Below are positions 1-54,204 of a stretch of DNA of 54,204 nucleotides, piece after piece. Position 1 is the first letter of the stretch; each line of letters begins with the position of its first letter. Below the pieces are notes generated by a model that saw only the letters and a list, made by a program, of their open reading frames with translations, did not search any database and was not told the origin of the DNA. This DNA is from an uncultured Burkholderiales bacterium (lineage in GTDB: Bacteria > Pseudomonadota > Gammaproteobacteria > Burkholderiales > Burkholderiaceae_C), in NCBI GenBank assembly GCA_903933115.1, contig CAIZIT010000065.1, forward strand, positions 1 to 54,204, read 5' to 3'. A program made the translations under genes and the position numbers.

Positions 1-683
1 CCATCCCCACCAAATTCGCACAAACCTTCTCGACCGCTGAGGACAATCAGCCTGCAGTGACCATCAAGGTCTATCAAGGTGAGCGTGAGATTGCCAATGT
101 GAACAAAATGCTTGGTGAGTTCAATCTGGAGGGCATTCCTCCCTCTGCAAGAGGAACCCCACAAATTGAGGTTTCATTTGACATCGACGCCAATGGCATC
201 TTGCACGTGGGTGCAAAGGACAAAGGCACAGGCAAAGAAAACAAGATCACCATCAAGGCCAACTCTGGATTGTCGGAAGACGAGATCCAAAAGATGGTCA
301 AAGATGCCGAGTTGAACGCAAGCGAGGACAAAAAGAAACTCGAAATCGTTCAAGCCAAGAACCAAGGCGATGCGGCTTTACACACCGTACAAAAGAGCTT
401 GGCCGAGCATGGCGACAAGATCGATGCCAGCGAAAAAACAGCCATCGAATCGGCCTTGAAAGAGTTGGAAGAGGCCCTAAAGACCGAGGACAAAGCCCGC
501 ATTGATGAAAAGACTCAAGCCCTGATGACAGTCAGTCAAAAGCTAGGAGAAAAAGCCTACGCTGACCAACAAGCCGCTGCAGGTGCGGCTCATGCTCACG
601 GCCCAGAGGAGTCCCAAGCTGGCGCCAAACCAGCCGATGACAATGTGGTGGACGCTGAGGTCAAGGAAGTCAAAAAGGGTTAA
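1..683 (+). CDS. dnaK: Chaperone protein DnaK (Hsp70), 3' part only
   Basis: The gene runs in from the left edge; the frame is open from base 3 and gives the last 226 residues. The visible part begins in the beta-sandwich substrate-binding domain (IPTKFAQTF, then [20 protein letters not shown] and [10 protein letters not shown], all classic Hsp70 strings) and continues into the helical lid ([16 protein letters not shown]). It ends in an Ala-rich linker and the acidic tail [13 protein letters not shown], which resembles the tail of bacterial DnaK. The ATPase domain lies outside the window. DnaK is the cytoplasmic ATP-driven chaperone that works with DnaJ and GrpE; dnaJ follows 96 bases downstream, while grpE is not in view. 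Internal GTG or ATG codons are not starts. Confidence 0.97.
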
Positions 684-712
684 TCACCCGTTCTGCACTC
701 ATTCGCACATCC

Positions 713-756
713 GCCGCGCCGTGCCCTCAATTTGAGGCCTGCGCGGCTTTGTTGTT
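713..756 (+). terminator. GC-rich hairpin between dnaK and dnaJ
   Basis: A perfect 7-bp stem pairs gccgcgc (713-719) with gcgcggc (741-747). Its loop holds a second small stem, cctca (725-729) with tgagg (733-737). A T-rich run (748-756) follows. It could be a partial terminator that lowers dnaJ relative to dnaK, or a stabilising 3' end after processing. The T run is interrupted, so full termination is doubtful. Confidence 0.5.
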
Positions 757-779
757 CAACAAAGTAACCGTTTCACATC

Positions 780-1907
780 ATGTCAAAAAGAGATTTTTAT
801 GAAGTCCTGGGGGTCTCCAAAAGTGCCACCGAGGATGAAATCAAAAAGGCATATCGCAAATTGGCGATGAAGTTCCATCCTGATCGCAACGATGGAGACA
901 AGGAAGCTGAGGTCAAATTCAAAGAGGTCAAAGAGGCCTATGAGATGCTTTCTGATGCGGACAAACGCGCTGCCTACGACCAGTATGGTTTTGCCGGCGT
1001 AGACCCCAACATGCGAGGCGGCGCGGGTGGTGGTTTTGGTGGAGCAGGTTTCGCCGATACTTTTGGCGACATCTTTGGAGACATCTTTGGCCAAGCCCGC
1101 AGACAGCAAGGCGGCAGACAGGTCTATCGTGGCAACGACTTGAACTACGCCATGGAGATCACGCTTGAAGAGGCTGCCGCAGGCAAGGAAACCCAAATTC
1201 AAGTGCCCAGCTGGGAGAGTTGTGACACTTGCCATGGCTCGGGCGCCAAGCCCGGTACATCGGCCAAGAATTGTGGCACTTGTGGAGGCTCGGGTGCGGT
1301 TCAAATGCGCCAAGGTTTTTTCAGTGTTCAGCAAACCTGTCCCCATTGCCGCGGTGCGGGTAAAGTCATCCCCGATCCTTGCAGCCCTTGCAGAGGGCAA
1401 GGGAAAATTCAAAGTCAAAAAACTTTGGAGATCAAAATCCCTGCCGGTATTGACTCAGGCATGCGCATTCGCTCAACGGGCAATGGAGAGCCAGGCGCCA
1501 ATGGTGGCCCTGCTGGAGACCTCTACATCGAGATCAGAATCCACAAGCACGACATCTTCGAGCGCGATGGCGACGACTTGCACTGTGCCGTGCCCATTGG
1601 CTTTACAACGGCGGCTTTGGGCGGAGAAATTCAAGTCCCTACCCTGCAAGGCGAGGCGGCCATTGACATCCCAGAGGGCACTCAAACGGGCAAACAGTTC
1701 CGCTTAAGGGGCAAGGGCATCAAAGGCATTCGGTCCAGTTTTCAGGGCGATTTGTACTGCCACATCACGGTCGAGACACCGGTCAAATTGACCGAGCATC
1801 AGAGAAAACTTCTGAAAGAGCTTGATGAGTCGCTCAAAAAGGGGGGCATGAAGCACTCCCCCAACGAGAAGGGCTGGGCTGAGAAGTTGAAAACCTTCTT
1901 CAACTGA
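780..1907 (+). CDS. dnaJ: Chaperone protein DnaJ (Hsp40)
   Basis: Co-chaperone that stimulates the DnaK ATPase and delivers clients to it; cytoplasmic. The 375 residues are the usual length for full DnaJ. The J domain (about 1-70) carries the HPD triad at 33-35. A Gly/Phe-rich region follows (about 75-110). The zinc-binding domain has four CxxCxGxG repeats between about 148 and 208 ([32 protein letters not shown]), all cysteines present. The C-terminal client-binding domains contain GDLYIEIRI and [12 protein letters not shown]. The ATG at 780 gives the standard start [12 protein letters not shown]; no Shine-Dalgarno sequence is visible before it. It is the second gene of a dnaK-dnaJ unit. Confidence 0.98.
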
Positions 1908-1965
1908 ACGCCAGCTTGTTGAGTGACATCGTGAGCATGCGCATTGAGACAAAGACTGTGCAGCA

Positions 1966-1984
1966 TGGTGCGCTGAGCGCGCCA
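1966..1984 (+). terminator. Hairpin after dnaJ, weak terminator candidate
   Basis: tggtgcgc (1966-1973) pairs with gcgcgcca (1977-1984), including one G-T pair, around a three-base loop. Only a short tctgtt follows, so termination would be weak or factor-dependent. It lies in the 112-base gap between dnaJ and the next gene. Confidence 0.35.
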
Positions 1985-2019
1985 TCTGTTACCCATTGCG
2001 CCCCCCTTTCTCAGACGCC

Positions 2020-2646
2020 ATGAATCTGGGTGTTGTCTTGATGGCTGCGGGTTCAGGCTCTCGAATGGGCTTTAAACCCAAATGCCTGCTGCACCTCGAT
2101 GGTGTGCCCTTGATCACCCGAATGCTTGAATCGCTCAAGCGTCTTGGGGTCCAAGAGTTGGTGGTCGTCTTGGGCCATTATCAAGACACCATTGCCCCTT
2201 TGGTTCACGGTGAACATGTTCACCCAGTGATCCACCCCGAACCCGATCAGGGACAAATTTCCTCTCAGCGCCTGGGACTGGCCTCTCTCACTCAAGGCCA
2301 TGATGCCATCATCATGGCCTTGGCCGATCAACCGCTCCTAGAAACTGAAGATTTGCAACTCCTCTTGGAGTGCTTTCACGCTCGACCAGCTGGCAAAGAG
2401 ATGCTCTACCCTCAAGTGGGGCAAACGCCGGGCAACCCCGTCATCATCACGAATGCCGTCAAACAAGACATCTTGCTGAGGGCTAATGAGTATGGCTGCA
2501 GGCAATGGCGCCAAGACCACCCAAGTAGGGTAGAACGTTTCTTGAGCGACAATACTCACTTTTCATGCGATGTGGACACCCCAGAGGACATCTTGGCCCT
2601 TCAAGCATCCACGGGCAGAACCCTCACTTGGGGCCCATCCCTTTGA
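2020..2646 (+). CDS. MobA/MocA-like nucleotidyltransferase
   Basis: A 208-residue protein of the GT-A fold NTP-transferase family. Seen: the N-terminal nucleotide-binding signature LMAAGSGSRMGFKPK, the metal-site region IIMALADQPLLE, and PGNPVIIT in the substrate half. The length and these motifs fit MocA (molybdenum cofactor cytidylyltransferase, which makes the dinucleotide cofactor of xanthine-dehydrogenase-type enzymes), but MobA-like and other cytidylyl- or guanylyltransferases share them. The ATG at 2020 was chosen because the signature follows six residues later; a TTG at 1996 would add eight residues. A second molybdenum-cofactor gene, mog, is at 46955, far away. No molybdoenzyme gene is adjacent, so the substrate is inferred from family only. 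Confidence 0.8.
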   Translation: MNLGVVLMAAGSGSRMGFKPKCLLHLDGVPLITRMLESLKRLGVQELVVVLGHYQDTIAPLVHGEHVHPVIHPEPDQGQISSQRLGLASLTQGHDAIIMALADQPLLETEDLQLLLECFHARPAGKEMLYPQVGQTPGNPVIITNAVKQDILLRANEYGCRQWRQDHPSRVERFLSDNTHFSCDVDTPEDILALQASTGRTLTWGPSL

Positions 2647-2696
2647 GGATAAGCCCAAAGCAAATCCATACTTTTCACGGCTAGAGCCCATTGTTC

Positions 2697-4763
2697 ATGC
2701 GTCGATACATACTTTTCTTTTTGGGGGCTTTGAGCATCAGCTTTGGCGCCTTGGCTGCTCAGAAGATCAAATACATCATCTTGATGGAAAACGGTATTCA
2801 AGCAGGCTTTCAAACGATCGAAAAAAGAAAGCCCAACACCGTTGTCACCTCCTTTGACTTCAAAGAAAATGGCAGAGGTCCCACCTACCAAGAGGTCTAC
2901 CAATTGGACGATTTAGGCGGCTTCAAATCCTTTCAAATCAAAGGCACCTCGGAGATGGGCTCCAAAGTGGAGGAGCATTTTCAGATCAAAAACGGTATCG
3001 CCTCTTGGCACTCGAGCGCTGAGAGCGCCTCCAAACCCTTCTCCAAGGGTCAGGTCTACATCCCCATGGACTCCTCATGGGGCTTGAACGCGTTGCTGAT
3101 AGAGGCCTTGAAGAAAAGGCGCTCAGCCACCTTGCCTTTGCTGCCTTCGGGCCAACTGAAGATGCAGAGCATCGCTCGCACGAGCCTTAAAAAAGGCCAT
3201 CGTCAGTTGCACATTGAGCTGTTGATGCAAACGGGCCTGGGATTGAGTCCGCAATTCTTTTGGGCCACCACGGGAGCCAAGGCTCACCTTTTTGCCGTGA
3301 TCTTGCCGGGCTACTCTTTGATGATTGAAGAGGGTTGGCAAGACTACTTGACCGAGCTCAATCAAAAGCAAAATGATGCGGAGAAGAAGATCCTCCAACT
3401 GCGAGCCCAAACGCTTCAAAAGAACATTGAAGGCATCGTTCTGATCAAGAATGCAAGAATTTTTCAAAGCGACACCGCCACGGTCAGTGAGCCCTCCAAC
3501 ATATACTTCAACAAAGACTACATCTTGGGCATTTACCCCAAAGAGCAGTTGCCCCTTCAAGCTGGTTTTGAAATCGATGCCAAAAATCGATTGCTCATGC
3601 CCGGGCTCTTTGACATGCACACCCACATCAACCGTTGGTCAGCCCTGTACAGCATGACCTCAGGTGTGACGAGCATCCGAGACATGGGCAACTCCAACCG
3701 AGAGCTCCAAGAAATGATCACCGAGGTGAACGCTGGGGAGATCATCTCTCCTCGCATCATTGCCGCGGGCTTTATTGAAGGCAAAAGCGAGTATTCGTCC
3801 TACGACGGCATTTTGATTGAAACCCTTGATCAAGCCAAAAGAGCCATCGACTGGTACAAGTCCAACGGTTACCGACACATCAAAATCTACAATTCTTTTC
3901 CAAAAGAGATCGTCCAAGAAACCACGGCCTATGCCCATACTTTGGGTTTGACGGTGGGTGGTCATGTCCCCGCTTTCATGACTGCCAAAGAGGCGGTGGA
4001 GATGGGGTTCAATGAGATCAATCACATCAATCAATTGCTGCTGACCTTCTTGGTCACCCCGCAAACTGACACCAGAACCTTGGACCGCTTTTATTTGCCC
4101 GCTCAAAAAATTGCGGATCTTGACTTTGAATCGAAGGAGGTGAAAGATTTCATCGACTTGCTTAAAACAAACAAGGTGGTGGTGGACCCCACTTTAACGG
4201 CCTTTGAGTTCATCCAGCAGCAAGACGGTGAAATGTCCAAAGCTTATGAAAGCATCGCACCTCATATGCCCCCAGATGTCGAGAGAAGCTTCAAAGTGGG
4301 CTCAATGCTGATTCCCGACGAAGCCACCGCCCAGACCTACAAAAAATCCTACCTCAAAATGATTGAGTTCACAGGCCTGCTCTACCGTTCAGGCGTGCCC
4401 ATTGTGGCAGGCACAGATGCGCTGCCGGGGTTTTCTCTTCACAGTGAACTGGCCCTTTACGTTCAAGCAGGCCTCACGCCCTCAGAGGCCTTGAAGGTGG
4501 CGAGCTTTGATGCCGCAAAAATCGCTGGGGTTGAGCGTGAGCTCGGAGTGATCAAAAGCGGCAAGCTCTCAGACATGATCTTGATCGATGGCGACCCGAC
4601 ACTGAACATTGAAGACATTCGCAAAGTGGACTTGGTGATCACCAAAGGCAAATACATCTTTCCCAACGATCTCAATGAACACATCGGGATCAAACCCTTT
4701 GTGGCTCAGCCCACCTTGATCAAAAAGCTGCCTGCACAGGCTTTGAACACGGGCTTGAATTGA
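2697..4763 (+). CDS. Exported amidohydrolase with a long N-terminal extension
   Basis: 688 residues from the ATG at 2697. The start MRRYILFFLGALSISFGALA looks like a signal peptide, so the product is probably periplasmic. About 230 residues of unrecognised sequence follow, mostly beta-like. The amidohydrolase domain begins near residue 250. Its metal-site residues are visible: HTH at 308-310, Lys396 in HIKIYN, His423 in GGHVP, His443 in NHINQ and Asp574 in GTDALPG. The C-terminus (LHSELALYVQAGLTPSEALK, then GVIKSGKLSDMILIDGDP) is typical of the imidazolonepropionase-like group, whose characterised members include Xaa-Pro and Xaa-Arg/Lys dipeptidases. It ends 92 bases before the convergent DUF1854 gene of the cyanophycin region. 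A role in Arg-dipeptide cleavage is an inference; the substrate is unknown. Confidence 0.85.
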   Translation: MRRYILFFLGALSISFGALAAQKIKYIILMENGIQAGFQTIEKRKPNTVVTSFDFKENGRGPTYQEVYQLDDLGGFKSFQIKGTSEMGSKVEEHFQIKNGIASWHSSAESASKPFSKGQVYIPMDSSWGLNALLIEALKKRRSATLPLLPSGQLKMQSIARTSLKKGHRQLHIELLMQTGLGLSPQFFWATTGAKAHLFAVILPGYSLMIEEGWQDYLTELNQKQNDAEKKILQLRAQTLQKNIEGIVLIKNARIFQSDTATVSEPSNIYFNKDYILGIYPKEQLPLQAGFEIDAKNRLLMPGLFDMHTHINRWSALYSMTSGVTSIRDMGNSNRELQEMITEVNAGEIISPRIIAAGFIEGKSEYSSYDGILIETLDQAKRAIDWYKSNGYRHIKIYNSFPKEIVQETTAYAHTLGLTVGGHVPAFMTAKEAVEMGFNEINHINQLLLTFLVTPQTDTRTLDRFYLPAQKIADLDFESKEVKDFIDLLKTNKVVVDPTLTAFEFIQQQDGEMSKAYESIAPHMPPDVERSFKVGSMLIPDEATAQTYKKSYLKMIEFTGLLYRSGVPIVAGTDALPGFSLHSELALYVQAGLTPSEALKVASFDAAKIAGVERELGVIKSGKLSDMILIDGDPTLNIEDIRKVDLVITKGKYIFPNDLNEHIGIKPFVAQPTLIKKLPAQALNTGLN

Positions 4764-4855
4764 AGGGAAGTTGATGAAGAGGGGACGATAAAGTGAGTCT
4801 CTCATCCAACTGAACCACTGAAACCTGCGCCTTCAAAGTTCCTCTTGACACGGCC

Positions 4856-5368
4856 TCACAAAAACCGGTCCATCAACTTTCTACTGTGACGATCCAAAGC
4901 AGAGAGGTCTTTGATCAAAAACTGTACGCCATAGGCATCAGAGATGATGAGCGTATTGGCATTGAGCCGCTTGATGTCTTCCTCACCCTTTAAGAGCAAC
5001 TCTGTAGCCCCTCTGGTGGTTTGAACCGACCAGCGACTTGGTGTGACAAAGGAGCTGACCGCCTCAAGTTGGGTGATTTGCGGCATGAATTCTCGATTTT
5101 GAAGGCAGGTCTCTAGGCTTGCCTTTTGTGTCTCGGGCAAGCTCTCGAGCCGTTCCAACCACAACAACTCACGCCCTTCCTGACTCAAAATTGAGACCCC
5201 CTCATTGGGTGCCACAATGGGAAAAGCACGCACCGCAATCACACGCTCGTGGGTTTGCCCCCCAAAGTTCAAGTGCCAAACCCCAAAGTCATCACACCAC
5301 AGCTGAAAGTCCTCATGTGTTGGCAACACGGGTGCTTCTGGGGACATTGAATTTTCTGAGTTGCTCAT
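4856..5368 (-). CDS. Cyanophycin-associated DUF1854 family protein
   Basis: 170 residues. It belongs to the DUF1854 family, whose members in Burkholderiales sit beside cyanophycin synthetase and an ABC transporter; the family has no established biochemical function. Seen: a soluble protein with no signal peptide or membrane helix, with aromatic- and acid-rich blocks (LWCDDFGVWHLNFGG) and the C-terminal string SDAYGVQFLIKDLSALDRHS, typical of the family. It abuts the ABC transporter gene with no intervening base (transporter stop at 5369-5371, this ATG at 5366-5368), so the two are surely co-translated. An AGGGA about ten bases upstream may serve as ribosome binding site. It might be a regulatory or adaptor partner of the transporter, but that is inference. 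Confidence 0.85.
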   Translation of the reverse strand: MSNSENSMSPEAPVLPTHEDFQLWCDDFGVWHLNFGGQTHERVIAVRAFPIVAPNEGVSILSQEGRELLWLERLESLPETQKASLETCLQNREFMPQITQLEAVSSFVTPSRWSVQTTRGATELLLKGEEDIKRLNANTLIISDAYGVQFLIKDLSALDRHSRKLMDRFL

Positions 5369-7735
5369 TTAAATCATCCCTTGCTCATAAGCAGCTGGTG
5401 CACCCGTCATGGGCAAACCCAACTCGGCTTGATGGGCCTGTGCTTGATACAAACGCCAATAAGCCCCTTGTCGGCTCATCAACTCATCGTGACTGCCCTC
5501 CTCGACTTTCTCCCCCTGCTCCATCACCACCAAACGATCGGCCCGTTTGAGCGTGGAGAGCCGGTGAGCGATGGCGATGGTGGTGCGGCCTTTGACCAAG
5601 TTGTCCAGGGCTTTTTGAATTTCTTGCTCCGTCTCGGTGTCCACCGATGAGGTGGCCTCATCCATGATCAAAATCTTAGGGTTGATCAGCAAAGCCCTTG
5701 CAATCGAGATGCGCTGCCTCTCGCCGCCAGACAAGCCCTGCCCTCTCTCGCCCACCAAGGAGTCGTAACCTTGGGGCAAGCGAAGAATGAATTCATGGGC
5801 ATGGGCAGCTCTCGCAGCGGCGATGATTTCGCTTCGCGTGGCATCACTGCGCCCGTACGAGATGTTGTCAGCGATCGTGCCAAAGAACAAAAAGGGCTCT
5901 TGCAGCACCAGACCAATGTGCGCTCTGTAGTCGGCCAACATGAAGCGGCGAATATCGACCCCGTCGAGCTCCACACTGCCTTCACTCAAGTCGTAGAAAC
6001 GGCAAATCAAATTCACGAGGGTACTTTTACCCGAACCGCTTTGTCCAACCAAACCGATCATCTCGCCGGGTTTGATGGTCAAACTCAAATCCTTGATCAC
6101 CAAACGGTTGCCGTACCTGAAGGCCGCATGATGGAGTTTGATTTCCCCTTGAACGCGTTCAACTTTCACGGGCTCTGTGGGCTCAGGCACGCTTGAGACG
6201 TGGTCGAGAATTTCAAAAATCCTTTTGGTTCCAGCGGCCGCCTTTTGGGTGTGTGAGACGATACGGCTCATGGAGTCCAAACGGGTATAAAAGCGACCAA
6301 TGTAGGCCAAAAATGCAGTCAAAACACCGACGGTGACTTGGTGCTGGGCGACTTGCCAAATGCCAAAGGCCCAAACGATCAACAAACCCACCTCGGTCAT
6401 CAAAGTCACCGTGGGAGAAAACAGGGACCACAAAAAATTGATCCGGTCGTTCACCGCCAAATTGTGTTTGTTGGCCTCCTTAAAGCGAGCACTCTCGCGC
6501 CCCTCTTGAGCAAAAGCCTTCACCACTCGAATGCCTGGGATGGTATCGGCCAAAACGTTCGTGAGTTCAGACCATACACGGTCAATTTTTTCAAAACCCA
6601 ACCTCAAACGGTCCCGCACCACGTGAATGAGCCAATAAATAAAGGGCAAGGGCAACAAGGTCACCATGGCCAAATAGGGATCAATCGTGAAGAGAATGAT
6701 CGCGGTCATCACAATCATTAAAAAGTCGGTCGCAAAATCCAACAGATGCAAAGACAAAAACACACAAATGCGGTCCGTCTCACCGCCAATGCGAGTCATC
6801 AAGTCCCCTGTTCTCCTGCCGCCGAAATACTCCAAAGACAATTTCATCAAGTGATCGTAAGCACTGGTGCGCAAATCGGCCCCTATTCGCTCAGAAACCA
6901 AGGCCAAGATGTAGGTTTTGAGCCAACCCAAGGACCACGCCAAAAGGGCGGCCCCCAGTAAACCGACCAAATAGGTTGCCACTTGTTCAAACTCAATGGG
7001 CTTGCCGTTTTGAAATGGAATGAGCACCTTGTCCATCAAGGGCATGGTGAGGTAAGGCGGGACCAAAGTGGCCGCGGTCGAGGCCAAAGTGAGCAAAAAA
7101 CCAGCCAACAACCTTGATTTGTAGGGCTTTGCAAACCGCCACAACCTCAAAAGTCCCCAAGTCGAAGCGGGCGCTTCATCCACCTCACTCAAGGCCAAGG
7201 CTTGAGATGGCTCACTTTGGCCCAAGCCCACCTCGCTCAAAGGGCTCTCGCCTGAACCCAATTGGGGGGGTATAGAAGAGCCCACTGCTTCAACAATGCG
7301 CCCTTCAGCCCGCGCAATTTGCGCGAGCCGATGGGCCTCCAAGTTGCTGTTCCAAGCCGCTTGCAAGGCCACTGCTCGCACGTTGTTAGAGAGCGTGAAG
7401 CGCCATTTGGCCAGTTGTCTTTGGGCATTGACCAACTCCAGTGTGCCCACGCCAGCAAAGTCAATGTGCTCGAGCCGAGCAAGACTCTCGAGCCCATAGC
7501 TCTGAAATTGAAGATTCAAGCCCTGCAAATCCTTGACCTCCGAGGGGTTGAGCCCCTCGGGCAAGCCCCAACTCAGCAAACGCTCGCTGCTGGCCACCAA
7601 GAGGCCCTTGGTGAAACAAAGTCTGCTGTCCAAGTCAACCTCTAGGGCCGCTAAAACGTTTTCATGGGGAGACAGGCTTGCAAAGACCAAGGCTTGCCAA
7701 CCTTGGGGAAGCTCAACTTGAGAAGCAATGGGCAT
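5369..7735 (-). CDS. Cyanophycin-associated ABC transporter, fused permease and ATPase
   Basis: 788 residues, an exporter-type half-transporter. Residues 1 to about 190 form an extra N-terminal soluble region not found in ordinary MsbA-type proteins. A six-helix type-1 exporter domain follows (about 205-490), then the nucleotide-binding domain with Walker A GQSGSGKST (about 562-570), signature LSGGERQR (about 667) and Walker B ILIMDEATSS (about 686-695), then the H-loop IAHRLS. All ATPase motifs are intact. The gene is divergent from cphA' across 365 bases and directly precedes the DUF1854 gene. The family is known from cyanophycin loci, but what it moves is unknown: candidates are Asp-Arg dipeptides, arginine, or something unrelated to transport of the polymer itself. 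No periplasmic binding protein gene accompanies it, consistent with an exporter. Confidence 0.9.
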   Translation of the reverse strand: MPIASQVELPQGWQALVFASLSPHENVLAALEVDLDSRLCFTKGLLVASSERLLSWGLPEGLNPSEVKDLQGLNLQFQSYGLESLARLEHIDFAGVGTLELVNAQRQLAKWRFTLSNNVRAVALQAAWNSNLEAHRLAQIARAEGRIVEAVGSSIPPQLGSGESPLSEVGLGQSEPSQALALSEVDEAPASTWGLLRLWRFAKPYKSRLLAGFLLTLASTAATLVPPYLTMPLMDKVLIPFQNGKPIEFEQVATYLVGLLGAALLAWSLGWLKTYILALVSERIGADLRTSAYDHLMKLSLEYFGGRRTGDLMTRIGGETDRICVFLSLHLLDFATDFLMIVMTAIILFTIDPYLAMVTLLPLPFIYWLIHVVRDRLRLGFEKIDRVWSELTNVLADTIPGIRVVKAFAQEGRESARFKEANKHNLAVNDRINFLWSLFSPTVTLMTEVGLLIVWAFGIWQVAQHQVTVGVLTAFLAYIGRFYTRLDSMSRIVSHTQKAAAGTKRIFEILDHVSSVPEPTEPVKVERVQGEIKLHHAAFRYGNRLVIKDLSLTIKPGEMIGLVGQSGSGKSTLVNLICRFYDLSEGSVELDGVDIRRFMLADYRAHIGLVLQEPFLFFGTIADNISYGRSDATRSEIIAAARAAHAHEFILRLPQGYDSLVGERGQGLSGGERQRISIARALLINPKILIMDEATSSVDTETEQEIQKALDNLVKGRTTIAIAHRLSTLKRADRLVVMEQGEKVEEGSHDELMSRQGAYWRLYQAQAHQAELGLPMTGAPAAYEQGMI

Positions 7736-7772
7736 GTCAGTAGGGTTTATTTTGTGTATTGATCGATATCAA

Positions 7773-7800
7773 AAGAGACTTTTTTAAGCAAAAGTCTCTT
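7773..7800 (-). promoter_or_regulatory. Perfect 11-bp stem in the leader of the ABC/DUF1854 unit
   Basis: aagagactttt (7773-7783) pairs perfectly with aaaagtctctt (7790-7800) around a six-base loop. On the minus strand it lies about 38-66 bases before the transporter ATG and is followed by ttttgat. It may be an RNA attenuator-like hairpin or a DNA operator; the stem is AT-rich, so a strong terminator is unlikely. Confidence 0.45.
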
Positions 7801-7990
7801 GGGATGCAAAAAGGAAGGAGCGATGCGTCATGAGGTCCAAGGATCGAGTTCTTGAAAAGGCCTGCGCCTGGACAGACCAGCATTGTAACTTCGCCCCCGA
7901 GCCCAGAAAAAGCAATATTGAGCCACTTTGGAGCAAAAGCCCAAAAGTGAGACCCAATTAACGTCATAATATTCATGTTTGATATAACGC

Positions 7991-8050
7991 TCAAAGAGCC
8001 CCATTGGACGACTCATTTTTCAATGGAATTGCAGAAAAATGCCTCTTTGA
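7991..8050 (+). promoter_or_regulatory. Nested inverted repeats just upstream of cphA'
   Basis: The outer arms tcaaagag (7991-7998) and ctctttga (8043-8050) enclose the inner arms ccattg (8001-8006) and caatgg (8021-8026). Together they could fold a 60-base structure ending 50 bases before the cphA' ATG. The arms could also be an operator. Part of the right arm is repeated again as cgcctcttt at 8052-8060. Confidence 0.4.
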
Positions 8051-8100
8051 ACGCCTCTTTTTGTCCAACACCCATCTTTAGCCTAAAAAAATAACACACC

Positions 8101-10311
8101 ATGTCTCATCCCGACATTCAAATCCTACGCATGCGTTACCTCAGGGGCCCCAACATCTGGACCTACAGATCGGTCATCGAGGCTTGGGTGGACATTGGCG
8201 TGCTGGAGGATTTTCCCTCCAATTTACTCCCAGGCTTTTATGAGCGCTTGACCACTTGGTTGCCTGGTCTGATCGAGCATCGGTGTGGCATTGGAGAGCG
8301 AGGCGGCTTTTTGATGCGCCTCAAAGATGGGACATGGGCCGGTCATGTGATGGAGCACGTGGCTTTAGAGCTCCAAACGCTCTCGGGTCTCGAGACAGGC
8401 TTTGGTAAAGCACGAGAGACCAGCACACGCGGCGTTTACAAAGTCATCATTTACGCGGTTCAAAAAAATGTCGGCGAGCACAGTCTTTTGTTGGCCCAAA
8501 AATTGGTGATGGCTGCCATCAACGACACCCCCTTTGATCTTCAAGCCCACCTCGATGAATTGAAGGACACGGTTGACGAGTATTGCCTGGGCCCAAGCAC
8601 GGGATGCATTGTCGAGGCGGCCAATGAAAGAAGAATCCCCTCCATTCGCTTGACGGAGGGCAATTTGGTCCAATTGGGCTATGGCGCCAAGCAAAGAAGA
8701 ATATGGACCGCTGAGACGGACCGAACGTCGGCCATTTCTGAGAACATTTCGAGCGATAAAGACCTGACCAAACAGCTCCTCAAACACTGCGGCATCTCTG
8801 TGCCTGAAGGCCAATTGGTCAACTCAGCCGATGAGGCATGGAGAGCTGCTGAGGAGATTGGGCTGCCTGTGGTGGTCAAACCGAGTGACGCCAACAGAGG
8901 CAGAGGCGTCTCTTTAGGTCTTAAAAATGAAGCGAATGTTCGCGCCGCATTTGACATCGCCCAGCGCTACGGCACCGAGGTCTTGATCGAGCGCTATGTC
9001 CAAGGCGATGAACACAGGCTTTTGGTCGTTGGCGATAAAGTGGTGGCCGCAGCCAAAGGCGAGACAGCCTTTATCACGGGAGATGGTCAACACAGTGTTG
9101 AAGAGCTGATTGAACTCCAAATCAACTCCGACCCCAGAAGAGGCCCGACCGAAGACTACCCGCTCAACTCCGTTCGACTCAAGGACCATCCTCAAGCGGT
9201 ACTCCAAATCGAGAGCCAAGGCTTCAGCGCCACGAGTGTGCCCGAGAAAGGGGTCTCCATCATCGTTCAGCGCAATGGCAACATGAACAACGATGTCACC
9301 GATTTGATCCACCCTGAGGTGGCCGCAACGGTTTGCTTGGCCGCACGCGTGGTGGGACTGGATATTGCAGGCATTGACTTGGTCGCCCAAGACATCTCCA
9401 AGCCCTTGAACGAACAAGATGCGGCGATTGTGGAAGTCAATGCGGGACCGGGTTTGTTGATGCACCTCAAACCCCAAAATGGTCAACCCCGGCCCGTTGG
9501 CAAATCCATCATTGACCACCTCTTTGCGAACAATGAAAACGGACGCATCCCCATTGTTGGCATTTTGGGCTCCGTTCAAACCAATTTGCTGTCGCACTTG
9601 GTGGCTTGGTTTTTGCACCTCTCTGGCAAAAGAGTGGGTTTGGCATGTGAAGAGGGCCTCTACATGGACCAACGCAAGGTGGAGTCCATCGATGCTCGGG
9701 ACTTCTCCATTGGGGAGCGCTTGCTGATCAATCGAACCCTACAAGCCGCTGTTTTCCAGACCTCCCCTTGGCACATCTGCCAAGATGGTTTGCCCTATGA
9801 CCGTTGTTTGGTGGGGGTGGTGACGGACATGAAGAGAGAGGCTTGGGACTTGAGTGACCATGACATTTCCTCAGACGAAAAATTCAAAAGCGTCATGCGC
9901 ACCCAAATTGATTTGGTGCTCACCAACGGTGTGAGCGTGCTCAACGCCGAAGACCCTGCCGTCGTCGATTTGGCGCAGTACAGTGACGGGGATGTGATCT
10001 TTTACTCCACCGACCCTGACAATGAAGTGATGAAAGCACACCGTGCAGAGGGCCGCAGAAATGTCTACTTCAGAGACGGACACGTGGTCTTGGCCAGAGG
10101 CGATCAAGAGACGCTCTTGTTCCATTTGGAGTTCCCCCCCATTGCCATGCGCATCAAGCAAGATGGCTTTAATTTGTCGACCTTGCTGGCAGGTGTCGCT
10201 TGTGGATGGGCCTTGGACATTGCCCCACTTTTGATCCGTGCTGGTTTGAAAAACTTTGGACAAAAAAACACCATCTCCCCTCCCCTTGATCTCAGGACCC
10301 TTGCCTCATGA
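8101..10311 (+). CDS. cphA': CphA', short cyanophycin synthetase paralogue lacking a working Mur domain
   Basis: 736 residues against 850-900 for CphA. The N-terminal domain keeps LRGPNIW, GGFLMRLKDGT and the HxxEH motif (His82, Glu85, His86 in HVMEHVALELQ), the site known in some CphA enzymes to cut chains into primers. The ATP-grasp domain (about 205-470) is recognisable (NRGRGV, VEVNAGPG), but the loop that reads ANLSTGG in CphA is shortened to GNMNN, and the conserved Arg after EVNxxPG is Leu453. In the Mur-like part the P-loop is lost: GSVQTN at 490-495 replaces GTNGKT, so the catalytic Lys is Thr494. The ETARGG and DHLG motifs are also gone, and the Mur C-terminal domain is missing. The frame is clean, so this is a conserved protein, not a broken gene. 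The stop overlaps the cphA start by four bases (ATGA). Arg addition by this protein alone looks impossible. Confidence 0.93.
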   Translation: MSHPDIQILRMRYLRGPNIWTYRSVIEAWVDIGVLEDFPSNLLPGFYERLTTWLPGLIEHRCGIGERGGFLMRLKDGTWAGHVMEHVALELQTLSGLETGFGKARETSTRGVYKVIIYAVQKNVGEHSLLLAQKLVMAAINDTPFDLQAHLDELKDTVDEYCLGPSTGCIVEAANERRIPSIRLTEGNLVQLGYGAKQRRIWTAETDRTSAISENISSDKDLTKQLLKHCGISVPEGQLVNSADEAWRAAEEIGLPVVVKPSDANRGRGVSLGLKNEANVRAAFDIAQRYGTEVLIERYVQGDEHRLLVVGDKVVAAAKGETAFITGDGQHSVEELIELQINSDPRRGPTEDYPLNSVRLKDHPQAVLQIESQGFSATSVPEKGVSIIVQRNGNMNNDVTDLIHPEVAATVCLAARVVGLDIAGIDLVAQDISKPLNEQDAAIVEVNAGPGLLMHLKPQNGQPRPVGKSIIDHLFANNENGRIPIVGILGSVQTNLLSHLVAWFLHLSGKRVGLACEEGLYMDQRKVESIDARDFSIGERLLINRTLQAAVFQTSPWHICQDGLPYDRCLVGVVTDMKREAWDLSDHDISSDEKFKSVMRTQIDLVLTNGVSVLNAEDPAVVDLAQYSDGDVIFYSTDPDNEVMKAHRAEGRRNVYFRDGHVVLARGDQETLLFHLEFPPIAMRIKQDGFNLSTLLAGVACGWALDIAPLLIRAGLKNFGQKNTISPPLDLRTLAS

Positions 10312-12884
10312 ACGTTTCTCGCATCAGAGCCCTCAGAGGGCCCAATCTTTGGACTCGTCACACGGCCATTGAGGCCTTGGTCAAATGTGATGAACATCAA
10401 GATGATTTGAAGCTCATGCCCCATTTCGAGCAACGTCTTCGCAATCTCTTTCCTGGCATGGGCGCTCTCAGGTCCACCGAACGCGGCGCCAAAATGGGCA
10501 TTGCACATGCCCTCGAAATCGCGACCTTGCACTTACAAACCGAAGCGGGTTGTCCGGTCACCTTCTCTAGAACGAAGCAGACCTCTGAGGCACAACTCTA
10601 CCAAGTCGTGGTCGAGTACTCCGAGGAAGAAGTGGGTGTGATGGCCTTGGAATTCGCACAAAAATTATGTGCCTGTGCGCTCAATGACGAGGCCTTTGAT
10701 TTGGATACGGCGATCAAGAACCTCAGAGACCTTGATGAAGACATTCGCCTTGGCCCCTCAACGGGCTCGATCGTGGATGCCGCCGTCAACCGAGGCATCC
10801 CCTACCGACGCTTGACCCAAGGCAGCTTGGTTCAATTTGGCTGGGGTTCTAAGCAAAAAAGAATTCAGGCTGCAGAAATCGATGCCACTTCGGCCATTGC
10901 AGAGTCGATCGCTCAGGACAAAGAGCTCACCAAAAAGCTGCTCTTTGCAGCAGGTGTGCCTGTGCCCCATGGACGCCCTGTTGAGGATGTGGAGGACGCA
11001 TGGGCGGCCGCGCAAGAGATTGGACTGCCCGTGGTGATCAAACCCCAAGATGGCAACCAAGGCAAAGGGGTCACCGTCAACATCAACACCAAAGAAGAGA
11101 TCCAAGCGGCCTTTGAAAACGCCAAGCGATTCAAAGACGACATCATGGTTGAGCGCTATTTGCCAGGCAACGATTACCGTTTGCTGGTGGTTGGCGATAA
11201 ATTGGTGGCAGCGGCCAGAAGAGAGCCTCCCTTTGTCACGGGAGACGGCGTTCACACGGTCAAGGCCCTGGTCGACCAAGTCAACGCGGACCCCAAGAGG
11301 GGAGATGGACACGCGACCTCACTCACCAAAATTCGTTTTGACGAGGTCGCGATTGGTCGGCTCAAGGAGCAGGGTCTAGAGGCCGATAGCATTCCCGCCA
11401 AAGGGGTCCGGGTCATTTTGAGAAACAACGCCAACCTCTCCACAGGCGGCAGTGCCACGGATGTGACCGATGATGTTCACCCCGAGGTGGCCTCCAGGGC
11501 CATTGAGGCGGCCCAAATGGTGGGGCTCGATGTGTGTGGTGTAGACGTGGTGTGTGAGACGGTATTGCGTCCCTTGGAGGAGCAACAAGGTGGCGTGGTC
11601 GAAGTCAACGCTGCGCCAGGGCTCAGAATGCATTTGAATCCTTCCTATGGCAAGGGGCGAGACGTCGGAGAGGCCATCGTCTCTCAACTCTACCCGATGG
11701 GCGAAGATGGTCGAGTGCCCGTGATTGCCGTGACGGGCACCAACGGGAAAACCACAACGGTGCGCTTGTGTGCACATTTGTTGCGCGCCAATGGCTTAAG
11801 GGTGGGCATGACCAACACCGATGGTGTTTACGTCAATGGACGACAAATCGATGATGGCGACTGCTCGGGACCACGCTCGGCCAGAAATGTACTGATGCAC
11901 CCCGATGTGGATGCCGCGGTGTTTGAAACCGCCCGAGGCGGCATGCTCAGAGAAGGCCTGGCCTTTGACCGATGCCAAGTCGCGGTGGTGACCAACATCG
12001 GTATGGGCGACCATTTGGGCTTGAATTACATCACCACCGTTGAAGATTTGGCGGTCTTAAAGCGCGTGATCGTTCAAAACGTGGCCCCTTCAGGCATGGC
12101 CGTTTTGAATGCGGCGGACCCGATCGTTGCGGCCATGGCCTCAACTTGCCCGGGTCAGGTGACTTACTTCGCACTCGATGCGCACCATCCCGTGATCGCC
12201 ACGCACCGTGCTCAGGGCAAACGGGTGGTGTTTGTAGAGGATGACCAAATTGTGGCCATGCAAGGCAGCATGCAAGTGCGCATCCCGATGGTAGAAATTC
12301 CCTTGACCCGGCGTGGGGTGGTGAACTTTCAGATCGAAAACGCCATGGCCTCCATTGCAGCAGCTTGGGCCGTGGGGATTCCTTGGGGTGTGATTTGCAA
12401 GGGCTTGTCCACCTTTGTGAGCGACCCCACAGCGGTACCAGGGCGCTTCAACGTTTTTGAGTACAAAGGCGCAACCGTCATTGCCGACTATGGCCACAAT
12501 CCCGACGCCATCAAGGCGCTTGTGCAAGCGGTGACCAACATCCCCGCCAAGCGCAGAAGCGTGGTGATCAGTGGGGCCGGAGACCGACGGGATGAAGACA
12601 TCAAGGAGCAAACGCGCATCATTGGCAACGTCTTTGACGAGGTGATCTTGTACCAAGACGCTTGTCAACGCGGCCGCATCGATGGAGAGGTCTTGGCCCT
12701 TTTAAGAGAAGGACTCAAAGGGGCGAGCAAGACTGAAAAAGTCGATGAAATCTATGGTGAATTTTTAGCCATTGACCAAGCCATGAACAATTTAAAGCCA
12801 GGTGAGTTGTGCCTCATCTTGATCGACCAAGTGGAAGAAGCTTTAAAGCACATCATGAAAAAGGTCAATGAGATCACCAGCTGA
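10308..12884 (+). CDS. cphA: Cyanophycin synthetase CphA
   Basis: 858 residues, full length. It makes cyanophycin, a poly-Asp backbone with Arg on each side chain, from Asp, Arg and ATP in the cytoplasm. ATP-grasp domain: VVIKPQDGNQGKGV, NANLSTGG (Ser378-Gly381) and VEVNAAPGLRMH (Arg440), all intact. Mur-ligase-like domain: P-loop VTGTNGKTTT (from Val475), ETARGGMLREG, NIGMGDHLG, and the C-terminal ADYGHNPDAIKAL and GAGDRRDEDI, all intact. In the N-terminal domain, however, the primer-making HxxEH site reads HALEI (67-71), and GGFLMR is absent, so that activity is probably lost. The start overlaps the cphA' stop. A terminator-like structure follows at 12920-12970. Confidence 0.97.
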   Translation: MNVSRIRALRGPNLWTRHTAIEALVKCDEHQDDLKLMPHFEQRLRNLFPGMGALRSTERGAKMGIAHALEIATLHLQTEAGCPVTFSRTKQTSEAQLYQVVVEYSEEEVGVMALEFAQKLCACALNDEAFDLDTAIKNLRDLDEDIRLGPSTGSIVDAAVNRGIPYRRLTQGSLVQFGWGSKQKRIQAAEIDATSAIAESIAQDKELTKKLLFAAGVPVPHGRPVEDVEDAWAAAQEIGLPVVIKPQDGNQGKGVTVNINTKEEIQAAFENAKRFKDDIMVERYLPGNDYRLLVVGDKLVAAARREPPFVTGDGVHTVKALVDQVNADPKRGDGHATSLTKIRFDEVAIGRLKEQGLEADSIPAKGVRVILRNNANLSTGGSATDVTDDVHPEVASRAIEAAQMVGLDVCGVDVVCETVLRPLEEQQGGVVEVNAAPGLRMHLNPSYGKGRDVGEAIVSQLYPMGEDGRVPVIAVTGTNGKTTTVRLCAHLLRANGLRVGMTNTDGVYVNGRQIDDGDCSGPRSARNVLMHPDVDAAVFETARGGMLREGLAFDRCQVAVVTNIGMGDHLGLNYITTVEDLAVLKRVIVQNVAPSGMAVLNAADPIVAAMASTCPGQVTYFALDAHHPVIATHRAQGKRVVFVEDDQIVAMQGSMQVRIPMVEIPLTRRGVVNFQIENAMASIAAAWAVGIPWGVICKGLSTFVSDPTAVPGRFNVFEYKGATVIADYGHNPDAIKALVQAVTNIPAKRRSVVISGAGDRRDEDIKEQTRIIGNVFDEVILYQDACQRGRIDGEVLALLREGLKGASKTEKVDEIYGEFLAIDQAMNNLKPGELCLILIDQVEEALKHIMKKVNEITS

Positions 12885-12919
12885 GGGAAAAAGGAAAGAA
12901 ACCGCGGAGCCTCTACCGT

Positions 12920-12970
12920 GGTGAATTCACCTTGAGGCTCAAAGAGCCTTCTAGCGAAGGCCTCCTCTTT
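12920..12970. terminator. Hairpins between cphA and the convergent gene
   Basis: Two elements follow cphA. First is a 12-base perfect palindrome, ggtgaattcacc (12920-12931). Next is a hairpin with stem gccttc (12946-12951) and gaaggc (12956-12961) around tagc, with possible outer pairing of aaaga (12941-12945) to tcttt (12966-12970). It lies between convergent genes and may terminate the cphA transcript. Confidence 0.45.
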
Positions 12971-12991
12971 GGCGACCCCTGATCTCTTGGA

Positions 12992-13444
12992 TCAAGATTC
13001 AGCTTGGCAGACTTGTTTTTTCAGGGTGGCCAAGTAGGTGTTTGGACGAATAGGGTACTCTTTGGTCTTCCACTCCTGCTCGTCAATGGACATCACCTCC
13101 TTGCCTTTGCCAAGGGGCTTGTCAAAGTAACTGGCCGAGAGCCTCACAAAGGTGTCGTTCTTGCAGTAAAGGCGCCACCTGACCATCTCTGACTGGAAGG
13201 TGTCACCTTTGAACGTTTTGGCAGCTTTGGCGTAGTCGCTGAGCGTCCAAACGTAACGGCTCACGTGAACGGCTTTGACCGCCTCTTTGTCCCACAAATG
13301 GGTCACATCCTCATCCTTGTCGATCTCGGCCCACTCGGCCCAAGACGGTCCCACAAAGCCCAACATCACCACACTCACCAAGACAGTGAGCTTGAACTTG
13401 AGCTTGATCAAGTTGGTGTTGATGGTTTTTATCGGGGAAAACAT
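12992..13444 (-). CDS. Small exported protein resembling surface-adhesin E family
   Basis: 150 residues from the ATG at 13444; a start at 13504 would add 20 unlikely residues before the signal peptide. The N-terminus has a basic stretch and a hydrophobic core (LTVLVSVVMLGFVGPSWA), a good signal peptide with cleavage after SWA. The mature part, with EWAEIDKDEDVTHLWD, WTLSDYAKA, then a single Cys in LYCKNDTFVRLSA and a second near the end (KKQVCQAES), looks like the small beta-barrel-like surface-adhesin E family, where the two Cys may form a disulfide. Function in this group is poorly known. It is convergent with cphA and alone in its unit. Confidence 0.65.
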   Translation of the reverse strand: MFSPIKTINTNLIKLKFKLTVLVSVVMLGFVGPSWAEWAEIDKDEDVTHLWDKEAVKAVHVSRYVWTLSDYAKAAKTFKGDTFQSEMVRWRLYCKNDTFVRLSASYFDKPLGKGKEVMSIDEQEWKTKEYPIRPNTYLATLKKQVCQAES

Positions 13445-13691
13445 GGGATTCGTGGACAATCGAAAGCGATTAAAGTAAGGACCCGCCAAAGTTGAAGACC
13501 TCATCTTGGAGTTGCCTCATCAAAGGCACTGAGATTCTCAGCACTCTACCAGTTTCGACACCAAGACCCTAAAACTTTAATGCTCCTGATGAAAAAACAC
13601 ATCTCGGGGGTTTAAAAACTGCGCTCTAATATCGACTTCTTCAAACGATTGACCCCAACCTCACCCCCAACCCCAAGACCTCAACCCCATC

Positions 13692-14162
13692 ATGAGCATT
13701 TACACCCAATTGGATCAACTCCAAATCACCCTTCCCCCCGTGGCCACTCCCGCCGCTGCCTACCAGCCCTTTTGCATCAGTGGTCAGATGGTTTATCTGA
13801 GTGGGCACATTGCCAAAAAAGATGGCGCCCCTTGGGTGGGCCAACTCGGCCTCACCATGAACACGCAGGAGGGACAAAAGGCTGCTCAGTCGGTGGCCAT
13901 TGACCTCATGGGCACGCTTCAAGCCGCCTGCCAAAGTTTGGGGCGGGATTTGAATGCCGTCAAACAAATCGTCAAGCTCACCAGCTTGGTCAACTCCACA
14001 GCAGAGTTCACCCAACACCACTTGGTGACCAATGGCTGCAGTGAATTGCTGGCTCAAGTTTTTGAAAGCAAAGGGCTGCATGCAAGATCGGCCTTTGGTG
14101 TGGCCCAACTCCCCATGGGAGCTTGCGTCGAGATCGAAATGATCGCTGAATTGCTGCCTTAA
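13692..14162 (+). CDS. RidA (YjgF/YER057c/UK114) family protein
   Basis: 156 residues. RidA proteins hydrolyse reactive enamine/imine intermediates released by PLP enzymes. Seen: ISGQMVYLSGHIAKKDG near the N-terminus, and at the C-terminus ARSAFGVAQLPMGACVEIEM, where the conserved Arg and the closing Glu of the active site fall in the expected places. At 156 residues it is longer than archetypal RidA (about 128) and fits the longer Rid subgroups, whose activity is less certain. No Shine-Dalgarno sequence is visible. The exported M20 peptidase gene begins 31 bases downstream, so the two probably form an operon. Confidence 0.85.
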   Translation: MSIYTQLDQLQITLPPVATPAAAYQPFCISGQMVYLSGHIAKKDGAPWVGQLGLTMNTQEGQKAAQSVAIDLMGTLQAACQSLGRDLNAVKQIVKLTSLVNSTAEFTQHHLVTNGCSELLAQVFESKGLHARSAFGVAQLPMGACVEIEMIAELLP

Positions 14163-14193
14163 AACCATTGAACCCAACTTATTGGATCGCCCT

Positions 14194-15471
14194 ATGAAAA
14201 ATTGGATGATTGCACTCACGCTGACACTTGGCGCGCTCACCGCAGCCTCTTGGGCCTTGGGTGCAGCCCAAGAGGACTTGCTCAACACGATTGAAAAAGA
14301 GAAGTCTCCCTATTTGGACACGCTCAAGAGCTTGGTCTCTATCGAATCGGGCTCTCGTGACCGAGAGGGCTTGGACCGCATTTCAGCGCTGATCTATCAA
14401 AGGCTAGAGAGCTTGGGCGCTCAAGTCGAATTCATCGAGCCTGGAGAGGGTCTGTACAAAATGTACGACACACCCGAGCGGCCCGGTCGAATGGTCAAAG
14501 CAGAGTTCAAGGGCTCAGGCAGTAAAAAAATACTATTGATCGCGCACATGGACACCGTCTACTTGCGTGGGATGCTGGCCAAACAACCTTTTAGAATCGA
14601 TGGAGACAGGGCCTACGGCTTGGGGATTTCCGATGACAAGCAAGGCATCGCACTGATCATTCACACCCTTGAGACGCTCAAAAAGACCCACTTCTCTGGC
14701 TACGGCAAGATCACCGTTTTGATCAACGCAGATGAGGAAATCAGCTCGCCTGCAGCGCGCTCTTACTTTGCCAAGTTGGGGGCCGAGCATGATGCAACCT
14801 TCTCTTGCGAGTCCTCACAAGCCAAATCCGACCGCGTCGCCCTCACCACAGCGGGCATTGGAGCCGTGAATTTGAACATCACGGGTAAAGCCTCCCACGC
14901 GGGCTCAGCCCCAGAGCTTGGGAGAAATGCGCTCGAGGAGTTGTCCTTTCAAATCCAACAAATGAGAGACTTGTCGGACCCCAAAGAGGGCATCAAAATG
15001 AATTGGACCTTGGCCTCTGCGGGGACGAATCGAAACGTCATTCCATCGGTCGCGTTTGCCTCAGCCGATGTTCGTTTCATGACGAAAGAGGGGTTTGATG
15101 TGGTTGAGAAAAAGGTGCGTGAGCGCTTAAAAACCCAACAAATTCCTGAGGCCAAAATTGATGTGACCTTCGAGAGACGCCGCCCCCCCTTGGTGACGAG
15201 TCAGCAATCGCTCCAAATGGCCCAACATGCCAAAAAGGTGTATGCGGAAATCAACAAAGAATTGATCTTGGGTACGGTGGCCGCCGGAGGAGGAACGGAC
15301 GCGGCCTTTGCGGCCTTGAACACCGAGCACCCCGTGATCGAGAGCATGGGACTCCAAGGCTTTGGCTCCCACTCCAACGATGATGAGTACATCTTGGTGA
15401 GCTCCATTGTGCCCAGAATGTACTTGCTCTCTCGCATGATCATGGACATCTCAGAGGGCAAGGTTCACTGA
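14194..15471 (+). CDS. Exported M20-family metallopeptidase (glutamate carboxypeptidase-like)
   Basis: 425 residues. The N-terminus MKNWMIALTLTLGALTAASW is a signal peptide, placing the product in the periplasm. Two-zinc M20 motifs are visible: LLIAHMDTVY (His118, Asp120), YGLGISDDKQG (Asp147 bridging region), NADEEISSPAAR (Glu181 catalytic, Glu182 ligand), and GGGTDAAFAAL near the C-terminus. A dimerisation-type insert (TGKASHAGSAPELGRNA) lies in the middle. The family cleaves C-terminal Glu/Asp or other acyl-amino acids; carboxypeptidase G2 is the model. The ATG at 14194 was chosen over TTG at 14182. It follows the RidA gene by 31 bases. The real substrate is not known; a link with Asp-Arg metabolism of the nearby cyanophycin locus is possible but unsupported. 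Confidence 0.88.
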   Translation: MKNWMIALTLTLGALTAASWALGAAQEDLLNTIEKEKSPYLDTLKSLVSIESGSRDREGLDRISALIYQRLESLGAQVEFIEPGEGLYKMYDTPERPGRMVKAEFKGSGSKKILLIAHMDTVYLRGMLAKQPFRIDGDRAYGLGISDDKQGIALIIHTLETLKKTHFSGYGKITVLINADEEISSPAARSYFAKLGAEHDATFSCESSQAKSDRVALTTAGIGAVNLNITGKASHAGSAPELGRNALEELSFQIQQMRDLSDPKEGIKMNWTLASAGTNRNVIPSVAFASADVRFMTKEGFDVVEKKVRERLKTQQIPEAKIDVTFERRRPPLVTSQQSLQMAQHAKKVYAEINKELILGTVAAGGGTDAAFAALNTEHPVIESMGLQGFGSHSNDDEYILVSSIVPRMYLLSRMIMDISEGKVH

Positions 15472-15491
15472 GAAGTGAGAGGACTTGAAGC

Positions 15492-15518
15492 CCTTCATCT
15501 CCAGATTGGAGACGAAGG
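15492..15518. terminator. Hairpin between convergent M20 peptidase and parC
   Basis: The arms 15492-15503 and 15507-15518 pair over 12 positions with one A-C mismatch, around a three-base loop (gat). There is no T run on either side, so it would act as a transcript 3'-end structure rather than a classical intrinsic terminator. Confidence 0.4.
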
Positions 15519-15598
15519 CAAGAGGTAAGAGGTCAGAAGCTCTTGGGGGAGTTGGGTCATGTTTTCAATGAAAGACGTCCACCAGCGAGCTCTTCGAA

Positions 15599-17950
15599 TC
15601 ACTCCACGCGACGCACTTCGTTGGGTTTGAAGCCCAACTCCGTGGTTTTACCTTTCTTGGCACGTGCAGACTTGGCATTGTTCAGAGAGCGAATCTCAAG
15701 CGTCTCCTCACGCTCTTTGCCGCCGCGTCCAATGCCCTTGATCAAAATGCTCCTGACATAGGCTGCAGCCCCCGCCAACTCATCTTTCTTGTCCAAATCA
15801 ATCAGCAGCAAACCTCGACCGCCTTTTTCCATGATCTTCATCTCTGACAGATCAAAGCTCAAAATTCTCCCAGCCTGGGTCACGCAGGCCACCGACTTGG
15901 CCACAGCAAGCGAGTTGTTTTGAGAGGCGGCATCCACCAGTGAGGGCCTGAGCACGCGCTCAGTCTCGTTCAAGCTCACAAAGGATTTGCCGCTCTTGTT
16001 TCTGGAAATCATCGACTCAATGCTGGCCATGAAGCCGTAACCCGCCGAGTTGCTGAGCAAATACATGGCTGCGGGAGAACCCACCACATAGTGCACAAGC
16101 TGAGTACCGCTCTCCACGTCCACCAAAGTGGTCAAGGGTTGACCATCTCCTCTGGCGCCAGGCAATTGGGTAACGGGGACAGAATAAACACGCCCATTGC
16201 TGCCAAAGCACAAGACGGTATCGACCGTTCTGCACTCAAAGGTGTCGTACAAGGCATCCCCCGCTTTGAAGGAGAAGCCGCCTCGGTCATGACCGTGTCC
16301 CGTGCGAGCCCTGACCCAACCTTTTTCGGAGATCACCACCGTCACTGGCTCATCCACGACTTTGACCTCAATGTTCGAGCGCTTGTCGGCTTGGATCAAG
16401 GTCCTGCGCTCATCACCAAAGATCTTGGCATCGGCCTCAATCTCTTTGATCATCAAACGTCTTTGAGCCGCAGGACTGGCCAAAATCTCTTCAAGTTTTG
16501 TCTTCTCTTCGCCCAAGGACTTGAGCTCTTGCTCAATTTTGATGGCCTCAAGACGGGCCAACTGCCTCAATCGGATTTCTAAAATATCCTCTGCTTGGCG
16601 CTCGCTCAAGCGGAAACGCTCGATCAGCGCGGCCTTCGGTTCATCGCTTTGGCGAATGATCGCAATGACCTCATCGATGTTCAAAAGAACAAGCTGACGG
16701 CCTTCCAAAATATGGATGCGGTCCAAGACCTTTTGAAGTCTGAAATTGGACCTTCTTTGAACGGTGAGTTGCCTGAACTCAATCCACTCGTTGAACATTT
16801 GACGCAAGGACTTTTGAACGGGCTTGCCGTCAATGCCAATGGCCGTCAAGTTGATGGACGATGAGCTCTCAAGGCTGGTATGGGCCAACAGCACTTGCAG
16901 CAACTCTTGCTGCTCAATGGTGCGAGTCTTGGGCTCAAACACCAAGCGAACGGCAGCGTCTTTGGAGGACTCATCGCGCACGCCATCGAGCACACTCAAG
17001 ACCAAGGCTTTGATGGCATTTTGTTCGGGCGTCAAGGTTTTTTTACCGGCCTTGACTTTGGGGTTGGTGAGCTCTTCAATCTCTTCGAGCACACGTTGCG
17101 AGCTGACCCCTGGGGGCAAGGTGTTCACGACAATTTGCCACTGGCCCCGCGCCAAATCCTCAATCACCCAACGCGCCCTGACTTTCAATGAGCCCCTGCC
17201 CGTTCGGTAAGCATCAGCGATGTCTTGGGGTGAGCTGATGATTTGCCCACCTCCTGGGTAATCGGGTCCGGGCAAAATGGCCGCCAACTCTTGATCACTC
17301 AACTTCGGGTTCTTGATGAGGGCCACACATGCATCGGCCACCTCGTTCAAATTGTGTGAGGGGATCTCCGTGGCCAAACCCACCGCAATACCACTCGCAC
17401 CGTTCAAAATCGCAAAGGGCAAGCGCGCAGGAAGTTGTTGGGGCTCTTGAGTGGAGCCGTCGTAATTGGCCTGAAAATCGATCGTGCCCTCATCAAGCTC
17501 ATCCAGTAAGAGGCTGGTGATTCTGGACAACCGTGCCTCCGTGTAACGCATGGCCGCAGCACCGTCCCCATCTCGAGAACCAAAGTTGCCCTGTCCATCA
17601 ATGAGTGGATAGCGCTGAGAGAAGTCTTGGGCCATGCGGACCAAGGCATCATAAGCGGCTTGGTCTCCATGGGGGTGAAAGCGACCCAGCACGTCGCCCA
17701 CCACACGAGCGCTCTTGACCGGTCTGGCACCCACCGCACCGTTGGCCCCACCAAAACCCAAACCCATGCGCGACATGGAGTAAAGAATACGGCGTTGAAC
17801 AGGCTTTTGACCATCACAAATATCGGGCAATGCTCGACCCTTGACCACCGACAAGGCGTACTCTAAATAGGCCTGCCTGGCATAGGCCCCAAGACCGAGT
17901 TCCTCGTCTTTGGAGGGCAACAAATTGGTATCCACGTTGTTTTCACTCAT
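15599..17950 (-). CDS. parC: DNA topoisomerase IV subunit A
   Basis: 783 residues. ParC is the breakage-reunion subunit of topoisomerase IV, which unlinks replicated chromosomes. The catalytic tyrosine is Tyr136 in MRYTEARLS. The winged-helix region has [18 protein letters not shown]: Gln97 stands where E. coli ParC has Ser80, and Asp101 where it has Glu84, the two main quinolone positions. The coiled-coil and tower regions ([20 protein letters not shown]) follow, then a degenerate beta-pinwheel C-terminal domain. It begins two bases after the parE stop, so parE-parC form one operon. The alternative, GyrA, is excluded by the partner (ParE) and by the lack of a GyrA-box QRRGGKG. Confidence 0.96.
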
Positions 17951-17952
17951 GA

Positions 17953-19923
17953 TTAAATATCCACCTCAATGGCGTCGCCATGCAACTCCATCAACTCTCT
18001 TCTCGCTTGGGCCTCGCCCTTGCCCATCAATTGCGTCATCAAGGACTGGGTTTGAAGGAAGTCCAAATCCCCCAGCTGCACGGGCAACAAGCGCCTGGTG
18101 TCTGGGTTCAACGTGGTCTCCCACAATTGCTCCGCGTTCATCTCTCCCAAGCCTTTAAAGCGACTGATGGACCAAGCGCCTTCTCTCACGCCGTCCTTTC
18201 TCAGTTTGTCCAAAACGGCGGTCAACTCGCCCTCATCCAAGGTGTAGATTTTGGTGGCCGGTTTTTTGCCACGCGCAGGGGCATCGACTCTGAACAAAGG
18301 CGGACGCGCAATGAAAACATTGCCACTCTCGATCAACTTGGGGAAGTGTTTGAAAAAGAGCGTCAAGAGAAGCACTTGAATGTGAGAGCCATCGACATCG
18401 GCATCGCTCAAGATACAAATCTTTCCGTACCTCAATCCGCTCAAGTCGACCTCATCATCAGGCCCATGGGGGTCGACCCCAATGGCGACCGCGATGTCGT
18501 GTATTTCGTTGTTGGCAAAAAGCCGGTCTCTCTCGACTTCCCACGTGTTCAAAACCTTGCCCCTCAGGGGCAAAATGGCTTGAGACTCTTTGTCGCGGCC
18601 CATTTTGGCGCTCCCCCCCGCACTGTCGCCCTCGACCAAAAAGACCTCATTGTGGGCCAAATCGCGGCTTTCGCAGTCGGTCAACTTGCCCGGCAACACG
18701 GCAACGCCAGAGCCCTTGCGTTTTTCCACCTTTTGCCCCGCACGCTGACGCGTCTGGGCGGCCTTGATGGCCAATTCAGCCAACTTTTTACCATAGTCCA
18801 CGTGCTCATTGAGCCACAATTCGAGCGTGGGTTTGACAAAACCCGAGACCAATCTCACCGCATCTCTGGAATTCAAACGCTCTTTGATCTGGCCCTGAAA
18901 CTGGGGATCCAACACTTTGGCACTGAGCACATAATTGGCCCTTGCAAACACATCCTCAGGCAGCAATTTAACCCCCTTGGGTAAAAGAGCGTGCAAATCA
19001 ATGAAGCTCTTGACCGCTTGGAACAAGCCTTCTCTTAGACCACTTTCGTGGGTGCCACCAGCGCTTGTTGGAATCAAGTTCACGTAGCTCTCTCTGAGGG
19101 CTTGACCGTCCTCGGTGAAAGCCACACACCATGCCGCCCCCTCGCCTTCAGCAAAACTCTCATGTGCACTGTCAGCAAAGCCCTCCCCCTCAAACATGGG
19201 AATGACGGGGTCTTGGTGCAAGGACTGAGCGAGATAGTCTTTCAAGCCCCCCTTGTAAACCCAAGTTTGTTCCTCTTTGCTTTTTTCATTCAACAAAGTC
19301 ACTGAGACGCCTGGCATCAAAACGGCTTTGCTTCTGAGCAAATGGGTCAACTCGTTCAGGGGCAACAAGGCGCTTTCGAAATACTTCTGATCGGGCCAAA
19401 CCCTCACCAAGGTGCCCGATTTGCGGTCCTCCTTGGTCGCAGCTCGGACTTTCAAAGCCTGGGTGACATCACCGCCTTGGAACACCAAATTGGCCACCTT
19501 TCCTTCTCTGAAAGAGGTGACCTCCATTCTCTTGGACAAGGCATTGGTCACGCTCACGCCCACGCCGTGAAGACCGCCTGAGAAGCTGTAGGCTCCGCCT
19601 GAGCCCTTGTCAAACTTGCCTCCCGCATGGAGCCTTGTGAACACCAGCTCGATGACCGGCGCACGCTCCTCAGGGTGCATGCCAAAGGGAATGCCCCTGC
19701 CGTCATCTTCAATGCTGATGCTGGCATCTGAGTGGAGCGTGACTTTGATCTTTTTGCCATGTCCGGCCAAGGCCTCATCGGCCGAGTTGTCGAGCACCTC
19801 TTGCACGATGTGCAACGGATTGTCGGTACGGGTGTACATGCCGGGGCGTTGTTTGACGGGCTCTAGACCCTTCAAAACGCGGATGGAGCTTTCTGAATAT
19901 TCGGGATTTTGCTTTGTAGCCAT
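17953..19923 (-). CDS. parE: DNA topoisomerase IV subunit B
   Basis: 656 residues from the ATG at 19923 ([20 protein letters not shown]); an upstream start at 19983 would add 20 residues with no family support. ATPase subunit of topoisomerase IV. GHKL-fold motifs: [32 protein letters not shown]. The TOPRIM domain has [22 protein letters not shown] and DADVDGSHI. The C-terminus ends [12 protein letters not shown]. ParE rather than GyrB is supported by the length (GyrB is longer in this group) and by parC following directly. Upstream, the 221-base divergent region to the methyltransferase holds three 10-bp repeats. Confidence 0.96.
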
Positions 19924-20010
19924 GGATGGATTGTAGACAGGTTCTTTTTGGATCTGTATGGAAAAACAGTATTTTAGCGGCACAAGGCATCAAACGGCCT
20001 CAAAAGACTC

Positions 20011-20040
20011 GATTAGGCCTGATTGGGCCTGATTAGGCCT
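20011..20040. repeat. Three tandem 10-bp repeats upstream of parE
   Basis: gattaggcct, gattgggcct and gattaggcct follow each other exactly (20011-20020, 20021-20030, 20031-20040). Two of them contain the palindrome aggcct. They lie 88 bases before the parE start, in the divergent region shared with the methyltransferase gene. The 10-base period would place each copy on the same face of the helix. Confidence 0.85.
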
Positions 20041-20144
20041 GCAATGCCCCATTTTGGACCATTTGCCTCATGTTCTATTATCCATGAGCGGCGCTGGGGG
20101 ATAATGTCATTCTAAACAATCAAATCAAGCATCCCCAGGCCCCC

Positions 20145-20738
20145 ATGAGTCATCCACCCCTTGCGACTTGCCCCCCAGCGCAGCGTCCCCATGAAGCTTC
20201 CGATTGGCTCAAAAGGTGGTCCCACGTGCTCCCGCCCCATAGCCGGGTGTTGGATTTGGCGTGTGGCTTTGGACGCAATGCTTTGTGGCTAGCGCAGTTA
20301 CAAATGGATGTGTTGGCACTCGATCGCGACAGCGCAGCCCTGGAGCATGTCAAGTCCTCTGGCATCAAGACCCTGTGCGCAGATGTGGAAAACGCAGCAT
20401 GGCCCTTGTCCGGGGAGCGTTTTGGAGCGGTGGTGGTGAACAATTACTTATGGCGTGCCCTTTGGCCCGACCTCATGAACTGCATTGAAGAAGGTGGTTT
20501 TGTGATTTATGAGACCTTTTGTGAAGGTCACCAAGCCTACGGCAAACCCAGCAGGCCTGATTTTTTACTGCAAAGTGGCGAATTGCTTCGTGTGTTCAAG
20601 GACTTCAAGGTCTTGGGCTATGAGGAGGGCCTTTTGAGACAGCCCACACGCTATGTGCAAAGAATCATTGCGCAAAAGCCATCTCTTTCTATCACACCTA
20701 CACATCTGGCGATTGGCTCGTTAGAATGCGGTTATTAA
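20145..20738 (+). CDS. Class I SAM-dependent methyltransferase (TehB-like)
   Basis: 197 residues. Motif I for S-adenosylmethionine binding is VLDLACGFGRNALWLA (about 35-50), followed by motif II LALDRDS and the acidic/adenine region CADVENAAWPL. NNYLWRALWPDLMNCIEEGGFVIYETF is the post-motif region typical of TehB and related small-molecule methyltransferases; the substrate cannot be told. There is no signal peptide, so it is cytoplasmic. It stands divergent from parE and 23 bases before dapA, possibly co-transcribed with it, though dapA may also have its own promoter (tagaat at 20722-20727). The start MSHPPLATCP is the first in-frame ATG; no Shine-Dalgarno sequence precedes it. Confidence 0.8.
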   Translation: MSHPPLATCPPAQRPHEASDWLKRWSHVLPPHSRVLDLACGFGRNALWLAQLQMDVLALDRDSAALEHVKSSGIKTLCADVENAAWPLSGERFGAVVVNNYLWRALWPDLMNCIEEGGFVIYETFCEGHQAYGKPSRPDFLLQSGELLRVFKDFKVLGYEEGLLRQPTRYVQRIIAQKPSLSITPTHLAIGSLECGY

Positions 20739-20761
20739 CATCTGAACATTAAAAAACTTCT

Positions 20762-21643
20762 ATGGCACCCATCACTGGCAGCATTGTGGCATTGGCCACC
20801 CCGTTGAACACCGACATGAGCGTGGATTACCCAACGCTCAGAAAACTCATTGACTGGCACATCCAAGAAGGAACAGACTGCATTGGCGTTGTTGGCACGA
20901 CAGGCGAGTCGCCCACCGTGAGCGTTGAGGAGCACAGAGAGATCATCCGAGTGAGCGTGGAACAAGCCAACAAGCGCGTCCCCATCATGGCCGGTTGTGG
21001 AGCCAACTCCACACAAGAGGCCATCGAGTTGGCCAAGTTTGCCAAACAAGTGGGTGCAGACTGCCAACTTCAAGTCGTGCCCTACTACAACAAACCCACC
21101 CAAGAGGGGCAATTCCTGCATTTCAAAGCCATCGCAGAGGCGGTTGACTTGCCCATGGTGTTGTACAACGTACCTGGACGAACAGTTGCCGATATGCACC
21201 ATGACACGGTCTTGAGACTTGCCAAAGTCCCAGGCATTGTGGGCATCAAGGAGGCCACAGGAAACATTGAACGCGCGCAGTGGCTCATTCGTGAAACACC
21301 TGAGGACTTTGCCGTCTATTCAGGCGATGACCCGACAGCCGTTGCTTTGATGCTTTGCGGTGGCCAAGGCAATGTGAGCGTCACCGCCAACATCGCCCCC
21401 AGGCTCATGCATGAGTTGTGCGTGGCGGCCATCGCTGGTGATGTGAAAAAAGCCATGCAAATTCAATTTCAATTGATGCCCGTGCATAAAAATCTCTTTG
21501 TCGAGGCCAACCCCATTCCTTTGAAGTGGGCGATGGCTCGAATGGGTCTTTGCGGACCCACGCTCAGACTGCCCTTGACGCCCATGGCCAGTCAATTTGA
21601 ATCCACTGTTGAAGCTGCACTGCGTGCAAGCGGACTTGTTTGA
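20762..21643 (+). CDS. dapA: 4-hydroxy-tetrahydrodipicolinate synthase
   Basis: 293 residues, the usual length. Condenses pyruvate with aspartate semialdehyde, the first committed step of lysine and meso-diaminopimelate synthesis. The Schiff-base lysine is Lys163 in [11 protein letters not shown]; the proton-relay residues are Tyr135 (VLYNVPGRT) and Thr46/Thr47 (GTTGES). The C-terminus [20 protein letters not shown] is typical. The ATG at 20762 matches the family start [14 protein letters not shown]. It is followed, with only a short gap to the likely start, by bamC; the dapA-bamC order is common in beta- and gammaproteobacteria. Confidence 0.97.
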
Positions 21644-21663
21644 GAACTACCAGGACTTTATTC

Positions 21664-22791
21664 GTGATACATCCTTTTTATCGTTCGCCAAAACTTCATT
21701 TCGCCACTTGGCCTACTGCGGTTTGTGCGGTCATTTTGTTGAGCTCATGCTCGAGTTTGACCAGTGACAAAGTCAATTACAAGTCCCAAGCCAGCGCTCA
21801 GCCCATTTCCCTGGACATCCCTCCAGACTTGACACAGTTGGTCAAAGACACCCGCTACCGCATCCCTGGTGAGCAAGTGAGTGCCAACGCCATGGGTCTG
21901 AACACCACCAACACCTCCAGCCCTGTGATCGGTGCCACCAAGCTCAACGATGTCACCCTCTCTCGCCTGGGCAAGGAGCGTTGGTTGACCGTTCAACGCG
22001 CACCTGAGGACGTATGGCCCTTGGTCAAGCAGTTTTGGCTGGACAACGGGTTTGTCTTTGTGAAAGAGGATGAAAAATTAGGTCTCTTGGAGACCGACTG
22101 GGCTGAGAACAAGGCCAATGAGCCTCAAGACTTCTTTGGCAAGAACCTCAAACGCTTCTTGGGCAACGTCATGTCCACGGGCATCAAGGACAAGTTCATC
22201 ACTCGCTTTGAGGCCAATGACAACAAACAGGTCGAGATTTTCATCTCTCACAGAGCTCTTGAGGATGTGGCCCCCAACTCGGTCAACCCGGTGAGCAGTG
22301 TCAAACTGAGGGCCTCTGACCCAGAGCTTGAGAACGAGTTCTTAAAGAAACTGATGCTTCGCCTAGGTGTCTCAGAGACCCAAGCGACCTCCATGGAGCA
22401 AAGCTCTGGTGCGCCCTTGGTGGCCAAAGCCAGCCTTCAAATGCAGGGTTCATTGGCCACCTTGCAGTACCAAGAGGGATTTGACACCGCTTGGCGCCGC
22501 GTGGGATTGGCACTGGACCGCTCAGGCTTCACCGTTGAAGACCGAGACCGCAAGGTGGGACTTTATTTTGTGCGCTTTGTTGACCGCAGCAATGCAGGAA
22601 AAGAGCAAGGCTTTTTCTCACGCCTCTTTTCGAGCTCCTCCAAGGAAGAGGGACCACAGCGCTATCGCATCAAGATTGAATCCAAGGGGGATGCGCAAAC
22701 GTCCATCATCATTCAAAACAGCAGTGGCGAGGCCGAGGGCTCTGATGCAGGTGCAAAGATCGCTCAATTGCTCCTCGATGAGTTGAAGTAA
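21664..22791 (+). CDS. bamC: Outer membrane protein assembly factor BamC (lipoprotein)
   Basis: 375 residues from a GTG at 21664, chosen because AGGA lies eight bases before it; TTG at 21640, overlapping the dapA stop, is the alternative. The N-terminus ends in a lipobox ILLSSC, so the mature protein begins at Cys and is lipid-anchored to the outer membrane. The unstructured N-terminal stretch (VNYKSQASAQPISLDIPPDL) is the part that in E. coli BamC binds BamD. Two helix-grip domains follow (about 95-210 and 260-375; WRRVGLALDRSGFTVEDRDR marks the second). BamC is an accessory subunit of the Bam complex that inserts outer-membrane barrels. The genes bamA, B, D and E are not in view. Confidence 0.9.
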   Translation: MIHPFYRSPKLHFATWPTAVCAVILLSSCSSLTSDKVNYKSQASAQPISLDIPPDLTQLVKDTRYRIPGEQVSANAMGLNTTNTSSPVIGATKLNDVTLSRLGKERWLTVQRAPEDVWPLVKQFWLDNGFVFVKEDEKLGLLETDWAENKANEPQDFFGKNLKRFLGNVMSTGIKDKFITRFEANDNKQVEIFISHRALEDVAPNSVNPVSSVKLRASDPELENEFLKKLMLRLGVSETQATSMEQSSGAPLVAKASLQMQGSLATLQYQEGFDTAWRRVGLALDRSGFTVEDRDRKVGLYFVRFVDRSNAGKEQGFFSRLFSSSSKEEGPQRYRIKIESKGDAQTSIIIQNSSGEAEGSDAGAKIAQLLLDELK

Positions 22792-22802
22792 ACCGTCCCA
22801 TC

Positions 22803-22844
22803 GGCTCTGATTGCCTCGTCAATTCAGAGCCTTCTTTCTTTTCT
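22803..22844 (+). terminator. Intrinsic terminator after bamC
   Basis: ggctctga (22803-22810) pairs perfectly with tcagagcc (22824-22831), followed by the pyrimidine/T-rich tail ttctttcttttctt. It ends the dapA-bamC transcript. Confidence 0.75.
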
Positions 22845-22887
22845 TGGATCCCTTGATTGCCTGTCATCCGATGTGCCTTGATTCGCT

Positions 22888-23676
22888 GTGTTGAGATTTA
22901 AAAGTCTAGGGAGTGGAAGCTCTGGCAATGCCACATTGATTGAAGCCTCTCAGGGCGGGGAGACCACCCGAGTGCTGATCGATTGTGGTTTGTCCATGAG
23001 CGAGCTCAGACAACAGTTGGCACCAATGGACTTGGACTTGGAGGATGTTCAAGCCCTTTTTGTCACTCACGAACACTCCGACCATGTGGGACAGGCCAAA
23101 CAGTTTGGACTCAAAACGGGCAGACCCATCTTTGCCAGTCAAGGCACGCACTTGGCCATTCAAATTCACTCCTGGGGTTTGAGAGAGGAGCAAATTCAGT
23201 GCGCCAGTGACAGCGCGCTCATCCAAATTGGAAGCTTGTGCTTGCACCCCTTCACGGTCCCCCATGATGCCAGGGAGCCTTTGCAACTGTGTTTGAGTGA
23301 CGGAGAAGTCAAGCTGGGTTTGGTGACCGATTTGGGTCACGTGAGCTCGCATGTGGTTCGATCGCTGCAAAACTGTCATGCACTGATTTTGGAGTGCAAT
23401 CACGATGAGCAGCTCTTAAGACTCTCCAAGTACCCATCCTTTTTGAAAGCCCGCATCTCTGGACCTTTGGGGCACTTGTCCAATAAAGACTCTGCAAAAT
23501 TGCTGCAAGCGGTATTGAGTGAAAAACTCAAAACGGTGGTGGCAGCCCACCTCAGTGAGAAGAACAACACCCCTGAGTTGGCCACCCAGGCTCTTTTGGA
23601 TGTGATCGCGCCAAGCGGCCCCCAATTGATCGTGGCCGATCCTGAGAGTGGCACGGATTGGATTGCTGTTCACTGA
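22888..23676 (+). CDS. MBL-fold metallo-hydrolase (YycJ/WalJ-like)
   Basis: 262 residues starting with GTG at 22888 (LRFKSLGSGSSGNATLI after the initiator). The binuclear zinc motif is THEHSDHVGQ; the second-metal Asp region is LVTDLGHV and the later His is in AAHLSEKNNTPELA. The opening SLGSGSSGN is characteristic of the YycJ/WalJ group of metallo-beta-lactamase-fold proteins, thought to act on nucleic acids. It is cytoplasmic with no signal peptide. It lies beyond the bamC terminator, so it probably has its own promoter. No Shine-Dalgarno sequence is visible and no ATG is available near the conserved start. Confidence 0.83.
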   Translation: MLRFKSLGSGSSGNATLIEASQGGETTRVLIDCGLSMSELRQQLAPMDLDLEDVQALFVTHEHSDHVGQAKQFGLKTGRPIFASQGTHLAIQIHSWGLREEQIQCASDSALIQIGSLCLHPFTVPHDAREPLQLCLSDGEVKLGLVTDLGHVSSHVVRSLQNCHALILECNHDEQLLRLSKYPSFLKARISGPLGHLSNKDSAKLLQAVLSEKLKTVVAAHLSEKNNTPELATQALLDVIAPSGPQLIVADPESGTDWIAVH

Positions 23677-23767
23677 GAAAACGCTCAGCAACACAGCAAA
23701 AAGACTGCAGCCCCACCCTTTTGTCCTCGTGCGCAGAGCATGATGATGAAAGAAGGAGAAAAAGCAC

Positions 23768-23795
23768 AAAAAAAAGCCACCCAAGGGGTGGCTTT
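23768..23795 (-). terminator. Intrinsic terminator of the small lipoprotein gene
   Basis: aagccaccc (23774-23782) and gggtggctt (23786-23794) form a perfect 9-bp stem. On the minus strand it is followed by an uninterrupted run of eight T (A run at 23768-23775). It lies 18 bases after the lipoprotein stop. Confidence 0.85.
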
Positions 23796-23812
23796 CGCAA
23801 CAACCAGAAGGA

Positions 23813-24007
23813 TTACTTCTTGTCAGCAGCAGCAGGTGCAGCAGCGTCAGCAGCTGGTGCAGCAGCAGGAGCAGCAGCGTCAGCAGCAGGTGCAGCAGCG
23901 GGAGCAGCAGCAGGTGCTTCTGCGGGAGCAGCAGCAGGAGCTTCTTTTTTGCCACAAGCAACTAAAGCAGCGGCCAACAATGCGGCCAATAGAAGTGATT
24001 TTTTCAT
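23813..24007 (-). CDS. Small Ala/Pro-rich lipoprotein
   Basis: 64 residues. MKKSLLLAALLAAALVAC is a lipoprotein signal peptide with lipobox LVAC, followed by GKKEAP. The mature chain is almost only Ala and Pro with a few Glu/Asp, in near-repeats of APAAAPAADA, and ends ADKK. It is probably an outer-membrane-anchored flexible peptide; no enzymatic function can be inferred. The gene has all the marks of an expressed gene despite its size: a good Shine-Dalgarno (AAAGGA, seven bases before ATG), a tataat -10 about 110 bases upstream, and a strong terminator. Low-complexity codon repetition (gca/gct/gcc runs) makes length variation between strains likely. Confidence 0.8.
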   Translation of the reverse strand: MKKSLLLAALLAAALVACGKKEAPAAAPAEAPAAAPAAAPAADAAAPAAAPAADAAAPAAADKK

Positions 24008-24035
24008 GTCAGATGTCCTTTGAGGGGTAAAGTTA

Positions 24036-24077
24036 ACAATTTCCGGAAATTGTCACAATTAACTGTGACCGAGTCAC
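24036..24077 (-). promoter_or_regulatory. Structured leader of the small lipoprotein gene
   Basis: Three inverted repeats lie side by side: a perfect 18-bp palindrome (24036-24053, acaatttccggaaattgt); gtcaca (24052-24057) with tgtgac (24064-24069); and gtgac (24065-24069) with gtcac (24073-24077). The last two share an arm and cannot form together, as in an RNA switch. It could instead be DNA operator sites. Confidence 0.45.
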
Positions 24078-24115
24078 CAACCAATACGAGACTGCATCAA
24101 TGAACTCAGAGACGC

Positions 24116-24145
24116 ATTATAAGGGATTATTGGGCGGCTTGAGAA
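24116..24145 (-). promoter_or_regulatory. Candidate promoter of the small lipoprotein gene
   Basis: On the minus strand, ttctca (24145-24140) and a consensus tataat (24121-24116) are 18 bases apart. Transcription would start near 24109, giving a leader of about 100 bases that contains the inverted repeats. Confidence 0.55.
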
Positions 24146-24201
24146 TTTATCAAATTGAAGGCTTTTGTAGGCCCAGGTTGGGGCATCGCAAAATCTGGGG
24201 T

Positions 24202-25407
24202 TCAATCTTGAAGCAACTCGACCCAGCCATCCTCTAGCCAAGCCCCCAAGAGAGAGACCATGGCTTCAAACCTCAAAGGGGACTTTTGGCTCAATTTGGC
24301 CAAATCTCTCGGTAAGATGAACCGCTGATTGGACAGTTTCCTCAAGATATCGCCCTCCACGCCTGTGGCACCCAAGCTCTCTCCATTGATAAAGATGGTG
24401 GCATGGTCATAGAGCATTTGTGTTTTACTGCACACCGAGAGGGCTTGATGTGGGGACTCTTTGAACCAAGTGGTGAGAGCCAAAGCACCATCGAGCTCGG
24501 GCCCTTGATCAAACCAAACATGGTCCTTGGGCTCACTCAAATACTCCCCCAAAGAACGCATGAATTCCTCTTTGTTGGAGAGCAAATCCTTCATGTGTTT
24601 GAGGGCAAAGTTTTGTAAAGTTTCAGGCACCAAGCCAGGCTCCTGGGTTGCCTTTTGACGTGCGTCGCTGTAGAGCACATGATCGAGCGACTCATCCTCT
24701 CCCAAACGGTCCAAATACCGAACCATGACTTCCTTGACCAAGGTCAATGCATCAGGGGCTTTAAAACCAATCGAGTAGGTCATGCACTCCCCCACGGCCA
24801 CCCCTTCATGGGCATACTGAGGGGGCAAGTAGAGCATGTCTCCTGGCTCCAAGACATATTCCTCATCGTGGCTGAAGTGACTCAATATTTTGAGCGGCGC
24901 GTCCTTCACCCAGCGAGCCTCGTTGTGGGCTCCAATTCGCCAGCGTCTTTTGCCACTCGCTTGAAGGAGAAAGACATCGTAGCTGTCAAAGTGTGCGCCC
25001 ACGCCCCCTCCGTCCGAGGCATAGCTGATCATCAAGTCATCGAGTCTCGCTTGGGGAATGAAGTTCCAAAGGCTCAGCAAATGAGCCGCCATCGGGTGGT
25101 GCAAGTTCACCCCTTGGACCAAGAGGGTCCAGTCTTTGTCCTTCAAAAGTGGAAATTGTTTGGGCTTGAAGGGGCCCTTTTGCATGCTCCAAGTGACCTT
25201 GCTGCCCTTGCCTTTAAAGCGCTGGACCAACCTCGACTCGACATCGGGCGCCTTGGCCAAAGAAAATAATTCAGCACGGGAGATGGGTGGCTTAAAATGG
25301 GGAATGGCTTGGCGAATCAGCAAGGGCTTTTTTTGCCAATAGCGAGACATGAATTGCTGGGCAGAGATGCCACCTAAAAGCGTTTGCGGTTCGTTGATGG
25401 GCAGCAT
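24202..25407 (-). CDS. Cupin/JmjC 2-oxoglutarate oxygenase, ribosomal oxygenase RoxA (YcfD)-like
   Basis: 401 residues from the ATG at 25407, preceded by AGAGGAT as a Shine-Dalgarno; an upstream start at 25449 adds 14 residues. Iron-dependent 2-oxoglutarate oxygenase of the type that hydroxylates ribosomal protein L16 on an arginine in E. coli. The iron triad is visible: His139 and Asp141 in GAHFDSYD, His200 in PPQYAHEG. The C-terminal winged-helix part (LSNQRFILPRDLAKLSQKS) matches the family. It is divergent from the SlyD-like gene over a region with 11-bp tandem repeats. The L16 target is inferred from the family. Confidence 0.88.
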   Translation of the reverse strand: MLPINEPQTLLGGISAQQFMSRYWQKKPLLIRQAIPHFKPPISRAELFSLAKAPDVESRLVQRFKGKGSKVTWSMQKGPFKPKQFPLLKDKDWTLLVQGVNLHHPMAAHLLSLWNFIPQARLDDLMISYASDGGGVGAHFDSYDVFLLQASGKRRWRIGAHNEARWVKDAPLKILSHFSHDEEYVLEPGDMLYLPPQYAHEGVAVGECMTYSIGFKAPDALTLVKEVMVRYLDRLGEDESLDHVLYSDARQKATQEPGLVPETLQNFALKHMKDLLSNKEEFMRSLGEYLSEPKDHVWFDQGPELDGALALTTWFKESPHQALSVCSKTQMLYDHATIFINGESLGATGVEGDILRKLSNQRFILPRDLAKLSQKSPLRFEAMVSLLGAWLEDGWVELLQD

Positions 25408-25440
25408 TTTGATCCTCTTGACTGTTCTTGGGGGGTGCAC

Positions 25441-25484
25441 ATGGGACACCTATGGGACACCTATGGGGCACCGATGGAGCGCAG
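25441..25484. repeat. 11-bp tandem repeats between roxA-like and slyD-like genes
   Basis: atgggacacct (25441-25451), atgggacacct (25452-25462), atggggcaccg (25463-25473), then a degraded unit atggagcgcag (25474-25484). They lie 34 bases upstream of one start and about 94 bases upstream of the other. Confidence 0.85.
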
Positions 25485-25577
25485 GTGGTGCGTTGATGGA
25501 GCACCTTTGGCCTTCCTTATTTTCACATCCTTTGCGTGACAACGCCAAGGTCTAAAGTTAATTTTTATTTTTTTCTT

Positions 25578-26192
25578 ATGAACATCTCTCCTCCCTGTGT
25601 TGTTGAATTGACCTGGACCCTGTCCGACACCTTGAATGAGGTGCTGGATGTGTTGCAAGAGCCCGTGGAATTCTTCGTGGGGGGACACGACTTGCTTGCC
25701 AAAATTGAAGAAGCCCTGATGGGTCACGAAGTGGGGGATGAATTGGCCTTGCACTTGGAGCCTGAGGAGGCTTTTGGGGACTACGATGAGAACAAAGTAT
25801 TTCTAGAGCCCAGAGGACTTTTCCCCAAAGAAACCGAAGAAGGCATGACCTTTGACGGCAGCCATCTTCCCGAAGGTGTGAGCGCAGACGCACCCGAGGA
25901 CTTGATCTACACTGTGACGGACCTTTATCCAGAGCATGTGGTTTTGGACGGCAACCACCCTTTGGCTGGTATTGCTTTGCGCTTGAAACTCAAAATACAT
26001 GCGATTCGTGAGGCCTCAGAGGTCGAAGTCTCCCAGGGCTCAATGGGCATTGGGTTTTTTCAACCCTTGGCCGATTTGGCCGATTTGGGCGATTTGGTGG
26101 ACGATATCGATGAAGACGAGGAAGAGCAAAATGGGGACCTGGCGGGCAAACCCTTTACCTCGACATTGGGTAAAAAGCTCTTTTTGCATTGA
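25578..26192 (+). CDS. FKBP-type peptidyl-prolyl isomerase, SlyD-like
   Basis: 204 residues from the ATG at 25578 (MNISPPCVVELTWTLSDTLN); the frame is open further upstream but without family similarity. SlyD-type enzymes have a small FKBP domain with an inserted IF chaperone domain; here FFVGGHDLLAKIEEALMGHEVGDE and HLEPEEAFGDYDENKV are the FKBP landmarks, with the IF region at about 75-120 and the return HPLAGIALRLKLKIHAIREA. The C-terminal tail is acidic (DDIDEDEEEQNGD) and lacks the His/Cys-rich metal-binding tail of E. coli SlyD, so nickel handling is unlikely. It folds proteins in the cytoplasm. No Shine-Dalgarno sequence. Confidence 0.88.
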   Translation: MNISPPCVVELTWTLSDTLNEVLDVLQEPVEFFVGGHDLLAKIEEALMGHEVGDELALHLEPEEAFGDYDENKVFLEPRGLFPKETEEGMTFDGSHLPEGVSADAPEDLIYTVTDLYPEHVVLDGNHPLAGIALRLKLKIHAIREASEVEVSQGSMGIGFFQPLADLADLGDLVDDIDEDEEEQNGDLAGKPFTSTLGKKLFLH

Positions 26193-26230
26193 CCTTGTGG
26201 GGCCACATTGGTGCCCTCACCCTTGAGACA

Positions 26231-26680
26231 TCAAGACACGCCCGTCGAGCCGTATCCGCCCGCGCCCCTTTGGCTCACCTCGCCAAACTCTTGGACCACA
26301 TTGAACTGCGCTTGCACGACGGGCACGATGACCAATTGTGCCAGTCTCTCCATGGGGTTGAGCACAAAAGGCACCGTGCTTCGGTTCCAGGCACTGACCA
26401 TCAAGGGCCCTTGGTAATCGCTGTCGATCAAGCCCACCAAATTGCCAAGAACAATCCCGTGCTTGTGCCCTAGACCCGATCGAGGCAAGATCAGTGCAGC
26501 AAAGTGAGGATCGTTCAAATGAATCGCCATGCCTGTTGCGACCAATTGCCACTCGTTGGGACCAATGGTGAGGGGCTCATCCAGGCAAGCCCTCAAATCG
26601 AGTCCCGCGCTCCCTGGCGTTGCATATTGGGGCATGTGCTCACGAATTCTTTCATCCAAAATCTTGACATCCAGCTTCAT
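26231..26680 (-). CDS. dut: Deoxyuridine 5'-triphosphate nucleotidohydrolase
   Basis: 149 residues. Trimeric dUTPase: hydrolyses dUTP to dUMP and pyrophosphate, keeping uracil out of DNA and feeding dTMP synthesis. All five motifs are present: [34 protein letters not shown] (catalytic Asp in IDSDY), RLAQLVIVP and [10 protein letters not shown] at the C-terminal arm. The ATG at 26680 overlaps the coaBC stop by one base (TGATG), indicating coupled translation; a GTG one codon upstream is also possible. The coaBC-dut order is common in proteobacteria. Confidence 0.97.
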
Positions 26681-27915
26681 CACGACTTCTTTCCTTCCAA
26701 AAAACGCTCCAACCGTTGGGCGACATCGGTGATCAAGAGAGCTGCCAGCTTTTCCTTGCTGTTTCTCTCCAAGGTTTTGACCCCATGCTCATCAATGAGC
26801 AGCAGCTCGTTGTCATCTCGCCCAAAGGTCAAGGGCCCCAAATTGCCCACCATCAAGGGGACCCCTTTGCGGATGCGCTTTTCAGAGGCGTGCTGGAGCA
26901 AGTCATGGCTCTCGGCTGCAAAGCCAACGCAAAACAGCGCTCCCCTTCTCGCGCGGTCCCCGTGGGCCACCGCGCTCAAAATATCAGGATTTTCTTCAAA
27001 CTCGAGATGGGGGGGCTTCCTGTCCTCGCCCTTCTTCAGCTTGGCGGTCGAGTAATTCTTCACTCTCCAATCGGCCACAGCAGCGGTGGCGATGAACACA
27101 TCGGCTTGTTCGACTTCCAGCAAGACTTGGTCGTGCATTTCTTGAGCCGTTTGCACAGGGATCAGTCGAACACCTCTTGGGGGACTCAAATGGACTGGGC
27201 CACTGATGAGCGTGACTTGAGCACCTGCGGCTTTGGCGGCTTGAGCCAGTGAGAAACCCATTTTCCCACTGGAGAGATTGGTCAAACCACGAACGGGATC
27301 GATGGGCTCAAAGGTGGGCCCCGCATTGATCAAGACACGGCGGCTCTTGAGCACTTGAGGCTCAAAGAAATCGCAAAGTTCGCTGAAAATATCCAAGGGC
27401 TCGAGCATTCGACCATCCCCTGTTTCGCCACAGGCTTGATCGCCCTGGGCCACACCGAGCACCACGGCGCCGTCCTCTTTGAGCTGTTGGACATTTCTTT
27501 GGGTCGCCGGGTGGGACCACATCTCTCGATTCATGGCCGGGGCCAACAAGAGGGGCGTGCTCTCCAAGGGGCGCGCCAAACACATGAGGCTCAGCAAATC
27601 ATCCGCCCGCCCGTGAATCAACTTGGCCATGAAGTCCGCACTGGCGGGCGCAATCAAAATGGCACTGGCTTGTCGGGTCAAGTTGATGTGTGCCATATTG
27701 TTGAATTGGCGATCATCCCACTGAGACACAAACACCTCTCGGCCCGAGAGGGCTTGCATGGTGACAGGGGTGATGAATTGGGTGGCCGCCTCAGACATCA
27801 CCACTTGGACGCTTGCGCCCGATTTGGTGAGCAAGCGGCACAATTCGGCAGCCTTATAACAGGCAATCCCTCCACTTAAACCCAGAACAATGTGTTTTTG
27901 AGACAAATCTTTCAT
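26680..27915 (-). CDS. coaBC: Bifunctional phosphopantothenoylcysteine decarboxylase / phosphopantothenate-cysteine ligase
   Basis: 411 residues, two steps of coenzyme A synthesis on one chain. The N-terminal flavin-dependent CoaC domain (about 1-190) has [13 protein letters not shown], the catalytic His in [17 protein letters not shown] and the substrate-clamp Cys in [10 protein letters not shown]. The C-terminal CoaB domain has [37 protein letters not shown] and KLKK. It is divergent from pyrG, with 68 bases between the starts, and is followed by the overlapping dut. Confidence 0.97.
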
Positions 27916-27917
27916 AA

Positions 27918-29630
<1,713 letters not shown>

Positions 29631-29721
29631 AGTGAATGCGTTTTTTTTGAACAGGTGCACCGATCCCAAAAAACGCCCCACTTTTTGCATCCATTTGGCC
29701 CCCTAATTTGAGACCTCCCCC

Positions 29722-30582
29722 ATGATGAAACTTTGTGGCTTTGATGTTGGACTTGAGCAGCCCTTTTTCTTGATTGCTGGCCCCTGTGTGGTGGAGTCCG
29801 AGCAACTTCAAATGGACACGGCGGGAACTTTGAAGGAGATTTGTCAAAGCCTTGGCATCCCCTTCATCTTCAAATCGAGCTACGACAAAGCCAACCGCTC
29901 CTCAGGCGTGAGTTTCAGGGGCCCAGGTATGGACAAAGGCTTGGAGATCCTGGGCAAAGTCAAAAAAACGCTCTCTGTGCCCATCCTCACGGATGTTCAC
30001 AACGAGCAAGACATTGCTCAAGTGGCCCAAGTGGTCGATGTCCTTCAAACCCCTGCATTTCTTTGTCGTCAAACAGACTTCATTCACGCTGTCGCTCAAT
30101 GCGGCAAGCCTGTCAACATCAAAAAGGGACAGTTCTTGGCACCCCATGACATGAAAAACGTGATCGACAAGGCCCGAACTGCTGCTCAGGCGGCAGGACT
30201 GTCCACCGATCGCTTCATGGCCTGTGAGCGTGGTGCCTCCTTTGGCTACAACAATTTGGTGAGCGACATGCGCTCATTGGCCATCATGCGAGAGTGCAAT
30301 GTGCCGATTGTTTTTGATGCCACACACTCGGTTCAACTGCCCGGTGGCCAAGGGACAAGCTCAGGTGGTCAACGCGAGATGGTGCCCGTTTTGGCCCGAG
30401 CTGCGGTGGCCGTGGGCATCAGTGGTCTTTTCATGGAAACGCACCCCAATCCCCGTGAAGCATTGAGCGATGGCCCCAATGCGGTGCCGCTCAAACACAT
30501 GAAGGCTTTGCTGGAAACGTTGGTAGAACTTGACCGGGTCACCAAAAGGCAAGCCTTTTTAGAAAACGATTTCCAGGCCTAA
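29722..30582 (+). CDS. kdsA: 3-deoxy-8-phosphooctulonate synthase (KDO-8-P synthase)
   Basis: 286 residues. Condenses phosphoenolpyruvate with arabinose 5-phosphate to give KDO-8-phosphate for lipopolysaccharide inner core, which marks the organism as Gram-negative with LPS. Motifs: [67 protein letters not shown] and the C-terminal [16 protein letters not shown]. The Cys/Asn distinction at the metal site is seen in GPCVVE and in METHP; which metal class applies cannot be decided by eye. It lies 91 bases after pyrG and 99 bases before eno. Confidence 0.97.
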
Positions 30583-30669
30583 GTATGCAAGTCTCAAGAC
30601 CCCGCTTGCTTTGAGCAGCTGGGAAAAATGAAACACATTTGTTTTTTTTATTCTTTGTTTTTTAAGTGA

Positions 30670-31971
<1,302 letters not shown>

Positions 31972-32024
31972 ACTGACTATAAGATTGCGAAGTATCTAAC
32001 TCCCGCACGCCCTCGTCCATCGCC

Positions 32025-32300
32025 ATGACACAGCGCTCCATCACTTGGATTTTGTTGTTCTTGCTTGTTATCTTGCAAGGACAGCTGTGGATTGGCCGTG
32101 GGAGCGTGCCTGAGGTGATGCAACTGCAGCAGCAACTCACTCAGCAACTCGAACAAAACCGCCAAGCTCAAATCACCAACCAACGCTTCAATGCCGAGCT
32201 GCTCGATTTGAAGGTGGGTCTGGAGATGGTTGAAGAGCGTGCAAGGCGTGAAATTGGCATGGTGAAGGCCAACGAGATCTTTGTGCAACTGGGTCGCTGA
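32025..32300 (+). CDS. ftsB: Cell division protein FtsB
   Basis: 91 residues: a short cytoplasmic N-terminus, one transmembrane helix (ITWILLFLLVILQGQLWIG, about 6-24), and a periplasmic coiled coil with Leu/Gln heptads (VPEVMQLQQQLTQQLEQN), then RREIGMVKANEIFVQL, the usual FtsB ending. FtsB forms the FtsQLB complex that controls septal peptidoglycan synthesis. Its position right after eno is conserved in beta- and gammaproteobacteria. A possible promoter (ttgcgc 31957, tataag 31978) has too short a spacer to be convincing. Confidence 0.92.
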   Translation: MTQRSITWILLFLLVILQGQLWIGRGSVPEVMQLQQQLTQQLEQNRQAQITNQRFNAELLDLKVGLEMVEERARREIGMVKANEIFVQLGR

Positions 32301-32457
32301 GTGCTGGGCCACGTTGCCAGACAGAAGAATTGTTAGGTTTCTTCATGGGTAGAGACGGTTTTGAACAGACCAACCCCTAAGAAGAACTTTAGCGCTTCTT
32401 TTGTACAAAGGGAACGTCCCTTGCCCATTCTCCCGTTACTTTTTTACCCTCCTCCTG

Positions 32458-33042
32458 ATGGCCTTTGCCAAAGTCTACCAACTCAATTTACTGGGTGTTG
32501 ACCATGATTTTCACATGGACTTCAGTAGCGCCTATGGCCAGGACTTGCCCAGCATCACCCTTTTTGAGGCCTGCGACTTGAATTTGCAGGATTTGTGCAT
32601 GGTTGAGGGGCGTGATGAAGGTGCTCAAAAAGAGGGGGTGCAAATAGGCGTAGGCGTAGGCGTAGGCGTAGGCATGGGCCTTCGGTGCCGCTCGCATCCC
32701 AAAGGATATGCGCAGTTAGAGGCAGCCGTTCAAGAGCAAGAGCACGTGGCTCTTCACCTCTTGATTTGCAACACCGCCAAGAGCCCTCAAACGAGCAACA
32801 CGCTTGAGTGGCGAGCCCATTTGAGCCAAGAGCTCAAGACACCCTTTGAGGTCGTCTACGGTGAGGGGGCGGAGTTGATCGAGCGCATCCTCTACGCTTG
32901 GCGGGGGGCGTTGACCCACTGGGGACTGGAAGTGGGTGATTCAACAAGTAGGCCCATGAAGGCTCTGCGGTACAACGCCTTTTGTGAAAAGTGCAGCGAC
33001 CCCTTGTGCGAGAGTCGCTTGTTTGGCTTAAAGCACCTCTAA
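32458..33042 (+). CDS. Unrecognised protein with an internal Gly-Val hexanucleotide repeat
   Basis: 194 residues from the ATG at 32458; TTG at 32401 is the only earlier start. I do not recognise the family. It begins MAFAKVYQLNLLGVDHDFH. A block of Gly-Val dipeptides (near residue 62-72) is written by a perfect 6-bp DNA repeat. The rest has normal amino-acid composition and the gene shares the codon style of its neighbours, which argues that it is real. Near the C-terminus is a possible zinc site, CEKCSDPLCESRLF (CxxC, then Cys five residues on). There is no signal peptide or membrane helix. The bases before the ATG (cctcctcctg) resemble anti-Shine-Dalgarno sequence rather than a binding site, so the start is uncertain. 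Confidence 0.55.
   Translation: MAFAKVYQLNLLGVDHDFHMDFSSAYGQDLPSITLFEACDLNLQDLCMVEGRDEGAQKEGVQIGVGVGVGVGMGLRCRSHPKGYAQLEAAVQEQEHVALHLLICNTAKSPQTSNTLEWRAHLSQELKTPFEVVYGEGAELIERILYAWRGALTHWGLEVGDSTSRPMKALRYNAFCEKCSDPLCESRLFGLKHL
32645..32674 (+). repeat. Hexanucleotide repeat (taggcg) x5 inside a gene
   Basis: taggcg occurs four times from 32645, then taggca. Being a multiple of three, changes in copy number add or remove Gly-Val pairs without shifting the frame. Confidence 0.9.
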
Positions 33043-33322
33043 GCCATTGACGAAAACGCCACCCTCATTCACTGATGCATCAGGTTCACCAAGCTGGAGA
33101 CCTCAAGCCTAGTGGCTCAAAGGATGCGCATCGACTGGCTTAAGATTTGAATGATTTTGTCTTCCCTGCCTTGCTCCCCACGAATAAATGAACCAGTCAT
33201 GATCAATAAACCCATTCAAGACATGGGCATTGTGAGCTGATAAAAATTTTCACTGGGGCATCCTTATTATTGGACAAAAGTGAACATCCACAAGATATGA
33301 AACCTCTCTCCTTCCTCTAAAC
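33043..33322. other. 280-base gap before terC
   Basis: I see no gene or RNA here. It contains AT-rich DNA at 33240-33270 that may hold the terC promoter. I looked for a yybP-ykoY manganese riboswitch, which often precedes terC-type genes, and did not find its conserved core. Confidence 0.6.
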
Positions 33323-34033
33323 ATGGACCTCCTCACCTCACCACAAGCATGGATTGCTTTTGCCACCCTCACGGCTTTGGAACTCGTGCTGGGTATAGAC
33401 AACGTCATCTTCATCTCCATTCTTGTCGACAAACTCCCCCTCCAACAGCGTGAATTGGCTCGGCGGGTGGGTCTATTGATGGCGATGCTGATGCGTGTGG
33501 GCTTATTGATGGTTTTGTCTTGGATCGTAGGTCTTGTGGAGCCTTTGTTCACGGTCCTCGGGCATGAGGTCTCTGGCAGAGATGCAATTTTAATTGGAGG
33601 CGGGATGTTTTTAATCTGGAAAAGCACGACCGAGATCCATCACACATTTGAGGCACAGGAAGATGGCCATCCAAACCAGGGCAAGAACACACTTTTATCG
33701 GTGATCCTTCAAATCATGGTGATTGACGCTGTTTTTTCACTGGACTCCATCATCACGGCAGTGGGCATGGTGGACCAAGTGGAGGTCATGATCGCTGCTG
33801 TGGTGTGCTCTGTGACACTGATGATGGTGTTTGCTCGCGCCATTGGGGAATTTGTGTCCGAACACCCCACCATCAAAATGCTTGCACTCAGCTTTTTGGT
33901 GGTGGTTGGTGTGGTGTTGGTTGCAGAAGGGTTTGAGCACCACATCCCCAAAGGCTATATCTATTTTGCAATGGCCTTTTCAGTTTGCGTTGAAATGCTC
34001 AACATCCGCTTACGTAAGAAGTCTGCGGCCTGA
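33323..34033 (+). CDS. TerC family integral membrane protein
   Basis: 236 residues with about seven transmembrane helices. Conserved TerC segments with membrane-embedded acids are present: ALELVLGIDNVIFISI (helix 1) and QIMVIDAVFSLDSIITAVGM (middle), and AMAFSVCVEMLNI at the end. Members export Mn(II) and support metal loading of exported proteins in several bacteria; tellurite resistance is the historical name. This short form lacks extra domains (no CBS or CorC part). It sits alone between a 280-base gap and the convergent hslO. The bases before the ATG are pyrimidine-rich with no Shine-Dalgarno sequence. Manganese export is the likely role by family. Confidence 0.88.
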   Translation: MDLLTSPQAWIAFATLTALELVLGIDNVIFISILVDKLPLQQRELARRVGLLMAMLMRVGLLMVLSWIVGLVEPLFTVLGHEVSGRDAILIGGGMFLIWKSTTEIHHTFEAQEDGHPNQGKNTLLSVILQIMVIDAVFSLDSIITAVGMVDQVEVMIAAVVCSVTLMMVFARAIGEFVSEHPTIKMLALSFLVVVGVVLVAEGFEHHIPKGYIYFAMAFSVCVEMLNIRLRKKSAA

Positions 34034-34082
34034 GGGCTTTCGTTCAAGCCCAGACCAAAGATCCAGCCCTCAAAGCTTAAGA

Positions 34083-35075
34083 TCAGTGCAATTGATCTGA
34101 TCCGGGCGCCTTGGGACTGGCGACGACAGGCATGAAGATTTGCGCTGCATCGACCGCATCGAATCGGTACTGGCGTCCACAAAAGTCACACCCCACCTCA
34201 ATGTCTTCCCTTTCTTGAAGGATGCTGTCTGCCTCCTCTTGGCCCAAGCCTTGAATCATTCTTGAGACCCGCTCACGCGAGCAAGTACAAACAAACCGTG
34301 GCGCTGTTGACCCCTTCAAAGGCTCAAACCTCATCAAAGGCTCCTCCCAAAAGAGGCGGTGAAGGATGGCTTGGGGCTCCAGCGTCAAGAGCTCCTCAGC
34401 ACTCAAGGTGCTCGCGAGCATGGCAATTCGGTTGTAGTCTTCGTTGCGACCAATTTCATCCTCATCTTGCCTCGTGCCTTGAGCGGAGAGGTTGCCTGCA
34501 CCTTGAACCGGTAGGCGTTGGATGAGCAAACCCGCAGCGACATCACCGTTGGAGGCCAAAATCAACTTGGTGTCGAGTTGTTCGCTTTGGAGCATGTAGT
34601 GCTCGAGCACCTCGCTCAAAGATTCAATGGGGTGCTTGAAATCATCAAACAAGGGCACCACCCCTTGGTAGGGTTGCTGGCCTGGAAAGCGATCTTTGGG
34701 GTCCAGGGTGATGGCGCATTTGCCCTGGTTGTTGACGTTGACCATTTGGGACAAGTTGCTGCCAGGCACGACCTCACCAATTGTTTTAGCGGTCGCTCTG
34801 AAACTCAAATCCGCTTGCACCTCCACCACGGCCAACTTCAAGGGTCCAGAGCCAAAGATTTGCAAAACCAAGGCGCCATTGAATTTGATGTTGGAGTGCA
34901 TGAGCACCGCAGCAGCCGCCATTTGTCCCAAAAGTCCCGATACTTCAGCGGGGTAGGCACCCGTTTCAGAATTGGCTTCGCGCCGGTGAAGGATCTCTTG
35001 CCAAGAGTCGGTCAATCGGACCAGGGAGCCGCGCACAGGCAGGCCTTCGAAAATAAATTTATGCAGTTCAGACAT
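34083..35075 (-). CDS. hslO: 33 kDa redox-regulated chaperonin Hsp33
   Basis: 330 residues, slightly longer than E. coli Hsp33 (about 290). A holdase switched on by oxidation together with unfolding. The four zinc-binding cysteines are in CTCSRE and GCDFCGR in the C-terminal part, spaced as in the family (CxC and CxxC). N-terminal domain landmarks: RGSLVRLTDSWQEI, EVSGLLGQMAAAAVLM and NNQGKCAITLD. The C-terminal stretch DAVDAAQIFMPVVAS is an extension. It stands upstream of nothing obvious in its strand; the gamma carbonic anhydrase gene precedes it by 49 bases and may be co-transcribed. Confidence 0.93.
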   Translation of the reverse strand: MSELHKFIFEGLPVRGSLVRLTDSWQEILHRREANSETGAYPAEVSGLLGQMAAAAVLMHSNIKFNGALVLQIFGSGPLKLAVVEVQADLSFRATAKTIGEVVPGSNLSQMVNVNNQGKCAITLDPKDRFPGQQPYQGVVPLFDDFKHPIESLSEVLEHYMLQSEQLDTKLILASNGDVAAGLLIQRLPVQGAGNLSAQGTRQDEDEIGRNEDYNRIAMLASTLSAEELLTLEPQAILHRLFWEEPLMRFEPLKGSTAPRFVCTCSRERVSRMIQGLGQEEADSILQEREDIEVGCDFCGRQYRFDAVDAAQIFMPVVASPKAPGSDQLH

Positions 35076-35124
35076 CTTAGATGATCAAATGAATAAGATC
35101 GCGACCCCTGCCCCCAGAGGATGC

Positions 35125-35646
35125 TCAAAGGGGCTTGAGTTGCGAAGAAAACCTCTTTGCATTATCGATGTAATTCAATGCACTTTGCTTCAAGCCCTCA
35201 ATTTGTTCGGGCGTTAGCGTTTTAACCACTTTGGCGGGCGAACCTAAAATCATGGACCCTTCTGGGAATTCCTTGCCCTCGGTCACCAAAGCGCCGGCAC
35301 CCACCAAGCAATGGGGGCCTATTTTGGCGCCATTCAAGACCACCGCCCCCATGCCAATCAAACTGCCTGAGCCGATGGTGCAACCGTGCAAAATGACGCG
35401 GTGACCCACGGTCACATGGGAGCCAATGTGCAAGGGGGAGCCTTTGTCGCTGTGGAGCACACTGCCGTCTTGCACATTGGTGCCTCTCTCAATGACGATG
35501 GTCTCGTTGTCCCCCCTGATCACGCAATTGAACCAAACGCTCACATCCTCATGCAATTGCACGCGTCCCATGACGTCTGCACTGTCTGCCACCCATGCCC
35601 CTTTTGCGACTTGGGGCTGATCGTCGCCCAATTGATAACAGCTCAT
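35125..35646 (-). CDS. Gamma carbonic anhydrase family protein (YrdA/PaaY-like)
   Basis: 173 residues, a left-handed beta-helix of hexapeptide repeats. Trimer zinc-ligand histidines are visible in VLHSDKGSPLHIGSHVTVGHRV and ILHGCTIGSG. The usual GAVVLNGAKIG and SPAKVVKTL endings are present. Members are variously carbonic anhydrases, thioesterase-like (PaaY) or of unknown activity; no more can be said. An AGGAG seven bases before the ATG is one of the few clear Shine-Dalgarno sequences in the window. It is divergent from the DUF455 gene with 41 bases between the starts. Confidence 0.87.
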   Translation of the reverse strand: MSCYQLGDDQPQVAKGAWVADSADVMGRVQLHEDVSVWFNCVIRGDNETIVIERGTNVQDGSVLHSDKGSPLHIGSHVTVGHRVILHGCTIGSGSLIGMGAVVLNGAKIGPHCLVGAGALVTEGKEFPEGSMILGSPAKVVKTLTPEQIEGLKQSALNYIDNAKRFSSQLKPL

Positions 35647-35687
35647 TTGTCAACTCCTATGACTGCACTAGAGGATCACATCTTACA

Positions 35688-36509
35688 ATGTCTTTGATCA
35701 TGGAACTTAGAACTCAACTCGCTCACATCTTCACCCTCACCGATCCGGCCCAAAAAGTCTCGGCGCTCAAAGCCCTTTGGGCGCTCAAGCAGGCGTGGGC
35801 GATAGAAGAGGAAATGAGCTTGTCCGAGCACCCCATGGGCAGACCCCTTCAACCCGTCTTGAAGCCCCCCAAAGAGGTGCCCTCGAGGAAACCCTCCAGC
35901 CCTGAGGGCTTGGCCGCCTTGATCCATTCGGTCTGCCACATCGAATTCAACGCCATCAATTTGGCCTTGGATGCGGGCTGGCGCTTCAGCGGCATGCCCA
36001 AGCGCTACTACCTCGACTGGGCGCGCGTGGCCTACGAGGAGTCCCTTCACTTTGAGCTGCTGTCGACCCTTTTGAAAGAGATGGGCTACGCGTATGGCGA
36101 CTTTGATGCGCATGAGGGCCTGTGGCTCATGTGCGAGAGAACCCAGGACGATCTCTTGGCCCGAATGGCCCTGGTGCCCCGAACACTTGAGGCGAGGGGG
36201 CTCGATGCAACGCCTTTGATTCAAGAAAAACTTCGCCTCCTGAGAGGCCCCCTGGAGCCCCATGCCCAGCGTGCCTTGGAGATTTTGGACATCATCTTGA
36301 GAGATGAGATCACACACGTTCAAGTGGGCAACCATTGGTATTTATGGCTGTGTGCAAGGGAGAAGTTGAACCCTCAAAAGAGCTACAGAGAACTCACGTT
36401 GAAGCACCGCGCACCAAAAATCAGACCCCCCTTTAACGAAGAGGCCAGGCGTTTGGCTGGCTTTGATGATGAAGACTTGAGGGCTTTGAGGGAGATGGGC
36501 CAGGTTTAA
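35688..36509 (+). CDS. DUF455 ferritin-like protein
   Basis: 273 residues from the ATG at 35688; a second ATG at 35700 is possible, and the frame upstream to 35595 overlaps the divergent gene. It belongs to the DUF455 family of ferritin-like four-helix proteins. Probable diiron ligands: HIEFNAINLALD, EESLHFELL (ExxxHxE) and RDEITHVQVGNHWY (ExxH). No activity is established for the family; a diiron oxygenase or hydroxylase-like role is inferred from the fold only. It is a soluble protein with no signal peptide. Confidence 0.85.
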   Translation: MSLIMELRTQLAHIFTLTDPAQKVSALKALWALKQAWAIEEEMSLSEHPMGRPLQPVLKPPKEVPSRKPSSPEGLAALIHSVCHIEFNAINLALDAGWRFSGMPKRYYLDWARVAYEESLHFELLSTLLKEMGYAYGDFDAHEGLWLMCERTQDDLLARMALVPRTLEARGLDATPLIQEKLRLLRGPLEPHAQRALEILDIILRDEITHVQVGNHWYLWLCAREKLNPQKSYRELTLKHRAPKIRPPFNEEARRLAGFDDEDLRALREMGQV

Positions 36510-36606
36510 AGAGGGCCACTTGCATTGGCCTTGAAGCGCCCTGGGTAAGAAACACCTGCACCCAACACCCCAACCCAGCACTTGACCATCCATCGGCCCT
36601 TGGAGC

Positions 36607-37512
36607 TCATGCCCGGGGGTGGTGCTGGGCGTGAAGCGCCATGAGACGCTCTCTGGCCACGTGGGTGTAGATGGTGGTGGTTGAGATGTCGGCATGACCC
36701 AAGAGCATCTGCACCGCCCTCAAGTCGGCCCCATGGTTCAATAAATGCGTTGCAAATGCGTGCCTCAAAGTGTGCGGTGAGATGGGCTGATGGATGCCCG
36801 CAAGCGGCGCGTAGCGCTTGATCAATGACCAAAACATCACGCGGCTCATGGCAGAGCCCGATTTGGAGCCTCTTTGGGTCACAAAAAGCGCATCTTGCAC
36901 CTCTCCGCCCAAAAGCGTCTCTCGCTCGAGCCGCACATAGCGCTCAAGCCAATCGAGGGCGACTTGACCAAAGGGAATCAAACGCTCTTTGTTGCCCTTG
37001 CCGGTGACTTTGAGCACCCCCTCACTCAAGCTGACTTGGTGAAGTTGCAGGCCCACCAACTCACTCACTCTGAGCCCGCAGGCATAGAGCAACTCGAGCA
37101 TGGTTCGGTCTCTGACGCCAAGCGGTGTTTGGACATCGGGGGCATGGAGCAGTGCTTCGACCTGTGCTTCACTGAGGGTCTTGGGCACGCGAAGGGCTTG
37201 CTTGGCCGAGAGAAGTTTCAAGGTGGGGTCGAGTTGAACATGTCGCTCACGAACGGCCCATCTGTAAAACCGCCTCAAAACACTCAACCGTCGATTGGCG
37301 GTGGTGGCTTTCGTTTGGGCATGCTCGTGGGCAAAGTAAGCGTTCAGTTGCCCTTCATGGGCTTGCAGCACATCCGTGCTGGTGGTCTGCAAGAATCGGC
37401 ACCAGCCTTGAAGGTCTTGGCGATAGGCAGAGATCGTCTGGGTGGACAAACCGTCCTCGAGCCACAAGGCGCTTAAAAAAAGCTCAACCGTGGGATGGGT
37501 CTCTTGGCTCAT
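36607..37512 (-). CDS. xerD: Tyrosine recombinase XerD
   Basis: 301 residues, standard XerC/D length. All six catalytic residues are present: Arg148 (ACGLRVSEL), Lys172 (TGKGNKERLIP), His247 and Arg250 (SPHTLRHAFATHLL), His273 (LGHADISTT) and Tyr282 (TTIYTHV). The SAM-like N-terminal domain spans about 1-100. XerD resolves chromosome dimers at dif with XerC under FtsK control. The ELVGLQLHQVSL and QMLLGHADISTT strings favour XerD over XerC. There is no element boundary nearby, so it is a housekeeping gene rather than an integrase. Confidence 0.92.
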   Translation of the reverse strand: MSQETHPTVELFLSALWLEDGLSTQTISAYRQDLQGWCRFLQTTSTDVLQAHEGQLNAYFAHEHAQTKATTANRRLSVLRRFYRWAVRERHVQLDPTLKLLSAKQALRVPKTLSEAQVEALLHAPDVQTPLGVRDRTMLELLYACGLRVSELVGLQLHQVSLSEGVLKVTGKGNKERLIPFGQVALDWLERYVRLERETLLGGEVQDALFVTQRGSKSGSAMSRVMFWSLIKRYAPLAGIHQPISPHTLRHAFATHLLNHGADLRAVQMLLGHADISTTTIYTHVARERLMALHAQHHPRA

Positions 37513-37571
37513 GGGGGCGAGTTCAGCAAAGACATCTCAACACATTTGAAGCAACATGATCCTTGAATGCA

Positions 37572-37609
37572 TCTTGGCGCCAAAGCTTCAAAGTGCCAAG
37601 ACGCCAAGA
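37572..37609. terminator. Inverted repeat between the Bug receptor gene and xerD
   Basis: tcttggcg (37572-37579) pairs perfectly with cgccaaga (37602-37609); an inner gccaag copy (37595-37600) offers an alternative partner. No T run follows on the minus strand. It may mark the 3' end of the Bug receptor transcript. Confidence 0.35.
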
Positions 37610-37623
37610 AACCCAAGCAGGTG

Positions 37624-38652
37624 TCAATCAAGACTGAGCTTTTGTGAATCCACCACTTTTTTATAGATTTCAAACTCCGCTTTGATTTGAGCTTGAAATT
37701 GCTCGGGCGTGTTGGCCACCACCAAGGAGCCCGTGTCTTCAATGCGCTTTCTCACCTGAGGATCTTCCAGCGCCTTTTTAACGCCACTCGAGATGCGCTC
37801 GACCACCTCTTTGGGCAGTCCTTTGGGGCCGTAGATGCCGTAGTAAGCCATGCGGTTCACGGGCTCCAAGCCCACCTCCTTGAAGGTGGGGACATTGGGC
37901 AAGACCGCCAAACGCTGAGGGGCTGCGACCACAATGGCCACCAAACGGTTTTCTTTGATGAAGGGCAATGCGGAGGGCAAGTTGTCAAAAATCATGGGCA
38001 CTTGACCCGCCACCGTGTCGTTCAATGCTGGACCAGCACCTCGGTAAGGAATGTGGGTGATGAAGGTGCCGGAGAGGTTTTTAAACAGCTCCGTTTGCAA
38101 GTGTCCAATGCCACCTGTGCCCGAAGAGGAGTAGGAGTACTTGCCGGGATGCTTTTTAAGCTCTGCAATAAAGCCCGCGTAGTCAGTGGCCGGAAAACTG
38201 GGGTGAACGGCAATCACATTGGGGGTGGCCGCAATGTTGATGATGGGCGTGAAGTCGCTCAAGGGGTTGTAGGGAATCTTGGGGTTGATTGCTGGATTGG
38301 CGGCGGTGGTGGAGACGGTGGCGACACCCAAGTTGTAGCCATCGGGCACCGCTTTGGCGGTCTCATTGGCCCCAACGACCCCCCCACCGCCGGGTTTGTT
38401 CTCCACAATCACGCTTTGACCCAACACACGGCCCAAAGGTTCCGCAATGACACGCGCCACAATATCCGTGGTCCCACCTGGGGCGAAGGGCACTTGAAGT
38501 CGAATGGTTTTGTTGGGGTAGGCCTGGGACCAAGCGCTTGCTGCACTCAAAAGCACCATGCTCGTCAACAGTCCTCGTCCTAGGAGACTGCGTCTTTTGG
38601 ACACTGGGGCCAAGGCCCTTTGAGCGGCTGGGGTGGGTAAGGTGATTGGCAT
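37624..38652 (-). CDS. Bug-family tripartite tricarboxylate transporter substrate-binding protein
   Basis: 342 residues from the ATG at 38652; the frame extends upstream to 38799 but that would overlap murB. A twin-basic start ([23 protein letters not shown]) is a signal peptide. The mature protein has the Bug hallmarks: [72 protein letters not shown] and VPTFKEVG. These periplasmic receptors bind carboxylates or other small ligands with two water-bridged loops; the ligand is not predictable. No TctA or TctB membrane genes are adjacent, so it is an orphan receptor, common in Burkholderiales. The gene follows murB by 94 bases. Confidence 0.92.
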
Positions 38653-38746
38653 GTGAGAATTTCCCAAGAAATTGAACAATGCCAATATATTACACCGCTT
38701 CGTCAAAGAACATAAAAAAAAGACGACCTGCCAACAAGACTTGGGT

Positions 38747-39904
38747 TCAAAGGACCAAAGGCTCGGGCTCCAAGAGAATGCCAAAGCGCTCATAGACACT
38801 GGTTTGGATCGCGCGCGCCAACGTCATGACCTCTCCCCCCGTACAAGGGTTGTCGGCTCCGCCTTTGTTGATCAAGACCAAGGCTTGCTTGTCGTACACC
38901 CCCGCTTGCCCAATGCTCTTACCCCTCCAGCCACAAGCATCAATCAACCAGCCTGCGGCCAATTTGAAGCGTCCATCCAACAAGGGGTAATGCACCACAC
39001 TTGGCTCAATCGCAATGATGTCTTTGCACTGCTCAGCAGATACCGTTGGGTTTTTAAAAAAGCTCCCCACATTGCCCACCACCTTGGGGTCAGGCAACTT
39101 GTCTCGGCGAATGGCACATACCCAATTGAAAACGTCTTGCGCGCTGGGCTCCCAATTGTTGTGCTCTGCACACTTTTTTTGGAGGTCTTGATAGTCCAGC
39201 ACCGCACGCCATCTTTTGGGCAAGAAAAAACGCACCCGCGTGATCAAGGCCCTGTTGGCCAGTCCCAGACCCCAATCCATAGGCAAAGGGTTGGAGGACA
39301 AGGTCTTGTCTTGCCCCTCCAAGGGGCGATCGGCGGGTCGTCTCTCTAGAGCGGAATCCCTCACAGCGGGCACCAAGACTTGCTTCATCTGTCCGTGCTT
39401 GAAAATAGAGTCGCGGTAGCCAAAAGCGCACTGCGCGGCATTCAAGTTGAACACCTCCCCAGTGAGCAAATCCACCGCCTCCAAGCTGTCAAAGCGGTCT
39501 TGCAACTCAACGCCATAGGCCCCGATGTTTTGCACCGGAGAGGCGCCAACGGTGCCCGGAATCAAAGCCAAATTCTCTAAACCCGGCCAACCTTGCTCGA
39601 GGGTCCAGGTCACAAAATCATGCCAATTCTCGCCCGCCATGGCCTCCACCCAATACCCCTTCTCATCCTCATGCAGCAGTCGCTTGCCCATCAGCTCCAC
39701 TTTGAGCACCAAGGCTTTGACATCTCCTGTCAACACCATGTTGGAGCCTCCACCCAAGACCATGCGTGGGCTTTGCTGAAAGGCTTGGGTTCGAACGAGG
39801 GCTTGAAGGGCTTCAATGCTGCTCACCCGGATCAACTCCTGGGCTCTGGCCAAAATACCAAAGCTGTTATAGGATTGAAGAGATGCGTTGAATTCGGTGA
39901 CCAT
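38747..39904 (-). CDS. murB: UDP-N-acetylenolpyruvoylglucosamine reductase
   Basis: 385 residues from the ATG at 39904; a start at 39934 is possible. FAD-dependent reductase that forms UDP-MurNAc, the second step of peptidoglycan precursor synthesis. FAD domain: [36 protein letters not shown] (the catalytic Arg follows in FGYRDSIFK). The proton-donor Ser (about 281) is in [11 protein letters not shown], and the final Glu region is LLEPEP. It is longer than E. coli MurB (342): an insert of about 30 residues ([15 protein letters not shown] onward) sits between the FAD and substrate parts. Divergent from yajQ, 55 bases apart. Confidence 0.95.
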
Positions 39905-39959
39905 GGGTACAATTGTCTCACCGCTTGAATCCAATTTTCACAAGAAAGAATTAAATAAA

Positions 39960-40445
39960 ATGCCTTCATTTGACACGGTTTGCGAAGCCAATTTGGTTGA
40001 AGTTAAAAACGCAGTGGACAACACCGCCAAAGAAATTGGAACCCGCTTTGACTTCAAAGGCACGGCAGCGGCCATCGAACTCAAAGACAAGGAGATCACC
40101 CTGATTGGAGATGCTGATTTTCAGTTGAGCCAGATCGAGGACATCCTTCGCAGCAAACTCACCAAACGAGAGGTGGACGTGCGCTTCATCGACAAGGGCG
40201 AGTCGCAAAAGATGGGGGGCGACAAAGTCAAGGTGGTGCTCAGTGTGAAGGACGGCATCAAAGCAGAGGATGCCAAAAAACTCCAACGCGTGATCAAAGA
40301 CAGCAAAATGAAAGTCCAAGCCTCTATCCAAGGCGAATCGGTGAGAGTGACCGGGGCCAAAAGAGACGATCTCCAAGCGGCCATGGCGCTCATCAAAAAA
40401 GAAATGACCGACTTGCCGTTGACATTCAACAATTTCAGAGACTGA
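39960..40445 (+). CDS. yajQ: YajQ family cyclic-di-GMP-binding protein
   Basis: 161 residues from the ATG at 39960; upstream in-frame codons overlap murB. Start [20 protein letters not shown] is universal in the family. Two ferredoxin-like domains; [20 protein letters not shown] and the C-terminal [12 protein letters not shown]-like stretch (here [15 protein letters not shown]) are present. YajQ proteins bind nucleotides, and some bind cyclic di-GMP and act as transcription co-regulators in Xanthomonas and Pseudomonas. Its role here is unknown. A palindromic acaattgt (39909-39916) sits in the divergent gap. Confidence 0.93.
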
Positions 40446-40459
40446 ATTCAAGGCGCTCA

Positions 40460-40483
40460 TCTAGGCCTTCTTCTAGGCCTTCA
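40460..40483. repeat. Direct 12-bp repeat between yajQ and plsY
   Basis: tctaggccttct (40460-40471) is followed by tctaggccttca (40472-40483). A third aggcct occurs at 40500 within aaggcctga. The repeat lies in the convergent gap and may take part in termination, but no stable hairpin with a T run is seen. Confidence 0.7.
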
Positions 40484-40559
40484 TCAGGGACATGATCAAG
40501 GCCTGACTCCACCAGACCCCAAGCCCCTTAGGACTCCAAGGGTCCACAAGGATGCTTGT

Positions 40560-41267
40560 TTATTGACCGATTTTGCTCTCTTGACCTTGCATCAAGCGCT
40601 TCAAATTCTCTTGGTGCCTGTAAATCAGTAAGCACGTCATCACGACCGAGCAGACCAAGACATCGATTCGAGTTTGCCACAGCCAGTTGTTCATCAGCGC
40701 GTAAAAAATAGGGGCAAACAAAGCGCCCACCAGCGCGGCCAAAGAGGAATAACGCCACACCTTGGCCACTGCGACCCAGCACAGCATCGTGGCAAAGCCC
40801 AAGAGGGGCTCAAATCCCGCCAACACCCCAGCGGCCGTGGCAACACCTTTGCCGCCCTTGAATGCAAAAAAGACGGGCCACAAATGCCCCAAAAAGGCAA
40901 ACAAACCGATGAAGCCCGCGCCCCAAAGCACGGTGGGCTCGAGCACCACGCTGCTGGGCACATCTGAGGCGTTGAAAAACCAAGAGGGAATACCGTAGCT
41001 GCCCACCAAAAACCATTTGAAGATGACAACGGGCAACCAACCCTTGAAGGCATCCATGAAGAGTGTCAAAGCGGCAGCTCTTTTGTTGCCCGTTCTGAGC
41101 ACGTTCGTGGCACCGGGATTCTTGCTGCCAAAGGTTCTGGGGTCGTCCAGCCCCATCAACTTGGAGATGAGTACTGCAAACGACAAGGAGCCGATCAAAT
41201 AAGCGATCAGCAGCAGCACCACCCATGTGAAAAAGAAGCCAACCGTGCTTGATAAAAATTCACCCAT
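40560..41267 (-). CDS. plsY: Glycerol-3-phosphate acyltransferase PlsY
   Basis: 235 residues from the ATG at 41267 (MGEFLSSTVGFFFTWV); a start at 41384 would add 39 residues with no family support. Acylates glycerol 3-phosphate from acyl-phosphate, the first step of phospholipid synthesis, in the inner membrane. The three conserved cytoplasmic loops are visible: GSKNPGATNVLRTGNK, GHLWPVFFAFKGGKGVAT and the final YRHQENLKRLMQG. About five to seven membrane helices. AAGGAAGGG lies about 11 bases before the ATG. It has a somewhat longer second periplasmic loop than E. coli PlsY (205 residues). Confidence 0.94.
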   Translation of the reverse strand: MGEFLSSTVGFFFTWVVLLLIAYLIGSLSFAVLISKLMGLDDPRTFGSKNPGATNVLRTGNKRAAALTLFMDAFKGWLPVVIFKWFLVGSYGIPSWFFNASDVPSSVVLEPTVLWGAGFIGLFAFLGHLWPVFFAFKGGKGVATAAGVLAGFEPLLGFATMLCWVAVAKVWRYSSLAALVGALFAPIFYALMNNWLWQTRIDVLVCSVVMTCLLIYRHQENLKRLMQGQESKIGQ

Positions 41268-41407
41268 GGGTTTTAACCCTTCCTTTGCATCGTATTTTTT
41301 CTCGAGTATAGGGCAAATGCAATGCTTGAAGGGACGAGGATCCTGGCAAATGGGTACAGGGTCATCTCTGAAGGGCTCACTCATCCACTTCGGTCACCGT
41401 TGAAGAC

Positions 41408-41431
41408 CTCATGAGCAACCTCATGAGCAAC
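41408..41431. repeat. Direct 12-bp repeat upstream of the alpha/beta hydrolase gene
   Basis: ctcatgagcaac occurs twice in a row (41408-41419, 41420-41431), in the divergent gap between plsY and the hydrolase gene. Each unit holds the palindrome tcatga. Confidence 0.8.
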
Positions 41432-41512
41432 CTCGTCCTCATCCTCACCCCTGCCCTCTAGTATGATGACCCCCACTTGAGCGTTCACCCCACCCATGAA
41501 ACACCCCGAACC

Positions 41513-42439
41513 ATGAGCGACACCTACACCCCCCAAAAAGCCTGCGAGTCCCTCACCCTTGATGTTCGAGGGCACCAGTACCACTTGCGCACTTGGGGTC
41601 AGCACCAACGCGATCTCCCCCCTTTGATCATGCTTCACGGCTGGATGGATGTCTCCGCCTCCTTTCAATTCATGGTCGATGCGCTGAATTACGAAGGTTT
41701 GGTGATCGCACCAGACTGGCGCGGCTTTGGCGACACCCAAGGTCCGCAACTGGACCACTATGTCTTTGCGGATTATTTGGGCGATCTGGATTTTTTATTG
41801 GATCATTTTGAAAAAACCTTGGATTGCAAAACATTCCATGTTCTGGGCCACAGCATGGGGGGCAATGTGGCCATGATGTACGCCGGCGTGCAGTCTGAGC
41901 GCGTGAACAAACTGATCAACCTCGAGGGCTTTGGCATGCCAGCCACTCGTCCATCGATGGCCCGTGGACGCTATAAAAGGTGGCTTGAAGAGCTCAAAGC
42001 GCTTGACCAAGGGGTCTTGGGTCTCAAAACTTATGCCAATTTGGAGGACGTGGCCCAACGCCTCATGAAGAACAACCCCCGACTGCGCGAGGACTTTGCC
42101 CTGTGGTTGGCTCAGAAATGGGCTTCCCAAAATCAAGCTCAAATGTGGCAACTCAAAGCCCAAGCGGCCCATAAAGTGGTGAGCGCTCATTTGTACAGGC
42201 TCGATGAAATGCAAGAAATCTTCAAAGCCATCAGCGCACCCACCCTTTGCGTGCACTCGAGCGACCTACAATTGGACCGTTGGTGGAAGGGTCAGTACAC
42301 CTTTGAGCAGTACCAAGAAAGACTCCAATGCATTGGCCACTTGCGCCAAGTGCAATTGGACGATTGTGGACACATGCTGCACCACGACCAGCCCCAAGCG
42401 TTGGCAAGCGTCATTGATGATTTTCTTGCCACCCCTTGA
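41513..42439 (+). CDS. Alpha/beta-fold hydrolase
   Basis: 308 residues from the ATG at 41513; a TTG at 41477 is an alternative. The nucleophile elbow is GHSMGGN (Ser), the oxyanion strand LIMLHGWMDVSASF, the acid DAPTLCVHSSD-like region (here SAPTLCVHSSDLQLD) and the final His in LDDCGHMLHHDQP. It is thus a complete Ser-Asp-His hydrolase of the general epoxide-hydrolase/esterase type. The cap region (about 145-215) is helical and rich in Gln and Leu. No signal peptide. The substrate is unknown; nothing around it suggests one. Confidence 0.85.
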   Translation: MSDTYTPQKACESLTLDVRGHQYHLRTWGQHQRDLPPLIMLHGWMDVSASFQFMVDALNYEGLVIAPDWRGFGDTQGPQLDHYVFADYLGDLDFLLDHFEKTLDCKTFHVLGHSMGGNVAMMYAGVQSERVNKLINLEGFGMPATRPSMARGRYKRWLEELKALDQGVLGLKTYANLEDVAQRLMKNNPRLREDFALWLAQKWASQNQAQMWQLKAQAAHKVVSAHLYRLDEMQEIFKAISAPTLCVHSSDLQLDRWWKGQYTFEQYQERLQCIGHLRQVQLDDCGHMLHHDQPQALASVIDDFLATP

Positions 42440-42533
42440 GCCTGTTGCCCACCCACTCGGTTTGGCCCATTTTGCAAGACCTGGCCCACCCGGCTGATGG
42501 CGTTTGTTGAACCCATGAATAAAAAAATGAACC

Positions 42534-43775
42534 ATGTTTAAAACCGATGTATTGATCATTGGAGCAGGAGCTGCAGGGCTCTTTTGTGCAGGCATTGCCA
42601 AACAAAAGGGCCTGAATGTGATCGTGATCGACCACGCCAGCAAATTGGCAGAAAAGGTGCGCATCTCTGGAGGCGGGCGCAGCAACTTCACCAACATCGA
42701 GCTCGATGCGCACCAACCCAGCAAGCACTTCATCTCCGAGAACCCTCGCTTTTGCACCAGTGCGCTCTCCAGATACACCCCACAAGACTTTGTGGGGTGG
42801 ATGCACGCTCACAAGATCCCTTTTCATGAAAAACACAAGGGGCAACTCTTTTGCGATCGCTCCTCTGAGGATTTGATTCTTGCCCTCCTTGAGGAGTGTC
42901 AGATTGGCGCCAGTGGCACAGAGGTGAAAATTCTTCATTCATGCAAGCTCGAGTCTTTGAATTTTCACGATCACCAAAGCCCCTACTACGAAGCGCACAC
43001 CTCCCAAGGCACCATTCAAGCTCCAGCGGTGGTGGTGGCCACCGGCGGCTTGTCCATCCCACAAATTGGAGCGAGTGATTTGGGCTATCGATTGGCCAAG
43101 CAGTTTGGCCTCAGAGTGACCCCCACCCGAGCAGCCTTGGTACCGTTGGTCTTTGAGCCACAAAGCTGGTCTGCTTTTTCCAGCCTCTCGGGCCTGTCTT
43201 TGCCCGTGACCATTCAAACGGGTGAGGGCAAGGAAAAGACCCTTTTTGAAGAGGATTTGCTTTTTACCCACAAAGGCCTCTCGGGGCCCGCTGCCCTGCA
43301 AATATCGACTTATTGGCAAGAGAATGAGAGCATTCAAATCAACCTCTTGCCCAACAAACCGATGGGCGAACATTTATTGGCTTTAAAACAACAATCCAAG
43401 AAGCACTTGATCACCGAATTGAGTGCCCACCTCCCGAACCGCTTGGCACAGGTCTGGAGCCTTCAAAATCCGGACTGGCTCAAATCCATGCCCGATTTAT
43501 CAAACAAAAGCATTCAAAATATTGCTCAATCTTTACAAAACTGGCAATTGAGACCCCAGACGACAGAGGGCTACAAGAAAGCGGAGGTGACCGTTGGGGG
43601 GGTGGACACCAAAGCTTTGTCTCAGCAAACCCTTGAATCTCAGCAAAAGGGGCTGTATTTCATTGGCGAAGTGGTGGACATCACGGGCTGGTTGGGGGGC
43701 TACAACTTCCAATGGGCCTGGTCGAGCGCATTTGCTTGTGCAAATGGTTTGGCAAATCAATTTAATAAGCTATAA
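42534..43775 (+). CDS. NAD(P)/FAD-dependent flavoprotein of the HI0933/BaiN family
   Basis: 413 residues. The Rossmann FAD motif is DVLIIGAGAAGLFCAGIA (about 5-22), followed by the family signature KVRISGGGRSNFTN, then VVVATGGLSIPQIGASDLGYRLA and a C-terminal GVDTKALS and GEVVDITGWLGGYNFQWAWSSAFA, all typical of the HI0933-like group. Members include the bile-acid reductase BaiN and RdsA-like proteins; most are uncharacterised. It is cytoplasmic. Its stop lies one base beyond the rpsU -10 box, so the rpsU promoter sits inside its last codons. Confidence 0.9.
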   Translation: MFKTDVLIIGAGAAGLFCAGIAKQKGLNVIVIDHASKLAEKVRISGGGRSNFTNIELDAHQPSKHFISENPRFCTSALSRYTPQDFVGWMHAHKIPFHEKHKGQLFCDRSSEDLILALLEECQIGASGTEVKILHSCKLESLNFHDHQSPYYEAHTSQGTIQAPAVVVATGGLSIPQIGASDLGYRLAKQFGLRVTPTRAALVPLVFEPQSWSAFSSLSGLSLPVTIQTGEGKEKTLFEEDLLFTHKGLSGPAALQISTYWQENESIQINLLPNKPMGEHLLALKQQSKKHLITELSAHLPNRLAQVWSLQNPDWLKSMPDLSNKSIQNIAQSLQNWQLRPQTTEGYKKAEVTVGGVDTKALSQQTLESQQKGLYFIGEVVDITGWLGGYNFQWAWSSAFACANGLANQFNKL

Positions 43776-43776
43776 T
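43749..43776 (+). promoter_or_regulatory. Promoter of rpsU
   Basis: ttggca (43749-43754) and a perfect tataat (43771-43776) are 16 bases apart. Transcription would start near 43783, giving a leader of about 114 bases before rpsU. It overlaps the end of the flavoprotein gene. Confidence 0.7.
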
Positions 43777-43870
43777 TGCTTTCTTTACGGCATCACCCAA
43801 CGGCCACAAATGTTCAAGTTGGGATAACCGCTGGTATGGCTTTGGAGCCCGATCTTCTCCGAAACCCTCT

Positions 43871-43900
43871 ATGAGCACAATTAAATTTCATCGTCAATGA
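43871..43900 (+). CDS. Nine-codon upstream reading frame overlapping the rpsU start
   Basis: An ATG at 43871 opens a frame of nine codons, MSTIKFHRQ, ending in TGA at 43898-43900. The TGA overlaps the rpsU ATG (43897-43899) as ATGA. The first codons echo the rpsU start (MTTIRVKEN). If translated, termination here would place a ribosome on the rpsU start, which itself lacks a Shine-Dalgarno sequence. Translation is not proven, since this frame also lacks one. Confidence 0.35.
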
Positions 43901-44109
43901 CAACCATTCGCGTTAAAGAAAATGAGCCCTTTGATGTGGCATTGCGCAGATTCAAGCGCACCATCGAAAAATTAGGTCTTTTGACCGATTTGCGTGCACG
44001 TGAGTTTTATGAAAAACCCACTGCAGAGCGCAAGAGAAAAAAAGCGGCCGCTGTCAAGCGCCACTACAAGCGTGTTCGCAGCATGCAGTTGCCCAAGAAG
44101 CTTTATTGA
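43897..44109 (+). CDS. rpsU: 30S ribosomal protein bS21
   Basis: 70 residues, all family features: [21 protein letters not shown], then [36 protein letters not shown]. Small, very basic protein at the mRNA exit channel of the small subunit, needed for initiation on natural messages. Its promoter is at 43749-43776 and a terminator follows at 44138-44174, so it can be a single-gene unit. No Shine-Dalgarno sequence is seen, and an upstream nine-codon frame overlaps its start. In many proteobacteria rpsU precedes dnaG and rpoD; here yqeY follows instead. Confidence 0.97.
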
Positions 44110-44137
44110 TCTAACATCAATTCAACGCTTTCGCAGC

Positions 44138-44174
44138 AAAGCTCGTCTGGGTTCTTGACCTTGACGGGCTTTTT
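44138..44174 (+). terminator. Intrinsic terminator after rpsU
   Basis: A 10-bp stem (44138-44147 with 44163-44172, one G-T pair) around a 15-base loop is followed by a T run (44170-44174) and ttgcttt-like sequence. Partial read-through to yqeY is possible. Confidence 0.65.
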
Positions 44175-44281
44175 GCTTTGAGCCCAGCTCCAAGTCAATG
44201 CCACAACACACCACCCACCTTTTTGGAGGTCACTTGCATGACATGGGCAGTGACGCCACCACTTGAGTAGAGGAGAAACAA

Positions 44282-44728
44282 ATGAGCCTTAAAGACACCA
44301 TCACCGAAGACATGAAAACAGCCATGAAGGCCAAAGACAGTGCACGCTTGGGCACCATTCGCTTACTGCAAGCGGCCATGAAGCAAAAAGAGGTGGACGA
44401 GCGCATCACTTTGGACGATGTCCAAATCGTGGCCATCATTGACAAATTGATCAAGCAAAGAAAAGACTCGATCAGCGCCTACGAGCAAGCCCAAAGAGAG
44501 GATTTGGCCCAAATCGAACGCGATGAATTGAAGGTCTTGGAGGTGTATTTGCCCAAGCGCATGAGCCAAGAAGAGGTGCTGGAGGCGGTCAAAGCCTTGG
44601 TGAGCTCACTGGGTGCGAGTGGACCCGCTGACATGGGACGGGTGATGGCTGCAGCCAAAACCGAATTCGCTGGCAAAGCAGAAATGAGCCACGTCTCGAT
44701 GGCCGTCAAAGCGGCCTTGAATCCCTAA
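44282..44728 (+). CDS. GatB/YqeY domain protein
   Basis: 148 residues, the usual length of free-standing YqeY. Start MSLKDTITEDMKTAMKAKDS is typical; AGGAG six bases before the ATG is a strong Shine-Dalgarno. Helical N-terminal part with KLIKQRKDSISAYEQAQRED, then the small C-terminal helical domain shared with the tail of GatB (SLGASGPADMGRVMAA). The domain is related to tRNA-binding tails of amidotransferases; the free-standing protein has no proven role. The gene follows rpsU, an order conserved in many bacteria. Confidence 0.9.
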   Translation: MSLKDTITEDMKTAMKAKDSARLGTIRLLQAAMKQKEVDERITLDDVQIVAIIDKLIKQRKDSISAYEQAQREDLAQIERDELKVLEVYLPKRMSQEEVLEAVKALVSSLGASGPADMGRVMAAAKTEFAGKAEMSHVSMAVKAALNP

Positions 44729-44735
44729 AGCCCAA

Positions 44736-44780
44736 AGGAGCAAGGGCAAAAGACCAAGGGCTCCTGAAGATCTTTTTTTT
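44736..44780 (+). terminator. Terminator after yqeY
   Basis: aggagc (44736-44741) pairs with gctcct (44760-44765); a run of eight or more T follows from 44772. The stem is short with a long loop, but the T run is strong. Confidence 0.5.
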
Positions 44781-44798
44781 CAGCAGCCCTCCCCCCAG

Positions 44799-44819
44799 AA
44801 AAACTGAGCAAATGCTCAG
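44799..44819 (-). terminator. Terminator overlapping the pmbA stop codon
   Basis: On the minus strand ctgagc and gctcag (44804-44819) form a 6-bp stem with a four-base loop, followed by five T (44803-44799). The stem includes the TGA stop of pmbA (44816-44818). Confidence 0.65.
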
Positions 44820-46207
44820 CTTCCCGCCACGGTCATTTTGTCGATCAAGATCGAGCCCACCGTTTTGGCACCATAGTTGTAGCGATCTGCACCAACGGCC
44901 TTGATGCCTTTGAACATTTTGGCCAAATTGCCCGCAATGGTGATTTCTTGGACGGGGAAGGCGATTTCACCCTTCTCCACCCAAAACCCACTCGCGCCTC
45001 TGGAATAGTCGCCCGTGACATAGTTCACCCCTTGCCCCATCAACTCGATGACAAAGAGGCCTGTGCCGAGTTTTTCCAGCATGCGCGGCAGATCATCGCT
45101 CTCGCGGGTGAGTTGGGAGCTCAAGACCAAATTGTGTGAGCCCCCTGCATTGCCTGTGGTCCTCATGCCGAGCTTTCTGGCGGAATAGGTGCCCAAAAAG
45201 TAGCCCTCGACACGTCCCGCATCGATCACTCGGCGAGCATGGGTCTTCACGCCCTCATCATCAAAGGGTGAGCTGCCCTTGCCCCCGAGGACAAAAGGAT
45301 CTTCGTCCAAATGGATATGCTTAGGAAAGACTTGTCGCCCCATGGCGTCTAGGAGAAAGGTGCTTTTACGGTACAGTGCGCCCCCACTCACGGCTTGAAC
45401 AAAATGGCCCAATAAGCCAGCCGCCAAGGTGGACTCAAAAAGAACGGGACACTCGGTGGTGGAGATTTTGCGCGCATGGAGTCGGCTCAACGCCCTCTCA
45501 GCTGCATAGCGACCAACACTTTGAGGGCTCGCAAGCAGCAAAGGATCGCGCATGGAGCTGTACCACGCATCCCTTTGCATGAGGTCTCCCCGCCCTGCAA
45601 TGGGCGCCACAGACAGTGAATGCCTGGAGCTGGCGTACCCACCCCTAAAACCACGGGTGTGTGCGCTGAAGAAATGACTTTGTTGAGCGGAGACAGAGGC
45701 CCCTTCGCTGTTGGTGATTTTTTTATCGGTCTGAAATGCGGCGTCCTCACACTCAATGGCCATTTCACAGGCTTTCTCAGCGGAAATAGTCCAAGGATGA
45801 AAGAGCTCCAAATCCTTGTAGCTCTTACAAATGTCTCTCGCATCCGGCAAACCCGCACAGGGGTCTTCAGCCGTGAAGCGAGCAATGTCATAGGCGGCTT
45901 GAACCGTGCGCTCAATGGCCGCATGAGAAAAGTCAGACGTGCTGGCGTTGCCTCTCCTGGCACCCAAATAAACGGTCACCCCCAGACCTTTGTCGCGATT
46001 GCGCTCCACCGTCTCCAGTGCACCTTTTCGAACCGAGACACTGAGGCCGCAGCCCTCAGACGCCTCCGCTCCCGCATCCGTGGCACCGAGCTTTAAGGCA
46101 TGGGCCAAGGCATGGTCCACCAAGGACTCGAAGTGCTCTCGGCTGTAAGAAAACCCCGACAAAACGTCTTTGGGGGATGAATGAGGGGAAGATTTAATTT
46201 TTTTCAT
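44816..46207 (-). CDS. pmbA: Metalloprotease-associated protein PmbA/TldE
   Basis: 463 residues from the ATG at 46207; the frame upstream to 46231 has no family support. Partner of TldD in a protease that in E. coli matures microcin B17 and degrades CcdA. This is the TldE half: it has the fold and the GASGFWVEKGEIAFPVQEITIAGN and FESTLAAGLLGHFVQAVSGGALYRKST segments, without the HExxH of TldD. No tldD in the window. The start codon overlaps the opposite-strand ATG at 46206 (CATG), and the real darP start is 62 bases away. Its terminator overlaps the stop. Confidence 0.92.
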   Translation of the reverse strand: MKKIKSSPHSSPKDVLSGFSYSREHFESLVDHALAHALKLGATDAGAEASEGCGLSVSVRKGALETVERNRDKGLGVTVYLGARRGNASTSDFSHAAIERTVQAAYDIARFTAEDPCAGLPDARDICKSYKDLELFHPWTISAEKACEMAIECEDAAFQTDKKITNSEGASVSAQQSHFFSAHTRGFRGGYASSRHSLSVAPIAGRGDLMQRDAWYSSMRDPLLLASPQSVGRYAAERALSRLHARKISTTECPVLFESTLAAGLLGHFVQAVSGGALYRKSTFLLDAMGRQVFPKHIHLDEDPFVLGGKGSSPFDDEGVKTHARRVIDAGRVEGYFLGTYSARKLGMRTTGNAGGSHNLVLSSQLTRESDDLPRMLEKLGTGLFVIELMGQGVNYVTGDYSRGASGFWVEKGEIAFPVQEITIAGNLAKMFKGIKAVGADRYNYGAKTVGSILIDKMTVAGS

Positions 46208-46215
46208 GAACGTAT

Positions 46216-46245
46216 ATGATACTGTCGCCATTGGACTTGGCGCAA
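46216..46245 (-). promoter_or_regulatory. Candidate promoter of pmbA, nearly leaderless
   Basis: On the minus strand ttgcgc (46245-46240) and tatcat (46221-46216) are 18 bases apart. Transcription would begin near 46209, one or two bases before the pmbA ATG at 46207. Confidence 0.35.
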
Positions 46246-46258
46246 TGCAGGCGATAAT
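46231..46258 (+). promoter_or_regulatory. Candidate promoter of darP
   Basis: ttggac (46231-46236) and gataat (46253-46258) are 16 bases apart. Transcription would begin near 46265, about four bases before the darP ATG at 46269. It interleaves with the candidate pmbA promoter on the other strand. Confidence 0.4.
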
Positions 46259-46268
46259 TCACCCCAAG

Positions 46269-46958
46269 ATGTCTAGAAAACCCAAAAAAGGCTATTACGT
46301 TCGAGGAGAGTTTGTTGCTGAGGGCAGCGAACTCGATTTGGCCTATAAACGTGAACTCAAAGGCAGTGACAGTGCCAGCAAAACCGATCTCAAGCGCGAG
46401 AGCACCGAGAGGCAAAAACTCGGCGTTGAAATGCTCGAGCTGAGGAACGACCTCAAGCAAAAACTCCTCGATCTCGGTCACCTCTCAACCCCCTTGGTCG
46501 AGGCTTTGGCGGAGGCCAAAAAAATCACCGACTTTGAAGGCAAGCGCCGACAAATGCAGTACGTGGGCAAATTGATGCGTAAACTCTCCGAAGAGGATGT
46601 GGAGCGCATCAAAGAAAGTCTCCTCGTGCAGCACGGCGGCTCTGCAGCGGAGACCAAAGCCTTGCATGAAGCGGAGATGTGGCGAGAGCGTTTGATCAAC
46701 GACCAAGACGCCTTGGAGCAGTGGATGAACCTTTATCCGTCTACAGACGCGCAGCAACTCCGGGCCCTGATTCGACAAGCCCGAAAGGACGCGGTGCCTT
46801 TGGGCAAGAGAGAGGTCTCTGAGGGACTCGCACCTCGTCAGTCCAGAGCGTTCAGGGATATTTTTCAGTGGATTCGCGCAGCCATGGCGGCTGAACAACA
46901 AAAAAGCGCCAGCGCTTCGGACATGAATTCGACGCCAACGGATGAGGATGAACCATGA
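46269..46958 (+). CDS. darP: Ribosome-associated protein DarP (YjgA)
   Basis: 229 residues from the ATG at 46269 (MSRKPKKGYYVRGEFVAEGS); an in-frame ATG at 46206 overlaps pmbA and would add 21 residues unlike the family. DarP assists late assembly of the 50S subunit and binds near the peptidyl-transferase centre. Conserved core: KLGVEMLELRNDL, KKITDFEGKRRQMQYVGKLMRKL, QWMNLYPSTDAQQLRALIRQARKD and SRAFRDIFQWIRA. The N-terminal stretch is longer than in E. coli (183 residues total there). The stop overlaps the mog ATG by four bases (ATGA). Confidence 0.92.
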   Translation: MSRKPKKGYYVRGEFVAEGSELDLAYKRELKGSDSASKTDLKRESTERQKLGVEMLELRNDLKQKLLDLGHLSTPLVEALAEAKKITDFEGKRRQMQYVGKLMRKLSEEDVERIKESLLVQHGGSAAETKALHEAEMWRERLINDQDALEQWMNLYPSTDAQQLRALIRQARKDAVPLGKREVSEGLAPRQSRAFRDIFQWIRAAMAAEQQKSASASDMNSTPTDEDEP

Positions 46959-47569
46959 CTTCCCCAATCACGACCGATGCAAGGTGCGACACGCTCAAGA
47001 TCGGTTTGCTGTCCATCAGCGACCGAGCCTCGAGCGGGGTCTATGAAGACAAAGGCATTCCAGCCTTGAAAAACTGGCTTCACCAAGCTTTGTGGAACCC
47101 TATCGAGTGGTCCGAGCAGGTCATCCCCGATGAACAAGCCCTGATCACCCAAAGCTTGCTGAACTTGGTTCACCAAGGCTGCAATTTGGTCTTGACCACT
47201 GGAGGCACAGGCCCCTCACCAAGAGACGTGACGCCTGAGGCCACCTTGGCTGTAGAGGGCAAAGAAATGCCAGGATTTGGTGAGCAAATGCGACAAATCA
47301 GTCTTCATTTTGTCCCCACTGCGATTCTCTCGAGGCAAGTCGCCGTGATCAAAGGCTCCACGTTGATCATCAACTTGCCCGGTCAACCCAAGTCCATCGA
47401 GGAGACCTTGGGTGGGCTGAAAGATGAGCAAGGCGCGGTCTTGGTGCAGGGCATTTTCGCAGCGGTCCCCTACTGCATCGATCTCATTGGTGGCCCCTAC
47501 ATGGAGTGCAAAGAGGCGTTTTGCAAAGCCTTTAGACCCAAGACAGCCCTTCACTCCAAAAGAGTCTAG
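46955..47569 (+). CDS. mog: Molybdopterin adenylyltransferase
   Basis: 204 residues. Adenylates molybdopterin before metal insertion in molybdenum cofactor synthesis. The nucleotide-binding loop is TTGGTGPSPRDVTPEA, and INLPGQPKSIEETLGG is the second conserved segment. N-terminal LKIGLLSISDRASSGVYEDKGIP matches Mog rather than MoaB. The gene overlaps darP by ATGA and is convergent with cysE, 21 bases apart. With the MocA-like protein at 2020 it is the only cofactor gene in view. Confidence 0.93.
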   Translation: MTSPITTDARCDTLKIGLLSISDRASSGVYEDKGIPALKNWLHQALWNPIEWSEQVIPDEQALITQSLLNLVHQGCNLVLTTGGTGPSPRDVTPEATLAVEGKEMPGFGEQMRQISLHFVPTAILSRQVAVIKGSTLIINLPGQPKSIEETLGGLKDEQGAVLVQGIFAAVPYCIDLIGGPYMECKEAFCKAFRPKTALHSKRV

Positions 47570-47590
47570 AGGGCCTTTGCTGCGAGGCCA

Positions 47591-48460
47591 TCATTTCCCC
47601 TTGAGCTTCAAAGTCAAGGCGGCCAACTCGGCTTGCAAGGCCTCGATGCATTGGTCTTGCGCTGTGGCTCGGTCTTGGAGCTCTTTGATGGACTGCGCGA
47701 CAGGGTCATCGGCTTGGGTGATGCCGTAGGCCGAGAAGACCAAGGTCTCGCTGGTACTTGCGCTGGCCAAAGACCTGTCGACTTGGAGCGACTCGGCTCC
47801 AAAGCGACTTGAAGGAGGGGCCCCAAGGGCGTCCCCACTTTCTTTGTCGACTCCAAAGGCGTCAGACCCGTGAGAGAGCTCCCTACTCTCCAAATGAGCG
47901 GCGACAGAACCCTCAGGGGCCTGGGCTTTTGAGTTGTCTTTTTGCTGCGCTTCGATGATTCTTGCGGGGTTACCTATCGCTGTGGCGCCTTCAGGCACGG
48001 GCTTGGTCACGACCGCATTGCTGCCAATGCGAGCACCAGCTCCCACTTGAAAGCCCCCTAAGACCTTGGCACCGGCACCCACCACCACATCTGCGCCCAA
48101 GGTGGGATGCCTTTTGGTGCCTTTGTACAAGCTCGTGCCCCCTAGAGTGACGCCTTGATAGATGGTGCAACCGTCTCCAATCTCAGCCGTCTCCCCGACC
48201 ACCACGCCCATGGCATGATCGAAGAAGACTCGGCGCCCAATTTTGGCAGCAGGGTGAATTTCAATCCCCGTCAAAAACCTACTCCCATGGGCGATGAAAC
48301 GACCCAACCACCAAAGACCCATGCCCCAAAGGGCATGCGCCATGCGGTGCAGTATCAAGGCATGCAGACCCGGATAACAAGTGAGCACCTCAAAGCGACT
48401 CTTGGCAGCGGGGTCGCGCTCAAAGATGCATTCAATATCTTCTCTAATTGTTTTAAACAT
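47591..48460 (-). CDS. cysE: Serine O-acetyltransferase
   Basis: 289 residues. Acetylates serine, the rate-controlling step of cysteine synthesis. N-terminal helical part [20 protein letters not shown]; left-handed beta-helix with catalytic His in [15 protein letters not shown] and a second in [17 protein letters not shown]. About 60 extra residues of low-complexity, probably disordered sequence lie between the beta-helix (ending [11 protein letters not shown]) and the C-terminal coiled segment ([13 protein letters not shown] onward). The related betaproteobacterial EpsC-type enzyme runs straight from one to the other. It begins seven bases after the trmJ stop, so the two form a unit. Confidence 0.93.
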
Positions 48461-48467
48461 ATCCGGC

Positions 48468-49283
48468 CTAGTCTATTCTTTTTATCGGATTTTGGAGGAC
48501 CATTTGTTTAGCAACACCTCTCAGAATGTGGACTTCCTCCTTGGAGAGGTCCGAGCGATTGAAGATTTGTTGCAAACGGGGCATCAATTTCTTAGGGGCT
48601 TGGGGATCGAGAAAACCAATTTGGGTGAGCGAGTCCTGCCAATGGGTCATGAGGCCTGCGATCTCTTGGGCACTGGCCAGTGCACGCTCGGGCAAGGGGG
48701 GCTCAAAGGATGAGTAGGCTGGGATTGCTGAATGGGCTGCACTTGAGGCTTGAATTGGGTCCTGATGGGCCTCTTGCTCAAAGCCCCCCAGAGCCAATCG
48801 CCACTCATAGGCCAAGACTTGGGCCGCACTGGCCAAATTGAGAGAACCAAATTGAGGGTTGGTGGGAATGCTCAATGCCACATGACAGCGGTAGACATCT
48901 TCATTGAGCATGCCAAAGCGCTCCGAGCCGAATAAAAATGCCACGCCATCGGGCCGTGGCGTGGCGGGGCTGGGGTCCAAGAGGGCTTGAAAGTGCTCTC
49001 TTGGATAACGCGTGGGGGGGCCAAAATCCCGAGGGGTCATGGCTGTTGCGCACAAATGGGTCATGCCGTCTAGTGCGTCTTCCAGGCTTTTAACCACTCG
49101 AGCACTCTCCAGCACATCATGGGCACCACTGGCACGCTGCTTGGTCTCCTCTCGTCGCAAAACGTTCTCAAACCTGGGGTTGACCAAAACCAAATCATCA
49201 AAACCCATGACTTTCATGGCTCGCGCGACCCCCCCCACATTGCCTGCGTGGCTGGTCTGAATCAAAACAAAACGGGTTTTCAT
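48468..49283 (-). CDS. trmJ: tRNA 2'-O-methyltransferase TrmJ-like (SpoU/TrmH family)
   Basis: 271 residues. SPOUT-class trefoil-knot methyltransferase, likely modifying C/U32 of tRNAs as TrmJ does. Motifs: [23 protein letters not shown] (motif 1), [15 protein letters not shown] (motif 2) and [15 protein letters not shown] (motif 3, SAM-binding knot). A 30-residue insertion ([14 protein letters not shown] onward) and a C-terminal helical tail ([17 protein letters not shown]) follow. The gene is divergent from suhB, as in many proteobacteria. Start is the first ATG; no Shine-Dalgarno sequence. Confidence 0.9.
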
Positions 49284-49581
49284 GAAGAATGTGGGTGATG
49301 GGGTGGTCGAAGAAGGCCCGCTTGGGCATCAAAAAAAATGAAGATCACCCTAGGATGACCTAAAATAGAGCATTAGATGCTTTGAGTCACAAAAAACCAT
49401 CCGTTGCTCCAAGCCCCAACATGGGGCTTTGAAGACGCTCTGTGGTCGATGTGCTATTTTAAAGATTTATCCTGGCTCTTGGATTCAATTGGGGTGACTT
49501 TCTTTTCTTGACCCTTCTTGGGACGTTCCTCTTGGCCCAGACACGCAATTTCGCTCTTTTGAAACTCACGATTGTTCTTTT
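49284..49581. other. 298-base divergent gap between trmJ and suhB
   Basis: No protein gene is seen. It holds AT-rich segments that may be promoters (taaaat near 49360, ttttaaa near 49456) and a hairpin, aagcccc (49411-49417) with ggggctt (49423-49429), which could be the 3' end of a small RNA or part of the suhB leader. suhB has no Shine-Dalgarno sequence. Confidence 0.5.
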
Positions 49582-50523
49582 ATGATGCCCTCCAACTCCC
49601 TCCACCCCATGCTCAATGTGGCCATTAAAGCAGCTCGAGCAGCAGGCTCCGTCATCAACAGAGCGGCTTTGGATGTTGAATCGGTGCGAATTTCTGAAAA
49701 GAAGATCAACGACTTTGTGACCGAGATCGATCACGAAAGTGAACAAATCATCATTGAAACGCTCTTGGGTGCCTACCCTGAGCACGGCATTTTGGCCGAA
49801 GAGTCAGGCTCCACGCACGGCTCCTCCACGTCGGACCACATTTGGATCATTGACCCCTTGGATGGCACCACGAACTTCATCCATGGTTTTCCCACCTATT
49901 GCGTGAGCATCGCCTTGCAAGTCAAAGGCAAAATCGAGCAAGCGGTGATTTATGATCCCACCAGAAACGATTTATTCACCGCCACCAAGGGTCGTGGTGC
50001 GTTCATGAACGACCGACGCATGCGCGTGAGCAAACGCACTCAGCTCAAAGACTGTATGCTCAGCACGGGCTTTCCCTTTCGCGCTGAGGATGACTTGGAT
50101 GCCTATTTGAGCATCTTAAAGGAGATCATTCCCAAGACCGCTGCGCTCAGACGCCCGGGCTCAGCGGCCCTCGATTTGGCCTATTTGGCAGCGGGTTACA
50201 CCGATGGATTTTTTGAAACCGGTCTCTCCGCTTGGGACATCGCAGCAGGTTCTCTTCTCGTGACCGAGGCCGGAGGTCTCATTGGAAACTACACGGGTGA
50301 GGCGCCCTTCTTGGACACCCAAGAAGTGATGGCGGCCAATCCCAAAATTTATGCCCAAATGGTTCCCATCTTGAAGCCCTACTCCAAGTGTGTGGCGGGC
50401 TCAGGTGAACAAGAAACCAGCAGCCCCGAACGAGTGGCTCAGACGGGTACGGTGTCTTTGAAGAACATCACTTCACCCACCGCCTTGGCTTTAAAAAGAC
50501 TGCGTGAACCCTTGGGTCGTTGA
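49582..50523 (+). CDS. suhB: Inositol-1-monophosphatase family protein SuhB
   Basis: 313 residues; E. coli SuhB is 267. Mg-dependent sugar phosphatase, in E. coli also a partner of the rRNA antitermination complex. Metal-site motifs: [24 protein letters not shown] and [18 protein letters not shown]; the Asp in DFVTEIDHE precedes. The C-terminal extension (about 40 residues, [17 protein letters not shown] onward) is unusual. ATG codons at 49582 and 49585 are both possible. Divergent from trmJ. Confidence 0.93.
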
Positions 50524-50641
50524 ACAGCCCCACTGCTCATGTCTTTGTGTGATTGCGTGACTCACCCCTTTCTTGGCCCCATGACGGGCACGCTCATCCC
50601 ATGACTCGAGCCCAAGACCCTACCTTGTTGGAGCTTGTTTG

Positions 50642-53308
50642 ATGAAAGAGGATTTGTCTCCCAAGCTCAGCAGCAGCGTTGTGGGCAGCGGCTCCCACAA
50701 CTCCAAGGACCCCACTCCAAAGGGCGAGAGCGACACGCCCATGATGCAGCAGTACAAAGGCATCAAAGCCCAATTTCCCGACACTTTGGTGTTTTACAGA
50801 ATGGGGGACTTTTATGAGCTCTTCTTTGAAGACGCGCACAAAGCGAGTGAGCTCCTCGGGATCACCTTGACCCATAGAGGTCAAAGTGCGGGTCAACCCA
50901 TTGCCATGGCGGGTGTGCCTTATCACTCCGCAGAGGGCTACTTGGCCAAGCTCCTCAAAAGGGGTGAATCGGTGGCGATTTGCGAGCAAGTGGGCGAGAT
51001 CACGGGCAAAGGGCCCGTGGAGAGGAAAGTCGCTCGCGTTCTGACCCCGGGCACTCTCACCGACACCGAGCTTTTATCGGACAAAACAGAAGCTTATCTG
51101 TTATCGGTTTTTGCCAGCGAGCGAGCTGCCTCGGCGCAAGGTTGTGGCTTGGCATGGATGAGCCTCACGCAAAACCAAATCTACCTCACACAATGCTCGA
51201 GCACAGAGCTGCATGAATGGGTCAACCGCATCGCTCCCAGTGAGGTGATTTGCTCGCAAACCCTCTCGCCCGCCTTGAGAGCCCAGCTCACCGGCTCACA
51301 TGTGCTCACTCAACGCATGGAGTGGCAGTTTGAAGCGGAGCTTGGACGCAGAAAGCTTCAAGAACAACTCCAAACACATTCCCTCGAAGCTTGGCACGCC
51401 CAAGACCTGCACGCCGCCCATGCTGCAGCCAGTGCCTTGCTGAGCTACGCCGAACACACCCAAGGGCAAAGCCTGCCCCATATCAAATCTCTTCAAGTGA
51501 TCTTGTCTGGCGATTTGATCGATCTGCCTCCAAGCACCCGTCGCAATTTAGAGCTCACGCAAACGCTCAAAGGCGAAGAGGCGCCCACCTTGTTCTCCTT
51601 GCTCGACACGTGTCAAAGCGCGATGGGCTCAAGAGAGCTCAAGCGCTGGATGCTCGAACTGAGCAAAGAGCGTGAGACCCCTCGCAAGCGGCTTGAGGCC
51701 ATCAAGGTCCTCCTAGAGGGCGACTCCACATCTCACTTCATCACCCTGCGAGAGCAGTTCAAGGGCATGGCCGATGTTCAACGCATCAGCGCTCGCATCG
51801 CTCTCCAACAAGTCAAACCCAGAGAGCTGATCGCCTTGACCCGCTCTTTGGACAAAGCCCAATTGCTTCGCTCAAGGCTTCTGGCCCTCCCCCCCTCGAG
51901 CCTCCTGAGCCGCCTAGGCGAAGAGCTCTTGATCGATCCCCATTGGGCCGCATTGATCCACAAAGCCATTGCACCTGAACCTGCTGCTTTGGTGCGTGAT
52001 GGAGGCGTGATCGCCGATGGATATGATGCCGAATTGGATGAGTTGCGTGGCATTCAAAACAATTGCGATGCATTCCTCTTGGCCCTTGAGACCCAAGAGC
52101 GCGAACGCACAGGCATCCCCAATTTAAGGGTCCAATACAACAAAGTGCATGGCTTCTTTATCGAGGTCACACAAGGACAACTGGACCGTATTCCCGAGGA
52201 TTACCGAAGACGACAAACGCTCAAAAATGCTGAGCGCTTCATCACCCCTGAGCTCAAAGCCTTTGAGGACAAAGCCCTCTCGGCCCAAGAGCGGGCTTTG
52301 GCACGGGAGAAGTGGCTCTTTGAGCAATTGCTCAAAGCTCTGCAAGAGACGGTTCCTGTTTTGTCCCTCATGGCCAAAGCGCTCGCGCAACTCGATTGCC
52401 TGCTCACACTCGCTGAGAGGTCACAAACCTTGAATTGGTGCGCGCCCAGTTTTGTCAACCACCCGACCATTGAAATCCTCCAGGGTCGACACCCCGTGGT
52501 AGAGGCAAGACTGCAAGAAAATGCGAACAAAGCTTTCATCGCCAACAACACGGCCATGAGCACCAAGCAGCGTCTGCACATCATCACGGGCCCCAACATG
52601 GGTGGCAAATCCACCTACATGAGACAAGTCGCACTGATTGTGCTCTTGGCCTGCATGGGCAGTCACGTCCCAGCCTCCTCATGCACACTTGGACCCATCG
52701 ATGCCATTTACACCCGCATTGGCGCGGCAGATGACTTGGCCAATGCACAATCGACCTTCATGATGGAGATGACAGAGGCTGCATTTATTTTGCACCATGC
52801 AAGCCCCCACAGCTTGGTGCTGATGGATGAAATTGGCCGCGGCACTTCAACGTTTGATGGCTTGTCTTTGGCCTTTGCCATTGCCACGCAGCTCCATAAC
52901 AAGTGCCAATCCTTCACCTTGTTTGCCACTCATTATTTTGAATTGACGGATTTTCCCCATCACCATCCACAGTCTCTCAACATCCATTTGGGAGCCAGCG
53001 AGACGGGGTCCAACATTGTGTTCTTGCATGAGATCGAGCCCGGACCAGCGAGTCAAAGTTACGGCATTCAAGTGGCCAAATTGGCTGGCATTCCACAAGC
53101 GGTCCTCAACCATGCGAAACAAGTCTTGGGCAACCTCGAGGCACAAGCCCATGAAAAAGATACTCAGGTTGATTTGTTCAACGTGAGAGATGCCGCAGCG
53201 CTCATCAATACCAGCGCCGTTGAGAGCAAATTAAAGGAGATCGACCCCGATCAACTCTCACCCAAAGAGGCTTTGGACGCGCTTTACGCGCTCAAAAAAC
53301 TGCTCTGA
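50642..53308 (+). CDS. mutS: DNA mismatch repair protein MutS
   Basis: 888 residues from the ATG at 50642, with GGAG nine bases before it. Recognises mismatches and starts repair with MutL. The mismatch-contact motif FYE (Phe57, Glu59) is in [13 protein letters not shown]. An N-terminal extension of about 34 residues, Ser/Lys-rich, precedes the usual start ([15 protein letters not shown]). Core lever region, then Walker [10 protein letters not shown] (650-658), [24 protein letters not shown] and a C-terminal tetramerisation-like tail ending [16 protein letters not shown]. All ATPase motifs are intact. Confidence 0.97.
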
Positions 53309-53325
53309 GCACCGGTGCCAGCTTT

Positions 53326-53358
53326 GCCAAACCTGCCAAACCTGCCAAACCTGCCAAA
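53326..53358. repeat. 9-bp tandem repeat after mutS
   Basis: gccaaacct occurs at 53326-53334, 53335-53343 and 53344-53352, followed by gccaaa (53353-53358). It lies 18 bases after the mutS stop, in the convergent gap to uppP. Confidence 0.88.
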
Positions 53359-53399
53359 GCGTCCAGAACGCATTCAGCGAAGGGAAGGCACAACACCCC

Positions 53400-54204
53400 T
53401 CAACCGTGCGTCCACTGGACCCATCCGAAATGGGCTGTGACCCAAATCAACAGACCAAAGCCTATGCGGTAAAACGCAAAGACGATGAAGTTGTGGGTGG
53501 AGATGAACTTCAAGAGCCACCTCACACACACCCAAGCGCTCAAAAAGGACACCAACAAGCCCACCAAAAAGAGGGGCGCGTCTTGAAGACTTAACAGTGC
53601 GCGCTCTTTGTAAAGGCTGTAAGCCCCAGCACCTAATAGGGTTGGAATGGCCAAAAAGAAAGAAAATTCGGTGGCCACTTGTCGACTTAAGCCCAACACC
53701 ATGCCCCCAATGATCGTTGCCCCCGAGCGAGAGGTGCCCGGCAGCATGGCCAAACATTGAACCAGCCCCACCTTCAAGGCATCTTGCCCAGACATGGACT
53801 CGACGTTCAAGACCCGTACGCGGTCATTGGGGTGTTCATCCAAAGCCTTTGGGCGCCCAAAGCCCTCGACCCAAAGAATGACCAAGCCCCCAAGAATGAA
53901 GGTGCTCGCCACCACCCAAGGGGTGAACAAATGGTCCTTGATCCAGTGACCCAACAAGAGCCCCAAGATCACAGCTGGCAAAAAGGCGATGCAGACATTG
54001 AGGGTCAAGTGTCTTGCCGTTCTTGAGTGGGGCAAAGCCATCAACGTGTCTTGAATTTTTCTCCAAAAGACCAACACCACTGCAAAAATGGCACCCGATT
54101 GAATGGCGATATCAAACACCTTCGCACGCGCATCGTCGAACTCAATCAAAGACCCCACCAAGACCAAATGCCCCGTGGAGGAGATGGGTAAGAATTCGGT
54201 CAAC
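53400..54204 (-). CDS. uppP: Undecaprenyl-diphosphatase, 5' end outside the window
   Basis: 268 residues are visible; the gene runs off the right edge, so the start is missing. It recycles the lipid carrier of cell-wall synthesis and confers bacitracin resistance. The family signature is present at the edge, [13 protein letters not shown], with the Glu and His of the active site. Second motif [19 protein letters not shown] (middle) and several membrane helices follow. The gene is convergent with mutS. No other activity fits. Confidence 0.93.

Follow-up and report, generated by a model that had tools for sequence, protein, structure and literature searches.

Reciprocal loss of active-site residues in the linked paralogues CphA' and CphA suggests a cyanophycin synthetase divided between a cutting and a polymerizing protein

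The window analyzed here, a 54,204-nucleotide stretch of DNA from an uncultured Burkholderiales bacterium, carries two forward-strand open reading frames related to cyanophycin synthetase: cphA' (8101..10311), encoding a 736-aa CphA1 paralogue recognized through Pfam and NCBIfam, and cphA (10308..12884), encoding 858 aa. Their ORF ends share an ATGA stop/start overlap (10308..10311, forward strand), as a first-pass annotation of this DNA had described. CphA combines a shortened N domain with ATP-grasp and complete Mur domains (Pfam Mur_ligase_M and Mur_ligase_C), including the Mur P-loop GTNGKTT, placed by alignment at 11736..11756 of the forward strand, and exceeds the TIGR02068 cyanophycin synthetase equivalog cut-off (1003.2 bits vs. 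850). CphA' has an intact N domain, an altered ATP-grasp domain, a degenerate Mur core and no C-terminal Mur lobe; it scores above the NCBIfam cut-off of PRK14016 (972 bits, cut-off 877) and below that of TIGR02068 (692.6 bits vs. 850). No Pfam Mur domain was detected in the window CphA', and GSVQTNL stands at the Mur P-loop position. The AF2 model of CphA' has a mean pLDDT of 90.4, and the closest solved fold to the protein as modeled is TeCphA1 with ATPgammaS, primer and Asp. Upstream, on the reverse strand, lie genes for a divergent exporter-type ABC transporter (5369..7735; CphA_assoc_ABC, NF052233, NCBIfam, 1295 bits) and a DUF1854 protein (4856..5368; CphA_assoc_prot, NF052234, NCBIfam). 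Both linked families thus already carry NCBIfam names.

Family-wide counts refer to 130 CphA' sequences, found by a whole-protein search that was not motif-based and forming 63 clusters at 70% identity. Matches were obtained in 137 genomes; the seven outside the 130-row set comprise, on later reading, two single genes (G041, G289) and one partial sequence (G172), together with a fragment (G383) and three genomes that were not fetched (G287, G337, G358). A further 80 named loci, some of them from genomes also represented in the unnamed set, were pulled with patterns, one of which included HxxEH, and therefore do not count as evidence for this motif. The CphA of locus L075, with two broken frames, was kept outside the CphA rows.

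The N domain of CphA' contains a complete Cx19HxxEH site, located by alignment to SuCphA1 at 8278..8370 of the forward strand. Its residues His60, Cys62, Phe70, Arg73, His82, Glu85, His86 and Glu90 correspond, in this order, to His57, Cys59, Phe67, Arg70, His79, Glu82, His83 and Glu87 of SuCphA1. The first-pass annotation had correctly read His82, Glu85 and His86, with Glu85 aligned to SuCphA1 Glu82; Cys62 was absent from it. All eight residues are invariant in the 130 CphA', a sample picked by whole-protein similarity, and they include H57, C59, R70, H79, E82, H83 and E87 of the zinc-binding N-domain endo-cyanophycinase that produces pieces of about four units (Sharon 2022). Only 23 of the 161 N-domain columns are invariant across the 130 rows, and all seven site columns tested fall within those 23 (hypergeometric 5e-7, a value not corrected for relatedness). 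On unaligned sequence, Cx19HxxEH was found in 214/214 CphA' rows and in 0/203 CphA rows from pairs, both counts including repeat fetches of some genomes; the conservation of HxxEH that had been in question is thereby borne out. An intact cutting site is retained in four CphA' of different genomes (L117, L167, G610, G489) whose ATP-grasp domains have changed ATP/Mg residues. G489 had been a candidate for a solitary CphA, which was ruled out when the wider region proved to hold a divergent CphA' with an intact site. Two extra A-labelled Cx19HxxEH matches are a single unpaired G928 gene fetched twice; its apparent lack of the hairpin was a misalignment, the motif being complete, and a search for its relatives among 48 genomes of its order returned only G928 itself.

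In CphA, alignment reveals a relic of the cutting site, H67-A-L-E70-I71 (10506..10520, forward strand), the HxxEI previously noted at residues 67-71. The Cys is missing, and the hairpin bearing Phe67 and Arg70 (SuCphA1 numbering) is deleted. The relic is not random, since H79 is kept in 112/126 CphA and E82 in 89/126. Cx19HxxEH occurs in 83% of CphA1 at nr70 and is hence not strictly defining (PMC9262961). The residues for polymerization are retained almost throughout. Those of the Asp-adding ATP-grasp site (K220, K261, R309, R323, S396, D431, E450, R458) are found in 125 or 126 of 126 CphA: R309 and R323 in all, and S396, D431, E450 and R458, along with N394, in 125, the remaining row being truncated. 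The Arg-adding Mur site (K499, E558, D585, H586 and the C-terminal lobe) is likewise present in 125/126, as are R731, H748, N749 and D776, with the other row truncated. The sole exception in the Asp-adding set is H267, replaced by Gln in 124/126 CphA and aligned to Gln251 in the window (11058..11060, forward strand); a His267-to-Ala change inactivates or weakens SuCphA1 or TeCphA1. The statement that CphA keeps its ATP-grasp and Mur motifs thus stands for the Mur motifs, and the ATP-grasp site is not simply kept. Genome G056 likewise has Gln267 in its genes x1 and x2, the former adjoining a cyanophycinase gene.

The ATP-grasp domain of CphA' is altered at other positions. K261, R309, D431 and N452 are kept in 130/130, K220 in 129, E450 in 128 and H267 in 126; the other four have Arg at position 267, as does the window protein (Arg266, 8896..8898, forward strand, by alignment). 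Arg is found in none of the 130 at position 323 (Gly 124, Ser 5, Asp 1), the five-residue G loop around S396 is deleted in all of them, and R458, whose role in Asp binding is known (PMC9427784), is likewise absent from all, with Leu in 124 (Leu453 in the window by alignment, 9457..9459, forward strand). Judged from the alignment, the residues for ATP and Mg are kept and Asp recognition is gone. The domain may serve as a structural partner, an ATP sensor or a ligase with another substrate. It is the best conserved domain of CphA' (median top-residue frequency 0.86, compared with 0.78 in the N domain), and the protein may therefore do more than cut. The claim that the window pair together holds one full set of sites fails at position 267, which is Arg266 in CphA' and Gln251 in CphA. 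Complementation between the half-changed ATP-grasp sites (H267 mostly in CphA', the Asp residues in CphA) is unlikely, because a single protomer presumably supplies most of each such site and the window CphA' has Arg there.

Cyanobacterial CphA2 has a truncated M domain and polymerizes β-Asp-Arg dipeptides with one ATP-grasp site; its chains measure 629-642 aa. It has a single active site (PMC10206079) and is without the N-site motif (PMC9262961) that CphA' carries. A CphA2-like G domain was considered for CphA'; match lengths suggest that CphA2 retains the five-residue loop deleted in CphA'.

The degenerate Mur core of CphA' (9559..10260, forward strand, by alignment), in which GILGSVQTNL replaces the P-loop, retains Arg600 and Asp604, equivalent to SuCphA1 residues 603 and 607, both polymer contacts of the N site (PMC9262961). 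These two positions are Arg and Asp in 130/130 CphA', against a background of 8 invariant columns among the 236 of the M domain (probability by chance about 0.001). The P-loop lysine is lost in 88 of the 130 and kept in 42, and by ten marker residues the Mur core and lobe are intact in nine. On a quick FastTree, the Mur kept/lost label changes at least five times, the starred branches alone forcing three. The loss of the Mur domain, correctly recognized in the window CphA', is therefore not universal in the family and was rejected as the complementary half of the split; it looks secondary in the sequences compared. What survives of the earlier proposal of complementary loss is a cutting site on CphA' and polymerase sites on CphA, the second half of the exchange being in the ATP-grasp rather than the Mur domain.

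In the tree, computed with 13 divergent or repeat rows left out and trait columns kept, CphA' and CphA form clades supported at 100/100 each, nested in one 100/100 clade; a further tree was computed with trait columns left out. The topology indicates that one ancient duplication gave rise to both proteins. Sixteen sites cleanly separate the clades, in a comparison that omits L184, a divergent single gene, and a truncated CphA, and 11 of them belong to the N-site hairpin or to ATP-grasp positions 267, 323, 396-399 and 458. The direction of change was set by 18 single-gene CphA1. As every site is present in these single-gene outgroups and the trees point to one duplication, the losses are, on this sequence evidence, reciprocal: the cutting site disappeared from CphA, which also exchanged His267 for Gln, and CphA' lost the Asp-binding residues (Arg323, the Ser396 loop and Arg458), a pattern general in the sample. 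Neighboring cphA copies are already in print for Sideroxydans, Gallionella and Accumulibacter (PMC5178258, PMC10687191), so the paired genes were known, as the annotation had said. No mention of reciprocal site loss was found in the accessible portions of the literature on paired cphA genes, and the reciprocal split of sites would be what is new relative to them.

Tight linkage of the two genes is general in the sample. In all 126 loci with both genes, cphA' lies 5' of cphA on the same strand; with starts assigned by script, the median intergenic gap is 32 nt, with 60 nt or less in 96/126 pairs. The -4 ATGA overlap, by the same start assignment, occurs in only 8/126; it was rejected as a family trait and says little about the equal production that had been read from it. 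The ABC gene is upstream and divergent in 177 of the 193 loci whose upstream sequence covers at least 3.5 kb, and the DUF1854 gene is present in 118/129 fetched loci. The pair thus belongs to a cassette with these two genes, usually without a recognizable cyanophycinase. Matches above the TIGR02069 cut-off occurred in just 10 of the 130 genomes with an aligned CphA', and the window's 99.3% complete genome gave no match at E 0.001 to CphB, IaaA, IadA or the AstE/AspA family. By queries with L296 and L291 plus flank reading, cphB was found within about 2 kb in 11 of the 12 single-gene loci read with flanks (12 of 18 single-gene genomes). Available passages on the paired cphA of Sideroxydans and of sludge Group 1 likewise report no cyanophycinase (PMC5178258, PMC10687191). 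A recognized cyanophycinase was reported in 2.8% of 903 beta-proteobacterial genomes with CphA1, an absence described as unanticipated and taken to suggest unknown isozymes (PMC10206079).

We propose, with a probability of roughly 0.62, that CphA' is a dedicated endo-cyanophycinase cutting primers in trans for the polymerase CphA, the two being halves of a split cyanophycin synthetase. By analogy with SuCphA1, Cys62, His82 and His86 would be the zinc ligands and Glu85 the base of this subunit, whose N domain, aided by the two residues of the mostly dead Mur core, would cut the polymer into short segments. CphA would act as the polymerase, its ATP-grasp domain adding Asp and its Mur domain adding Arg, and, lacking a cutting site, would rely on CphA' for primers. 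The two proteins would most likely act in one hetero-oligomer, and we infer that the product is ordinary cyanophycin. SuCphA1 (Synechocystis UTEX2470) and TeCphA1 (Trichodesmium) share fold and domain order with CphA' and CphA; their N-site residues are identical in CphA', and their G residues except 267 and their M residues are kept in CphA. They carry all three sites on one protein; in the pair these are distributed over two, and His267 is substituted in CphA whereas CphA' has lost Asp binding. The Tatumella morbirosei enzyme TmCphA1 lacks the cutting site, as CphA does (PMC9262961), but is described as a lone primer-dependent enzyme, whereas in the pair the site is present on a paralogue linked to CphA. 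Supplied in trans, an isolated N domain frees an N-site-less CphA1 from the need for primer, and activity also persists in a designed heterodimer whose two protomers carry the N site and the G and M sites, respectively (PMC9262961). That SuCphA1 heterodimer (N-G+M+/N+G-M-) has the same division of sites and is active with and without primer; it was built by laboratory mutations, whereas the CphA'/CphA pair is natural and altered in ATP-grasp too. These trans and heterodimer experiments with SuCphA1 and TmCphA1 mimic the arrangement seen here and so support the proposed split.

Unlikely, yet deserving of attention, is the alternative that the pair makes or trims another Asp/Arg-like oligomer, perhaps exported by the ABC transporter of the cassette. 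Each protein has an altered ATP-grasp site, through His267Gln in 124/126 CphA and through loss of the Asp-binding residues in CphA'; the exporter-type gene is conserved, and the searches for degradative enzymes in the window's genome were empty. In accounts of Adames 2013 given by later papers, Ralstonia eutropha H16 genes overexpressed in the host or in E. coli yielded no cyanophycin (PMC8560796) and the wild type makes none (PMC11362209), and related Cupriavidus pairs carry intact sites. Together with the conserved but altered CphA' ATP-grasp domain, these results leave room for a different product. Against it stand the Asp-recognition and Mur residues kept in 125 or 126 of 126 CphA, the presence of Gln267 in both G056 genes with x1 beside a cyanophycinase gene, and cyanophycin reported, second hand in a review, in Bordetella species. 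A further point against the proposed split is the expression of cphA in Accumulibacter, said to have neighboring copies, which was very low in one study (PMC12455942). It seems improbable that a beta-proteobacterial cassette of DUF1854 protein, ABC exporter, CphA' and CphA replaces the customary cphA1 plus cphB, with the endo-hydrolase on a separate subunit that would let cutting be uncoupled from building, CphA' as both primer maker and depolymerase, the transporter moving the short oligomers and the CphA' ATP-grasp domain performing a new, non-Asp reaction.

More doubtful is the view that CphA' is the missing depolymerase, cutting for breakdown, either in place of priming or in addition to it, where lineages have no cyanophycinase. 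The rarity of TIGR02069 in the paired genomes, the cphB beside most single-gene loci and the suggested unknown isozymes (PMC10206079) favor it, but the N site of SuCphA1 works slowly and favors (β-Asp-Arg)4 pieces, most polymer is stable beside the active enzyme, linkage to the synthetase in 126/126 suggests co-production with synthesis, and paired cphA copies of Tetrasphaera, candidate CphA'/CphA, are reported to have a neighboring cphB (PMC10687191). We regard as very doubtful a second, new ligase, in which the CphA' ATP-grasp domain would bind ATP, stabilize an acyl-phosphate and join a non-Asp nucleophile to the chain end: the near-invariant ATP/Mg set and the changes that abolish carboxylate binding (R323 to Gly and R458 to Leu in 124 each, the S396 loop deleted in 130) are consistent with it, but position 267 is Arg, Leu or a gap in some CphA', and ATP/Mg residues are changed in four. 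That CphA' is a scaffold, the other role first suggested for it, or a regulatory subunit, with no catalysis of its own, is highly improbable despite the lost P-loop lysine (88/130) and the loss of R323 and R458 (130/130), as the zinc-ligand, base and substrate-contacting residues are invariant in 130/130, even where ATP-grasp residues have changed.

Cyanophycin synthetase has been presented as one self-contained machine, priming itself by cleaving the polymer it makes, and with both activities on one protein their balance cannot be regulated by expression (PMC9262961). Across a large bacterial group, cutting and building appear to have been placed on separate proteins. If the proposed split is true, many 'N-site-less' synthetases would have a partner rather than being primer-dependent loners, and the proportion of primer-dependent enzymes given in the literature may combine two paralogues. 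The cyanophycinase-poor beta-proteobacteria would gain a known kind of cyanophycin-cutting site, and testing the genes apart could explain failed polymer formation. The pair would also offer a two-subunit handle for polymer production.

The cphA' (8101–10311) and cphA (10308–12884) genes are complete open reading frames on the forward strand that share an ATGA overlap, as the first-pass annotation had described. Pfam assigns the cyanophycin synthase N-terminal domain and an ATP-grasp domain to both products, and Mur ligase domains to CphA only. cphA and cphA' are the only strong CphA-family matches (1003 and 692 bits; next match, 96 bits) in this genome of 2.8 Mb, 119 contigs and 99.3% completeness. 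Judged by CphA', the nearest named relative is a MAG of an uncultured Burkholderiales bacterium (94% identity); next come other Burkholderiales, Comamonadaceae and Limnohabitans.

The cyanophycin-cutting site of the Synechocystis enzyme SuCphA1, whose numbering is used below for the family, is described as C59-x19-H79xxE82-H83, surrounded by H57, R70 and E87 (PMC9262961). CphA' of the window carries the full set (H60, C62, F70, R73, H82, E85, H86, E90), and CphA reads H67-A-L-E70-I71, with the cysteine absent and the hairpin deleted; the proposed retention of HxxEH in CphA' and its loss from CphA are thus borne out. Across the family, 399 genomes of the order were searched with the whole CphA' protein (E ≤ 1e-120). 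Matches were found in 137 genomes, 129 of them with two matches, and the 129 regions fetched, together with the window, gave an alignment of 130 CphA' and 126 CphA. Residues H57, C59, F67, R70, H79, E82, H83, E87 and Y110 are invariant in all 130 CphA'. Among the 126 CphA, 125–126 lack the hairpin residues through deletion, and H79, E82 and H83 are kept in 112, 89 and 8, respectively. In unaligned sequence, the Cx19HxxEH pattern occurs in 214/214 CphA' rows, some of them repeat fetches and 80 of them named loci pulled partly by this motif, and in 0/203 CphA rows of pairs; two further rows labelled as CphA that carry it represent one gene, from genome G928. All seven tested site columns fall among the 23 invariant columns of 161 in the CphA' N domain (5e-7, relatedness not corrected), and the site is complete even in the diverged CphA' of G489, G610 and G710, all from outside the order. 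The cutting site is the one site never altered in the CphA' sampled.

Neighbouring cphA copies are already in print (PMC5178258; PMC10687191, which cites Fuser and Steinbuchel 2007; Krehenbrink 2002 is also cited). Among the papers listed by title or abstract, with subscription journals mostly uncovered and novelty therefore unproven, none dealt with the CphA'/CphA site split. The closest solved structures by sequence are ordinary CphA1 enzymes, at 35–36% identity in a Foldseek search with the CphA' model, so neither search gave a CphA' structure.

In a tree with single-gene outgroups, 14 CphA' and 14 CphA each formed one clade (100/100 for both) and were united with the G928 gene in a further clade (100/100); a quick tree of 71 rows without the trait columns agreed. 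The full N-site set is present in 17 of 18 single-gene CphA1, the exception being L184, and exactly 19 residues separate Cys from His in 7 of the 18. The G928 locus, from another class (L309, 6284–11782), holds one apparently unpaired CphA adjoining DUF1854 and ABC genes, with a complete N site, Gln267 and all Asp and Mur residues. It looks like an unsplit form and may be ancestor-like, but the genome is 8% contaminated and the gene runs up to a contig end. The tree makes it the sister of CphA (90/81), a placement that is insecure; neither a CphA'+CphA clade excluding it (p 0.094) nor its grouping with CphA' (p 0.33) was rejected.

In the ATP-grasp domain, H267 and R309 stabilise the acyl-phosphate, R323, N394 and R458 bind Asp, with S396 beside the pocket, and D431/E450 are Mg residues (PMC9427784). 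None of the 130 aligned CphA' has Arg at 323 (Gly in 124) or at 458 (Leu in 124), and all have lost the S396 loop; K261, R309, D431 and N452 are kept in 130 each, K220 in 129, E450 in 128 and H267 in 126. ATP/Mg residues are changed in CphA' of G489 and G610, outside the order, and of two main-set loci (L117, L167). The Asp residues are present in 125–126 of the 126 CphA sequences, with Gln at 267 in 124. The CphA'/CphA combination at 267 in 203 pairs is H/Q in 182, R/Q (as in the window) in 16, H/H in 2, and gap/Q, L/H and R/H in one each. Sixteen sites within Su 1–723 separate the clades, each fixed at ≥95% in both with differing residues. Judged by 18 single-gene CphA1 (SuCphA1 included, L184 left out), 21, 65–67, 70 and 267 changed in CphA and 188, 203, 307, 323, 396–399 and 458 in CphA', with no clear direction for 549. 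Deletions comprise 65–67 and 70 (CphA) and 396–399 (CphA'); 65 and 66 are not catalytic residues. Since CphA has lost the N site and CphA' ATP-grasp residues, the divergence is, as judged from sequence, reciprocal specialisation rather than random decay.

The proposed loss of the Mur domain from CphA' holds for the window protein, in which Pfam detects none, but not family-wide: core and lobe markers are kept in 9/130 CphA' and 13/80 named loci, and Cupriavidus, Ralstonia and Achromobacter rows share the same core residues. Because these nine keep the domain and the kept/lost label needs at least five changes on the quick tree, the loss looks later and repeated. M-domain positions 603 and 607 of SuCphA1 touch polymer at the N site (PMC9262961); they are Arg and Asp in all 130 CphA', with only 8 of 236 M columns invariant. 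From this conservation we infer that the mostly dead Mur core may be retained for N-site polymer contact.

In all 126 loci with both genes read (one CphA truncated), CphA' precedes a co-directional CphA; the median gap is 32 nt, with ≤60 nt in 96 and a −4 overlap in 8. Of the remaining four of 130, three lie close to a contig end and show no CphA ORF, and in the fourth the CphA frame is broken. At L075 (G011, 6009–8824), CphA occupies two overlapping broken frames beside an intact CphA', a pseudogene or an assembly error. The ABC and DUF1854 genes, whose families NCBIfam labels cyanophycin metabolism-associated, occur in 121 and 118 of 129 fetched loci. Among 193 loci with at least 3.5 kb of upstream sequence, drawn from the two sets and with some genomes represented twice, the ABC gene is upstream and divergent in 177, elsewhere in 9 and missing in 7. 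The window's ABC gene (5369–7735, −) encodes a transporter with ~200 residues ahead of the membrane domain. The DUF1854 protein (4856–5368, −) is conserved with the pair, and no publication on it was found under that name. Adhesin_E, Rid-like and M20 peptidase genes lie downstream (12992–15471) but are not conserved neighbours of the pair, occurring there in 0/129 fetched and at most 4/80 named loci.

Cyanophycinase matches above the cut-off occur in 27/399 genomes, ten of them among the 130 with aligned CphA'; a published survey of 903 genomes of beta-proteobacteria with CphA1 found the enzyme in 2.8%, which it termed unanticipated (PMC10206079). The window's 99.3% complete genome has no match at E 0.001 to CphB, IaaA, IadA or the AstE/AspA family, which represent known steps of cyanophycin degradation; these queries matched 5, 5, 12 and 2 of 14 control genomes. 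At 11 of 12 single-gene loci with flanks, cphB lies within about 2 kb (nine adjoining, two with one gene between), and none was seen at L323; nothing at these 12 loci strongly matches the ABC or DUF1854 gene of the window, with a 74-bit ABC match in L322. Besides its CphA'/CphA pair, genome G056 carries cphB and two further convergent cphA genes (L312, about 6625–13847), both with Gln267 and without a complete cutting site.

Mechanistically, CphA' would cut polymer, the products would prime CphA, and the two proteins would associate. Supplied in trans, the isolated N domain rendered the N-site-less TmCphA1 of Tatumella morbirosei primer-independent. A heterodimer engineered as N-G+M+/N+G-M- was active, though without primer somewhat weaker than the form with all sites in one protomer (PMC9262961). 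CphA' as modelled by AF2 (mean pLDDT 90.4) best matches Trichodesmium TeCphA1 with substrates (TM 0.85). In Accumulibacter, one study found even expression of both neighbouring cphA copies, a possible CphA'/CphA pair (PMC10687191); against the mechanism, another reports very low cphA expression there (PMC12455942). Also against it, one review states that cyanophycin was not obtained from the R. eutropha H16 genes in the host or in E. coli (PMC8560796), and a second that the wild type makes none (PMC11362209), though Cupriavidus rows related to R. eutropha have the sites. Gln267 of CphA, at the acyl-phosphate-stabilising position, may likewise count against it. Within CphA', conservation is higher in the ATP-grasp domain than in the N domain (median top-residue frequency 0.86 vs 0.78), and the ATP-grasp domain so probably does something that the mechanism leaves unexplained. 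Our best reading is that CphA would be the builder and CphA' the cutting and priming partner, probably within one hetero-oligomer.
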